A DNA stretch of 50,489 nucleotides from Fulvivirga imtechensis AK7 (GTDB lineage Bacteria; Bacteroidota; Bacteroidia; Cytophagales; Cyclobacteriaceae), in NCBI RefSeq assembly GCF_000331535.1, contig NZ_AMZN01000061.1:1-50489 (forward strand). The letters are read 5' to 3'. The position numbers were made by a program, and so were the translations under genes. Positions 1-50,489 of the stretch are shown in pieces. Under the pieces are notes generated by a model. It did not search any database and was not told the origin of the DNA. It saw only the letters and a list, made by a program, of their open reading frames with translations. Numbering within the stretch: position 1 is the first letter of the stretch; the number at the start of each line of letters is the position of its first letter.

Positions 1-6
1 CCTTTT

Positions 7-38
7 GACCGAAATCACTGGCATGGTCCGACCGAAAT
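7..38. repeat. Two tandem 9-bp terminal repeats at the window edge, possible IS end
   Basis: The word GACCGAAAT occurs at 7-15 and again at 30-38, a 23-bp period. Several spaced copies of a short word just inside an end are typical of some insertion sequences such as the IS21 family. The adjoining gene looks cut off at this point. No transposase is visible because the element would lie left of base 1, so this is an inference. Confidence 0.3.
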
Positions 39-236
39 AGCCACGGGGTTAGTTTTTGTAGGTTTCTTATCATATAATTCACAAAGTAGCTGAATATAAA
101 TATCTACACTATCATGCATGTGCAACACTGCAATCGAATTATTTGGATTTATTGAATTGCAATGTCTTTCACCTTCTTCAAATATAAATTTGGAAAAGGA
201 TAATCTATGCATATGATTTTCATTCAATTTCTTCAT
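15..236 (-). pseudogene. Truncated N-terminus of an unrecognised protein
   Basis: The reading frame codes for 73 residues. The first 58 or so (ending near LLCELYDKK) look like an ordinary helical protein N-terminus, with a conserved-looking HDSVDIYIQL segment. I recall this as the start of larger hypothetical proteins of Bacteroidota, but cannot name a family. The last 15 residues are encoded by DNA that carries the tandem GACCGAAAT repeat, so the natural C-terminus seems to have been replaced, probably by an insertion at the left edge. It could instead be a genuine small protein. A clear promoter is not visible upstream at 237-300. Confidence 0.4.
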
Positions 237-453
237 ATCTCAGTCGTTCTTGTATTACCCACAACAAGTGTCTAAATGCAACGTAACTCATATACCCATT
301 ATACCTCTGAATCTACCACATTCCTACTCCCTTTCAAAGAAATATTTGCACCATACGCATAGCCTACATCAGTTACGCTCTGCTCCAAGCGCCTCACACC
401 CCGCCCCACCCACTTGCTCATATAAAATCATCTACCTAGCTTAGCACGGCTAT
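237..453. other. Intergenic stretch without a supported gene
   Basis: This lies between two divergent genes. Its plus strand is open for 64 codons (250-444), but the composition is Pro/His/Ser-rich and not protein-like. No hairpin or promoter stands out. The spacer continues into the word array at 454-522. Confidence 0.5.
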
Positions 454-522
454 GGCCAGTAGGCAGTTGGCAAATAATTACGTCACGTCTCAATACTCAA
501 TACTAACATCTCAATACTCAAT
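454..522. repeat. Composite short-word array (GGCAGT words, then CTCAATACT words)
   Basis: At 454-473 the words GGCCAGTAGGCAGTTGGCAA form a degenerate GGCAGT tandem. At 488-522 the words CTCAATACT and CTCAATA repeat four times. The second array runs without a gap into the ATG at 523. Both modules recur in the same order before base 20220, and in decayed form before base 6508. Confidence 0.75.
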
Positions 523-1017
523 ATGAAAATCGGACTCCTCTCAGACACCCATGGCCACCTTGATCCGAAGGTTTTTAAATACTTTGAAGAGGTTGATGAA
601 ATATGGCATGCCGGTGATATCGGGCCGGGGGTTCTGGAGCCACTGGTAGACTTTAAACCCACCAGGGCCGTTTATGGCAACATCGATGGGCACGACATCA
701 GGATTGTATGTCCGGAGCACTATAAATTTAAATGCGAAGAGTTAAAAGTCTGGATCACTCATATAGGTGGCTACCCGCCACGCTACAATCCGAAGATCAA
801 GGCAGCGCTTATCAAATCACCACCGGACATTTTCATCTGTGGCCATTCCCACATACTAAAGATCATGCGCGATCCAAAGATCAACAATCTCCTGTACATC
901 AACCCCGGAGCTGCGGGCATCCATGGCTTTCATAAGGTAAAAACCCTGGTACGCTTTGACGTAATCGGCAAAGAAGTAAAAGATATGCAGGTGATTGAGC
1001 TGGGGAAGAGAGCATAG
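523..1017 (+). CDS. YfcE/MJ0936-family metallophosphoesterase
   Basis: This 164-residue protein is a compact cytosolic metal-dependent phosphodiesterase of the YfcE/MJ0936 type. All metal ligands of the family are present: D8-x-H10, GD32, GN53, H80, and the GH108-S-H110 motif near the C-terminus. The length matches the family norm of about 155-185. Homologues hydrolyse model phosphodiesters, but the physiological substrate is unknown. The ATG at 523 directly follows a CTCAATACT word array, so the 5' leader, if any, consists of repeat DNA. It stands alone on the plus strand, with a repeat-rich spacer after it. Confidence 0.9.
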   Translation: MKIGLLSDTHGHLDPKVFKYFEEVDEIWHAGDIGPGVLEPLVDFKPTRAVYGNIDGHDIRIVCPEHYKFKCEELKVWITHIGGYPPRYNPKIKAALIKSPPDIFICGHSHILKIMRDPKINNLLYINPGAAGIHGFHKVKTLVRFDVIGKEVKDMQVIELGKRA

Positions 1018-1109
1018 AGCTGAGGGCGGAGAGCAGAGCGCTTAGCGTGACTCGTGTTTGATGTTAAGAATGAACTGAGAACTGTAAACTAAGAACGGTG
1101 AACTGTAAA
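1018..1109. repeat. Short-word arrays downstream of the phosphoesterase
   Basis: The stretch begins with a purine-rich GAGCTGAGGGCGGAGAGCAG run and ends (1071-1109) with degenerate GAACTG/AACTGAGAACTG words. The second word also occurs in inverted orientation at 17384-17418. Confidence 0.6.
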
Positions 1110-1114
1110 ATAGA

Positions 1115-1142
1115 AAAGGCCATACCTCAACGGTACAGCCTT
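1115..1142 (-). terminator. Rho-independent terminator of the Lys/Ala-rich gene
   Basis: The stem GGCCATACC (1118-1126) pairs with GGTACAGCC (1132-1140) across a 5-nt loop, using two G-U pairs on the minus-strand RNA. On the minus strand it is followed by TTTTCTATTTT. It lies 23 bp past the stop at 1165. Confidence 0.75.
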
Positions 1143-1164
1143 CCTGTAAATATTATTAAAGCTA

Positions 1165-1482
1165 TTACTCCTTATCCTCTTTCTCTTCCTTCTTAGGAGC
1201 AGCTTTTTTAGTTTCTTTTTTCTCAGCTTTAGGCTCTTCAGCTTTTTCAGCTTTAGCTTCTTTTGCAGGAGCTTTAGCCTCAGCTTTTTCAGCCTTAGCT
1301 TCTTCCTTCTTAGTATCGGCTTTAGCAGCACCTTTAGAGCCTTTTTTGAACTCTTCTTTGATCTGCTCTACGTCAACGCTTTTAATAACAGGCTTAGTAT
1401 TCAACCTCTGGATATTTTCCTGTCTCACTTTAGCCTTTACTTTATTTCTTTTCGCTTTTCTTTTAAGTCTGGTAACAGCCAT
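1165..1482 (-). CDS. Small basic protein with Lys/Ala/Glu-rich low-complexity tail
   Basis: This 105-residue protein has two parts. Residues 1-50 form a strongly basic, helical segment starting MAVTRLKRKAKRNKVKAK, and the start at 1482 is an ATG. Residues 50-105 are a low-complexity tail of KAEEAKAEKAEAKA type, resembling histone-H1-like tails. I know similar proteins from Cytophagales genomes only as hypothetical, so no function is assigned. The N-terminal part might bind RNA or DNA by charge. A hairpin terminator follows, which supports a real transcription unit. The tail DNA is itself repetitive (AGCTTTTTCAGC-type units), so its length may vary between strains. Confidence 0.75.
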   Translation of the reverse strand: MAVTRLKRKAKRNKVKAKVRQENIQRLNTKPVIKSVDVEQIKEEFKKGSKGAAKADTKKEEAKAEKAEAKAPAKEAKAEKAEEPKAEKKETKKAAPKKEEKEDKE

Positions 1483-1609
1483 TTCTGATATATTTTTGTC
1501 AAAAGAGGCTGCAAAGATAGTGTAATAGGAATTAATAATAAAAGAAAAATATAAAATTAATCACCTGTGAAGGCTTTTATTTTACAAAAATCATTTCATC
1601 GCTTTTTTG

Positions 1610-1617
1610 TAGTTTTG
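1610..1617 (+). promoter_or_regulatory. Bacteroidota -7 box before hisS
   Basis: TAGTTTTG matches TAnnTTTG exactly. It ends 5 nt before the hisS ATG at 1623, so transcription would begin at or next to the start codon and the mRNA would be nearly leaderless. No clear -33 TTG is seen at the right distance. Confidence 0.5.
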
Positions 1618-1622
1618 CGGCC

Positions 1623-2996
1623 ATGAGTCAGAAACCTACACTACCCAAAGGTACCCGCGATTTCGGACCTCAGCAAATGGCGAAGAGAAACTTTGTTTTC
1701 AGCGCTATCAAGGAGGTATTTGAAAAATACGGCTTTATGCCACTCGAAACACCGGCTATGGAAAACCTGTCTGTGCTGACAGGCAAATATGGTGACGAAG
1801 GGGATCAGTTGCTGTTTAAGATCCTGAATTCGGGCGACTTCCTTTCCAATGCCGATGTGAATGATTTTAATGAAGGCTCCAGAGCATTGCTACCAAAAAT
1901 AGCAGAAAAAGGGCTCAAATACGATCTCACCGTACCCTTTGCACGATATGTGGTCATGAACAGGCATGAGCTGACGCTGCCATTTAAAAGGTATCAGATA
2001 CAACCGGTATGGCGGGCTGACCGACCCCAAAAAGGAAGATACAGGGAGTTTTTTCAATGTGATGCCGATGTTGTAGGTACCGACTCCCTCATTTGTGAAG
2101 CTGAAATTGTATTGATGATCAATGAAGTGTTCAGCAAACTGGGTATAGATGATTTCAATATAAAGATCAACCACAGACAGATTCTCACCGGTATTACCGA
2201 AGCTATCGGAGCAGGGGGAAAAGAGAGTGATTTTTGTGTGTCCATAGATAAACTTGACAAAATAGGACTTGAAAAAGTACTGGAAGAAATGAAGGAACGG
2301 GGCATTAGCCCGGAAGCTACTGAAAAAGCTGTTCCCATTCTTCAGCTTCAGGGGTCCATCGAAGAGAAAATAGCCGCGCTTAAAGATATTTTAAAGAACT
2401 CTGATGCAGGACAAAAAGGCATCAGCGATATTGAAGAAGCACTTACGACACTAAAATCGTTTGACCTAAGCAACCATCGCATTGATTTCGATGTAACGTT
2501 GGCAAGAGGTCTGAGCTACTACACCGGAGCCATTTTCGAAGTGAAAGTCAAAAATGTTAGCATTGGAAGTGTAAGTGGTGGAGGCCGCTATGACGACCTG
2601 ACCGGGGTGTTTGGTATGTCTGGACTTTCAGGGGTGGGTTTTTCATTTGGCGTAGACAGGATCTACGATGTCATGGAAGAGTTGAATCTCTTCCCGAAAG
2701 AAGCGCTGACTTCCACTGAGGTATTGATCATCCATTTCGATGAAGCATCAATGAAATACGGCCTTTCGGTATTGGGAAAATTGCGCCGGGCCGGCATAAA
2801 ATCAGAGATATACCCCGACCAGGCAAAGATCAAGAAACAGTTCAACTATGCTGATAAGAAAAACATTCAACATACCATCGTCATAGGCTCCGAAGAAGTT
2901 TCCTCAGGTAAACTGACCCTTAGAAACATGGTATCCGGCCAGGAGGAGAAATTAACCATTGAAGAAATAATCCATAAATTGCAAAGCACTAAATGA
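1623..2996 (+). CDS. hisS: Histidine--tRNA ligase
   Basis: This 457-residue cytosolic class II aminoacyl-tRNA synthetase charges tRNA-His. The N-terminus (LPKGTRDFGPQQMAKRNFVF) is the usual HisRS entry. Motif 2 is in KYDLTVPFARYVV and RYREFFQCDADVVG. The histidine-specific signature LARGLSYYTGAIFEV and motif 3 SGGGRYDDL follow, and the C-terminal anticodon-binding domain occupies about residues 365-457. The stop codon overlaps the start of hutH by 4 bp (ATGA), so the two are almost certainly co-transcribed and perhaps translationally coupled. A -7 box just before the ATG implies a very short leader. Confidence 0.97.
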   Translation: MSQKPTLPKGTRDFGPQQMAKRNFVFSAIKEVFEKYGFMPLETPAMENLSVLTGKYGDEGDQLLFKILNSGDFLSNADVNDFNEGSRALLPKIAEKGLKYDLTVPFARYVVMNRHELTLPFKRYQIQPVWRADRPQKGRYREFFQCDADVVGTDSLICEAEIVLMINEVFSKLGIDDFNIKINHRQILTGITEAIGAGGKESDFCVSIDKLDKIGLEKVLEEMKERGISPEATEKAVPILQLQGSIEEKIAALKDILKNSDAGQKGISDIEEALTTLKSFDLSNHRIDFDVTLARGLSYYTGAIFEVKVKNVSIGSVSGGGRYDDLTGVFGMSGLSGVGFSFGVDRIYDVMEELNLFPKEALTSTEVLIIHFDEASMKYGLSVLGKLRRAGIKSEIYPDQAKIKKQFNYADKKNIQHTIVIGSEEVSSGKLTLRNMVSGQEEKLTIEEIIHKLQSTK

Positions 2997-4483
2997 GTAA
3001 AATCCATTACATCTCAGATCAACCTTTAACCCTGGAGCAGGTCCAGGACATTATTTATGGAGAATACAGCCTTCAGTTGAGCCCTGAGGCAGCAGAAAAG
3101 ATCAACAAGTGCCGCAATTACCTGGATCAGAAGGTACAGACTTCTTCCGAACCCGTATACGGTATCAATACAGGATTTGGCTCCCTATACAATAAAAACA
3201 TTTCAAAGGACGACCTTAGCAAGCTCCAGGAAAACCTGGTAAAATCACATGCCTGCGGAACTGGCGCTGAAGTTCCGGAAGATATTGTACGGCTGATGCT
3301 GCTTTTAAAGATCCAGTCGCTTTCCTATGGTAACTCAGGTACGCAGTTAGCCACAGTTAATCGTCTGATAGACTTCTTCAACGAGGGTATTCATCCGGTA
3401 GTGTACGAAATGGGCTCTTTAGGAGCTTCCGGTGACCTGGCGCCTCTGGCCCACCTTTCCCTCCCTCTCATCGGGCTTGGCGAAGTAAACTATAAGGGCA
3501 AACGATATTCCGGCAAAGACATTAATGAGCAAATGGGCTATGACCTCATCTCCTTTCGTGCCAAAGAAGGACTTGCCCTGCTGAATGGTACCCAGTTGAT
3601 GAGTGCATATGGGGTATGGTCGCTGATCAATGGAGGGCGGCTCCTGGAGCTGGCCAATACCATTGGGGCACTCTCACTGGACGGTTTTGATGGCAGAATT
3701 GAACCTTTTTATGACAAGGTTCATCAGATCAGGCCACAAAGAGGACAAATTTCCACCGCCACAAGGTTTAGGGAACTGCTGGATGGCAGCGAGATCATCT
3801 CTCAACCCAAAAAACACGTACAGGACCCCTATTCTTTCAGATGCATCCCCCAAGTGCATGGCGCAAGCGCGGATGCCATTGCTTATGTGAAAGAGATTTT
3901 TCTCACTGAAATTAATGGCGTAACCGACAATCCAAATGTATTCCCTGATGACGATCAGATCATATCGGCCGGCAACTTCCACGGACAGCCGCTGGCGCTT
4001 CCCCTGGATTTCCTGTGTCTGGCGCTGGCTGAGCTAGGTAATATTTCCGAGCGCAGGACCTATCAGTTGATATCCGGAGCTCGTGACCTACCCAATTACC
4101 TTGTGGCCAATCCGGGTATTAACTCAGGACTGATGATACCACAATACACAGCCGCATCACTTGTGAGCCAGAATAAGCAGTACTGTACTCCTGCTTCTGC
4201 CGACTCCATTGTGTCTTCCAACGGTCAGGAGGACCACGTGAGTATGGGCGCCAATGCTGCTGTGAAGGTTTATAAGGTAGTCAACAACCTGTGCAGCATT
4301 CTCGCGATCGAGCTGATCACTGCCACACAGGCATTGGAATTCAGAAGGCCGCTGAAAACTTCCCCTTTCCTGGAAAGCTTCGTGAGCAATTTCAGAGAAA
4401 AAGTACCGTTTATAGAAGACGACCGGGTGCTATATGAGGATATTGCCCGGGCGGTGCAGTTTCTAAGGACCGTAAGGCTGTAA
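2993..4483 (+). CDS. hutH: Histidine ammonia-lyase
   Basis: This 496-residue cytosolic enzyme deaminates L-histidine to urocanate, the first step of histidine catabolism. The Ala145-Ser146-Gly147 triad, inside GSLGASGDLAPLAHL, is the site that cyclises to the MIO prosthetic group. Other family blocks are YGINTGFG near residue 56, the region around DNPNVF, and a region rich in SADSIVSSNGQEDHVSMG. The length is normal (about 500). It overlaps hisS by 4 bp. hutI is on the opposite strand 36 kb away at 40511, and hutU and hutG/ftcD are not in the window, so the pathway is scattered here. Confidence 0.96.
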   Translation: MSKIHYISDQPLTLEQVQDIIYGEYSLQLSPEAAEKINKCRNYLDQKVQTSSEPVYGINTGFGSLYNKNISKDDLSKLQENLVKSHACGTGAEVPEDIVRLMLLLKIQSLSYGNSGTQLATVNRLIDFFNEGIHPVVYEMGSLGASGDLAPLAHLSLPLIGLGEVNYKGKRYSGKDINEQMGYDLISFRAKEGLALLNGTQLMSAYGVWSLINGGRLLELANTIGALSLDGFDGRIEPFYDKVHQIRPQRGQISTATRFRELLDGSEIISQPKKHVQDPYSFRCIPQVHGASADAIAYVKEIFLTEINGVTDNPNVFPDDDQIISAGNFHGQPLALPLDFLCLALAELGNISERRTYQLISGARDLPNYLVANPGINSGLMIPQYTAASLVSQNKQYCTPASADSIVSSNGQEDHVSMGANAAVKVYKVVNNLCSILAIELITATQALEFRRPLKTSPFLESFVSNFREKVPFIEDDRVLYEDIARAVQFLRTVRL

Positions 4484-4487
4484 AACT

Positions 4488-6377
4488 TTGAAAACCATAC
4501 TGAAAAATATCGCTGTTTTACTGTTTTTCCTGCTGACAACCCCGGCAACAGCACAGTATTCCAGCGATAACGGGTGGTTTACAGTCGATGAGGTGAGCGG
4601 TTGTGAAGGTTTGACCGTTAACATTACTATTGATGCCAGCGCTCCTTGTAACTGTGGCACATCAGGCTGCCCATGCGATTTTGACTACGAAGGCGATGGC
4701 ACATATGATCCAAAAAGCAATCCATTCACCTTTACGTTTGATGATCCGGGTAACTACAGACTGGAGATCCTGTTTCCTAATCCCTTCGGGTCAGACTATA
4801 TTGACATCAAAATTGCAAATAACATTGCCCCTGATTTTAACATCCACTCCTGTTCCGGAGAAACAATCGTGATCGACATCACGGATAACAATTTTGACAA
4901 CTATATCATTGACTATGATGATGGTGTGGTAGAAACCATTACCAAGGGAAGTCCGGCTCCACAGCACAACTATGCGAATAATACAGCAAGAACAGTACGT
5001 GTCAGGGGATTAAACAATAATGCTGCCGACAATTGCGCGGTAGCCAATAATACGGTTACCCCACTGGCAACGCTTCCCGCACCGGCCATCACTTCGCTGG
5101 CCATGCTGGATAACAGTAGCCTGGAACTCAACTACGACCTACAGCCGGATATAAAATATGATCTTGAAATACTCCCTCCAAACGCTACTAAATATAGCTA
5201 TGTAAAAGGGATATCAGAAAGCACATTAAAAGATACCATTAGAAACCTTAGTCTATCCGATAACTATTATTGTTTTAGAATAGCCGTTCGTGATCCGTGC
5301 AACAACACCGTGGCGGCCTATTCCAATAGTGTTTGCAGCATTGACCTCAACCTTTCCACTCAGGACAATGTAAATGTACTGACCTGGCAAACTACTGATC
5401 CGGATATTAATTTCAGTCTGGTGAGGGATGATTTGCTGACACAGCCTGTTTCAGCTTCCGCAAGATCTTATAATGACACCAACATTGAATGTAATATTGA
5501 TTATTGCTATACGCTGGTGGCCAACTACACCAACGGACATACGAGTACATCTCTTACACAGTGTGGCACTTCTTTCAGCACCACTCCTCCCGCAGAGGTG
5601 CGTAATATATCTACCATTGTAAATGGTACTGCTATCAACATTGTATGGGAGGCTCCGGCCAATAACATTGCTGAATACAGGATAAAAAGAGATGTCAATG
5701 CTATTGCAACAGTAACTAATGCTACAGAATATCTGGACGAAGGCTTAGCTCCACAAGAAAAATCATACTGCTATAATATAAATACTACAGATGAGTGCGG
5801 AAACAACAACAATCAAAGCATCACAGCATGCTCCATACGACTAACCGGCACCATAGACAGCAATAATAACATACAGCTATCCTGGAATTCATATGAAGGC
5901 TGGACAAATGGCGCAGCACAGTATATCATTGAAAAATCATATAGCTCAGGAGGCACCTCACAAATAACCACAAATGACACTTCCTTCGAAGAAGTTGAAA
6001 ACAACAACAACCAACAGGTAATCCAGTATAGAATTATAGCAAGGCCTGTAAATAATACACTCACAGGATCTGTATCCAACGTAATTACCATTATAAAACC
6101 GGTCAATGTATATTACCCCAACGCCTTCACACCGGATGGAAACGGAACCAACGAAGAATTCAGAGTGCATGGGAAGTTTATTGCCAGTTATGAATTGCAG
6201 GTATACAATCGTTGGGGAGAACTGATCTTCTTTTCCGACAACATGGACAAAGGGTGGAATGGCACTTACAATGGCAGTATGCTTCCGGAAGGCACCTATG
6301 CTTTTATAGCCAGAATGCACGATATGGCAGGCCGCGAGATCGAGAAGTCAGGCACCATTCTGCTTCTGCGAAGGTAA
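4488..6377 (+). CDS. Secreted surface protein with T9SS type B (CHU_C) sorting domain
   Basis: This 629-residue exported protein starts with TTG, not ATG. No in-frame ATG lies nearby, and the TTG yields a clean signal peptide (MKTILKNIAVLLFFLLTTPA-TAQ). Residues 25-110 hold a Cys-rich PKD-like region (DFDYEGDGTY...FTFTFDDPGNYRL). Residues about 200-535 hold several fibronectin-III-like strand repeats, each ending near YCYxI/C. The last 85 or so residues (VYYPNAFTPDGNGTNEEF...YNRWGELIF...WNGTYNG...GTYAF) are the type B sorting domain recognised by the type IX secretion system. The start lies 4 bp after hutH. The ligand is unknown; adhesion is an inference. Confidence 0.9.
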   Translation: MKTILKNIAVLLFFLLTTPATAQYSSDNGWFTVDEVSGCEGLTVNITIDASAPCNCGTSGCPCDFDYEGDGTYDPKSNPFTFTFDDPGNYRLEILFPNPFGSDYIDIKIANNIAPDFNIHSCSGETIVIDITDNNFDNYIIDYDDGVVETITKGSPAPQHNYANNTARTVRVRGLNNNAADNCAVANNTVTPLATLPAPAITSLAMLDNSSLELNYDLQPDIKYDLEILPPNATKYSYVKGISESTLKDTIRNLSLSDNYYCFRIAVRDPCNNTVAAYSNSVCSIDLNLSTQDNVNVLTWQTTDPDINFSLVRDDLLTQPVSASARSYNDTNIECNIDYCYTLVANYTNGHTSTSLTQCGTSFSTTPPAEVRNISTIVNGTAINIVWEAPANNIAEYRIKRDVNAIATVTNATEYLDEGLAPQEKSYCYNINTTDECGNNNNQSITACSIRLTGTIDSNNNIQLSWNSYEGWTNGAAQYIIEKSYSSGGTSQITTNDTSFEEVENNNNQQVIQYRIIARPVNNTLTGSVSNVITIIKPVNVYYPNAFTPDGNGTNEEFRVHGKFIASYELQVYNRWGELIFFSDNMDKGWNGTYNGSMLPEGTYAFIARMHDMAGREIEKSGTILLLRR

Positions 6378-6389
6378 ATGAAATATCAT

Positions 6390-6500
6390 AAGGTAAAGCC
6401 ATACCGCTCCGAATAGTCTGCAGGTACCAAAAGCAGATGGCAAAAAAAGTCATGAGTACTGTTTCTTAACTTAATGGCATTGATATCTCAATACTAAATT
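6390..6500. repeat. Decayed copy of the composite intergenic word element
   Basis: Bases 6390-6460 (AAAGCCATACC..., AGTCTGCAGG, AGATGGCAAAAAAAGTCATG) parallel the longer element at 19973-20065, including the AAGCCATACC, GGCAAAAAAAG and GTCATGAGT blocks. TATCTCAATACTAAATT at 6483-6499 matches the last module before 20220. A 34-codon frame that starts at 6508 right after it is probably not a gene. Confidence 0.6.
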
Positions 6501-6631
6501 CATACGCATGAAAGGAAAAAAGAAAGAAAGTTTTGAAATTGAGTTTATCCAGTCCATTTTTGCCGTCCAAAATATGAAACTCCAAACCTGTAACTGGGGT
6601 TTTATACACTAACTCATCAAAATTTATAGCT

Positions 6632-6964
6632 ATGTTTGACATGATGAAGATGATGGGCAAAATGAAGGAGGTTCAGGCCAAGATCAAAGAAGCCCAGGAA
6701 AATTTAGTACACATCAAGGTGACCGGGGAGTCGGGTGCCGGCATGGTAAAAGCCACTGTGAATGGAAAAAAAGAGCTTGTAAGCCTTGAAATAGATCAGG
6801 ACCTGGTAAAACCTGATGACAAAGAGATGCTCCAGGACCTGGTAATTGCCGCAGTAAATAAAGCTATGCAGGAAGTCGAGGTTTTAGCTAAAGAAGAATT
6901 AAAGAAGAGCACTGAGGGTATGCTTCCTAACATCCCGGGACTTGACCTGGGCGGATTGGTATAA
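6632..6964 (+). CDS. YbaB/EbfC family nucleoid-associated protein
   Basis: This 110-residue cytosolic DNA-binding protein matches the YbaB/EbfC family, which forms homodimers that coat DNA. The Met-rich start MFDMMKMMGKMKEVQAKIKE, the block VTGESGAGMVKATVNGKKEL, and the Gly/Pro/Leu tail (MLPNIPGLDLGGL) are characteristic. In many bacteria ybaB follows dnaX. Here it is instead followed directly by a glycosyltransferase, whose ATG at 6965 abuts this gene's stop codon, so the two are probably one operon. Confidence 0.93.
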   Translation: MFDMMKMMGKMKEVQAKIKEAQENLVHIKVTGESGAGMVKATVNGKKELVSLEIDQDLVKPDDKEMLQDLVIAAVNKAMQEVEVLAKEELKKSTEGMLPNIPGLDLGGLV

Positions 6965-7987
6965 ATGAAAAAAGCTGCTGTTGTTATTCTCAACTACAAC
7001 GGAGAGCGTTATCTCCGTCAATTCTTGCCTTTAGTTATTACCCACAGTGTCAATTGCTATGTCATAGTTGCAGACAACTGCTCAACTGATGGCTCCTTGG
7101 CATATATAGAGCAGCATCACCCGGAAGTAGAGATACTTCGGCTATCGAAAAACTCCGGCTACAGCCAGGGGTATAATGAAGCATTGCAGCTTGTTAAGGC
7201 TGACTACTACATACTGCTCAACTCCGATATAGAAGTAACTGAAAACTGGACACAACCTATTCTTGAAATGTTGGACAGCGATCCTTCGGTTGTAGCAGCT
7301 CAGCCAAAAATATTATCCTGGCATCAAAAGTCTTATTTCGAATATGCGGGTGCAGGCGGTGGCTACATCGATTCGCTGGGATATCCCTTCTGTCGGGGTC
7401 GCTTATTTAATACCCTTGAGGAAGACAAAGGGCAGTACAACGGTACCCAACAGATATTCTGGGCCACAGGGGCCTGTTTATTTATTCGTGCTGACACTTT
7501 CCACGAATTGGGTGGTTTCGATCCTGATTTCTTTGCCCACATGGAAGAAATCGATCTCTGCTGGAGGATCAATGGGGCAGGTTATAAGATAATGTACAAT
7601 GGCAACAGTACAGTTTATCATGTTGGAGGGGGCACCCTGCATAAATCCAATCCACATAAAACATACCTTAATTTCAGAAATGGCCTTGCATTGGTCTACA
7701 AAAACTACAATACCAGGGAGCTCTGGCTGAAATTTCCCATCAGGATTGCGCTGGACATTGTAGCGGCCATGAAATTCATGCTTTTTGATACTGTGGCTGA
7801 TGGTATGGCAGTGCTTAAGGCTCACTGGCATTTCTGGATAGAATGGAAGGTCAATTATAAAAAGCGAAGAAATACTCAAAAGCAGAAGAGGTATTTCCAT
7901 CTATCAACCATTTACAAAGGCTCTGTAGTGTTCCAATACTTTATAAAAGGTGTACGAAGCTTTTCTGCATTGAAGTTTAAGCCATAA
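6965..7987 (+). CDS. Family 2 glycosyltransferase
   Basis: This 340-residue cytosolic or membrane-associated GT-A enzyme adds a sugar from a nucleotide donor to a glycan. Visible motifs are the N-terminal VVILNYNGE strand, D37 in VADNCSTDGS (nucleotide binding), the metal-binding LLNSD88 and the acceptor/catalytic region GGFDPDFFAHMEEID198. It resembles rhamnosyltransferase-like members of GT2. The C-terminal 80 residues hold a hydrophobic helix (FPIRIALDIVAAMKFMLFD) and a basic tail, which suggests peripheral membrane attachment. It starts immediately after the ybaB stop. The substrate cannot be told from sequence. Confidence 0.9.
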   Translation: MKKAAVVILNYNGERYLRQFLPLVITHSVNCYVIVADNCSTDGSLAYIEQHHPEVEILRLSKNSGYSQGYNEALQLVKADYYILLNSDIEVTENWTQPILEMLDSDPSVVAAQPKILSWHQKSYFEYAGAGGGYIDSLGYPFCRGRLFNTLEEDKGQYNGTQQIFWATGACLFIRADTFHELGGFDPDFFAHMEEIDLCWRINGAGYKIMYNGNSTVYHVGGGTLHKSNPHKTYLNFRNGLALVYKNYNTRELWLKFPIRIALDIVAAMKFMLFDTVADGMAVLKAHWHFWIEWKVNYKKRRNTQKQKRYFHLSTIYKGSVVFQYFIKGVRSFSALKFKP

Positions 7988-8010
7988 TGGATCAGTATCA
8001 GTATGAAAAA

Positions 8011-8040
8011 GTTGGCAATCGGCAGAAGCAGTAGGCAAAG
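8011..8040. repeat. GGCAGT-word array
   Basis: Degenerate tandem words GTTGGCAATCGGCAGAAGC, then AGTAGGCAAAG. This is the same family as the arrays at 454-473 and 19999-20030. Confidence 0.65.
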
Positions 8041-8275
8041 GTTACTTCAAAAACAACTTCACCGCTCCGGATTTCTTAGTTAGTATCTATAAGAAAACTC
8101 TAAGTGGCTTTAAGAAAACGTTAAGGTCAAGCTTGTGAAGTGCCAAAAAGCGGAGCGTGCTGGGGTATGTGAGCATTTTTGGGATGAGCATAACGCAGAC
8201 ATTGACGTTTTCTTAGAGACACCAGTTAAAAGCAGGCCATGAAACATAATTTCTACCAATGCTGTGGAACGCTAA

Positions 8276-8306
8276 GCTTTACCAAACTATAAAAGTTTAG
8301 TAAAGC
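8276..8306. repeat. 31-bp imperfect palindrome
   Basis: GCTTTACCAAACT (8276-8288) faces AGTTTAGTAAAGC (8294-8306) across a 5-nt loop, with one mismatch in 13 pairs. There is no T-run on either side, so it is not a typical terminator. It may be a small palindromic repeat element. Confidence 0.6.
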
Positions 8307-8338
8307 ACTCCCCGAATCTACCGTTTCGCTTGCCCCAT

Positions 8339-8371
8339 ACTTCCGACTTCCGACTCCGGTCTTCCGACTTT
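8339..8371. repeat. ACTTCCG-word array
   Basis: Tandem words ACTTCCGACTTCCGACTCCG are followed by GTCTTCCGACTTT. The array overlaps the stop codon region of the minus-strand gene at 8370. Confidence 0.65.
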
Positions 8372-8588
8372 AATAATACCAAACGGAATTTTTCCTTCTG
8401 CGCAAGTGCTTTCGTATGTTCATAATGAAAGCCATAGCAAGGTAAATAATCAGTGGAGAGCCAAATGTCAGGAACGAAGCATAAATAAAGTACAACCTGA
8501 TACTGGAGCTGGCAATCCCCAACTTTTCACCCAACCTGGAACAGACACCGAAAGCGTACTTTTCAAAAAAATGTTGTAACCTTTTCAT
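8370..8588 (-). CDS. Short PspC-domain membrane protein
   Basis: This 72-residue protein has an amphipathic N-terminal half (RLQHFFEKYAFGVCSRLGEKLG) and one strong membrane segment (SIRLYFIYASFLTFGSPLIIYLAMAFIM), then a basic tail. This is the pattern of short PspC-domain proteins of Bacteroidota, which are linked to envelope stress in the phage-shock family. No other psp gene is near. On the minus strand TATATTTG (plus 8687-8694) matches the Bacteroidota -7 box about 98 bp upstream. The 3' end runs into an ACTTCCG-word array. Confidence 0.75.
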   Translation of the reverse strand: MKRLQHFFEKYAFGVCSRLGEKLGIASSSIRLYFIYASFLTFGSPLIIYLAMAFIMNIRKHLRRRKNSVWYY

Positions 8589-8747
8589 TATGAGGCACTT
8601 TTAAGAAGAAGAACATATACATCAATTAATAAAAACGGCACTTGATCCGTATTATTATGTTACTTATCGACAAATATGCGCCTTTACAAATATAATAAGC
8701 ATATTAACAAAAGTCACCTAGTTATTTCTTATTTTTTTTAACTATAA

Positions 8748-8778
8748 TTGCATTAAATATTATATACGCATAATTTTG
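8748..8778 (+). promoter_or_regulatory. Bacteroidota sigma-A promoter of the OmpA/TPR lipoprotein
   Basis: -33 TTG at 8748-8750 and -7 TAATTTTG at 8771-8778 (exact TAnnTTTG) are separated by 20 nt, the expected spacing. They leave a leader of about 35 nt before the ATG at 8819. This is one of the two best promoter matches in the window. Confidence 0.75.
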
Positions 8779-8818
8779 ATATCCTAAAATTCAACCAAGA
8801 CATTAAAAACGAAATCCA

Positions 8819-10588
8819 ATGAGAAAATTATTCTACGCTATAGCTTTGTTTGGAGTGTTATCCTTATCAGGTTGCGCACTGAACCAAATGGTTAAGATGG
8901 CGGAGGACCAGAATCTTACCGTTACTCCCAATCCCCTGGAGGTACATGCAGACACCGTTGCTTTTGAAATGTCAGCAAACCTTCCTGTAAAAATGCTTAA
9001 GAAAGGAAAAGTTTATTCCATCAACACATTCTATAAGTATGGGGACAACGAAATTGCATTAGAACCGGTTCAATTTAAAGCCGATGATTATCCTAATGCA
9101 GGGGATCAGCAGCCTAAGCAGACAAAAGAATATGCTTTTGCCTATTCTCCTGCTATGAACAATGGCATGCTCGAAGTACAGGGTGTAGCTTCTGATCCTA
9201 AAAACGGAAAATCAAAAGAAACAGAAAGAATGGCTGTTGCTCCCGGAGTAATAACCACTTCCAAGTTGGTAGAGCCTGTATATTTTGCAGCTTATGCTGA
9301 TCATGGCTACAACAACCAGGAAGAACTAGTCCCAACAAGAGTTAACTTCTATTTCGATCAGGGCAGGTCTGAATTGAAGTACTCTGAGAGAAGAAGTAAC
9401 AGAGGCAGCAAACTTTCGGCTTATATTGCTGAAAAGAATGCTACAAGAACAGTAACTATCACTGGTACCCACTCTCCTGAGGGTGCAGAACGAATCAACG
9501 CCAGACTTGCTAAAGACAGAGCGGTGGCCATCCAGACGTTCTACACCAGAGAGATGAAAAAGTATGACTACAAAGGCCTTGCTGATTCTATCAAATTTAT
9601 CACAAAGGATGTTGTTGAAGATTGGTCAGTATTTAAAGATTCTTTAGCTGTTTACGAAGGCATCTCTTCTGAGGAGAAATCAGCTTATCTTGATATCATC
9701 AACGGACCGGGTTCTTACGAAGACAAAGAAGACAAACTTCATAAGCTTCCTACTTACACCAAAGTGTTCAGAGAGCTGTATCCTAAATTAAGGGTAGCAA
9801 AAACTGAGATACTTACCGTAAAAGAAAAGAAAACCGATGCTGAGATCTCTGTTTTAGCTAAGCAAATTGCTAACGAATCAGCTCCTGCTGACACTTTATC
9901 AGAAGAAGAATTGCTTTATGCCGCCACTTTAACTCCTTCACTTCAGGAAAAAGAAGCTATCTACAAAGCTGCTACGAAAAATACCAGTTGGGTAGCTCAC
10001 AACAACCTGGGCGCTGTTTATGTAGAAATGGCTAAAGAAGGTGACAAGGAGAAATATATGGATATGGCTGCAACTCAATTCGAGATTGCTATGAACAAAA
10101 AAGAAACTGCAGAGGTACATGCTAACATGGCTACTGTTGAACTGATGAAAGGCAATGCCTACAAAGCATACTCTCACATCCAGAAGGCAAATTCTATGAG
10201 CCCTGGTAATGAGCTTTCTCAAGGGATCAACGGTGTTAAAGGTTCTGCAGAGATCATGATGGCGAAATATGATGATGCCGTTAAATCTACTGCAAATGCT
10301 GAGAATACTGCTGAAAACTTATTCAACAAAGGTCTTGCTCAAGTATTGAACAAAGATTATCAAAATGCATTGACTTCTTTCAAAGAAGCCACTGAGAAAG
10401 ACAGCAACATGGCTATCGCATACTACGGTGCGGCTATCGCTAATGCACACTTAGGAAAAGAGTCTGATGTTTACAGCAGCATCGAAAAAGCTGTTCAGGC
10501 TAACCCTGAACTTAAAGAAAAAGTGCTTAATGATCTTGAATTTGCTACTTACGTAAGCAATGAGCAATTCAGAAATATACTTAAATAA
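8819..10588 (+). CDS. Outer-membrane lipoprotein with OmpA-like and TPR regions
   Basis: This 589-residue lipoprotein has a signal peptide with lipobox LSGC and acylated Cys19. Residues 40-150 look like a beta-rich domain. An OmpA-like peptidoglycan-binding region begins near 174 (VNFYFDQGRSELK...ITGTHSPEGAERINARLAKDRA). The C-terminal 220 residues or so form TPR-like helical pairs (WVAHNNLGAVYVEMAKEG, AEVHANMATVELMKGNAYKA, AENLFNKGLAQVLNKDYQNA). It probably tethers the outer membrane to peptidoglycan and scaffolds partners. A strong promoter precedes it and a strong terminator follows, so it is a single-gene unit, likely well expressed. Confidence 0.9.
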   Translation: MRKLFYAIALFGVLSLSGCALNQMVKMAEDQNLTVTPNPLEVHADTVAFEMSANLPVKMLKKGKVYSINTFYKYGDNEIALEPVQFKADDYPNAGDQQPKQTKEYAFAYSPAMNNGMLEVQGVASDPKNGKSKETERMAVAPGVITTSKLVEPVYFAAYADHGYNNQEELVPTRVNFYFDQGRSELKYSERRSNRGSKLSAYIAEKNATRTVTITGTHSPEGAERINARLAKDRAVAIQTFYTREMKKYDYKGLADSIKFITKDVVEDWSVFKDSLAVYEGISSEEKSAYLDIINGPGSYEDKEDKLHKLPTYTKVFRELYPKLRVAKTEILTVKEKKTDAEISVLAKQIANESAPADTLSEEELLYAATLTPSLQEKEAIYKAATKNTSWVAHNNLGAVYVEMAKEGDKEKYMDMAATQFEIAMNKKETAEVHANMATVELMKGNAYKAYSHIQKANSMSPGNELSQGINGVKGSAEIMMAKYDDAVKSTANAENTAENLFNKGLAQVLNKDYQNALTSFKEATEKDSNMAIAYYGAAIANAHLGKESDVYSSIEKAVQANPELKEKVLNDLEFATYVSNEQFRNILK

Positions 10589-10608
10589 TTAAGTTTATAA
10601 GAATATTT

Positions 10609-10646
10609 AAAAGCCCTGGGGGAAATTTCTCCCGGGGCTTTTTTTA
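10609..10646 (+). terminator. Strong rho-independent terminator
   Basis: AAAAGCCCTGGGGG pairs with CTCCCGGGGCTTTT through a nearly continuous stem (two G-U pairs), and a T-run follows. It lies 20 bp after the lipoprotein stop. Confidence 0.93.
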
Positions 10647-10792
10647 TCGATTCTCTGAAGTATTTATTGGCAATTTGCATCTGACAGAGATACAATCGTT
10701 TGCGCCAGACATGGTATACGCTCCCGGCACTTTCTACATACCGTAAAATGTTGATCACCGTCTGTAGATAATCAATATTTTATGATTATGGA

Positions 10793-10824
10793 TTTTGCTG
10801 TTAATGTCGCGAGTGCTATTTTTA
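10793..10824 (+). promoter_or_regulatory. Candidate promoter of pdhB
   Basis: TTTTG at 10793-10797 (-33) and TATTTTTA at 10817-10824 (7 of 8 matches to TAnnTTTG) have a 19-nt spacer. The ATG is 24 nt further on at 10849. Confidence 0.5.
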
Positions 10825-10848
10825 CAAACCAATTTTAAACCCTATAAA

Positions 10849-11826
10849 ATGAGAGAAATACAATTTAGAGAAGCTTTAGGCGAAGCCATGAGTGAAGAAA
10901 TGCGCAGGGACGAAAAGGTATTCCTGATGGGTGAGGAAGTAGCAGAGTACAATGGCGCATACAAAGTAAGCCAAGGCATGCTTGATGAGTTTGGTCCGGA
11001 ACGTGTAATTGACACTCCTATTGCTGAATTGGGTTTTGCCGGTGTAGGCGTTGGCGCTGCTATGAATGGGCTAAGGCCAATCATCGAATTTATGACTTTT
11101 AATTTCTCTTTAGTAGCAATAGATCAGGTGATCAACAGCGCTGCCAAAATGATGTCGATGTCTGGCGGCCAATTTAATATACCAATGGTTTTCAGAGGGC
11201 CTACCGGAAATGCCGGAATGTTGAGCTCGCAGCACTCTCAGAATTTTGAAAGCTGGTATGCCAACTGCCCAGGGCTAAAAGTGGTTGTACCTTCTAACCC
11301 TTATGATGCCAAAGGCTTGCTGAAATCATCGATCAGAGACAATGACCCTGTCATCTTCATGGAATCTGAATTGATGTACGGAGAAAAAGGTGAAGTACCT
11401 GAAGGTGAGTACCTGATACCTCTTGGATCAGCGGATATAAAGAGAGAAGGAAGTGATGTAACAATAGTGTCATTTGGAAAAGTGCTGAAGGTAGCGATGC
11501 AAGCTGCCGAAGAGGCCGCTAAAAATGGTGTTTCCGTTGAGGTGGTAGATTTGCGATCAGTACGTCCGATCGACTATGCTACCGTGGTAGAGTCGGTAAA
11601 AAAGACGAATAGGCTAATTATAGTAGAGGAAGCATGGCCATTGGCTGCTATCAGCTCAGAGATCACTTATCATGTGCAAAAGCATGCTTTTGATTATTTA
11701 GATGCTCCTATCCACAGGATCAATAGCATGGATGTGCCGCTTCCGTATGCTCCCACACTGATAGAGGCCATTCTACCTAACGTAAAAAGGACCATGGATG
11801 CTATTAGCGCGGTTACCTATAAATAA
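10849..11826 (+). CDS. pdhB: Pyruvate dehydrogenase E1 component subunit beta
   Basis: This 325-residue subunit pairs with an E1 alpha chain to decarboxylate pyruvate and pass the acetyl group to E2. It shows the E1-beta blocks REIQFREALGEAMSEEM, FLMGEEVAEYNGAYKVS (TPP-contacting Glu), DTPIAELGFAGVGVGAA, and VVDLRSVRPID in the C-terminal transketolase domain. The start at 10849 (MREIQF) is the family start. The frame is open 18 codons further upstream, but that part reads through the predicted promoter. The E1 alpha gene is not adjacent. A branched-chain 2-oxoacid E1 beta is a less likely alternative. Confidence 0.9.
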   Translation: MREIQFREALGEAMSEEMRRDEKVFLMGEEVAEYNGAYKVSQGMLDEFGPERVIDTPIAELGFAGVGVGAAMNGLRPIIEFMTFNFSLVAIDQVINSAAKMMSMSGGQFNIPMVFRGPTGNAGMLSSQHSQNFESWYANCPGLKVVVPSNPYDAKGLLKSSIRDNDPVIFMESELMYGEKGEVPEGEYLIPLGSADIKREGSDVTIVSFGKVLKVAMQAAEEAAKNGVSVEVVDLRSVRPIDYATVVESVKKTNRLIIVEEAWPLAAISSEITYHVQKHAFDYLDAPIHRINSMDVPLPYAPTLIEAILPNVKRTMDAISAVTYK

Positions 11827-11856
11827 TGTCGCATAGCGTTGGACAAAGAAACTCTC

Positions 11857-11889
11857 AAGCGTCAGGCGGTTCTAAACCCTCTGACGCTT
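11857..11889. repeat. Palindromic element with GGTT/AACC heart
   Basis: AAGCGTCAG (11857-11865) pairs with CTGACGCTT (11881-11889), and inside it GGTT pairs with AACC. No T-run follows. It has the same CGTCAG arms and GGTT..AACC heart as the palindromes at 44335, 44598 and 44699, so it is a dispersed palindromic repeat that may also end pdhB transcripts. Confidence 0.65.
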
Positions 11890-11946
11890 ACCACAGGACA
11901 CCCATCCCATTATTCATTGCTTGTTTCAGGCCAATACAATAACTCA

Positions 11947-12495
11947 ATGAGTTTAAACCTGGAAAGCGAAAGACTGATGATCCGCAACCTAAAGGAAGAG
12001 GACCTTCATCATTTCTTTCACTACCGCTCCGATCCTGAGGTTTGTCGCTACCAGGACTGGGATACTTTTGATAAGGAGGCTACTCTGGAATTCATCAAAG
12101 ATCAGCAGAAAAAAGGAATGCATGACCTGGAAGAGTGGGTACAACTGGCCATCGAGCTAAAGGCGGAAAATCACCTCATCGGTGATATTGCCTTCCGGAG
12201 GTATGACAAAGATGGAAGCCTTGTAGAGGTAGGTTATGCCATAACCCCTGGCCATCAGCGTAAAGGCTATGCTTTTGAGGCGCTGCAGTTGCTCATCAGT
12301 CACTTCTTTGATAAGATGGATGTTCATAAAATCACTGCCCGGGTAGATCCAAGAAATGAAGGCTCGCTTGGACTTCTTGATCGATTAAATTTTGTTAAAG
12401 AAGGACATATCCGCAAGTGTTTCTATGATCCCATTGACAAGGAATGGGTTGATGAAATAGTTTACGGACTGTTAGCAGAAGATTTTCGCAGATAA
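11947..12495 (+). CDS. GNAT family N-acetyltransferase (RimJ/RimL type)
   Basis: This 182-residue cytosolic acetyl-CoA-dependent transferase is of the RimJ/RimL kind. It begins LNLESERLMIRNLKEEDLHHF. It has the acetyl-CoA loop VEVGYAITPGHQRKGYAFEAL and the typical MDVHKITARVDPRNEGSLGLLDRLNFVKEG followed by a W..E..Y end. The ATG at 11947 is chosen because the family begins here. The frame is open further upstream, to a TTG at 11839, but that part runs through the palindrome at 11857-11889. The target (a small molecule or protein N-terminus) is unknown. Confidence 0.85.
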   Translation: MSLNLESERLMIRNLKEEDLHHFFHYRSDPEVCRYQDWDTFDKEATLEFIKDQQKKGMHDLEEWVQLAIELKAENHLIGDIAFRRYDKDGSLVEVGYAITPGHQRKGYAFEALQLLISHFFDKMDVHKITARVDPRNEGSLGLLDRLNFVKEGHIRKCFYDPIDKEWVDEIVYGLLAEDFRR

Positions 12496-12610
12496 ACGGG
12501 TATTCCATTATCCAACCGCTTGTGCAAAGGCTAGCATCATGCTTTAAAGTGACATGATTATGAGTAGCACCGGATTTTTTTTATATTGAAATTTAACCTG
12601 ATTCATCCTT

Positions 12611-14014
12611 ATGAGAACTCATGCTGAATTTAAAAAAAAGAACAAAGCTGCTGCGAACAATGCCCATAAAAATGGAAGTACACACAAAACTACAGTACAA
12701 AATAATCACCTGCAGCAGGTTATCGATAACAGCCCTCAGGTAAGGCAATACAAGGCCTTTCAGGGTTTAGCTGACGAGGCCCTGCATTCAGGCAACGGGT
12801 CTGCTACACAACTTTTAAAAGCGAAACAACCCAACAGAACGGGTATACCCGATAATATAAAGTCAAATATTGAGCACCTCTCCGGTTATTCCATGGATGA
12901 CGTAAAGGTGCATTATAACTCTGAAAAACCAACTCAGCTCAATGCTCACGCCTATGCACAAGGCAGTGACATCCATATAGCACCCGGACAGGAGAAGCAT
13001 CTGGGGCATGAAGCGTGGCATGTGGTACAACAAAAACAGGGACGGGTAGCGCCCACCTTAAAGCTAAAAAGCGGTGTGAATATCAACAATAATCCAACTT
13101 TGGAGCAGGAAGCCGACAAAATGGGAGCTATCGTACAGAGGCATTCCCGAGACTACCCCCTGGTCATGAATACCCTTACTCCTACAACTAACTCTGATGC
13201 CATTCAGAGGGTCGAGGATATTGAAATGAATGCTGGCGAAGAAGATCTGGAAAACAATTATAAGCGAAAGATCATTGTTGACAGAATATATAGCTACATC
13301 AAAAAAAATAACCTAATGCACGAAATCACCAACTTGATTGATACTAAGGCATTTATCAAAAACGCTGCAGAACACAAAAAGGCTTTCAGCCAGTTTCAAT
13401 CAGCAGATGATGGTAAGCAGACTGCAATGACAAAAGAGATATTAGCCCGAAAATATCATGACAGCACTGCAACTGCGGAAATAACACCTGAAATGAGAGG
13501 GAAATTAGGAACTGGCCAGGCCATCAGTCCTGATGATCAGGATACTGATGGACCGGATATTACCGCCTCAACAGTGAAGATCCCCAATAAGAAAGAGGGG
13601 CGTGAAAATTTCGAAATTGACAGTAAAATGACTACAGCCAAGGCATGTGTGATTACAGCCTTGATGTTTTCAGAGGGTGGTGGCGTACTTGGGGCAAAGA
13701 GTGTGGAAGAACTACATTTCATTTTATCCACTCGCTTTGGAAGTACCTGGAGACATTATAGTGATGATGCAGTTTATAAATCATTATACGAGCACTTGGG
13801 CTATAGCAAATCAGTTCCTCAAAATCAGACCCGACTTGAAAATCTATCCAATGTAATTGGGAACAAGAGGCATGGAATGGTCTCTATCGGTGGTCATATG
13901 ATTGGCTTCAAAATGGACGATGAATTACACATCAGGGATAATGATGAGGGGCTAAAAAAACCTAATCAACACAGCAAAAAACTGAAGCAGATTACTGCCA
14001 TATGGACTAAGTAA
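12611..14014 (+). CDS. DUF4157 (eCIS-core) protein with candidate cysteine-peptidase effector tail
   Basis: This 467-residue protein has a polar Asn/His/Lys-rich start. A DUF4157 domain follows at about 79-144: IPDNIKSNIEHLSGYSMDDV, then the zinc-like H133-E-A-W-H137 motif with VVQQKQGRV, and EQEADKMG near 165-172. DUF4157 is typical of cargo and associated proteins of extracellular contractile injection systems. Residues about 210-467 are a separate domain that I do not recognise. Within it C346 sits at a predicted helix start (TTAKACVITAL) and H429 is followed by D443, N444 and D445 (GGHMIGF...LHIRDND), a Cys-His-Asp spacing as in papain-fold or YopT-like proteases. No signal peptide and no injection-machine genes are nearby. 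The catalytic role is inference. Confidence 0.75.
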   Translation: MRTHAEFKKKNKAAANNAHKNGSTHKTTVQNNHLQQVIDNSPQVRQYKAFQGLADEALHSGNGSATQLLKAKQPNRTGIPDNIKSNIEHLSGYSMDDVKVHYNSEKPTQLNAHAYAQGSDIHIAPGQEKHLGHEAWHVVQQKQGRVAPTLKLKSGVNINNNPTLEQEADKMGAIVQRHSRDYPLVMNTLTPTTNSDAIQRVEDIEMNAGEEDLENNYKRKIIVDRIYSYIKKNNLMHEITNLIDTKAFIKNAAEHKKAFSQFQSADDGKQTAMTKEILARKYHDSTATAEITPEMRGKLGTGQAISPDDQDTDGPDITASTVKIPNKKEGRENFEIDSKMTTAKACVITALMFSEGGGVLGAKSVEELHFILSTRFGSTWRHYSDDAVYKSLYEHLGYSKSVPQNQTRLENLSNVIGNKRHGMVSIGGHMIGFKMDDELHIRDNDEGLKKPNQHSKKLKQITAIWTK

Positions 14015-14057
14015 ACAAACTGCAAAAACATTATTTTCTCAAGGTGCCTGAAGGAAG

Positions 14058-14504
14058 ATGTTGAGTAAAATTTGTTATAATAACATGCAAAAAGAAGTTG
14101 GTCTTACCAAAGATGTCGGTTATCAGTTTGGCCTAAGAAAAACCTTTCCTGTTTCGGTTGAACAGGCCTGGGATTTCCTGTTTTCAGATAAAGGATTAAA
14201 GATCTGGCTCGGAGCGTTAGATTCCGAACTTGAATTGAACATGCAGTATAAAACAACGGAGGGTATCGAAGGGCTTGTGAGAGTTATTAAACCTTACTCA
14301 CATGTGCGAATGAACTGGAAGAAGAAGAACTGGAAAAATATGTCGACCGTGCAGGTGCGTACAATTGAAAATAATGGAAAAACTACCATCAGCTTTCACC
14401 AGGAGAAACTTTTAAACGCTGCGCAAAGGGAGGAAATGAAGGCCTATTGGAATAGAAAAATGAATGAATTATCAGAGAAATTAACCGCCAATAGTCAAGA
14501 ATAA
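14058..14504 (+). CDS. SRPBCC (AHSA1/START-like) domain protein
   Basis: This 148-residue protein has a START/Bet v1-like fold of the AHSA1 kind: FGLRKTFPVSVEQAWDFLFSDKGLKIWLG near the start, WKKKNWKN and STVQVRTIENNGKTTISFHQEKL in the middle, and a C-terminal helix (REEMKAYWNRKMNELSEKL). The family binds hydrophobic ligands or chaperones, and no substrate can be named. The start may be 14058 or the ATG at 14085 (MQKEVGLTKDVGYQFG), which better matches relatives. It follows the DUF4157 gene by 43 bp, but there is no evidence that they act together. A bidirectional terminator follows. Confidence 0.85.
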   Translation: MLSKICYNNMQKEVGLTKDVGYQFGLRKTFPVSVEQAWDFLFSDKGLKIWLGALDSELELNMQYKTTEGIEGLVRVIKPYSHVRMNWKKKNWKNMSTVQVRTIENNGKTTISFHQEKLLNAAQREEMKAYWNRKMNELSEKLTANSQE

Positions 14505-14535
14505 AAAGCAGAGCCCCACAAGACTCTGCCTTTTT
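14503..14535. terminator. Bidirectional terminator between convergent genes
   Basis: GCAGAG (14508-14513) pairs with CTCTGC (14524-14529). It has an A-run before and a T-run after, so it can stop transcription from both sides. Confidence 0.85.
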
Positions 14536-14550
14536 CCGTATTTGGGTTAA

Positions 14551-15816
14551 CTAAACTTCTTTTCCTTTCAGCATATTTTTCCAATACAAGTGGGGCAAAC
14601 CATATTTCTTCAGCATCCACAGCCTCCAATGTTCTTTACTGCTATCGAACACCAGCATGCGCTTCAGCTTTGGATCCGGTGTGAAATTATTGTTGTAGTC
14701 AAACTCCGCTAAAGTCATTTTGCCTTTGCCCGTTACCAGTGGACATGATGAATATCCATTGTACAATTTCCCTCCTAACGTCTTTTGCCCGATCAGCGTC
14801 ATGATATGGTCAACAATAACAGGGACCTGCTTTCTTATGGCAGCGCCTGTCTTTGCTGTTGGCAAACCGGCTACATCTCCAACTCCAAATATGTTGGCAT
14901 ATTTGTTATGTTGTAGCATATGATGATCGACATCCAACCATCCGGCAGCGTTCACCAACGAAGATTCTCTGACAAATTTCGGTGTAGCCTGCGGTGGTGC
15001 AATATGAAGCATTTCAAAAGGGATCTCAATGAAAGACTCTCCCATTAACTGCTCATTTATCACATTATTATCCTCGTTTACGATACATTCATTTTCACCA
15101 GGCTTTACATACTTGAAGGTGGCTATTCTCCTCTCGCCATCAATCTTCACCGGCGCATAAAATGGCTTAAAGTGAATGCCATATCGGTTGATAACCTTCA
15201 TGAGCGTACTGGCTATTTCCTTTACTCCGAATATGGCACCTCCGGGACTTGCAAAAATTACTTCTGATTTCTCCTTCAATCCATTGCGCTGGAAATGATC
15301 CGCTGCCAGGTATGCGATCTTTTGCGGAGCTCCTCCACACTTGATAGGTGTAGTAGGTTGCGTAAATATAGCGTTACCCCCTTTGAAGTTTTTGATTACC
15401 TCCCACGTATGGTTAGGATCGGTATAGTTACTACAAACAACCCCTTTGCCCAACGAGTCCTCCAGACCTTCTATCATCGAAGGTTCCATAACTAATCCTG
15501 GGCTTACCACCAGATAATCATAAGTGATCTTTCCTGAGCTTCTGGTGCTTACACTATTATTATCCGGTTCAAAGCCGGTAGCGTAATCTTTTATCCAATC
15601 AACACCTTTCGGTATCACTGAAGTCATTGGTTTACGTGTCTTTTCAAAATTGTAAGTCCCTGCCCCTACCAGTGTCCAGGCAGGTTGGTAATAATGTGTT
15701 TCTGAAGGTTCAATAATGCCTATATCAAAAGACTTATTCTTCTTCAACATACTGGCTGCTGTCATTATGCCACCAGTTCCTCCCCCGATAATGAGTACTT
15801 GATAATGTGATTTCAT
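14551..15816 (-). CDS. sqr: Sulfide:quinone oxidoreductase, type II
   Basis: This 421-residue peripheral membrane flavoprotein oxidises sulfide and reduces the quinone pool. It has an N-terminal FAD fold (VLIIGGGTGGIMTAA), the block HYYQPAWTLVGAG, and three candidate active-site cysteines: C128 (GVVCSN), C160 (TPIKCGGAPQKI) and C358 (GYSSCPLVTGKGKM). C160 and C358 sit in contexts nearly the same as the catalytic pair of mitochondrial SQOR, which makes this the type II enzyme, used mainly for sulfide detoxification. A second FAD motif (NIFGVGDVAGLPTAKTGAA) is present. A perfect TGTGA-N6-TCACA palindrome lies about 54 bp upstream, which suggests control by a CRP/FNR-family protein. Confidence 0.93.
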   Translation of the reverse strand: MKSHYQVLIIGGGTGGIMTAASMLKKNKSFDIGIIEPSETHYYQPAWTLVGAGTYNFEKTRKPMTSVIPKGVDWIKDYATGFEPDNNSVSTRSSGKITYDYLVVSPGLVMEPSMIEGLEDSLGKGVVCSNYTDPNHTWEVIKNFKGGNAIFTQPTTPIKCGGAPQKIAYLAADHFQRNGLKEKSEVIFASPGGAIFGVKEIASTLMKVINRYGIHFKPFYAPVKIDGERRIATFKYVKPGENECIVNEDNNVINEQLMGESFIEIPFEMLHIAPPQATPKFVRESSLVNAAGWLDVDHHMLQHNKYANIFGVGDVAGLPTAKTGAAIRKQVPVIVDHIMTLIGQKTLGGKLYNGYSSCPLVTGKGKMTLAEFDYNNNFTPDPKLKRMLVFDSSKEHWRLWMLKKYGLPHLYWKNMLKGKEV

Positions 15817-15868
15817 TCTTATTAAAAATTATGATATCACAAATAGTACACAATTATCCCAGGGAGAA

Positions 15869-15886
15869 GTGTGACTTTTGTCACAC
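15869..15886. promoter_or_regulatory. CRP/FNR-type operator upstream of sqr
   Basis: GTGTGAC TTTT GTCACAC is a perfect palindrome. It contains TGTGA-N6-TCACA, the classic CRP consensus. It lies 53 bp upstream of the sqr start codon and just outside the ffh terminator. No CRP-family gene is in the window. Confidence 0.6.
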
Positions 15887-15896
15887 AAGGGGGTTC

Positions 15897-15935
15897 AAAA
15901 AAAATCGCAGAGCCTATAACAAAGACTCTGCGATC
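15897..15935 (-). terminator. Rho-independent terminator of ffh
   Basis: ATCGCAGAG (15904-15912) pairs with CTCTGCGAT (15926-15934). On the minus strand it is followed by TTTTTTTT. It lies 26 bp beyond the ffh stop. Confidence 0.9.
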
Positions 15936-15961
15936 GCCTAAATATTATTTTGAAGAAAACT

Positions 15962-17293
15962 CTATCTACCAAACGGATTCAACGCTGCCAGACCTTTCTT
16001 TCCCCCTCCCATTTTATTCATGGTCTTCATCAGCTTTTTCATATCGTTGAACTGCTTAAGCAGGTTATTCACTTCTTGTACGGATGTGCCACTACCAGTC
16101 GCAATTCGCTTTCTTCTGCTTCCATTGATAAGCTCAGGCTGCTCGCGCTCTTCGTTGGTCATAGAGCGTATGATGGCCTCTATCGGCTTAAATGAGTCAT
16201 CATCTACATCAATACCTTTTAAGGCCTTACCCATACCTGGGATCATTCCCATCAGGTCTTTGATGTTACCCATTTTCTTGATCTGCTCCAGTTGAGAAAG
16301 GAAATCGTTGAAATCAAACTGATTTTTACGGATCTTTTTATTAAGTCTGCGAGCCTCCTCTTCATCAAAAGTCTGTTGTGCTTTCTCTACCAGCGATACC
16401 ACATCACCCATACCCAGGATCCTGTTGGCCATCCTGTCAGGGTGAAATTTATCAATAGCATCCATTTTTTCACCGGTACTGATAAACTTAATCGGTTTAT
16501 CCACTACCCTGCGAATAGAAATGGCCGCACCGCCACGTGTATCACCATCCAGTTTGGTCAATACAACACCATCGAAGTTCAGGCGGTCATTAAAAGCCTT
16601 GGCTGTATTTACCGCATCCTGACCTGTCATGGAGTCGACTACAAAGAGGGTTTCAGAGGGATTGAGCGCTTGCTTCAGACGAGTGATCTCATCCATCATC
16701 TCCTCATCAACCGCCAAACGGCCGGCTGTATCGACTATTACTATCTTCTTGTTATTATCCTTCGCGTATTTGATCGCATTATTGGCAATCTTAACGGCAT
16801 CCTTGTTCTCAGGCTCGGCATATACATCTACTTTGATCTGCTCGCCAAGTACTTTCAACTGGTCGATGGCAGCAGGTCGGTAAATGTCACATGCGGTCAA
16901 AAGTACCTGACGCCCCTGCCCTTTCAGATAGTTGGCCAGCTTACCGGAAAAAGTGGTTTTACCGGAACCCTGCAAACCGGAAATCAATATAACCGCGGGA
17001 TTGCCCTCTATGTCTATATCTTCATGCCGCCCGCCCATGAGTTCGGTGAGCTGATCATTAGTAATTTTAGTCAAAAGCTGGCCTGGTGATACTGCAGTAA
17101 GTACATCTCGCCCCAATGCCTGCTCTTTTATCTCATCCGTTACCTCCTTGGCTACCTTATAGTTTACATCCGCATCGATCAACGCTCTTCTGATCTCCTT
17201 TACTGTGGTGGCTACGTTTACTTCCGTAATACTGCCCTGCCCTTTTAAGGTCTGGAATGCTTTTTCTAGCTTATAACTTAAATTATCAAACAT
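15962..17293 (-). CDS. ffh: Signal recognition particle protein Ffh
   Basis: This 443-residue SRP54 GTPase binds signal sequences on the ribosome and docks with FtsY. The N domain is residues 1-90. The G domain has the P-loop GLQGSGKTTFSGKLA, DTAGRLAVDEEMM, and TKLDGDTRGGAA. The Met-rich M domain (MGNIKDLMGMIPGMGKALK...RRKRIATGSGTSVQEVNNLLKQFNDMKKLMKTM) ends at GGGKKGLAALNPFGR. The family start MFDNLSYKLEKAFQ fixes the ATG at 17293. Fifteen open codons upstream are not part of the protein. It is a single transcription unit with its own terminator. Confidence 0.96.
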   Translation of the reverse strand: MFDNLSYKLEKAFQTLKGQGSITEVNVATTVKEIRRALIDADVNYKVAKEVTDEIKEQALGRDVLTAVSPGQLLTKITNDQLTELMGGRHEDIDIEGNPAVILISGLQGSGKTTFSGKLANYLKGQGRQVLLTACDIYRPAAIDQLKVLGEQIKVDVYAEPENKDAVKIANNAIKYAKDNNKKIVIVDTAGRLAVDEEMMDEITRLKQALNPSETLFVVDSMTGQDAVNTAKAFNDRLNFDGVVLTKLDGDTRGGAAISIRRVVDKPIKFISTGEKMDAIDKFHPDRMANRILGMGDVVSLVEKAQQTFDEEEARRLNKKIRKNQFDFNDFLSQLEQIKKMGNIKDLMGMIPGMGKALKGIDVDDDSFKPIEAIIRSMTNEEREQPELINGSRRKRIATGSGTSVQEVNNLLKQFNDMKKLMKTMNKMGGGKKGLAALNPFGR

Positions 17294-17383
17294 ATCTTTC
17301 TCAAATGGATTTTGGGTTTGCAAAAATAAGAATTTCAAAGATGAAATTTTATCTGTTCGCGATCTTTTACGGCTTTTCTGCTC

Positions 17384-17418
17384 TGTTCTCAGTTCTCAGT
17401 GTGTCCGTTCTCAGTTTT
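17384..17418. repeat. ACTGAGAAC-word array (inverted orientation)
   Basis: TGTTCTCAGTTCTCAGTG is followed by GTCCGTTCTCAGTTTT. Its reverse complement repeats ACTGAGAAC, the same word as at 1071-1109. It fills the spacer between ffh and moeA and abuts the moeA stop at 17420. Confidence 0.65.
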
Positions 17419-17419
17419 G

Positions 17420-18610
17420 CTATCGGTATGTATATAGAGGAAATACTTCTCCAGCCTCAAACTGCGCACGATCCGGGGGCAGCTCCAGAAAGGCATCTGC
17501 TTCCAGCAAATTAGCCAAATCTCCTGATCCCCTGCCCACCACCGGTTCAGCCTGCAACTCACCTCCTGCATATACAACCTTCACCTGTAGAAAATAAGAC
17601 AGCTCCGGTGCAAAAGAGAAAGGCGCTGCCAGTTTTGCTTTAGCCTGTTTACCTTTTTTACCATAAGAAGCGTTAAGATAGGCCACCACATACTTGTAAA
17701 AACACATGAATGTTGAAACGGGATTGCCGGGCAATGCGAATACAGCGGTTCCTGAATTATGCTTGCCGAACCAGAAGGGTTTTCCGGGCCTCTGCTTTAC
17801 GCCATGGAAATACTTTTCGACACCTAAGCTGCTCAATACCTCCGGAACATAATCCTTCTTACCTTTTGAAACACCTCCACTTAATATCACCACATCATGC
17901 TCAGCTAAAATAACTTTCAACTCTGATGTCAACACTTGTTTCTCATCTTTTATATGAAAGATATTTGTCTTGTGCCGAAGGTCGGCCAGAGCAGCTCCCA
18001 GTGCATATACATTCGATTTTCTGATTTGATAGGGGTTGGGGGTATCCTCGATATCCACCAGCTCATCGCCAGTACTTACAATAGCTATCCGCAGGTGTTT
18101 GGCTACCTTTACTTTAGATTTTCCTACCGTGGCCAATACTGCTATCTCCGCCGGAGACAATACCTGTGACTTGCTCATCAGCACATCGCCTGCTTTTCTA
18201 TCGGTGCCTTTCAAATGTATGTTTTGTAACACCTTTATTTCTTCGAGATCAATGAGAGCCTTTTTACCTTCAACGGTAACATCCTCATACCGAATCACCA
18301 CGTCTGTTCCCTGTGGCAGCATCGCGCCTGTCATCACTTCCAGGCAATTTTTACTATCAGATAAAACAGCCTGTGGAGAACCTGCTGTCTGTATGCCCTC
18401 TATAGTATATTCTCTCCTTCCTTTTTCCCATTCATGTGAGTCGATAGCTATTCCATCCATCATCACACGATTAAAAGGTGGAAAGTCCCGGTCTGCATAT
18501 ACATCTTCCATTAAGACACGGTTAAGAGCGTCATTAAACCCCACCTCCTCCACTTCAGGGCTGACAACGTGTGATAAGATTATACTGGTGGCTTCCTCTA
18601 CAGCGATCAT
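17420..18610 (-). CDS. moeA: Molybdopterin molybdenumtransferase
   Basis: This 396-residue cytosolic enzyme inserts molybdenum into molybdopterin. Family blocks are FPPFNRVMMDGIAI near the start, VMTGAMLPQGTDVVIRYEDV, STGDELVDIEDTPNPYQIRKSN, the MPT-binding SGGVSKGKKDYVPEVL, and KQRPGKPFWFGK with ALPGNPVSTFMCF. The C-terminal MoeA domain IV is present, so the protein is complete. It is transcribed away from moaC with a 74-bp divergent spacer (18611-18684), a natural place for shared control of the island. Confidence 0.95.
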   Translation of the reverse strand: MIAVEEATSIILSHVVSPEVEEVGFNDALNRVLMEDVYADRDFPPFNRVMMDGIAIDSHEWEKGRREYTIEGIQTAGSPQAVLSDSKNCLEVMTGAMLPQGTDVVIRYEDVTVEGKKALIDLEEIKVLQNIHLKGTDRKAGDVLMSKSQVLSPAEIAVLATVGKSKVKVAKHLRIAIVSTGDELVDIEDTPNPYQIRKSNVYALGAALADLRHKTNIFHIKDEKQVLTSELKVILAEHDVVILSGGVSKGKKDYVPEVLSSLGVEKYFHGVKQRPGKPFWFGKHNSGTAVFALPGNPVSTFMCFYKYVVAYLNASYGKKGKQAKAKLAAPFSFAPELSYFLQVKVVYAGGELQAEPVVGRGSGDLANLLEADAFLELPPDRAQFEAGEVFPLYTYR

Positions 18611-18684
18611 TTGCGTAACTTTGTTTATAGGTGATAGACATGGTAAAACTAGCCTTTAATTTATAAATCAGAAAAACGAAACCC

Positions 18685-19161
18685 TTGAAAGAGAACAAAT
18701 TCACCCACGTTGATGGAGCAGGAAATCCTAAAATGGTTGACGTATCGGATAAATCAATTACGAAGCGTACAGCCAGGGCTCAGTCACGTATTGCAGTTGA
18801 TAATAATATTTTGAGCTTGTTGAAAAATGACGAAATCCACACCAAAAAGGGACCTGTTTTTCATACCTGCATCATTGCAGGTGTAATGGCCGCGAAGAAG
18901 ACATCAGATATTATTCCGTTTTGCCACCCCATAGCATTAGATGACTGTCAGATCAGTATACATGTAGAACAGAATGAAATCGTGATAGACTGTACAGCCA
19001 TCACCACGGGAAAAACAGGTGTGGAGATGGAAGCATTAACGGGTGCATCGGCAGCAGCCCTCACCTTTTACGATATGTGTAAGGCCCTGTCACATGATAT
19101 TGTGATCAAAGACACCCGGTTAATGAGCAAAACGGGTGGGAAAAAAGATTTTTTTCGATAA
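18685..19161 (+). CDS. moaC: Cyclic pyranopterin monophosphate synthase
   Basis: This 158-residue cytosolic enzyme works with MoaA to turn the GTP-derived intermediate into cyclic pyranopterin monophosphate. Signature segments are HVDGAGNPKMVDVSDKSITKRTARA, HTCIIAGVMAAKKTSDIIPFCHPI, TGKTGVEMEALTGASAAALTFYDMCKA, and the C-terminal LMSKTGGKKDFFR. The start is a TTG at 18685. The first in-frame ATG would remove the conserved THVDGAGNP segment, so TTG is strongly preferred. Its last base is shared with the mobA start (TAATG), so the two genes are coupled. Confidence 0.95.
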   Translation: MKENKFTHVDGAGNPKMVDVSDKSITKRTARAQSRIAVDNNILSLLKNDEIHTKKGPVFHTCIIAGVMAAKKTSDIIPFCHPIALDDCQISIHVEQNEIVIDCTAITTGKTGVEMEALTGASAAALTFYDMCKALSHDIVIKDTRLMSKTGGKKDFFR

Positions 19162-19721
19162 TGACCCCTCCTCTATATGGCCTGGTGCTTATCGGTGGTA
19201 AAAGTACCCGTATGGGTACAGACAAAAGCCTGCTGAAATACCACGATAAAGATCAACGAGAACAGGTTTATCATCTACTCGACCAATACTGCTCAAAAGT
19301 ATTTTTATCATGTAACCAGGAACAAGCTGATGAATTAAACCTTCCATACATAGTCGATATAAAACGTGATTTCGGCCCGTTGTCCGGCATTATGAGCGCT
19401 TTCACATATCGACCTGACGTAGCCTGGCTGGTTGTTGCATGTGATATGCCCAAAATTGACAATGAGGTGATCGAACAGTTGATCAGCAATCGAAACCCAA
19501 ACATGTTAGCTACCTGCTACTATACAAACTTCCCGGAACCCCTATGCTCCATCTGGGAACCTGCTGCCTTCGAAGCTTTGAAGGAATTTTTAGAAAAACA
19601 AAGACCAAGGCCACGCATATTCCTGGAAATCAATAAGGTAGAGTATATAAAAGCAGACGCATCGCTAACTTCAAAACTGGTCAACATTAATACACCTGAA
19701 GAAAAAAAGAGAATTGAATAA
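19161..19721 (+). CDS. mobA: Molybdenum cofactor guanylyltransferase
   Basis: This 186-residue protein adds GMP from GTP to molybdopterin, giving the dinucleotide cofactor used by DMSO-reductase-type enzymes. The nucleotide-binding start LVLIGGKSTRMGTDKSLLKY is diagnostic, although the usual LAGG is LIGG here. DIKRDFGPLSGIMSA and the metal-site VACDMPKI follow, then PEPLCSIWEP. The length is normal (about 190). The start overlaps moaC by one base. Its presence implies that a molybdopterin-guanine-dinucleotide enzyme exists elsewhere in the genome. Confidence 0.9.
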   Translation: MTPPLYGLVLIGGKSTRMGTDKSLLKYHDKDQREQVYHLLDQYCSKVFLSCNQEQADELNLPYIVDIKRDFGPLSGIMSAFTYRPDVAWLVVACDMPKIDNEVIEQLISNRNPNMLATCYYTNFPEPLCSIWEPAAFEALKEFLEKQRPRPRIFLEINKVEYIKADASLTSKLVNINTPEEKKRIE

Positions 19722-19972
19722 ATATCAGCCCCAATATGGCTGCGTGAGTCTTATTTTGGGAGAACTCCTTTAAAATTCGTAGAAGAGCTTCTACATTTTT
19801 CAGAATCAATAATTTAATTGAACTACAAATTTATTAAGTGTTATAAAACAGGAAGTTATGCATGCATAAAATTGTAAGTAGCTGATTTTCTTCATGATAA
19901 ACACAAAGTTAAGCACTATTATTGCTATGCTTCATTTGTAGCAACCGTTAAGCTCATAAAGTAACCATAGGG
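19722..19972. other. Intergenic stretch without a gene
   Basis: This AT-rich spacer lies after mobA. AGAAGAGCTTCT (19781-19792) is a perfect 12-bp palindrome. No other feature is supported. It leads into the composite word element at 19973-20210. Confidence 0.5.
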
Positions 19973-20210
19973 CTAAGCCATACCAGGCCGGAGATAAATA
20001 GTCGGCAGTTGGCAGAAGCAATAGGCAAAAAAAGAGAGACGTGAGTACCTAGTCGTGAGTCATGAGTAAAAGAGTAAATAACACTGAGTTTATAGTCTCA
20101 GTTAAAAACTTACAGCTTGAAACCTGCGGCTTGTCGCTTAATTCGTAAATCAAAAATCGTAAATCGTAAATTGATTCTCAATACTCAATACTAATATCTC
20201 AATACTAAAT
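19973..20210. repeat. Full-length composite word element (at least five modules)
   Basis: In order it holds: AAGCCATACC; GGCAGT words (19999-20030); GTGAGT words (20039-20068); CAGCTTG words (20108-20141); CGTAAAT words (20141-20173); CTCAATACT words (20175-20210). The element ends 9 bp before the ATG of the small membrane ORF at 20220. Subsets of these modules in the same order precede 523 and 6508. Confidence 0.75.
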
Positions 20211-20219
20211 TATATACAG

Positions 20220-20327
20220 ATGAAGGATTTAGAAAACAACACCATTACGAAAGAGCTGATTGGGATTTTCATCTTCAGCTTTATAGTTTCCGTAGCAATT
20301 GTAGTAGTATTCTTTATGCTCCTTTAG
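20220..20327 (+). CDS. Candidate 35-residue single-span membrane protein
   Basis: The frame starts ATG at 20220 and ends TAG at 20327. It has a polar head (MKDLENNTITKELIG) and one strong membrane helix (IFIFSFIVSVAIVVVFFMLL). The layout of charged head then hydrophobic helix is what a real small membrane protein would have, and chance frames in this DNA rarely show it. Against this, no promoter is evident and the leader is repeat DNA. It ends 4 bp inside the 3' end of the convergent moaE gene. The function is unknown; a role linked to Moco is only a guess from position. Confidence 0.4.
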   Translation: MKDLENNTITKELIGIFIFSFIVSVAIVVVFFMLL

Positions 20328-20734
20328 GGGTGTGCCGAAACCCACTCCTCACCGTCTTCAAAGATTTCCTTCTTCCAGATGGGCACTGTCTGCTTTAGTG
20401 TATCTATCGCATACTGGCAGGCGGCAAAAGCTTCTTTTCTATGAGATGACGAGACCGCAATGACCACGGCAATTTCTCCAATAGTAAGCTTCCCGATTCT
20501 ATGGTGAATAGTCATGTGCAGAATAGGCCATTTTTGTTTAGCTTCCTCAATGATTTTTTCAATCTCCTTTATGGCCATATTCAAATAGGTTTCAAACTCA
20601 AGCCTTATCACTTTTTTATCCCTGGTGGATGAACGCACAGTACCTATAAATACACTGACTCCTCCGGCATTGTCATCATATACTGTGGCTGTGATATTTT
20701 CAGGGTTTAGAGGGTGCTCGGTAATTTTTATCAT
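20324..20734 (-). CDS. moaE: Molybdopterin synthase catalytic subunit
   Basis: This 136-residue large subunit of the MPT synthase heterotetramer inserts two sulfurs into cyclic pyranopterin, using MoaD as donor. Typical segments are GGVSVFIGTVRSSTRDKKVIRLEFETY, HHRIGKLTIGEIAVVIAVSSSHRKEAFAACQYAID, and the C-terminal PIWKKEIFEDGEEWVSAHP with the catalytic Lys pair. It starts one base after the moaD stop codon, so moaD-moaE form a tight operon on the minus strand. The length is normal. Confidence 0.95.
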   Translation of the reverse strand: MIKITEHPLNPENITATVYDDNAGGVSVFIGTVRSSTRDKKVIRLEFETYLNMAIKEIEKIIEEAKQKWPILHMTIHHRIGKLTIGEIAVVIAVSSSHRKEAFAACQYAIDTLKQTVPIWKKEIFEDGEEWVSAHP

Positions 20735-20735
20735 A

Positions 20736-20978
20736 TTATCCTCCGCTTACAGGTGGGATCAGTGCAATCTCATCTTTTTCGGAAAGCCGAAGATCGTCCG
20801 GTGCGTATTCGTTATTCACGGCTATCAACAGTGAACGTAATTTCTTCATTTCCGGATATTCCGCGTACAGGTATTTCTTCAGGTCCCCAACATATCCCCC
20901 CTCATTTAGGCGGATCGTAAATGAATGATCCCCAATAATATCCCTGGTAATGCCAAAAAGTAAAATCTTCAGATCCAT
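20736..20978 (-). CDS. moaD: Molybdopterin synthase sulfur carrier subunit
   Basis: This 80-residue ubiquitin-like protein ends in the required Gly-Gly (IPPVSGG). That terminus is adenylated and converted to a thiocarboxylate before sulfur transfer in MoaE. The beta-grasp core is visible in ILLFGITRDIIG and DEIALIPPVSGG. It is the first gene of the moaD-moaE pair. The MoeB-type adenylyltransferase that would activate it is not in the window. Confidence 0.92.
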   Translation of the reverse strand: MDLKILLFGITRDIIGDHSFTIRLNEGGYVGDLKKYLYAEYPEMKKLRSLLIAVNNEYAPDDLRLSEKDEIALIPPVSGG

Positions 20979-21112
20979 GTGCTTCTGTGTGATGCCTTGT
21001 AAAACTGCCTTGTAAAACTAAGATAACTTAAAACCTTTCAGTAGTAACAATAATATGAGGAGAATTGCTTACAAAACTCCGGAATTTGTTTGTATACGCT
21101 TCACTTAACGTA

Positions 21113-21190
21113 ATGGATTATCAATCAGGCGAACTATTGGCGGATTTAAAAAAACGACAAAAAGAACCAAAATTTGCGGATATAGGTTAA
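21113..21190 (+). CDS. Candidate 25-residue leader ORF before moaA
   Basis: ATG at 21113 to TAA at 21190 encodes MDYQSGELLADLKKRQKEP followed by KFADIG. The stop lies 8 bp before the moaA ATG at 21199, so ribosomes ending here could restart on moaA. It is short and could be chance, since no homologue can be judged by eye. It would only be expressed if transcription starts upstream of 21113. Confidence 0.25.
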   Translation: MDYQSGELLADLKKRQKEPKFADIG

Positions 21191-21198
21191 ATTTGGAT

Positions 21199-22194
21199 AT
21201 GCCTAACGCTCAATTAACAGACAATTTTGGCAGGCCCATTACATATCTCAGATTGGCTGTAACAGACAGGTGCAACCTGCGTTGCTTCTATTGTATGCCG
21301 GAAGAGGGGATCAACTATCTACCGAAGAAGGAACTTCTGACCTATGAAGAAATGGAGCGACTTATTTCCGTAACATCCGAACTGGGGATTAAAAAGGTGC
21401 GCATTACAGGAGGAGAGCCGTTTGTAAGAAGAGATATGATCACCTTCCTGGAGCAGCTCAGCAAAATTCCCCTGTTAGATGAACTGCATGTCACCACAAA
21501 CGGTGTTTTTACTGCCGCTTACATTGAGCAACTAAAAGCGATCAACATATCGTCCGTTAACTTAAGCCTGGACACGCTTGATCCTGATCGGTTTTTGGCC
21601 ATAACACGGAGAGATGAGTTTAATAAGGTAATGCGAACTTTCAACTTGTTGCTTGAAGCGGGCATTCCACTCAAGCTGAACATGGTGGTAATGGATGGAA
21701 AAAATATTGAAGATATCCTTCCCATGGCAGAGTTAACCCGTGACCTGCCGGTATCTGTAAGATTTATTGAAGAAATGCCCTTTAACGGCACCGGTACCTA
21801 CAAAGCGTTGAAATGGGACCATGCGCGTATTTTATCTACTTTAAAAGAAACCTATCCGGATATAAGCAAAATGGAAGACCCAAAAAACAGTACGGCCAGC
21901 CACTACAAAATTCCGGGCGCCTCTGGTAATATAGGCATTATCGCTGCCTATACCCGCACTTTCTGTGGCAGTTGCAACAGAATTCGGGTTACCTCTCAAG
22001 GTGTTTTGAAAACCTGCTTGTACGATAGGGGCGCCCTGGATATAAAAAGTCTATTACGCAGTAGCACATCTGATGAAGCATTAAAAGCGGAACTGATCCG
22101 AGCCATTAATTCAAGGCATAAGGATGGCTGGGCAGCCGAGGCTTCTCGCAAGGATAAGAAAAACCACGAATCGATGTCTACAATTGGTGGCTAG
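21199..22194 (+). CDS. moaA: GTP 3',8-cyclase (radical SAM)
   Basis: This 331-residue enzyme performs the first step of Moco synthesis, converting GTP to 3',8-cyclo-7,8-dihydro-GTP. The radical SAM cluster is C25-x3-C29-x2-C32 (DRCNLRCFYCM). The second Fe-S cluster is in RTFCGSCNRIRVTSQGVLKTC, and the C-terminus carries the required Gly-Gly (MSTIGG). ATG 21199 is preferred to the TTG at 21193, two codons earlier. The gene is divergent from moaD-moaE across a 220-bp spacer that contains a 25-codon ORF just before it. Confidence 0.96.
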   Translation: MPNAQLTDNFGRPITYLRLAVTDRCNLRCFYCMPEEGINYLPKKELLTYEEMERLISVTSELGIKKVRITGGEPFVRRDMITFLEQLSKIPLLDELHVTTNGVFTAAYIEQLKAINISSVNLSLDTLDPDRFLAITRRDEFNKVMRTFNLLLEAGIPLKLNMVVMDGKNIEDILPMAELTRDLPVSVRFIEEMPFNGTGTYKALKWDHARILSTLKETYPDISKMEDPKNSTASHYKIPGASGNIGIIAAYTRTFCGSCNRIRVTSQGVLKTCLYDRGALDIKSLLRSSTSDEALKAELIRAINSRHKDGWAAEASRKDKKNHESMSTIGG

Positions 22195-22288
22195 CATTTT
22201 TCAGATATAAAGATTTACGTTTTCATTTTGATATTTTTTTAAAGAAAGATAAAACCTCTATTTTGCACCACCCTATAATAGAGTAATT

Positions 22289-24736
22289 ATGAAAAATATC
22301 AACTTCAGACAGCAAGTTTTACCCCATATCATAGCCGTACTGGCATTTTTTACCATTTCAATTTTATTTTTCAATCCGCTTTTTTTCGGGAATAAAACGC
22401 TTGATCAGCACGATATCACACAATGGAAAGGTAGCGCTCAGGAACTTGAGAAGTTCAGAGAAGCTACGGGTGAGGAGGGTCTATGGACCAATTCCATGTT
22501 TAGCGGTATGCCGGCCTATCTGGTCAACGTTCGCTGGAGTGATGGGATCGTTACCGGCATAAAAAAGGTGGCCGCATTGTTTTTACCACATCCCGTTTGG
22601 AATATTTACCTCGCCTTTCTTTCATTCTACATCCTGCTACTGGCGTTTAAAGTGAGACCGTACCTTGCTATTGGCGGGGCGCTGGCATTCGGCCTCTCCT
22701 CTTTTCTCATAATAGGTCTTGCTGCGGGACATAATGCCAGAATAGGAGCTATAGCTATGATGCCTCTTGTACTTGCAGGTATCCATATCACTTTCACGAG
22801 AAACCGAATACTCGGTTTTGGAGTTACCACCACAGCCGTTGCACTGGAACTCAGGGAGAATCACCTGCAGATAACCTATTACCTGATCCTGATGATAGCT
22901 GTCTACGGTGTGGTAATGTTAATAGACGCTATAAAAAAGCAGGAGCTCAATAGCTTCCTGAAAAATACTGCTCTTTTGATCCTTGCCGCAATCATAGCAC
23001 TAGGTACCTTTTTTGGTAAATTTTGGGCTACATACGAATATAGTAAGTATTCGATGAGAGGGGAGTCTGAGTTGACAGCTACTGTGGAAGCTGGTGAAAA
23101 CAGCTCAGGCCTTAAAAAGGATTATGCCTTTCAGTACAGCTATGGCATTTTGGAGCCCATGACCCTCTTGATCCCCGACTTCTACGGTGGCGCTAGCTCC
23201 CATTTCCTGGTACAGGATGAAGACAGTGAGGTACTTAAGGCGCTCCAGCGTACAGGCGACCCTCAAGCTGCCAATCAACTGGCTCGTTATACCTCCGCCT
23301 ATTGGGGAAACCAGCCGCTTACTGCGCCATATTATGCCGGCGCCATCATCTGCCTGCTATTTGTTATCGGTCTCTTATTCGCTGACAAAAAGTATATTGT
23401 TTGGCTTACTATTATTGCTGCACTGGGAATCGTCTTTAGCTGGGGCGATAGCTTCAAGGCTTTTAACTATTTTATGTTTGATTATTTTCCGGGTTATAAC
23501 AAATTCAGGTCCGTTACCTTCGCTCTTATAATGACCCTCGTGGCTATGCCGCTACTGGGGTTTATAGGATTAGAGCGACTTTTGGAGCAAGGAATAAACA
23601 AAGCAACCCAAAAAAAACTTTTTATAGCGCTGGGGACTACCGGCGGGCTGTGCCTGCTAGTGGTCGTCTTTGCAGGAATGGCGTCCTTTGAAAAAGAAGG
23701 CGAATCACAGTTACCCATATGGTTTCTGAATGCTCTGCAGGAAGACCGTGAAAGCCTGATGCGAGGGGATGCATTACGATCATTGGGTTTCATACTGGCT
23801 GCTTTCTTTGTGATCTTCCTTCACCTTAAAAAGAAGCTATCTTTTGGTATTGTTGCCGGGCTACTCTCCTTATTTATCCTGGTTGACATTTGGGTGATTG
23901 ACAGGCGATATTTTAATGAGGATAACTATAAAAGAGAACGGGACAACTCATTTTTTGCCCTTACTGATGCAGATAAAGAAATAAAAAGAGATGAAGACCT
24001 AAGCTACAGGGTATATAACCTGCAGGGTGCATGGAATGAAGCACGAACATCATATCACCACATGTCATTAGGAGGATATCATGGAGCCAAACTCAGGAGA
24101 TATCAGGACCTGTACGATTACTGCCTGCAAAATGAAACTGGCGAACTGATAAAGAGTTTGCAAGCCGGAAATCGCGATTTGAGCAGCTTCGGAGTGATCA
24201 ACATGCTGAATGCCAAATACCTGACTTTTGGTCCGGCAAAGAATAATATCATTAAAAATCCGGAAGCCCTGGGCAATGCATGGTTTGTATCGTCCGTTGA
24301 AAGGGTAAATTCTCCTGATGATGAGTTGACGACCACATGCAAAATTAACACTAGAAATAGGGCAGTTATTGACGTGTCAAAATTTAATGTTCCGGAAAGC
24401 ATCAACTATGACAGTGCTGCATCAATTGAGCTCACAGACTATCAACCTAACAGATTGGAGTATGACTCCGAAAGCAATACAGACGGGCTGGCTGTATTTT
24501 CGGAAATATATTATCCAAAAGGCTGGACAGCAACTATTGACGGCAGTGAGGTGGAAATATTACGAGCTAACTATGTACTGAGAGCCCTTCAAGTACCTAA
24601 AGGAAAGCACACTATTGTATTCAAATTTGAACCTGAGGCGTATTTTGTTGGCAATAAAGTGACGTTAGCGTTTTCGGTACTACTCTTACTGGTTTTCCTT
24701 GGCAGTTTAGGGTGGACAATCAAAAAACAGCTTTAA
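22289..24736 (+). CDS. YfhO-family polytopic membrane protein
   Basis: This 815-residue inner-membrane protein starts with a hydrophobic anchor (HIIAVLAFFTISILFFNPLFFG). A DQHDITQWKGSA loop follows, as in GT-C-like glycosyltransferases. About twelve membrane helices span residues 12-550. A soluble C-terminal region (about 560-785) ends in a beta-rich part (IYYPKGWTATIDGSEVEILRANYVLRALQVPKGKH), and one last helix follows. This layout is that of the Bacteroidota YfhO family, linked in Firmicutes to lipoteichoic-acid glycosylation. Here the lipid-linked sugar and acceptor are unknown. It stands alone and ends at a convergent hairpin. Confidence 0.85.
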   Translation: MKNINFRQQVLPHIIAVLAFFTISILFFNPLFFGNKTLDQHDITQWKGSAQELEKFREATGEEGLWTNSMFSGMPAYLVNVRWSDGIVTGIKKVAALFLPHPVWNIYLAFLSFYILLLAFKVRPYLAIGGALAFGLSSFLIIGLAAGHNARIGAIAMMPLVLAGIHITFTRNRILGFGVTTTAVALELRENHLQITYYLILMIAVYGVVMLIDAIKKQELNSFLKNTALLILAAIIALGTFFGKFWATYEYSKYSMRGESELTATVEAGENSSGLKKDYAFQYSYGILEPMTLLIPDFYGGASSHFLVQDEDSEVLKALQRTGDPQAANQLARYTSAYWGNQPLTAPYYAGAIICLLFVIGLLFADKKYIVWLTIIAALGIVFSWGDSFKAFNYFMFDYFPGYNKFRSVTFALIMTLVAMPLLGFIGLERLLEQGINKATQKKLFIALGTTGGLCLLVVVFAGMASFEKEGESQLPIWFLNALQEDRESLMRGDALRSLGFILAAFFVIFLHLKKKLSFGIVAGLLSLFILVDIWVIDRRYFNEDNYKRERDNSFFALTDADKEIKRDEDLSYRVYNLQGAWNEARTSYHHMSLGGYHGAKLRRYQDLYDYCLQNETGELIKSLQAGNRDLSSFGVINMLNAKYLTFGPAKNNIIKNPEALGNAWFVSSVERVNSPDDELTTTCKINTRNRAVIDVSKFNVPESINYDSAASIELTDYQPNRLEYDSESNTDGLAVFSEIYYPKGWTATIDGSEVEILRANYVLRALQVPKGKHTIVFKFEPEAYFVGNKVTLAFSVLLLLVFLGSLGWTIKKQL

Positions 24737-24763
24737 TTACCGTCTCTCCTTTCTGTCACTTCA

Positions 24764-24795
24764 TGCCACTACTTCTCCAAAGCAAAGTAGTGGCA
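24764..24795. terminator. Hairpin between convergent genes
   Basis: TGCCACTACTT (24764-24774) and AAGTAGTGGCA (24785-24795) form a perfect 11-bp stem with a 10-nt loop. There is no T-run, so termination is probable only from its position between two convergent stop codons. Confidence 0.6.
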
Positions 24796-24817
24796 CGAAT
24801 GCTTACAGGAATCACCA

Positions 24818-26053
24818 CTATTGGTTCTTCAAAGCTCCCAACCGCTTCAACAATGGTGGGTGTGAATAATACATAAACACATAAGCCGGATGCGGATAAA
24901 GGTTGCTCAGATTATCCACCGATAACTTTTTTAATGAAGCTGCCAGAGCGGAGCCTCCATAGGTCGTTCCAGCGTAAGCATCGGCCTCAAATTCATTCTT
25001 ACGGCTTATTACATTGCTGATAATCCCCAACACTTTAGATATCGGTGAATATAAAATACCAAATGCCAGCAGGTTGAGATGTACCCCCATTTGCTCAGCT
25101 CCTAATGCCAGGGAGAGATTTTCATTATAGATCATTCTTGACATAATGAATAACATAATGCCGATCTGAAGTATAGAAAAAATGAAGCTGCCAATGATGT
25201 GTTTCTTTTTAAAGTGTCCTACTTCATGAGCCAAAATAGCTACCAACTCATCCGTAGAGTGGTTCTCTATCAGCGTATCGTATAGCACTATTTTTTTCCT
25301 CTTACCGATCCCTGAGAAAAAAGCATTGGCCTTTTTCGACCTCTTTGACCCATCGATCACAAAAATATTGTCTAGTGGAAAATTGACTTTCCGGCTGTAG
25401 TTTTCAATGGCTGTTTTCAGCTCACCCTCCCCCAGAGGAGTCAGTTTATTGAATAAGGGCAACACGAGAGAGGTGTAGAACATGTTCACAAAAAGGATGA
25501 ACAGTGCCGCCACTACCCAAAAGTAGACCCAAAAACTCTCTCCTATATTTAGAATAAGATACAATAATAAGCCGATGAGCAAACCACCGATCGCTATGGT
25601 TAGCAAGTATCCCTTAAGCTTGTCCATAATAAATATTTTCGGTGTTGTTTTGTTGAAGCCATACTTTTCCTCGATCACAAAGGTCTGATAGATCTCGAAA
25701 GGAGTATTGAGCAGGTCCGATGCCAGAAAAAGGATTCCAAAATAGCTTAATGCCAGATATATCTCATTTTCAAAAAAAGGTCTTAGCAACTCGTCTATAT
25801 AACCAAAGCCTCCTGTGATTAGTAGCAGAAATGAAACAATAAAGCTGAACGTTGCTGTTAAAAATGAAAACCTGGTGAGGGTACGTTGGTACTCCCTGGA
25901 CCGCTTATATTCGTTACGGTCATAAAAAGCAGCGATATCATCAGGTATATCATCCTTAGCTGACCTTAAGTTGATGTATTCCAACACCTGTTCAAGCAAA
26001 AAATCAGCAGTGATTATGATCAGTACAATGGTCAGTATAGATTCCGGAGTCAT
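24818..26053 (-). CDS. M48 family metallopeptidase, Ste24-like
   Basis: This 411-residue polytopic membrane zinc protease has the catalytic H276-E-x-x-H280 (ILAHEVGHFKKKH) and the downstream third-ligand motif NEFEADAYA. The N-terminal half holds several membrane helices. SKRSKKANAFFSGIGKRKKIVLYDTL precedes the active site as in Ste24/CAAX protease 1 homologues. In bacteria such enzymes are thought to help membrane protein quality control. The ATG at 26053 is chosen over the GTG one codon earlier. A -7 box lies 22 bp upstream. Confidence 0.92.
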   Translation of the reverse strand: MTPESILTIVLIIITADFLLEQVLEYINLRSAKDDIPDDIAAFYDRNEYKRSREYQRTLTRFSFLTATFSFIVSFLLLITGGFGYIDELLRPFFENEIYLALSYFGILFLASDLLNTPFEIYQTFVIEEKYGFNKTTPKIFIMDKLKGYLLTIAIGGLLIGLLLYLILNIGESFWVYFWVVAALFILFVNMFYTSLVLPLFNKLTPLGEGELKTAIENYSRKVNFPLDNIFVIDGSKRSKKANAFFSGIGKRKKIVLYDTLIENHSTDELVAILAHEVGHFKKKHIIGSFIFSILQIGIMLFIMSRMIYNENLSLALGAEQMGVHLNLLAFGILYSPISKVLGIISNVISRKNEFEADAYAGTTYGGSALAASLKKLSVDNLSNLYPHPAYVFMYYSHPPLLKRLGALKNQ

Positions 26054-26075
26054 CACCTTGTAGGTTTAGTTTGCG

Positions 26076-26083
26076 CAAAAGTA
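26076..26083 (-). promoter_or_regulatory. -7 box of the Ste24-like gene
   Basis: On the minus strand it reads TACTTTTG, an exact TAnnTTTG, 22 bp before the ATG at 26053. No convincing -33 element is visible. Confidence 0.45.
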
Positions 26084-26255
26084 AGAAACTACTTTAAGAA
26101 ATAACATTATACATGAAGACCTCAGCAATCCCGTTATTAGACTTTTTCCCAAATTGACCCCAAATAAAGTATTGAATGATTGATTTTATTCAATTTTGAA
26201 AGGTACATCTCGGGTGGTATGTAAGTTGCAGGTAAGTTTTTATTTGATAAGACTT

Positions 26256-26381
26256 ATGAAGTGGGTTAGGATATTAAGTATAAAAATTCAGCGACTGTTA
26301 AAAAAGGATCTTCTCCTGGTCACGCTACTTTTCCTCCTCGGATTGATGGTGCTGTTTTTTGAGATCTACTCTCAATGTTAG
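26256..26381 (+). CDS. Candidate 41-residue single-span membrane protein
   Basis: From ATG 26256 the frame encodes a basic amphipathic head (MKWVRILSIKIQRLLKKD) and one membrane helix (LLLVTLLFLLGLMVLFFEIY), ending in SQC. The frame is open 20 codons further upstream. Positive-inside charge then one hydrophobic span is a plausible small membrane protein. It lies 127 bp upstream of sdhC, but sdhC has its own promoter in between, so it is not clearly part of that operon. The function is unknown. Confidence 0.35.
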   Translation: MKWVRILSIKIQRLLKKDLLLVTLLFLLGLMVLFFEIYSQC

Positions 26382-26433
26382 TACCATTCGCTTACACAAT
26401 CTATTTAGAATGTTTTAAAATAGATCGGCAAAA

Positions 26434-26464
26434 TTGCTTGATAATCCTTTCAAACGTACCTTTG
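26434..26464 (+). promoter_or_regulatory. Bacteroidota sigma-A promoter of sdhCAB
   Basis: -33 TTG at 26434-26436 and -7 TACCTTTG at 26457-26464 (exact TAnnTTTG) have 20-nt spacing. The leader is about 40 nt before the sdhC ATG at 26509. Confidence 0.75.
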
Positions 26465-26508
26465 GCAAGGTTTAATTTTAACAATTTAAAATCTTCAAAA
26501 ACTACACC

Positions 26509-27192
26509 ATGAGTTGGTTCACGAACGCTATGTCCAGCACCCTTGGCAAGAAAGTCATCATGGCTTTAACGGGGTTATTTCTAGTTATTTTTTTAGTAGT
26601 ACACCTTTCAGGAAACCTACAGCTATTACTTGATGATGATGGAAAGGCATTTAATGTTTATGCCAGATTCATGACTTCCAATCCCCTGATAAAAACTACT
26701 TCATTTATATTATATGCCTCCTTTTTAATTCATATCATCTGGGCTGTTATCCTTACCATTAACAACAAAAAAGCCAGGCCTGTTGGTTATGCAAAGACTA
26801 AACCATCTGCCAATAGCACCTGGAGTTCAAGGAATATGGGTTTTCTAGGAACAATAGTTTTTATTTTCCTGGTTATTCATCTGAAGAACTTTTGGTATGT
26901 AATGCACTGGGGACCGATTACAAGCGTCAACTATGACGGCCAGGAATACAGGAATTTATTTGCTACTGTGGAAGCTGTCTTTTCTCAATGGTGGTATGTA
27001 GCACTGTATGTTGTGAGTATGATAGGCTTAATGTTCCACCTATATCATGGTTTTTCGAGCGCCTTCCAAACCTTAGGGCTTAATCATGTAAAGTACAACC
27101 CTGCCATTAAATTTGTTGGCGTAGCTTTCGCAATCATAGTACCGGCCATGTTTGCCGCTATTCCCATTATCATATTTTTGAAAACCTTATAA
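26509..27192 (+). CDS. sdhC: Succinate dehydrogenase cytochrome b subunit
   Basis: This 227-residue inner-membrane subunit anchors SdhA and SdhB and carries two haems b, as in the single-anchor (B. subtilis/Wolinella/Bacteroides FrdC) class. Five membrane helices are visible. Likely haem-ligand histidines are in LVVHLSGN, FLIHIIW, VIHLKNFWYVMHW and MFHLYHGFSSAFQTLG. Having one large cytochrome subunit instead of separate SdhC and SdhD is the norm in Bacteroidota. It is first in the operon with its own promoter, and sdhA follows after 25 bp. Confidence 0.93.
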   Translation: MSWFTNAMSSTLGKKVIMALTGLFLVIFLVVHLSGNLQLLLDDDGKAFNVYARFMTSNPLIKTTSFILYASFLIHIIWAVILTINNKKARPVGYAKTKPSANSTWSSRNMGFLGTIVFIFLVIHLKNFWYVMHWGPITSVNYDGQEYRNLFATVEAVFSQWWYVALYVVSMIGLMFHLYHGFSSAFQTLGLNHVKYNPAIKFVGVAFAIIVPAMFAAIPIIIFLKTL

Positions 27193-27217
27193 TCGAACTA
27201 ATAAAACTGTCTGATAG

Positions 27218-29152
27218 ATGAAGTTAGATTCTAAAATACCAGAAGGGCCTATAGCTGAGAAATGGGCTAAGCATAAATTCAATATAAAGCTGGTTAACCC
27301 TGCCAATAAACGAAAATATGATATTATCGTAGTAGGTACCGGCCTTGCCGGAGCATCAGCGGCAGCTTCCTTTGGAGAACTTGGCTACAATGTAAAAGCA
27401 TTCTGCTTCCAGGACAGCCCTCGAAGAGCACATAGCATTGCAGCTCAGGGAGGTATTAATGCTGCAAAAAACTATCAAAATGATGGAGACAGCATTTTTA
27501 GGCTGTTTTATGATACTGTAAAAGGTGGTGACTACCGTTCAAGAGAAGCTAATGTGTATCGTTTAGCTGAAGTAAGTGTTGACATCATCGATCAATGTGT
27601 AGCCCAGGGAGTTCCATTTGCCCGTGAATACGGGGGTTTGCTAGCTAACCGTTCGTTTGGGGGTGCGCAGGTTTCCAGAACATTCTATGCCAGGGGCCAA
27701 ACCGGACAGCAGTTGCTACTTGGTGCCTATAGTGCGCTTAGCCGGCAGGTAGCCAATGGTAAGGTGAAGATGTATTCCCGCTATGAAATGCTCGATCTGG
27801 TAATGATCGATGGCAAAGCAAGGGGTATTGTCACCAGAAACCTGATTACAGGAGCCATTGAATCACACAGCGCGCATGCGGTAGTACTGGCAACGGGTGG
27901 TTATGGAAACGTATTCTACCTCTCTACCAATGCTATGGGCTCTAACGCCACTGCAGCATGGAGAGCTCATAAAAAAGGCGCTCTATTTGCAAACCCCTGC
28001 TATACGCAGATCCACCCTACCTGTATTCCCGTTTCAGGCGATCACCAGTCAAAGCTGACTTTGATGTCTGAATCACTCAGAAATGACGGTCGTGTATGGG
28101 TGCCTAAAGATATAGCCGATTCTGAAAAGATCAGAAAAGGACAATTGAAACCAACCGATCTTTCTGAAGATAAAAGGGACTATTACCTCGAAAGAAGGTA
28201 TCCATCTTTCGGTAACCTGGTGCCTCGCGATGTAGCTTCGCGAAATGCCAAATATGTGTGTGATGAGGGCAGAGGAGTAAGCACTACCGGACTGGCAGTA
28301 TATCTTGACTTTGCAGATGCTATAAAAAGAGATGGACGCGCTACCATAGAAGGGAAGTACGGAAATCTTTTCGACATGTACCAGCAGATCACCGGTGATA
28401 ACCCTTATGAGACACCAATGAAGATATACCCTGCAGTACACTATACTATGGGTGGCCTGTGGGTTGATTATAACCTGATGACGAATATCGATGGCTTGTA
28501 TGCTATTGGAGAATGTAACTTCTCAGATCATGGCGCTAACAGGCTTGGGGCCAGCGCTTTGATGCAGGGACTTGCCGATGGTTACTTCGTAATTCCTTAT
28601 ACCATTGGCGACTACCTGGCTACCATGCCGTATGAACGTATCTCTACTGATCATGCAGCCTTTAAAGAAGCTGAGGCAAAAGTGAAGGCCACCAACGAGA
28701 AACTTCTTGGCATCAAAGGAAAGAGAACTGTGGATGAATTTCACAAAGCATTGGGTAATATTATGTGGGAATACTGCGGTATGTCCCGAAACGAAGAAGG
28801 CCTTAAAAAAGCAAAAGTAGAGATACAAAAGTTGCGAGCCGAGTTTTGGGAAGACGTAAATGTGTTCGGCTCCAATGATGAGCTAAATCAGTCTCTGGAA
28901 AAAGCCAATCGCGTTGCGGACTTTTTAGAGCTGGGAGAGCTAATGGTAGATGATGCCTTGAACAGAAGCGAGTCCTGCGGTGGCCACTTCAGGGAAGAAT
29001 CCCAAACAGAGGAAGGTGAAGCCAAGCGAAAAGATGATGAATTCTCTTACGTAGGTGCCTGGGAGTACACTGGTCCTGAAAAACCTGCAGTGCTTCATAA
29101 AGAAGACCTGGCCTTTGAAAATGTAAAACTAACGCAAAGAAGCTATAAGTAA
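27218..29152 (+). CDS. sdhA: Succinate dehydrogenase/fumarate reductase flavoprotein subunit
   Basis: This 644-residue catalytic subunit oxidises succinate to fumarate. The FAD fold is [22 protein letters not shown]. His72 in [15 protein letters not shown] is the residue that binds FAD covalently. Substrate-site blocks are HPTCIP, and [41 protein letters not shown] with the proton-shuttle Arg. The C-terminal part includes [11 protein letters not shown]. The stop is followed one base later by the repeat-flanked S23-like insert, which separates it from sdhB by 471 bp, where relatives normally have them adjacent. Confidence 0.96.
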
Positions 29153-29159
29153 TGTTATC

Positions 29160-29180
29160 GGTTAATGGTTAATCGTTATT
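29160..29180 (+). repeat. Left inverted repeat of the S23 cassette
   Basis: A double GTTAATG word ending in TCGTTATT. It matches the reverse complement of 29561-29581 in 20 of 21 positions. Confidence 0.8.
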
Positions 29181-29185
29181 AGTTA

Positions 29186-29572
29186 ATGGTTAAAATAAAG
29201 ACTTTTGAAGATTTGGAATGCTGGCAGTTATGCACAGAATTGCGCAGGTTAATCTCGGAACTGCTTGCTGATTTCCCCAAAGATGAAAAGTTTTTGTTGA
29301 CAGATCAGATGAAAAGAGCATCCAGATCAGTAACTAACAACATTGCAGAAGGATATGGACGATTTCATTTTCAGGAGAATATTCAATTTTGCAGACAAAG
29401 CAGAGGCTCGTTGTATGAACTTCTTGATCATACAATCATCGCCTTAGACGAAAAGTACGTCACCCAATCAGAGTACGACAAAGTAGTGGAGCAAATTAAT
29501 AGATCTCTGGCTGTCTTGAATGGCTACATTAACTATCTGACACGTGCAAAAAATAACAGTAACAACGATTAA
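29186..29572 (+). CDS. Four-helix-bundle protein (S23 / 23S rRNA intervening-sequence family)
   Basis: This 128-residue all-helical protein has the family signature QMKRASRSVTNNIAEGYGR followed by FCRQSRGSLYELLDHTIIA. The family (TIGR02436 type) was first found in intervening sequences inside 23S rRNA genes. It is structurally close to Avd, the accessory protein of diversity-generating retroelements. It forms ring-like oligomers and binds nucleic acid in the Avd case. Here it sits alone inside the sdhCAB operon, with its start codon next to and its stop codon inside flanking inverted word repeats. It is in frame for co-transcription with sdhA and sdhB. The role is unknown; a DNA- or RNA-binding partner of the repeats is an inference. 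Confidence 0.85.
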   Translation: MVKIKTFEDLECWQLCTELRRLISELLADFPKDEKFLLTDQMKRASRSVTNNIAEGYGRFHFQENIQFCRQSRGSLYELLDHTIIALDEKYVTQSEYDKVVEQINRSLAVLNGYINYLTRAKNNSNND

Positions 29573-29581
29573 CCATTAACC
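29561..29581 (-). repeat. Right inverted repeat of the S23 cassette
   Basis: The plus strand reads AACAACGATTAACCATTAAC plus one C. It contains the gene's stop codon and mirrors 29160-29180 with one mismatch. Confidence 0.8.
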
Positions 29582-29623
29582 AACAACTATTAACGAATTT
29601 ATAAACTATCAACGAATTTCGTG

Positions 29624-30373
29624 ATGAAAATAACACTCAAAGTTTGGAGACAAAAAAATGCTCAGGATAAAGGTGGGCTGAAGACCTATCAGCTAGACGA
29701 TGTATCTCCTGACATGTCTTTCCTTGAAATGTTTGATGTACTGAACGAGCAGCTTGTAAAAAAGGGAGAAGAGCCTGTACACTTCGACCATGACTGCCGT
29801 GAAGGTATCTGTGGAATGTGCAGTATGTACATCAATGGCCAACCTCATGGCCCTAAGCAAACCACTACCTGCCAGCTTCACATGAGAAGTTTTAAAGATG
29901 GCGATACTATTGTAGTAGAACCCTGGAGAGCCCAGGCATTTCCTGTGGTGAAGGACCTGGTGGTGGATCGTACCTCATTTGACAGGATCATTCAGGCTGG
30001 TGGTTATGTATCTGTCAACACAGGCGGAATACCTGATGCCAACGAAATACCCATCCCAAAAAAGATTGCTGATGAGGCTTTCGACTCAGCTACCTGCATT
30101 GCTTGCGGAGCATGTGTTGCTGCCTGCAAAAACGCTTCGGCTATGCTGTTTGTCAGCGCCAAAGTATCTCAGTTGGCACTGCTACCTCAGGGTAAAGTGG
30201 AAAGGAAGAGCAGGGTTGAAAATATGGTAGCTCAAATGGATGCAGAAGGGTTTGGAGCTTGCACCAACACAGGAGCATGCTCAGCAGAGTGCCCAAAAGA
30301 GATCAGCCTGGAAAATATAGCTCGACTAAACCGGGAGTATATCAAAGCTAAATCTAGCTCGGATAATATCTGA
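29624..30373 (+). CDS. sdhB: Succinate dehydrogenase/fumarate reductase iron-sulfur subunit
   Basis: This 249-residue electron-transfer subunit carries three Fe-S clusters. The [2Fe-2S] cysteines are C58, C63, C66 and C83 ([17 protein letters not shown]). The [4Fe-4S] set is C158, C161, C164 ([11 protein letters not shown]). The [3Fe-4S] set uses C168-region and C213, C219, C223 ([11 protein letters not shown]). All are present. ATG 29624 is preferred to the GTG one codon earlier. It is third in the sdh unit, after the S23 insert, and is followed by a strong terminator. Confidence 0.96.
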
Positions 30374-30393
30374 TACTGACCGTTTCGGTCTCC

Positions 30394-30449
30394 AAAAAGT
30401 CATCCCGGCTGGAAATGACAGATCATTTCTAAGTCGGGATGATTTTTGT
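30394..30449 (+). terminator. Terminator of the sdh operon
   Basis: CATCCCG (30401-30407) pairs with CGGGATG (30435-30441), with an inner GAAATGA/TCATTTC stem. An A-run precedes and ATTTTTGTT follows, giving a long two-part hairpin 20 bp after the sdhB stop. Confidence 0.9.
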
Positions 30450-30736
30450 TTTATACCATAGTAAGTAGGCTTTTAACTCATCTGCCCGAGAAGTTTATTC
30501 CATCACTTAGCCTCGGCCTGTAACGCTCCAGGGCCGCGAGGCCCCGCATCGCAATTCGGACGGTGTTGGATCCCTCACATACCAACGCTGACCCAAAGAT
30601 ACAACAAGGTCCTCATGACGATGCTGATATCTTATTTTTCATCTGATTCCAACTACTTTCATTTGAATCAAATCAAGCAAAGCCAAAAAACTGCCTCAAT
30701 TTAAAAGACGCTCCCATATCCGAAAAAGCCTGCCAA
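30450..30736. other. Intergenic region with a GC-rich structured patch
   Basis: There is no gene here. Bases 30509-30545 are markedly GC-rich compared with the surroundings and can fold (CCTCGGCC with GGCCGCGAGG). A second stem GTGTTGG/CCAACGC follows at about 30561-30588. The rest is AT-rich and featureless. It could be the remnant of a repeat or a structured RNA. Confidence 0.45.
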
Positions 30737-31357
30737 TCATTTATAATAGTTGTTCACTACTATCAACGAATAGATAGCTCCCGGCAGCCAGAATAATAGC
30801 GTTAGCAAAAGGCTGATCCAGAACTTATCTACGATACCATAGGTCAGGCCTACAGCAAGAGGTGGAATAAGCACAGCCAAAATCATCATCAGTACATATT
30901 GATCGCTTTCATTGTGCCCTTCAATTTTCCTGATCTCCTTAACTTCTTCTTTTACCGCTTTCCTGATTTCCTTACTGGCTCTTTTTTTCTCTTTTCTTAG
31001 TTCCTTCCTGGTAGCCTTAGATTCAAGGCCTGAACTCTCGATCTCTTCTACCCTCTCCTTATGCTTTTTCACTAATTTCTCTATTGAGGGGTTGGGTACA
31101 ACAGTTAACACTCTGTCCTTACTTACAATGGCGTAACCGGGTTCTTCACCCTTAGCTTCCATTCTTTTAATCTCCACAGGCGTATTTTCCTGTGCAATTT
31201 CTACTTCGTCTTCCTGACGGACAGCGGGCTCCTCAGCTTTCGACTGATAAAAGGTGCCGGAGTTAGTAAAATGTGCACCATATTTTGGAGCACACGAATA
31301 AAAAACCACCAGCAAAAGACTCCCTGTTAATAATTGAAGTATGGTAAACTTTTTCAT
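30737..31357 (-). CDS. Lipoprotein with C-terminal YqaE/Pmp3 membrane domain
   Basis: This 206-residue protein joins a lipoprotein signal (lipobox near VFYSC, Cys22), a polar linker, and a strongly charged coiled-coil region (about 95-150, rich in KELRKEKKRASKEIRK). Its C-terminal two-helix YqaE/Pmp3-like domain is VLMMILAVLIPPLAVGLTYG and FWISLLLTLLFWLPGAIYSLIVV. Such chimeras are common in Bacteroidota and are annotated as YqaE/Pmp3 family proteins. The topology is odd: lipid at one end and two membrane spans at the other suggest an inner-membrane protein with a periplasmic coil. The function is unknown. It stands alone. Confidence 0.85.
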   Translation of the reverse strand: MKKFTILQLLTGSLLLVVFYSCAPKYGAHFTNSGTFYQSKAEEPAVRQEDEVEIAQENTPVEIKRMEAKGEEPGYAIVSKDRVLTVVPNPSIEKLVKKHKERVEEIESSGLESKATRKELRKEKKRASKEIRKAVKEEVKEIRKIEGHNESDQYVLMMILAVLIPPLAVGLTYGIVDKFWISLLLTLLFWLPGAIYSLIVVNNYYK

Positions 31358-31453
31358 AGCTGTATTTCTTAGTTTTACAAAACGATTGGTAATAGTAATA
31401 CAACGACATCAACGAATTGTTCAACTAAAACACCAGATCATCAGCCTTTTAAT

Positions 31454-32620
31454 ATGAATAATACAAAAATAGTAGTTACCTGCTCCCCACGTATAGCCCC
31501 TGTTTTGGAAAAAGAAATTAACCAACTCGGCTACACCGATACTGTGGCCAGTCATCAAAGTGTGGAATTAACAGGCAACTTTGATGACACCCTAAAGCTC
31601 AATATGCACCTGCGAACGGCCAATAGAATATTATTTTTGATCAAGAGTTTTCGTGCTGACCATCCCGATCAATTATACAAAAGGCTAACCAGTATCCCGT
31701 GGGAAGACTATTTTGATGTTGATGGTTATATAAGCATTAAAAGTTTCGTCAGTAATAAATTCATTCAGGATGTTCGCTTCGCCAGCCTGCGAGCAAAAGA
31801 TGCCATTGTAGACCGTTTTTCCGAAAAATTTGGCAAAAGGCCCAACTCCGGGAAAGACTTATCTCAAACAGTCATTTTCCTGCACTGGCAGGATGAAAAT
31901 GCCAGCATTTATATCGATACCTCAGGAGAAACCACTGCTAAGCATGGCTACAGGAAAATACCCATGAAAGCACCAATGATGGAATCTTTGGCTGCTGCTA
32001 CCATCCTGGCTTCTCACTGGAACTGTAATAGTCCCTTTATCAATCCGATGTGTGGCAGTGGCACCCTGGCGATAGAAGCCGCTCTTTTGGCTACAAATCA
32101 TGCCCCGGGGCTATTCAGAGATAACTTTGGTTTCATGCATGTAAAGCTGTACAAACCACATATTTGGGAAGAGCTAAAACACCATGCAAAGCGGCATATT
32201 AAGGACACACTTAATTTTAAGATAATTGCTACAGACCTGAACCCGGAAGCAGTATCTGCGGCACGCTATAATGCTCGTGAAGCAGGGGTAGAAGCATTTA
32301 TCGACTTTGATGTCTGTGATTTTAGAAAAACAGAGGTTCCGGAGGGAGAAGGAGGTGTAATTTTCATTAATCCGGAATATGGTCAGCGCCTGGGAGACGA
32401 AGTTCATTTGACACCGATTTACCAGGAGATCGGAGACTTCTTCAAAAATAAATGCCAGGGTTATACCGGGTACATCTTCACCGGAAATATGAACCTGGCC
32501 AAGAAGATAGGGCTAAGGACCAGGCGTAGAATTGAATTTTTCAACGGTAAGATAGACTGTCGACTTTTGGAATATGAATTATATGCCGGTAGCAAAAAAA
32601 ATATTATCTTGGATAGATGA
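31454..32620 (+). CDS. THUMP-domain SAM-dependent RNA methyltransferase (RlmL N-domain type)
   Basis: This 388-residue cytosolic enzyme resembles the G2445-methylating half of RlmL. Residues 1-150 contain a ferredoxin-like/THUMP RNA-binding part. RKIPMKAPMMESLAAATI leads to the SAM site INPMCGSGTLAIEAALLA, and ATDLNPEAVSAARYNAREAG is motif III. The catalytic NPPY is NPEY here (INPEYGQRLG), which I believe is usual for the Bacteroidota branch. Its stop overlaps the ATG of the patatin gene by 4 bp, so the two are translated together. Confidence 0.9.
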   Translation: MNNTKIVVTCSPRIAPVLEKEINQLGYTDTVASHQSVELTGNFDDTLKLNMHLRTANRILFLIKSFRADHPDQLYKRLTSIPWEDYFDVDGYISIKSFVSNKFIQDVRFASLRAKDAIVDRFSEKFGKRPNSGKDLSQTVIFLHWQDENASIYIDTSGETTAKHGYRKIPMKAPMMESLAAATILASHWNCNSPFINPMCGSGTLAIEAALLATNHAPGLFRDNFGFMHVKLYKPHIWEELKHHAKRHIKDTLNFKIIATDLNPEAVSAARYNAREAGVEAFIDFDVCDFRKTEVPEGEGGVIFINPEYGQRLGDEVHLTPIYQEIGDFFKNKCQGYTGYIFTGNMNLAKKIGLRTRRRIEFFNGKIDCRLLEYELYAGSKKNIILDR

Positions 32621-34938
32621 TCAAGAGGCTGCGAAAGATAGGTAAAAGGTTATATTATTCTTTCCCTGTTCAACTACTGTTAAACCATTTCAAGAGAAAC
32701 CATGTGCTATTGCTGTGCTGGGTGGTACTTTTTGCTATAATTTCCGGTAATTTTGGCAACTACCTGGGCATTCCTTACCTCTTTCTGGATCCTGTATACC
32801 TGAATAAAGTTAACTTCTCGGGCTTTTTTATCATGGGGGTGACTCTGGCAGGCTTTAGTATAGCATTTCATATCACCAGCTATATCACTGATGGCCATCG
32901 CTTTTCATTTATTGGAGTTTTACCAAAGCCGTTTACGGTTTTTAGCCTTAACAACAGCATTATACCATTTATTTTCCTCTTTAGCTATGTGGTGTATATC
33001 ATACAGTACCAGGTATCCAATGAGTTCATTACTGATGATCTCCTCTTTAAAAACCTGTTGGGCTTATTGTCAGGGTATGTTATTATGACACTGGCGATAT
33101 TCATCTACTTGTGGTTTACCAACAATGACATCTTCAAATATGTTGTTTGCAAGGTAGATGAAAAGCTCAAGCAAAACATAAAAGTCACCCGGGCAAGTGC
33201 CATGAAAAAGCTCAATATTGCCAAGAAAAAACAGATAAGAGTGGATAGTTATCTGAATCTTGACTTTGAAGCCAGAAAGGTGGATGATTCAGAAAGATTT
33301 TATGACAGGAATACCATACTGCAAGTATTCGATCAAAACCATTTTAACCTGGTGATCATTGAGCTACTTATCCTGGTGCTTCTTTTATTAATGGGTATTT
33401 TCAGAGACCAGGAAGTATTTCAACTACCGGCAGCGGCCAGTTTTGTCCTCCTTTTAACCATCTTTGTAATGTTCTCAGGTGCATTTTCCTACTGGTTCGG
33501 AAGCTGGTCTCCAACCATCGCAATTATTGTCTTGCTTATTGTCAACTCACTTGTTAAGGAAGGAATGTTCAATAAAACTTACAAAGCATTTGGGTTAGAC
33601 TATTCAACCCAGTTAGCCAGCTATAACCTTCAGCGTATTAATCAGCTCAACAGCAAAACAAATCAGGAGCAGGACAAGCGGGAAACACTGAAGATCCTGG
33701 ACACCTGGAGAAGTAAATTTCCAAAAGAAGAAAAGCCCAGGATGGTGTTTCTGTGCGTTAGTGGTGGCGGACAGCGGGCAGCGTTATGGACGCTTAATGC
33801 TCTGCAAAAGGCTGACAGCACTACTGAAGGACGGTTAATGAAAAATACGATGTTAATCACGGGGGCCTCCGGGGGCCTCATCGGAGCCAGCTATTACCGG
33901 GAGCTCTACCTGAGGCAACTCAGTGACAATACTATTGATCACTATGCAAAACTCTATCGTGATAAGATCGGCAGTGATAATCTCAATGCCATAATCTTTA
34001 GTTTATTGATGAACGATGCTTTTGTAGGCATGCAAAAATTTAAATATAATGGCTATGAGTATGCTAAAGACCGAGGATATACCTTCGAACAGCAGCTCAA
34101 CAAAAACACAGAATTTATACTTGACAAAAAGCTTATCGACTACCGGAAACCCGAAAGAGAAAGTAAGATCCCGATGATGATCATGGCACCTACAATAATT
34201 AATGACGGACGAAAACTTTATATTTCCTCTCAGCATATATCCTATATGATGGAAACGGTAGACTCTACATATACCGGAGAAAAGGTGAGTGGTGTCGAAT
34301 TTTTGAGATTCTTTAAAGAACAGGAGAGCGAAGAATTGAGATTTCTCAGTGGCTTGAGAATGAGCGCCACCTTTCCATACATCACGCCTAATATTACATT
34401 ACCCAGCGAACCCCCCATTGAAATCATGGATGCTGGCATTACTGATAATTTTGGCATTTCTGATGCTGTCAGGTTTTTGTTTGCCTTTAAAGACTGGATC
34501 GCCCAAAATACAAGGGGTGTCGTATTTGTTTCAATAAGAGATTCTGAAAAGAACGGCCCTATCAGCAAAGAAACAAATCTCTCGCTTTTTGAACGCTTCA
34601 CTCTACCTATCAGCAGCATCTATCAAAATTTTGAAAGCCTCCAGGATATTACCAACGATAACAAAATTGAGTATGCCAAATCCTGGTTTAAAGGTGAGAT
34701 AGAGCGGGTTGATATTCAATACATCCCTCAGGATTATGCCAAGGAAAATCTGTCTACATCTGATAGCCTGAGGATGGAGAACGTTCAACGTGCTTCATTA
34801 AGTTGGAGACTTACAGGACGTGAAAAACGAAGTCTGATAGAAAATATCCACACTAAAAAGAATGAAGAGGCCCTTCAAAAGTTAAAGAACCTGCTTAGCG
34901 ATAACTCCGTACCTGCTTCCATTTTGGTCAATCAGTAG
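32617..34938 (+). CDS. Membrane-anchored patatin-like phospholipase
   Basis: This 773-residue protein has an N-terminal membrane part with several helices (to about residue 310, including LLLCWVVLFAIISG and FFIMGVTLAGFSIAF) and a C-terminal patatin domain. The oxyanion loop is GGG383-385-QR, the nucleophile is Ser418 in GASGG, and the catalytic Asp605 is in DAG (usually DGG). This Ser-Asp dyad hydrolyses acyl groups of lipids. It overlaps the methyltransferase gene by 4 bp. The pairing with an rRNA methyltransferase is not functionally obvious. The substrate is unknown. Confidence 0.87.
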   Translation: MIKRLRKIGKRLYYSFPVQLLLNHFKRNHVLLLCWVVLFAIISGNFGNYLGIPYLFLDPVYLNKVNFSGFFIMGVTLAGFSIAFHITSYITDGHRFSFIGVLPKPFTVFSLNNSIIPFIFLFSYVVYIIQYQVSNEFITDDLLFKNLLGLLSGYVIMTLAIFIYLWFTNNDIFKYVVCKVDEKLKQNIKVTRASAMKKLNIAKKKQIRVDSYLNLDFEARKVDDSERFYDRNTILQVFDQNHFNLVIIELLILVLLLLMGIFRDQEVFQLPAAASFVLLLTIFVMFSGAFSYWFGSWSPTIAIIVLLIVNSLVKEGMFNKTYKAFGLDYSTQLASYNLQRINQLNSKTNQEQDKRETLKILDTWRSKFPKEEKPRMVFLCVSGGGQRAALWTLNALQKADSTTEGRLMKNTMLITGASGGLIGASYYRELYLRQLSDNTIDHYAKLYRDKIGSDNLNAIIFSLLMNDAFVGMQKFKYNGYEYAKDRGYTFEQQLNKNTEFILDKKLIDYRKPERESKIPMMIMAPTIINDGRKLYISSQHISYMMETVDSTYTGEKVSGVEFLRFFKEQESEELRFLSGLRMSATFPYITPNITLPSEPPIEIMDAGITDNFGISDAVRFLFAFKDWIAQNTRGVVFVSIRDSEKNGPISKETNLSLFERFTLPISSIYQNFESLQDITNDNKIEYAKSWFKGEIERVDIQYIPQDYAKENLSTSDSLRMENVQRASLSWRLTGREKRSLIENIHTKKNEEALQKLKNLLSDNSVPASILVNQ

Positions 34939-34996
34939 TTGGCACCGTGCGCACAAGGCTAACTAATGATTGTTAGTAAAATCACCAATAATTCAA

Positions 34997-35004
34997 TAAT
35001 TTTG
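34997..35004 (+). promoter_or_regulatory. -7 box before icmF
   Basis: TAATTTTG matches TAnnTTTG exactly. The nearest TTG (34970-34972) is 24 nt upstream, longer than ideal. The leader would be about 35 nt. Confidence 0.45.
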
Positions 35005-35042
35005 CAGCTCAATGCGAAAATTGTAGAACCGATTTTACTGAA

Positions 35043-38000
35043 ATGAAACAAGTTGCTCCATATAAGCCTAAGAATAAGATCAGAATAGTCACTGCTGCCA
35101 GCCTTTTCGATGGCCATGATGCCGCTATCAATATCATGAGGCGGATCATACAAGCCACCGGCTGCGAAGTGATCCATCTCGGCCATGACCGCAGTGTGGA
35201 AGAGGTGGTAAATACTGCCATTCAGGAAGATGCTCAGGCAATTGCTATGACATCATACCAGGGTGGCCATACAGAATATTTCAAATACATGTATGACCTG
35301 CTGAAGGAAAAGGGTGCGGAGCACATCAAAATATTTGGCGGTGGCGGTGGCGTGATACTACCGGAAGAAATTAAGGAGCTGCATGATTATGGCATCGCCC
35401 GTATTTACTCCCCTGATGATGGAAGAGCGATGGGCTTGCAGGGAATGATCAACGACATGGTTGAAAAAAGCGATTTCCCAACCGGGAAAAATCTTAATGG
35501 AGAAGTGAGTCACCTGCCTGAAAAAGACCCGAAGGCCATAGCCAGACTTATATCTGCAGCAGAAAATTACCCGGAGGAATCCAGGGCTGATCTGCTGCAA
35601 GTTCATGAAAAAGCCGAAAAAGTAGCCACTCCCGTGCTGGGCATTACCGGAACTGGAGGTGCAGGGAAATCATCGCTGGTAGATGAACTGGTGAGGCGAT
35701 TTTTGATCGATTTCAAAGACAAGACCATTGCTATAGTTTCAGTAGACCCTTCCAAGCGCAAAACAGGTGGCGCCCTTTTAGGTGACAGGATACGGATGAA
35801 TGCCATCAGAAATAACAGGGTATACATGCGATCGCTTGCCACCCGGCAGTCGAACCTGGCACTATCCAAGCACGTCAGTGAGGCTATTCAGGTGCTTAAA
35901 GCCGCTGAATATGATCTGATCATTCTGGAAACGTCAGGTATCGGTCAGTCTGATACTGAAATTACCGATCACTCTGATGTTAGCCTGTATGTAATGACCC
36001 CGGAATACGGAGCTGCCACTCAGTTGGAAAAGATAGATATGTTAGACTTTGCTGATATCATCGCTATCAACAAATTCGACAAAAGAGGATCCCTTGATGC
36101 GTTGAGGGATGTTAAGAAGCAATATAAGCGTAATCACGGCCTTTGGGAGGTAAAAGATGATGATATACCTGTGTTTGGCACCATAGCCTCACAGTTTAAT
36201 GATCCGGGTATGAACAGGCTGTATAAGGAGATTATGGATGTGATCGTAAAGAAAACCGATGCTCCGTTGAAATCTACTTTTGAGATCACCAATGAAATGT
36301 CGGAGAAGATATTTGTGATCCCTCCGAACAGAACAAGATACCTGTCTGAGATCTCTGAGAACAATCGAAATTACGACCAATGGGTGCTTACCCAGGCCGA
36401 GGTAGCCCAAAAGCTGTACAGCATCAGGAAATCAATAGACACATTAAAACAATCGGAAATCGATGACAGGGACAGGTTGATAAAAGGGTTAGAAGAGTCA
36501 TATGAAAAAATTGCCCTTGACTTTGACCCCCGAAACAAAAAAATACTGGAAGACTGGAGCGACAAACAGAAGAAGTACAAAGATCTGGTATACACGTTTA
36601 AGGTAAGAGACAAGGAGATCTCCATCCAAACACATACAGAATCGCTGTCTCACAGTCAGGTTCCCAAAGTGGCGCTGCCAAAATACGAGGCCTGGGGCGA
36701 CCTGCTAAAATGGTGCCTGCAGGAAAATGTACCTGGCGAGTTTCCTTACACTGCAGGTATTTATCCTTTCAAACGTGAAGGCGAGGATCCCACCAGAATG
36801 TTTGCCGGAGAAGGCGGACCAGAAAGAACGAACAGGCGATTCCACTATGTGAGTCTGGATATGCCTGCGAAGAGACTTTCAACAGCATTCGACTCAGTAA
36901 CGTTGTATGGTAATGATCCTGATTACAGACCTGATATCTATGGCAAAATAGGTAATTCCGGTGTTTCCATCTGCTGCCTGGACGATGCCAAAAAGCTTTA
37001 CTCCGGATTTAACCTGGCTGACCCGAAGACCTCTGTCTCCATGACCATCAACGGTCCGGCACCGATGCTGCTCGGCTTCTTTATGAATGCTGCTATAGAC
37101 CAGCAGTGTGAGGTCTATATTAAAGAACAGGGGCTGGAAAAAGAGGTGGAGAAAAAGATTAAGGAGCTCTACAAAGGAAGAGAAGATGAACGCCCCTCCT
37201 ATCAGGGTCAATTGCCACAGGGAAATGATGGACTGGGACTCATGCTATTGGGCGTAACCGGTGATCAGGTACTACCAAAAGATGTTTACGAAAATATTAA
37301 ACAAAAAACACTCAGTGCCGTAAGGGGCACTGTACAGGCAGATATATTAAAAGAAGATCAGGCACAGAATACCTGCATTTTCTCCACGGAATTTGCCCTC
37401 AGACTGATGGGTGATGTACAGGAGTATTTCATCAACAAAAATGTACGCAACTTCTATTCAGTATCTATCTCAGGATATCATATTGCTGAGGCAGGGGCTA
37501 ATCCAATCACACAATTAGCCTTTACCCTGGCTAACGGCTTCACCTACGTGGAATACTACCTGAGCAGAGGGATGGATATCAATAAATTTGCTCCGAACCT
37601 GTCATTCTTCTTTTCCAATGGTATAGACCCTGAATATGCTGTGATCGGTCGTGTAGCAAGGAGGATATGGTCAAAGGCCATGAGAGAAAAATACGGGGCG
37701 GATGCCCGCTCGCAGATGCTCAAATATCACATCCAGACCTCCGGGCGGTCTCTGCATGCCCAGGAGATAGATTTCAATGATATACGCACCACCCTGCAAG
37801 CGCTCTATGCCATTTATGACAATTGCAACTCATTGCATACCAATGCCTACGATGAGGCTATCACAACACCAACGGAGGACTCTGTAAGGAGAGCAATGGC
37901 CATCCAGTTGATCATCAATAAAGAGCTGGGGCTGGCGAAAAATGAAAATCCGTTACAAGGATCTTTCATCATCGAAGAGTTGACAGACCTGGTAGAAGAG

Positions 38001-38423
38001 GCTGTACTGAGCGAATTCGACAGGATTACCGAACGTGGCGGTGTGCTTGGAGCAATGGAAACGATGTACCAGCGAAGTAAAATCCAGGAAGAAAGCCTGC
38101 ACTACGAGACGCTAAAGCACTCCGGAGAATATCCGATCATCGGTGTAAACACCTTCCTAAGCTCTAAAGGTTCTCCTACGGTAATTCCTCAAGAGGTAAT
38201 CAGGGCTACTAAAGAAGAAAAAGAATACCAGATCCGGATGCTCGGAAATCTTCACAAGCACTACGAGCAAAAGGCCAAAACCGAATTACAAAAAGTACAA
38301 CAAACGGCTATTCAGAACCACAACATTTTCGAGGCACTCATGGATGCATGTAAAGTGTGTTCTTTAGGGCAGATCACTGAAGCTTTGTTTGAAGTGGGGG
38401 GGCAATACAGGAGGAATATGTAA
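35043..38423 (+). CDS. icmF: Fused isobutyryl-CoA mutase / G-protein chaperone IcmF
   Basis: This 1126-residue coenzyme-B12 enzyme joins three parts. An N-terminal cobalamin-binding domain (residues 10-150) has DGH and the [16 protein letters not shown] segment. A MeaI/ArgK-type GTPase chaperone follows with Walker A G203-x4-GKS210 and [20 protein letters not shown]. The large acyl-CoA mutase barrel spans about 560-1100 ([68 protein letters not shown]). It interconverts isobutyryl- and butyryl-CoA-type substrates, and the GTPase guards B12 loading. It is complete and stands alone. A separate methylmalonyl-CoA mutase is not in the window. Confidence 0.94.
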
Positions 38424-38441
38424 GAAGGGAAGCAATGACTT

Positions 38442-38655
38442 AACCCACCCCTGCCCCTCCTGGAGGGATTTTGGACAGCAGTCCCTATAAAAGTGTGGAT
38501 AGTCTCACAGCAGACCAGATTGAGGGTTAGTATTTTATTTGTAAAATAAAGCAAACTTCAATTTCGGGCACATACTTATACCACAAGTCAAACCCTTCCT
38601 ATAAACACAGGCCCAATCCCCTCCTGGGAGCTCCTGGGAGGGGCAGGGGTGGGTT
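38442..38655. mobile_element. 214-bp element bounded by a perfect 19-bp inverted repeat
   Basis: AACCCACCCCTGCCCCTCC (38442-38460) is exactly complementary to 38637-38655. Each end continues into a TCCTGGAGG-like smaller palindrome. The interior is AT-rich and non-coding. It lies between the icmF stop and the convergent LON gene, and resembles a MITE or a large palindromic spacer element. Confidence 0.6.
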
Positions 38656-38689
38656 TCCCCCGCAAAAACAGATCCCCGCTTGAAAGCCA

Positions 38690-39280
38690 TTAATTTAAAT
38701 AGAAATTATCCTTATGTTTCAGTTCCTGCTGCAGGATGAATTTTTGATACTTCAAACGTTCACGGAGGAAGCTTTCCCGCTTATCATTGGTCAGGAGCCT
38801 CAGGTATTTTAACCTATCTCCAATATCCAGATTTAACTCGTTGGCAATGTCGTGTATATTAAAATCCGTGCCTACATCGGACACCTTCTTTAACGCCATA
38901 TAAGCTCTGAACTCATCCGAAAACCGCTGACTCACCTGCTGCTCAGCATTGACATGAAGCATGTATACTTCACCCCCGGGATAAGGCTTAGGGAGCCATT
39001 GGTTATAAAATTTGGTCAGTAAAAAAGTATCGATACATTTCGTCACCACATCGGATTCTCCGCTATCGTAACGCTTTAGTATTCCTTCGAGCTTCATGAG
39101 TGAACCGATCCTGTCGGTATTCAGTCCATGGGTGTAGTAAATACCAAAAACACCTCCTTTGTCTTCAATATCCTGAAGTAGTTCGCGATATCTGTTTTCG
39201 AAAATATGTAAAGGAATAAGCTCGTTGGGAAGCGGAAGAATCGATAAAGGGAAAACGGGTATTTCAACTAATTGTTCCAT
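38690..39280 (-). CDS. LON peptidase substrate-binding domain protein
   Basis: This 196-residue cytosolic protein corresponds to the N-terminal domain of Lon only. It has the family start IPVFPLSILPLPNELIPLHIFENRYRELLQD and a beta-rich first half, then a helical second half (LNLDIGDRLKYLRLLTNDKRESFLRERL). The ATPase and peptidase domains are absent, as is usual for these stand-alone proteins. They are assumed to bind unfolded peptides. It lies 159 bp upstream of the acetyltransferase pseudogene on the same strand. Confidence 0.9.
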   Translation of the reverse strand: MEQLVEIPVFPLSILPLPNELIPLHIFENRYRELLQDIEDKGGVFGIYYTHGLNTDRIGSLMKLEGILKRYDSGESDVVTKCIDTFLLTKFYNQWLPKPYPGGEVYMLHVNAEQQVSQRFSDEFRAYMALKKVSDVGTDFNIHDIANELNLDIGDRLKYLRLLTNDKRESFLRERLKYQKFILQQELKHKDNFYLN

Positions 39281-39439
39281 TGAAAATATAACACCCCCTG
39301 TAGCGGAATGTTACAGATTTTTTAACCCTCTACCATTGTATTTTTCCAGACTGACCTAAAAAAACATCACCCCAAAAAGCAAAATTGAATATGGCACATT
39401 GACTAATAATAAGTTAGCCATTTATCTCCACTATTATGG

Positions 39440-39907
39440 CTACCACTTCAATTCCATATAAATATCCGATCTGGAATATACCGACTGCGCGAAGGGAGGT
39501 TCCTTCTCCTCAAAACCCAGCTTTCGGTATAGGCTAAGGGTCGGTAGTAGTTGTCTGTTAGACTCCAGATATACAACTTTGGCTCCTTTTTGCCTTGCTT
39601 TTTCCAATATTGCCAGCCCAAGCTTTTTACCTATCTGCAGGCCCTGAGCTTTGGGTGTAACAGCCATTTTTGTCAGCTCATATACATCGTCTTTATACTT
39701 TTTTCAAGCACAGGTACCCACTACCCGACCCTGCCAAAGTGCGAATATAACGTCCTCTCCCGGCGCTATTATTTTTTCAAACGGCTGATCGAGGATAGGC
39801 AGATCTATTGGCTCCACCGTGAAATATTGCTCCAGCCACTCCACGTTAAGACTCTTGAAATACCGGGAATATTCGGGAGCATAGTCTATGATCGTTACAT
39901 CATTCAT
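39440..39907 (-). pseudogene. GNAT acetyltransferase interrupted by one in-frame TGA
   Basis: Read as one frame from ATG 39907, the protein runs MNDVTIIDYAPEYSRYFKSL ... RVVGTCA, then TGA (codon 68, plus-strand 39704-39706), then KKYKDDVYELTKMAVTPKAQ through YMELKW to the stop at 39440. Both halves lie in the same frame and together make a complete 155-codon GNAT domain. The second half has the acetyl-CoA loop KMAVTPKAQGLQIGKKL. Relatives have a hydrophobic residue, typically Leu, at the TGA, so a single TTA-to-TGA change explains it. No selenocysteine context is expected. A sequencing error is the main alternative. Confidence 0.85.
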
Positions 39908-40097
39908 TCTTAAACTTCTTATGATTTTGCAATAAACGAACTGCTTCTTTGGGCAAAACCTTTAACATCAGAGATTTTCAACTTATTTTTGGCGCTGATT
40001 TATCCATAAGCAATCCAAAAGTGCAGGTCACATTTGAATTTATACGCAATGGATGAAAACCTGGTTAACGCTTTTTACCTAATAAAAAAATTAAGAC

Positions 40098-40505
40098 ATG
40101 TACACCAAGACTACCACACGCTACCTTTCTGACTATGAATATGAATCAGCCAATGAAAAAGGCAATAAGGTGATCATTGACATGAAAGATGTTGGCAAAA
40201 TTCACCAGTCTCCCATGGAGTTGGTATTGTCGGCATTGTCGGGATGTGTTGCTGTAGAAGTAGCGCTTACTATACAGAAAAGGAGAAAGACACTAAAAGA
40301 CCTGGTGATAGAGGCAGAGGGAAAACGAAGAGACGATGCACCGCGGTACTATACGGATATTCACCTCAAATTTATTGTTACGTCTCCGGATGCAACAAAT
40401 GAAGAGGTTGAGAAGCTCACCAAACTTAGCCTTGAAAAATATTGCTCTGTTGCTTCTTCCCTTAAGGCCAACATCACTTTTAGCACTGAAATTATTCGGG
40501 AGTGA
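40098..40505 (+). CDS. OsmC family peroxiredoxin-like protein
   Basis: This 135-residue cytosolic dimeric protein reduces organic hydroperoxides with two conserved cysteines, C50 (LSALSGCVAVEVALT) and C116 (LEKYCSVASSL). Both are present in the right contexts, and the length is normal. A clear promoter is not visible. It is convergent with hutI, with only 5 bp between the stop codons, so the two genes share a 3' boundary without a visible hairpin. Confidence 0.92.
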   Translation: MYTKTTTRYLSDYEYESANEKGNKVIIDMKDVGKIHQSPMELVLSALSGCVAVEVALTIQKRRKTLKDLVIEAEGKRRDDAPRYYTDIHLKFIVTSPDATNEEVEKLTKLSLEKYCSVASSLKANITFSTEIIRE

Positions 40506-40510
40506 TCCAG

Positions 40511-41770
40511 CTATTCAGGTATTGAAAAAAAATTCGACCGTATGATCTCTCCATTAAGTATGGTGGCATCTATCAGGTTTGCGCCAAATGCATAAGGCAT
40601 ATAGGCGTAAGAAGGTATTTCAGAGGTAATAAATACGTTAGCTACCTTTCCCTTTGTTATGCTCCCATAGTCATTCTGTAGCTCTATGGCATATGCTGAG
40701 TTGATGGTGCCCGAATTTATGGCCTCCTCGGGGGTCATTTTCATTTTTATGCATGCCAGTGAAAGCATAAAAGGCATCTTACCACAAGGGGCACTTCCGG
40801 GATTGTAATCCGTAGCGAGCGCCACCGGAAGACCTGCCTCGATCATTTTTCGCGCAGGAGGGTATGTCATGTTTAGAAAAAATGCAGCCCCCGGCAGTAA
40901 TGTAGGCATTACGTCTGTATTTTGCAGCGCAGTGATCTCTTCTTCACCCATACTCTCCAGGTGATCTACACTTAACGCACCCGTTTTCACACCTACTTGC
41001 ACCCCTCCGGAAATATGCAATTGGTTAGCATGTATCTTTGGCCTCATCCCATATTTTTTGCCCGCCTCCATGATGTCTTCCGTCTCTTCGGGGGTAAAAA
41101 AGCCTTTTTCACAAAAAGCATCTATATAATCGGCCAGTCCTTCCGCAGCTACAGCCGGTATCATTTCCTCCTTGATAAGCTTGATATAATCATTTCGATC
41201 AGAATACTCCTTCGGAATAGCGTGAGCGCCCAAAAAAGTAGTTTTCACCCGCAGAGGAGTGTTTTCCTCCAGGCGCTTTGCCACCCGTAGCATTTTGATC
41301 TCGTCTTTTGTAGTCAGACCGTACCCGCTCTTTATTTCAACAGCCCCGGTACCGAAACCGATGATCTCCTCGGCACGGATCATGGCACGTTCCAACAGTT
41401 CATCTTCAGTAGTTTGCTGCAGTTTTTTTGCGGAATTCAGGATACCGCCACCCTTAGCAGCTATCTCCTGATATGACATTCCCTTGATCTTGTATACAAA
41501 CTCCTCCTCCCTGCTGGCAGCAAATACCAGATGCGTATGAGAATCCACAAATGAAGGAAAAACAAATCTGCCTGAGGCATTGATGATCTCATCGGCGTTA
41601 ATGAGAGGCATCTCTTCCATTGCTCCATAGTTTTCGATCTTGCCGTCCTTCAGATGCAAAAAGGCATTCTCCAATACCGGCAAATGCGCCATATCGACTC
41701 CTGCAACCCACCTGGGGCTTTTCTCTCTTACCTGTACCAGACCTTTGATGTTTTGAATGAGTATTTCCAT
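40511..41770 (-). CDS. hutI: Imidazolonepropionase
   Basis: This 419-residue cytosolic amidohydrolase opens 4-imidazolone-5-propionate to N-formimino-glutamate in the third step of histidine degradation. The metal-binding FVDSHTHLVFAASREEEFVYKIKG, KSGYGLTTKDEIKMLRV, TFLGAHAIP, and HANQLHISGGVQVGVKTGALSVDHLE (catalytic His/Asp) blocks are intact. The family start MEILIQNIKGL fixes the ATG at 41770. The 16 codons before it read through promoter DNA. A -7 box TATTTTTG ends 4 bp before the ATG, so the mRNA is probably leaderless. Confidence 0.94.
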   Translation of the reverse strand: MEILIQNIKGLVQVREKSPRWVAGVDMAHLPVLENAFLHLKDGKIENYGAMEEMPLINADEIINASGRFVFPSFVDSHTHLVFAASREEEFVYKIKGMSYQEIAAKGGGILNSAKKLQQTTEDELLERAMIRAEEIIGFGTGAVEIKSGYGLTTKDEIKMLRVAKRLEENTPLRVKTTFLGAHAIPKEYSDRNDYIKLIKEEMIPAVAAEGLADYIDAFCEKGFFTPEETEDIMEAGKKYGMRPKIHANQLHISGGVQVGVKTGALSVDHLESMGEEEITALQNTDVMPTLLPGAAFFLNMTYPPARKMIEAGLPVALATDYNPGSAPCGKMPFMLSLACIKMKMTPEEAINSGTINSAYAIELQNDYGSITKGKVANVFITSEIPSYAYMPYAFGANLIDATILNGEIIRSNFFSIPE

Positions 41771-41774
41771 ACCA

Positions 41775-41782
41775 CAAAAATA
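41775..41782 (-). promoter_or_regulatory. -7 box of hutI inside an upstream terminator's T-run
   Basis: On the minus strand it reads TATTTTTG (exact TAnnTTTG), 4 bp before the hutI ATG. It is at the same time part of the T-run of the terminator at 41783-41814. Confidence 0.5.
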
Positions 41783-41814
41783 AAAAAGGCCGATACTTCT
41801 GTGGTACCCGCCTT
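41783..41814 (-). terminator. Terminator of the gene at 41840
   Basis: The minus-strand stem GGCGGGTAC / GTATCGGCC (plus 41804-41812 and 41788-41796) has one mismatch and one wobble pair. It is followed by TTTTTTATTTTT. It lies 26 bp beyond the stop. Confidence 0.65.
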
Positions 41815-41839
41815 CCATTATTATTATTAATATTTTCTT

Positions 41840-42859
41840 TTACTTACCGAATGCCTCTACTGAATAATCAAGGTTTGTACTGTAAACAGGGAAGCTGATC
41901 TTCACCAAGGCATAAAAACCCTGTCCTTTCAGTCCTGGTCTTATACCCACTTCGCCACCATAGCCCCAGCTTAATGTACGGTTAAACTTTCCATCAAGAC
42001 CGGCTCTGAACCCAATCATACTCGTCTTAAGATCTTCAGAAGAATATGCAGTACCCTGATATAAAACATCGTCAACAGTAATAGCAGGAGCAATTAGTAC
42101 ATCAAAAAAAGCTGTTAGTATCAGATCATCAACACCCTCCTGGTACTTATTATCGAAATCTACAGCCACATTCCTGATCCAGCTCATAGACCCTCCGACA
42201 TACAGACCTTTCACATCCATGCTAGTGAATATATTGATCTCTCTTTCCTCTCCGTTGTCAACAACCGTGGCCGGCAATCCCTGGTCGGTATATATCGCAA
42301 TTGTTTCATCCTGGGCCTCAAGCGCCCGCCCTACATCAATAGCTGTATCGAAGAACATCCCTCCCAGTCGCGCTCCGTAGATCTTTCGTACTTTACAGGG
42401 TATTTCAGCATTTATAGGAACCCTTGCTGCCCATTTATCACCCTTGTAGCTCTTTTTGTACAGGTACATTTTTGTCTTAGAGCTTTCCTCGAAATCCTTG
42501 ATGTGGTATGTTGCCCCAAACTCAAAGTAGTTTAATATATCTATTTGGTTATCAACATCGCTGTTGTTATGTGCAATATCCCTTGTCAGGTCGAACTTTC
42601 TTGTATAGGTCTTTCTGGCATGAGCCCTGAAGCTCATTTGATCTTTTAAGAAATAGGTAGCCTCCAAACCAAATCCGGCATTGACATTAGCCTTCCACAA
42701 CTCGCCATAAATGGGCTGAAACTGCACAAACAATGCATTAATCGCATAAGGTTCGTCATATAATTCCTCGTAAGTGACAGGCTGTTGATCGCTTCTTTTC
42801 TGAGCATGTACAGCTACTCCACAAAGAATGAGTAAAGAAAAAATGAGAGACTTTTTCAC
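41840..42859 (-). CDS. Secreted, probably outer-membrane beta-barrel protein
   Basis: This 339-residue protein has a signal peptide (MKKSLIFSLLILCGVAVHAQ, cut after AHA). The start is a GTG at 42859. No in-frame ATG would keep the signal, so the GTG is accepted. The mature part alternates polar and aromatic residues (NAGFGLEATYFLKDQMSFRAHARKTY, WGYGGEVGIRPGLKGQGFYALVKISFPVY), as in beta-barrels. I recognise no named family. It stands alone with a terminator, upstream of and separate from hutI. Confidence 0.75.
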   Translation of the reverse strand: MKKSLIFSLLILCGVAVHAQKRSDQQPVTYEELYDEPYAINALFVQFQPIYGELWKANVNAGFGLEATYFLKDQMSFRAHARKTYTRKFDLTRDIAHNNSDVDNQIDILNYFEFGATYHIKDFEESSKTKMYLYKKSYKGDKWAARVPINAEIPCKVRKIYGARLGGMFFDTAIDVGRALEAQDETIAIYTDQGLPATVVDNGEEREINIFTSMDVKGLYVGGSMSWIRNVAVDFDNKYQEGVDDLILTAFFDVLIAPAITVDDVLYQGTAYSSEDLKTSMIGFRAGLDGKFNRTLSWGYGGEVGIRPGLKGQGFYALVKISFPVYSTNLDYSVEAFGK

Positions 42860-43082
42860 TATGATTATATTAAAAAATAGGTTCTACCAAGCAGACAACA
42901 GTTAATCAAAGATATAAAAATAATAAATTCTGATACAAATACCACAATTATTTCCTGAACCCTGTTTCACTCAATTAATGGTTGAATCTGCGTCAAGGTA
43001 ACTTTTTTAAAACAATTATCTCTTTGGTATTCATTAAAAAATACATTTTTTATAATTTACACCCCTCAATTCGACCAGCTTC

Positions 43083-44315
43083 ATGCGGATAAGAAGAAAG
43101 ACAAATCAATGTCTTAATTGCGGATATACCCTTGACCGGGTTTATAACTACTGCCCCAACTGTGGCCAGGAAAATGATGATAATAACGTTTCGATAGGCA
43201 CCCTGCTAGGTGATTTTTTTAATACCTACTTTGCGCTTGACTCGAAGTTAGCTAAAACCATCAAACCTTTTTTCTTTTCTCCGGGCCACCTAACCAACCG
43301 ATATGCCGAAGGAAAGCGAGTAAGCTATGCTCATCCGTTACGATTGTACCTCATCATCAGTTTATTCTTCTTTTTCATTTTCACCGTAGTAGGAAAAAAA
43401 GTAATCAGTGAAGATGACAAGGATAAACCGGTGATACAAACCTCTTACTCTATTAAAGATATTGACGGGCTGGATAAAGAAACACTAAATCAACTCGACA
43501 GTATTTTATCCGATAATACCGTCAAAGCCATTGCCAAAGATATACGGGGTGATGATGATCTGGAAAAATTTCAAAAGGCGCTTAATAATAACCTGACCGA
43601 TCAGGACAAAGAGGCATTGAGAGATGCTTTTGGCAATAATACCCTGGCATTGCTAGGTTTGGATAGTACCAGGGTTGACTCATTGGATACTATTGCTGAT
43701 GTTGAAAATACAGCAACGAAGAATAAGCCTGAGTACATTAAAAATGAAAATAGTGGCTTCATTTTAGGAAGACTGGACTGGGAATTGATCAATGAATTGA
43801 AGCACAACAGGGAATATACCGACTCAGAAATACTCGATTCGATGAAACTTGGCGAACTATCGGGGTTTGATCGACACCTTGCTATGCAATCGATCCGGGT
43901 ACAGCGTGCTGATAAGGAGCAATTTGTAGAATATATGCTGAAAAATATACCCCTGATGATGCTGCTGCTTATACCGATCTTTGCACTGATCCTGAAGCTG
44001 CTATATGTCAGACGAAAACAGTTGTATATTAAACACCTGATCCATGCCCTACACCTGCATACATTTTCATATTTCTTTTATGGAATAAGCCTCCTGGTTA
44101 TCTTTTTTATGATGGAGGGTTCCTCTCTACGAAATAATCTTGCGCTCTTAAGCTTCATCTTAGTATCCACTTATGCATATATATCGTTCTTAAAGGTCTA
44201 TAAGCAGCACTGGTTCAAGACATTTATTAAATTCAATGTTGCAGGCTTTATCTACATCTTTTTTATAATGATATTCTTCCTTGCTGAAATGGTCATCTCT
44301 ATGCTGCTTTTTTAG
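43083..44315 (+). CDS. DUF3667 membrane protein with zinc ribbon
   Basis: This 410-residue protein has an N-terminal zinc ribbon with C10-x2-C13 and C24-x2-C27 (CLNCGYTLDRVYNYCPNCGQE). The DUF3667 block SKLAKTIKPFFFSPGHLTNRYAEGKRVSYAHPLRLYL and a first membrane helix (LIISLFFFFIFTVVG) follow. A polar loop then spans about 115-290, and several helices come after it (MMLLLIPIFALILKLLY, HTFSYFFYGISLLVIFFMM, IYIFFIMIFFLAEMVISMLLF). The family is common in Bacteroidota and has no known role. The gene is single. Confidence 0.87.
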   Translation: MRIRRKTNQCLNCGYTLDRVYNYCPNCGQENDDNNVSIGTLLGDFFNTYFALDSKLAKTIKPFFFSPGHLTNRYAEGKRVSYAHPLRLYLIISLFFFFIFTVVGKKVISEDDKDKPVIQTSYSIKDIDGLDKETLNQLDSILSDNTVKAIAKDIRGDDDLEKFQKALNNNLTDQDKEALRDAFGNNTLALLGLDSTRVDSLDTIADVENTATKNKPEYIKNENSGFILGRLDWELINELKHNREYTDSEILDSMKLGELSGFDRHLAMQSIRVQRADKEQFVEYMLKNIPLMMLLLIPIFALILKLLYVRRKQLYIKHLIHALHLHTFSYFFYGISLLVIFFMMEGSSLRNNLALLSFILVSTYAYISFLKVYKQHWFKTFIKFNVAGFIYIFFIMIFFLAEMVISMLLF

Positions 44316-44334
44316 TGATTAAAATGCCCACCAC

Positions 44335-44367
44335 CCCGTCTGTACGGTTCAAAACCGTCAGTACGGG
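44335..44367. repeat. Palindromic element, copy 1
   Basis: CCCGTCTGTACGGTT CAA AACCGTCAGTACGGG, an imperfect 33-bp palindrome. It is identical to 44699-44731 and related to 11857-11889 and 44598-44625. Confidence 0.75.
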
Positions 44368-44442
44368 TATGGCACAATCAATGCAACCCGCAGTGGATAA
44401 ATTGCAGTGGCAAGATGTAGGAGTCCTATGGTTAACGTGAGT

Positions 44443-44535
44443 TTGAAATTCTTAACGCCATTTCCTCAAGGCCGTTCTGAAGCTATGTCATTATCTACAA
44501 AATCAATGAAAAGTTGTTGGTTGCGTCAGGAAGAC
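44443..44535 (+). repeat. Dispersed repeat, copy 1
   Basis: It shares about 85-90 bp with the opposite strand at 50393-50480. Shared blocks include GAAATTCTTAACGCCATTT, CTCAAGGCCGTT, TGTCATTATC, ACAAAATCAA and AAGTTGTTGGTT. It is non-coding. Confidence 0.75.
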
Positions 44536-44698
44536 TGCCCTTTTTTAAGCATTTTATATCGCACTCATGTTATGGTTAGGAAAGTACCCCCGATAGGCTG
44601 ACGGGTTTTGAACCGTCTGACGCCAGGTTTATTATATACCCCCGTCAGTTTTTCGGTACTTCACCGTTCACCCGCATGATCTCATCAGAGATGATGAC

Positions 44699-44731
44699 CC
44701 CGTCTGTACGGTTCAAAACCGTCAGTACGGG
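44699..44731. repeat. Palindromic element, copy 2
   Basis: Identical to 44335-44367. It lies about 85 bp beyond the hemL stop and could act in transcript ending or 3' stability. Confidence 0.7.
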
Positions 44732-44814
44732 TATAGAGCACAATCCATGCACCCGGCAGTGATAAAATTGCAGTGGCGAGATGTAAGAGTCAGATCCGCC
44801 TGACACCAGCTTGA

Positions 44815-46113
44815 TTATGCACCTACCGTCAGCTCTTCCAGCACTTCATGGTTAGCCCGGATAATCTCATCAGCGATGCTATTATCAATAGCAGTGGAAA
44901 TAAAATAGGTTTCGAATTGCGAGGGAGGCAGATAAACACCTCTTTCTAACATACCCCTGAAATATCTGCCGAATAACTCTGTATTTGAGGTTTTGGCGCT
45001 ATCAAAATCAAATACCGGCTGATCAGTGAAGAACATACTGATCATAGAACCAATATGGTTAATGGTATACTTCAGGTCCAGTTTATCAAGACTCAATCTG
45101 TATCCTGCGGCTATTCTACTAGTAGTATCTTGCAGGGATTTGTAGATCTCCGAGTGTTCGTTGAGGTAAGTAAGCATAGCCAATCCTGCTGACATCGCAA
45201 CGGGGTTTCCGGATAAAGTTCCCGCCTGGTATACAGGTCCTGCAGGCGAAACAAAGTCCATGATCTCAGCCTTTCCTCCGTACGCTCCTACCGGCATACC
45301 TCCGCCAATAATTTTCCCGAGGGTAGTCAGGTCCGGTCGCACTCCAAAAAGCTCCTGAGCTCCTCCTTTTGACAATCTGAACCCGGTCATCACCTCATCG
45401 AAAATGAGAACAATACCGTTTTTATCACAGATATCGCGAAGTCCGAGCAAATAACCCTCTTGCGGCAAAACGCAACCCATGTTGCCGGCAACGGGCTCAA
45501 GTATAATGGCCGCTATATTACCGTTATTCCTATCTACCAGGTCCTGAACTGCTTTTAGGTTATTAAACGGAGCAGTAAGTGTATCCTGAGCTGTACCTTT
45601 TGTAACTCCTGGGCTATTGGGAATACCCATGGTAGCCGCGCCACTTCCGGCTGCAATTAAAAAAGAGTCGCCATGACCATGGTAGCAGCCTTCAAATTTT
45701 ATGATCTTATCACGACCGGTAAACCCTCTGGCCAGCCTTAATGCAGACATAGTGGCCTCAGTACCGGAGTTTACCATCCTCACCTTTTCCACAGATGGCA
45801 TCATATGCGTGATCAATTCAGCTATTTCAACCTCTTTACGTGTCGGAGCCCCAAAAGACAGTGAATGATCTACAGCCTCTCGAACAGCCTGAGCTATACC
45901 TTCATGCCCATGTCCCAATATCATCGGCCCCCAGGAATTGATGAGATCAATGTATTTGTTGTCATCCTCATCAAACATATATGCCCCCTTTGAAGATTTT
46001 ATAAAAAGAGGGTCTCCGCCTACCGCTTTAAAGGCCCTTACGGGTGAGTTTACCCCGCCTGGTATATACTTTTGTGCTTCGGAAAATAACGCTCTACTTT
46101 TTTCTATCTTCAT
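44815..46113 (-). CDS. hemL: Glutamate-1-semialdehyde 2,1-aminomutase
   Basis: This 432-residue PLP enzyme makes 5-aminolevulinate in the C5 tetrapyrrole route. Family blocks are YIPGGVNSPVRAFKAVGGDP, MVNSGTEATMSALRLARG, ILEPVAGNMG, FDEVMTGFR, and the PLP-binding Lys267 in TTLGKIIGGGMPVGAYGG. The ATG at 46113 is preferred to a TTG four codons earlier. It overlaps the end of the preceding gene by 20 bp, so it is the last gene of the guaA operon. A decayed second copy of its 3' end lies downstream. Confidence 0.95.
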   Translation of the reverse strand: MKIEKSRALFSEAQKYIPGGVNSPVRAFKAVGGDPLFIKSSKGAYMFDEDDNKYIDLINSWGPMILGHGHEGIAQAVREAVDHSLSFGAPTRKEVEIAELITHMMPSVEKVRMVNSGTEATMSALRLARGFTGRDKIIKFEGCYHGHGDSFLIAAGSGAATMGIPNSPGVTKGTAQDTLTAPFNNLKAVQDLVDRNNGNIAAIILEPVAGNMGCVLPQEGYLLGLRDICDKNGIVLIFDEVMTGFRLSKGGAQELFGVRPDLTTLGKIIGGGMPVGAYGGKAEIMDFVSPAGPVYQAGTLSGNPVAMSAGLAMLTYLNEHSEIYKSLQDTTSRIAAGYRLSLDKLDLKYTINHIGSMISMFFTDQPVFDFDSAKTSNTELFGRYFRGMLERGVYLPPSQFETYFISTAIDNSIADEIIRANHEVLEELTVGA

Positions 46114-47857
46114 CTTCTTGCTCAATTTCGTAAACTACTTTTAACCCTTCGTCTCCGAAGGTTAACATCGGCACTACCTCATTATCCTGAGATTGATGAT
46201 AACAATACCCGATGGTGAGGTAGCCATCCATTAAATATTCTTTGTTCCAGCCCAACTGAAAGTATTTTCCATATTTATGAAGACTATGTCCTAAGAATTT
46301 CATCAGGTCATAACCAATTTCGGCGGTCCTTGATGGTGGCACCTTATGTTTTTTTACGTACTTACTTCTAAAGGCCTCATACGCCTCTGTCTCTTTGGGA
46401 ATGTATAATGGTGCATAAAGCACCACTCCTAATCGCTGATAGGCTTCGTAATTGATCGCAGGCAAATCCAGCCAATTGACAGAACCCACTACCATAATGG
46501 AGTCGCCCCGTGTCTCCACCGCACTCATCACTTTAGCGGAAATAAGATCATTATCGGAAGCAACGAATATATGCCCAATGCTATCCTGAGCTATGGTAAG
46601 GTTACTCCTGCCCTCTTCGGAAGTAGCTTCCTTAATTTTCTCATCCGATATCAAAAGCAGGTCCAGTATTTGACGAGAATTACGCTTTTTGATCTCCTTC
46701 ATAATAGCTACCTTAAAGCCATAAGATTCTATCCTTTGCTTGTAAGCAATAGCCAGCACCGAATCATTCCTGGTTTCACCATAGAAAATAATGCAGTTCT
46801 TATTTCGAGCCTTCTTTTCTATGTAGTCAGCCGTTTTTCTCCCTACTGTTTCATTACTTGGGTTCAAAAGGAAAGAATAAGGATTATTGCCCACAATGTC
46901 AGAATCCGAGGACAAGGGGTTGATCATATTGATCTTATGTCGAAAAGAAAATTGCTGAACCACAGCCCTTGCATCCGGGAAAAGCGGTCCGATGATCAGG
47001 TCCATACTCTTCAACTCATCTTTCTCCAATATTTTGGCGGTAACGGTACTATCTCCACGAGTATCATAGGCATACAGCTCTATATTGATGTCTTGTGCTT
47101 TTAATGAATCTATTGCCAGTTGTATGCCATGGTAGGTATCCAATACCAGTTGATTAACTTTTTTCCGGTCGTTTGGCTCCAGACGGTTCATGAGAAAAGG
47201 AAAAAGAACGGCTACTCTATACTTGTCTTTGAATACGCTCTTTTCTACCTTCACTACACTCAGGCCCGCTTTATCCAGATCGAATTTCCTTATCAATTCA
47301 TCTAAAAGCTCCTGGTCCTGATTGATAAGTGTCTGACTGGCAATGTTCTTAGCCAGTACTTCTGCAATTACCCTATCATCAGCATTATTTTTATACAGCT
47401 CTTTTAACCGTTCTACCTTCTCAATTCCTGAAAAAGTATGATATTTCAGGTTACGGATATCATCTTGAAATGCCTTATCTCTAATGCTTTTGAGTACATT
47501 GAGCCCCTGGTTATACTCCTCATTTTCGAAATAGATCTTCCCCAACCAGAAGTTAACCTCATTCATTCTAGACCATGATGGAAATCTGTCTCTGATCTGC
47601 AGAAACATATTTTTCGCCACCGGAGGGTATCCTTCCCGGTAGGCCGCCACTGCATAGTAAAAAGAGGCGTATGGTGCAAACGGGTTATTTTCATTCGCCT
47701 GAGTCAGAGACTTAAAGGCCTCCATTGCCAGGCTATATTTTCCATTGTTAAATAATTCCTTTGCATTCAGATACTGCTGTTGGTTACTTACCTGAGCAAA
47801 AGCGGTCGTAAGACCAATAAAAAGCCAAAATACAACAAAACTCTTTATATATTTCAT
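46094..47857 (-). CDS. Exported TPR plus periplasmic-binding-protein-like protein
   Basis: This 587-residue protein has a signal peptide (MKYIKSFVVFWLFIGLTTAFAQ), which fixes the ATG at 47857. Residues 25-220 are TPR-like helices (QQYLNAKELFNNGKYSLAMEAFKSLT, FWLGKIYFENEEYNQGLNVLKSI). Residues about 230-575 form a type I periplasmic-binding-protein fold (YRVAVLFPFLMNRL, DLIIGPLFPDARAVVQQF, NMINPLSSDSDIVGNNPYSFLLNPS). Annotation tools would call it an ABC amino-acid binding protein, but no transporter is nearby. The TPR-PBP layout resembles LpoA, the activator of peptidoglycan synthase, which is an inference. It starts 4 bp after guaA and overlaps hemL. Confidence 0.85.
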   Translation of the reverse strand: MKYIKSFVVFWLFIGLTTAFAQVSNQQQYLNAKELFNNGKYSLAMEAFKSLTQANENNPFAPYASFYYAVAAYREGYPPVAKNMFLQIRDRFPSWSRMNEVNFWLGKIYFENEEYNQGLNVLKSIRDKAFQDDIRNLKYHTFSGIEKVERLKELYKNNADDRVIAEVLAKNIASQTLINQDQELLDELIRKFDLDKAGLSVVKVEKSVFKDKYRVAVLFPFLMNRLEPNDRKKVNQLVLDTYHGIQLAIDSLKAQDINIELYAYDTRGDSTVTAKILEKDELKSMDLIIGPLFPDARAVVQQFSFRHKINMINPLSSDSDIVGNNPYSFLLNPSNETVGRKTADYIEKKARNKNCIIFYGETRNDSVLAIAYKQRIESYGFKVAIMKEIKKRNSRQILDLLLISDEKIKEATSEEGRSNLTIAQDSIGHIFVASDNDLISAKVMSAVETRGDSIMVVGSVNWLDLPAINYEAYQRLGVVLYAPLYIPKETEAYEAFRSKYVKKHKVPPSRTAEIGYDLMKFLGHSLHKYGKYFQLGWNKEYLMDGYLTIGYCYHQSQDNEVVPMLTFGDEGLKVVYEIEQEDEDRKK

Positions 47858-47861
47858 ATTG

Positions 47862-49391
47862 TTATTCCCACTCAATAGTAGCCGGCGGTTTGGAACTGAT
47901 GTCATAAACCACCCTGTTTACTCCTTTGACAGTATTAATTATTTCATTAGATACATCTGCTAAAAATTCATATGGCAAATGACACCAATCAGCAGTCATA
48001 CCATCAACGCTGGTAACAGCTCTCAAGCTCACCACGCGCTCATAGGTACGCTCATCACCCATCACACCCACAGACTGAATGGGTAGTAAAATCGCCCCTG
48101 CCTGCCACACATCATCGTATAATCCGGCTTTTTTAAGGCCATTGATAAATATATGATCCACCTCCTGCAAAATGTGTACCTTTTCCGGAGTGATGTCACC
48201 TAATATCCTGATACCCAATCCGGGACCAGGGAAGGGGTGTCTTCCCAGGATATTCTGGTGTATCTCCAAAGTCTTACCCACTAAACGAACCTCGTCTTTA
48301 AAAAGTGTATTTAACGGCTCCACTACTTTTAGCTTCATAAAATCGGGTAATCCACCTACGTTGTGGTGCGATTTAATGGTGGCTGACGGACCCTTTACAG
48401 AAACTGATTCTATCACATCAGGATAAATGGTACCTTGCCCGAGCCATTTTACATTCTGTATTTTATGAGCCTCTGCATCAAAAACTTCAATAAATACCCG
48501 ACCGATGGCTTTCCTCTTATCTTCCGGATCTGTCAATCCTTTTAATGCTTCATAAAACTGCTCCCTTGCATCTACCCCCTTCACGTTGAGGCCCATGTCT
48601 TTGTAGGAATGCAATACATCTTCAAATTCATTTTTTCTAAGCAACCCGTTATCTACGAATATACAATGTAGGTTTTTACCTATAGCATGATGAATTAGTG
48701 TAGCTGCAACAGAAGAATCTACCCCTCCAGATAAGCCCATTACTACTTTATCATCTCCCAATTGCGCTTTCAAACCAGCTACTGTAGTCTCCACAAAAAT
48801 ATCGGGTGTCCAATCCTGGGCGCATCCGCAAATGTGAACTACGAAATTTCTGAGGATGGTCTTGCCCTCCAGGCTATGAGTAACCTCCGGGTGAAACTGA
48901 ATACCGTAGGTATCTTCCCCTTTTTTCTTAAACGCCGCAACACGCACTGAGGCTGTACTAGCTATCAGTTCATAAGCATCGGGAAGCTCAGCTATGGTAT
49001 CGGCATGCGACATCCATACCTGTGAGTCTATGGATATTTCCTTCATCAGATCATTATGCTGATCTACTTTTGATAGCTTGGCGCGACCGTATTCTCTGAT
49101 ATTTGAAGGCAAAACATTACCTCCGTTCTTTTGTGCCATCAACTGTGCTCCATAGCACACGCCAAGCACAGGCACTTTTCCACTATAGTTTTCAAGGTCA
49201 ACATCCGGTGCATCCTCTTGCCTCACCGAACAGGGGCTACCTGATAGAATTACGCCTTTAATATCATCTGTTAGCTCTGGTGGGTTGTTAAACGGGTGTA
49301 TTTCACAATATACATTTAACTCTCTGACTCTCCTGGCAATTAGCTGAGTGTACTGCGAGCCAAAATCTAGGATCAATATCTGTTCTGCCAT
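47862..49391 (-). CDS. guaA: GMP synthase (glutamine-hydrolysing)
   Basis: This 509-residue cytosolic enzyme aminates XMP to GMP. The N-terminal class I amidotransferase domain has Cys79 in [11 protein letters not shown] and the His-Glu pair in [11 protein letters not shown]. The ATP-pyrophosphatase P-loop is [14 protein letters not shown], and the dimerisation domain ends [15 protein letters not shown]. The length is normal. A -7 box ends 4 bp before the ATG, so the mRNA is probably leaderless. It is first in a guaA / TPR-PBP / hemL operon joined by a 4-bp gap and a 20-bp overlap. Confidence 0.96.
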
Positions 49392-49395
49392 GCTG

Positions 49396-49403
49396 CAAAA
49401 ATA
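49396..49403 (-). promoter_or_regulatory. -7 box of guaA
   Basis: On the minus strand it reads TATTTTTG (exact TAnnTTTG), 4 bp before the ATG at 49391. The same placement is seen for hutI and hisS. Confidence 0.5.
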
Positions 49404-49552
49404 GCATGACAGATGTGGAAATACTATTAAATTGATAAAAGATGCTAAACAGAAAATTAGTGCCCACTGTTAGAGGGTAAAGAGTTGATCTATAGGCGAA
49501 AATATCAGTTGGCACAATTTTTACTCCTTATCAGGAAAAAACAAAATAGCAT

Positions 49553-50365
49553 ATGATGAAGAAATATATTTTCCCCGCTATATTTTCTGTTGCTCTTTTT
49601 TTTATAGCGCTCATTTTGTCGGGTTGTGATAAAAATGATAACCTGGTGATCTTCTCTGTAGAAGATGATAGACGGCTCGGTGCCCAGGTAAGCGAAGAGA
49701 TACGCAAAGACCCGTCCTTCAAGCTTATACCTGAAGAGCAGAACCCGGAAGCTTATGAATACATCAATAATATGGTTGATGAAATTCTGAACAGTGGAGA
49801 GGTTGCTTATCGCGATGAATTTGTTTGGGAGGTAACCCTCATTGACAATGACACGGTGCTTAATGCTTTTGCTACCCCCGGAGGATACATCTATGTATAT
49901 ACCGGCTTGATCAAATACCTGGAAACAGCGGATGCTCTTGAAGGTGTTCTGGGTCATGAAATAGCACATGCCGACTTACGTCATACGAGCAGAAACCTCC
50001 AAAAGATGTATGGTGTTTCCATATTATTGAGCGTTGTGTTGGGTAAAGACCCCAATGCGCTGGAACAGATTGCCGGACAGATCGCTGGTACTGTCGCTGG
50101 TCTGAGATTCAGCCGGGAGTATGAATCTGAAGCAGATAACAAGTCAGTGGTATACCTGGCGGCAACGTCATACGCCTGCAATGGTGCTGCTTTTTTCTTT
50201 GAAAGGCTGCTTGAAGAAGGTCAGGCTTCACCTCCGGAATTTCTCAGTACCCACCCTAGTCCTGAAAATCGTGTTGCAGACATTAATGCTCAGGCGGAAT
50301 CTGTTGGGTGTGAGACCACTCTTGCTACCGACACTGGCTATGAAGCCTTTAAAGCCAGTTTGTAG
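49553..50365 (+). CDS. M48 family metalloprotease lipoprotein (BepA/LoiP-like)
   Basis: This 270-residue exported zinc protease has a lipobox LSGC with acylated Cys25. The active site is H135-E-I-A-H139 (GVLGHEIAHADLRHT), and the third ligand is Glu191 in REYESEAD. LNAFATPGGYIYVYTGLI is the typical strand before the active helix. Lipid-anchored M48C enzymes of this size cut misassembled outer-membrane proteins in Proteobacteria. The same role here is inferred. The ATG at 49553 or the one directly after it may be used. The gene is complete. Confidence 0.92.
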   Translation: MMKKYIFPAIFSVALFFIALILSGCDKNDNLVIFSVEDDRRLGAQVSEEIRKDPSFKLIPEEQNPEAYEYINNMVDEILNSGEVAYRDEFVWEVTLIDNDTVLNAFATPGGYIYVYTGLIKYLETADALEGVLGHEIAHADLRHTSRNLQKMYGVSILLSVVLGKDPNALEQIAGQIAGTVAGLRFSREYESEADNKSVVYLAATSYACNGAAFFFERLLEEGQASPPEFLSTHPSPENRVADINAQAESVGCETTLATDTGYEAFKASL

Positions 50366-50392
50366 AATAAAATAAGGGTCTCAAAAGTCAAG

Positions 50393-50480
50393 GTCATCCC
50401 GAGGTAACCAACAACTTTCAGTTGATTTTGTGGATAATGACAAATTAACGGCCTTGAGAAAATGGCGTTAAGAATTTCAA
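50393..50480 (-). repeat. Dispersed repeat, copy 2 (inverted)
   Basis: Reverse complement of 44443-44535, with a few substitutions and one short gap. It lies downstream of the M48 lipoprotein and runs close to the window end. Confidence 0.75.
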
Positions 50481-50489
50481 TGCCACACG

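Follow-up and report, generated by a model that had tools for sequence, protein, structure and literature searches.

Why should a gene for a small four-helix-bundle protein lie between two operon genes that are normally adjacent, with inverted repeats on either side of it? The locus is part of a 50,489-nucleotide stretch of the Fulvivirga imtechensis AK7 genome (contig NZ_AMZN01000061.1; the window), and an earlier sequence-only reading took it to be a mobile cassette made of an S23 gene and inverted word repeats. The surrounding genes, which we take to be sdhC, sdhA and sdhB from a reading of their proteins, and the parts of the inserted unit are as follows.

26509-27192, same direction as sdhA and sdhB: sdhC.
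27218..29152, + strand: sdhA, the upstream flank of the inserted unit; the same gene is found in relatives.
29154..29193, + strand: left heptamer array, with the units GTTATCG, GTTAATG, GTTAATC, GTTATTA, GTTAATG and GTTAA.
29186..29572, + strand: S23/TIGR02436 (PF05635) four-helix-bundle gene of 128 aa, assigned from profile scores, a structural model and structure matches.
29560..29596, - strand: right heptamer array, the word of the left array inverted; it contains the stop codon (29570-29572).
29624..30373, + strand: sdhB, the downstream flank of the inserted unit, matched in relatives.

The S23 unit fills a gap of 471 nt between the end of sdhA (29152) and the ATG of sdhB (29624); the two genes lie 4 and 6 nt apart in two congeners. 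The 20/21-bp inverted repeat first seen around the gene is real and lies inside longer arms (29154-29181 against 29560-29587; 28 nt, 89% complementary). The word repeats described with it are present, but they are not simple terminal repeats: each arm is a short tandem array with a period of 7, built of GTTAATG and its variants, as in the heptamer simple-sequence arrays known from spacers. In the left array the G-rich strand reads towards the S23 gene, whose start ATG lies within the last GTTAATG word of that array (29182-29188) and whose TAA stop (29570-29572) lies inside the right arm, both as originally noted. GTTAATGGTTAA occurs three times in the window, always exactly and always at the S23 locus, where 0.52 occurrences would be expected with at most one mismatch allowed, and none of 100 shuffles reached three. 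Inverted matches between arms were scored on 350-nt flanks against 1191 cross-locus pairs, for which the 99% quantile is 15.0; the window locus scores 21.5, a value reached by none of these control pairs. When the unit is folded as RNA, the arms are predicted to form a terminal stem around the S23 frame (-108.8 kcal/mol; z -2.3, with 1 of 100 shuffles equally stable). These are complementary ends of the kind found in the intervening sequences (IVSs) of 23S rRNA, at a unit that lies outside rRNA, in the sdhA-sdhB spacer.

By profile score the protein belongs to the S23 family, with 104 bits against PF05635 (cut-off 33.8) and 93.2 bits against TIGR02436 (cut-off 24), whereas its score against the Avd profile, 20.9 bits, falls below the cut-off of 80 and places it outside Avd. 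Its predicted model is a four-helix bundle (pLDDT 97.1) whose best structure matches are, in order, 2gsc (E 3e-7), 2rld (E 0.002) and Avd 4dwl (E 0.012; chain 4dwl_D has a TM-score of 0.89 by target length), with further matches to chains of 8ub7, the ribonucleoprotein of a diversity-generating retroelement (DGR). Across 58 diverse S23 members Q41 and E78 never vary, and conservation reaches at least 90% at R44, S48, N52 and E55; these six residues form a highly conserved polar group on helices 2 and 3, which is odd for a supposed mere scaffold. Avd binds RNA, and TRAP, a protein that recognises spaced (G/U)AG triplets, offers a comparison. Structures of S23 proteins have been solved, but to our knowledge no function is known for them. 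In PMC4990558, the Xanthomonas S23 protein is described as a toroidal homopentamer. At one locus of a relative (L030, G011), the S23 frame does not stop before the downstream heptamer array but enters it, and closes with a repetitive tail rich in N, Q and T.

The genome contains seven matches to TIGR02436. The words at its S23 copies are AGTTCTC, AGTTTCC, GGTAATC, GGTTTCT, GTTAATG and GGAAATA, together with the 8-nt unit GGAATGAT at the copy that carries an in-frame stop; the words therefore differ among the seven copies, and do not form the common terminal inverted repeat that marks the copies of an insertion sequence or MITE. The window copy and four other copies score above the 99% quantile, while the remaining two score more weakly: L006 reaches 14.0 (24 of 1191 controls do as well) and has a clear array on the left only, and L007 reaches 10.0 (365 of 1191). 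The expectation that the genome's other S23 genes would carry word repeats is thus borne out clearly on both sides for four of the six and more weakly for two. S23 genes were found in 31 of the 38 relatives searched, two congeners having none at all, and 18 of the 36 S23 loci of this genome and its relatives exceed the 99% control quantile.

The same architecture is found far outside these relatives. From a scan of a named genome collection, the best 80 of 586 confirmed S23 loci were taken, and these include Bacillota, Planctomycetota, Acidobacteriota, Proteobacteria, candidate phyla, two Methanophagales archaea and others; none of the 80 matched rRNA. Seventy of them had nearly full 350-nt flanks and were scored against 4830 cross-locus controls, with the result that 61 of the 70 lie above the 95% quantile, 46 above the 99% quantile and one above the top control, whose own score (48.5) is raised by words that some loci have in common. 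The 70 include a single archaeal locus, L251, which has 8-nt arrays and a score of 16.5; the other of the two falls outside the 70. A larger pool of 171 S23 genes, each with at least 200 nt on either side, was drawn from this genome, its relatives, many phyla and viral contigs (186 frames in 178 of 180 loci, 174 of them with flanks, less 3 duplicates), and retains a few near-identical viral and sister loci. In this pool, stretches with a period of 7 occur 92 times upstream and 97 times downstream, and stretches with a period of 8 occur 17 and 21 times; dinucleotide shuffles yield 0 and 0 in both cases, and other periods are few except for the multiples 14 and 16. Arrays are found on at least one side of 149 of the 171 genes (on both sides of 101, on one side of 48) and 22 genes have none. 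The unit length agrees between left and right in 98 of the 101 two-sided loci when 14 is counted as 7 and 16 as 8: the pairings are 75 of 7x7, 14 of 8x8 and 2 of 9x9, the remainder involving 14 or 16, with no 7x8, and the three discordant loci are 16x7, 6x7 and 7x9. The arrays are also convergent: G exceeds C in 108 of 121 upstream arrays (the reverse holds in 9), and C exceeds G in 113 of 129 downstream arrays (the reverse holds in 15). Open reading frames of at least 100 aa from samples of eight S23-bearing relatives served as a control, spurious overlapping frames included: not one of these 1381 is flanked by 7- or 8-nt arrays left and right, and 39 have one on at least one side, against 89 of the 171 S23 genes (29 of 73 in the relatives alone) with such arrays on both sides.

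Viral contigs and plasmids carry the arrangement as well. The 21 genes from viral contigs in the pool comprise 14 of type 7x7, one 8x8, three one-sided and three arrayless, and phage records gave no match to the 2gsc fragment. Ten of 28 plasmid records with an S23 gene were read, all ten of them cyanobacterial, and eight have period-7 stretches (at least 20/28) on both sides, while the arrays of the Stanieria and Nostoc HK-01 plasmid genes are weak or one-sided. On such plasmids the S23 unit is flanked by cas6 and cas4 in both Anabaena and Pseudanabaena, the words differing between them, and in Nostoc edaphicum it lies antisense between ribonucleotide reductase genes (L413, L419 and L415). With respect to neighbouring genes, 158 of the 171 loci could be placed and 13 could not; 29 are flanked by genes of opposite direction, and between the co-directional genes of the other 129 the S23 gene is sense in 109 and antisense in 20, by a crude assignment of neighbours.

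To describe the arrays themselves, 66 heptamer profiles were rotated to one frame, which revealed a weak common core, [TC]AG[T]NNN, with an information content of 3.11 bits as compared to 2.58-2.64 bits in six sets whose columns were permuted within loci. By a maximal-segment method, the number of units per array has its mode at 4, followed by 5, with few arrays above 15 and a maximum of 34. Unit length is inherited with the protein: on a FastTree protein tree of 165 proteins, 138 of them labelled 7 or 8, it requires 14 changes, as compared to 19-24 in 300 shuffles of the labels, none of which was as low. The words change faster than unit length and follow the protein only among the closest pairs. 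Among gene pairs without a shared flank gene, similar words are found in 0.23 of 40 pairs at 60-80% protein identity (pairs that are not independent, a single viral cluster contributing six of them), in 0.03 of 833 pairs at 50-60% and in 0.02 of 5680 pairs below that. A global code linking protein and word was considered and set aside, as the rank correlation between the two is weak (65 of 500 permutations within relatives reach it, which is not significant, and 2 of 500 in the named genomes) and only the closest pairs share words more often. The nearest relatives of the window S23 protein in the pool outside sdh (L329, L299 and L308; 54-57% identity) occupy other sites, where the words are by eye GGTTAwTG-like and two are in 8-nt arrays.

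In related genomes, two operon junctions occur in both empty and filled states. The sdhA-sdhB junction was read in 30 of the 35 matching genomes. This genome and G004 have it filled by an S23 gene flanked by GTTAATG-type arrays, the start codon in G004 again lying within the left array; G010 has a hairpin of a GTTAATG-type word from which the gene is absent, and G008, G001 and G014 retain a remnant that by eye resembles the right arm. The junction lacks arrays in G007 and G011 (6 and 4 nt), in G003, G005 and G006 (42 nt) and in G009, G012 and G013 (54-73 nt). In G028 the sdhA-sdhB gap (L062) measures 968 nt and contains another open frame. At the second site, a permease-permease junction whose downstream gene is present in 12 of 15 genus members and which was read in all 12, the genes overlap without any insert in G007 and G010, and G000, G001, G004, G009, G011 and G013 carry an S23 gene with related CTGG-containing arrays that begin at the upstream stop codon and extend to or near the downstream start. 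In G014 the first codons of the S23 gene and the right array remain, and in G008 and G012 the spacers are 50 and 227 nt long without S23. The copy in G002 (L334) is of another S23 type and has another word, so that L334 and the G000 copy L331 represent unrelated S23 types with differing words at one operon junction of two congeners; the site may be a hotspot, or the elements may replace one another. These empty, filled and eroded states indicate that the arrays come and go with the gene, and thus that gene and arrays behave as one inserted unit that sits in spacers, as the sequence-only reading had held, and lies mostly in sense. That reading's prediction that an empty site would have a single copy of the word failed, since the empty sites at both junctions carry none. 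In a protein tree the two sdh S23 copies pair with support of 82/83, and the permease-site copies of G000 and G001 split from the other four (90/99) in agreement with the sdhAB tree; the branching among those four is not resolved, and the tree program flagged long branches. Judged from these trees, both insertions would fit old, inherited units that were repeatedly lost. No recent S23 jump was seen at the two junctions and no target-site duplication is evident there, both insertions being old.

Parts of this arrangement have been described separately. According to PMC4990558, the 23S rRNA IVSs of Coxiella and Leptospira contain an S23 frame, are distributed sporadically and, as the Coxiella IVS illustrates, are bordered by complementary, stem-forming ends, features shared by the units described here; IVSs are cut by RNase III and have been called selfish or parasitic. 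However, the window copy is located between protein genes and its ends are tandem heptamer arrays; elsewhere, none of the best 80 of 586 loci matched rRNA. Heptamer arrays have in turn been reported as GGGAATC in Xanthomonas and GGGGA(C/T)T in Nostoc (PMC4692102) and as TAACTGA in Beggiatoaceae and others (PMC4679880); they share the 7-nt unit and the intergenic position of the window arrays, and although they are known from several phyla, no role has been established for them. In Xanthomonas four units are preferred, and 70 and 75 convergent pairs were counted in two genomes (PMC4692102). What distinguishes the present arrays is that S23 genes are bracketed by arrays of their own word. The main text of PMC4692102 does not contain the terms S23, four helix or 23S rRNA, nor does that of PMC4679880 contain S23 or four helix, though the latter mentions a 29-copy protein, BOGUAY_0693, left unidentified there. 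Both S23 genes and heptamer arrays are thus already published, and we found no paper that ties them together in a search outside which lay most subscription papers and all bioRxiv preprints. The Avd proteins of DGRs (PDB 4dwl and 8ub7) have the same fold as the window S23 model, but the window protein lies below the Avd cut-off and its locus is devoid of a reverse transcriptase. Insertion sequences and MITEs likewise have inverted ends and are short units in spacers, but the ends of the S23 unit vary from copy to copy, no target duplication is evident at the two old junctions and the unit contains no transposase, recombinase or reverse transcriptase gene. The S23 unit resembles an IVS in its anatomy, but it differs from an IVS in not lying in rRNA, from an insertion sequence in ends that differ by copy and from a DGR in having no reverse transcriptase.

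We consider it somewhat probable (roughly 0.55 for the reading as a whole) that the window locus is one copy of a widespread, compact, IVS-like selfish element that consists of a single S23 gene and two convergent arrays, its ends being mostly runs of 4 or 5 heptamers, with octamers or nonamers in some cases, which have the weak core [TC]AG[T] in common and otherwise a word private to the lineage. Several parts of this reading are direct observations: the architecture and its generality, the agreement of word and unit length between left and right, the tie of unit length to the protein tree, the joint presence and loss of arrays and gene at two operon junctions, and the sense bias within operons. 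Binding and movement are the parts we infer. The S23 ring may bind the G-rich strand of the arrays, in the DNA or RNA of the element, with one protomer per heptamer, as suggested by the fixed unit, a number of units close to that of the ring protomers, the shared core and the fold of a protein with an RNA partner. Counted against this explanation are the 22 arrayless and 48 one-sided genes among the 171, and the commonest array size of 4 rather than 5 units. In the polycistronic transcript the arms would form a paired stem that leaves the S23 frame looped out, by analogy with the 23S rRNA IVS; such a stem could allow the insertion to be tolerated and the frame to be expressed by read-through. 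Together, the stem and the sense bias favour a role at the level of RNA, for example tolerance by excision. Movement would require host replication or repair, as the unit encodes neither a recombinase nor a reverse transcriptase. How one private word is maintained in two inverted arrays that lie some 370 bp from each other is a puzzle, for which gene conversion or template switching between the inverted arms are candidates. Copying of one arm from the opposite arm unit by unit was dropped from consideration: unit order is not mirrored between the arms (mean score 18.1 against 17.3 with the right-arm order permuted, only 1 of 89 loci falling below 0.05), and base-pairing has therefore left no visible unit-by-unit mark on them.

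Could the arrays have come first? Polymerase slippage, an idea cited for heptamers in Rehm 2015, may generate intergenic heptamer arrays, and S23 genes would then merely settle in or between them. Arrays without the gene, which the sequence-only reading overlooked, are indeed common in this genome: with a pattern made to fit the L001 and L002 words there are 504 matches, as compared to 0 when that pattern is reversed, and the window word gives 135 against 14 for its control, overlapping matches of a single array being counted several times in both 504 and 135. Among the 60 overlapping loci from these searches, only the window's own contains an S23 frame, and as matches without the gene far outnumber S23 genes the arrays may have another cause. 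The gene-less hairpin at the sdh junction of G010 and the lack of unit-by-unit mirroring also accord with slippage. In the element reading, S23-less arrays of element words would be remnants or non-autonomous copies. Several results oppose the priority of arrays. Empty junctions are arrayless (permease in G007 and G010, sdh in G011 and G007); convergent arrays whose unit length agrees in 98 of 101 loci are not predicted by independent slippage, which also leaves the 8x8 and 9x9 pairs unaccounted for; and not one of the 1381 other open reading frames is bracketed. A census of 200-kb samples without an S23 hit by tblastn (198 kb for G010) included four of the seven S23-free relatives, and these are almost without arrays: period-7 arrays number 0, 1, 0 and 0 in G005, G006, G031 and G035, the single one being AT-rich, as compared to 1, 0, 4, 10, 0, 1, 2 and 8 in the S23-bearing G003, G014, G011, G000, G033, G010, G032 and G015, where one of the G011 arrays is AT-rich and the single G010 array flanks an S23 gene just beyond the sample. 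The totals are 1 array in 800 kb against 26 in 1,598 kb, and a stricter census gives, in the same orders, 0, 1, 0 and 0 against 0 (plus 2 of period 8), 0, 2, 6, 0, 1, 1 and 9. As G033 (7 S23 genes) and G014 (2) have no array in the 200 kb sampled, the link between arrays and S23 holds in sum and not in each genome. We therefore regard the priority of arrays as rather unlikely. As separate observations, L368, L389 and L392 are long S23-less arrays in which several heptamer words follow one another in a single run, and the window itself contains S23-less arrays at 489-523, 1007-1041, 1072-1105, 8336-8370, 17381-17416 and 20135-20210, with the words CTCAATA, GAACTGA, ACTTCCG, GTTCTCA and TAAATCG; those at 489 and 20177 lie just 5' of an ATG.

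It is also conceivable that the S23 protein has been domesticated as a regulator that binds its own flanking arrays in the mRNA and tunes the host operon, an old insertion being kept for its use. Vertical inheritance would fit both sites, and the sense bias (109 to 20), the position of the start codon inside the left array, seen in G004 as well as here, and the stable predicted terminal stem all agree with such a role. Yet the unit was repeatedly lost or eroded and, at one junction, an unrelated S23 occurs; two congeners do entirely without the gene, and only 117 of 6670 locus pairs share a flank gene. These facts make domestication an unlikely account of the locus. Least probable is a retroelement satellite, in which an Avd-like S23 protein would work with a reverse transcriptase in trans (the sequence-only reading had suggested that a reverse transcriptase or recombinase elsewhere may move the unit) and repeated priming in reverse transcription would produce the arrays: the fold and weak sequence relation to Avd, the fixed-unit repeats at both ends and the sense bias speak for it, but RVT_1 does not track S23, with one short match in this genome (75 positions in a 152-residue frame on another contig, C6), none in seven S23-rich relatives (G002, G004, G010, G016, G020, G022 and G032) and 7 and 3 matches in the S23-free G005 and G006.

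Returning to the proposed selfish element, the link between S23 and the arrays provides the ring protein and the fixed-unit repeat with a testable partner each. A bolder extension, which we put forward as possible though doubtful, unites the S23 genes of bacteria and archaea in one element class: the pentameric ring would measure the end arrays and fix their unit at 7, 8 or 9 nt, and the words would be generated or kept uniform by the element itself. On this view the unexplained heptamer arrays in Xanthomonas, cyanobacteria and Bacteroidota would be traces that the element left behind, rRNA would be one of the places where it lands, and the rRNA IVSs might become one case of a broader element. 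If the known rRNA IVSs share such arms, they would join the S23 class. A minor observation concerns L219 (1491-2456), where two S23 genes that are 73% identical lie in tandem, the first with a 7-nt array upstream and the second with 9-nt arrays on both sides.
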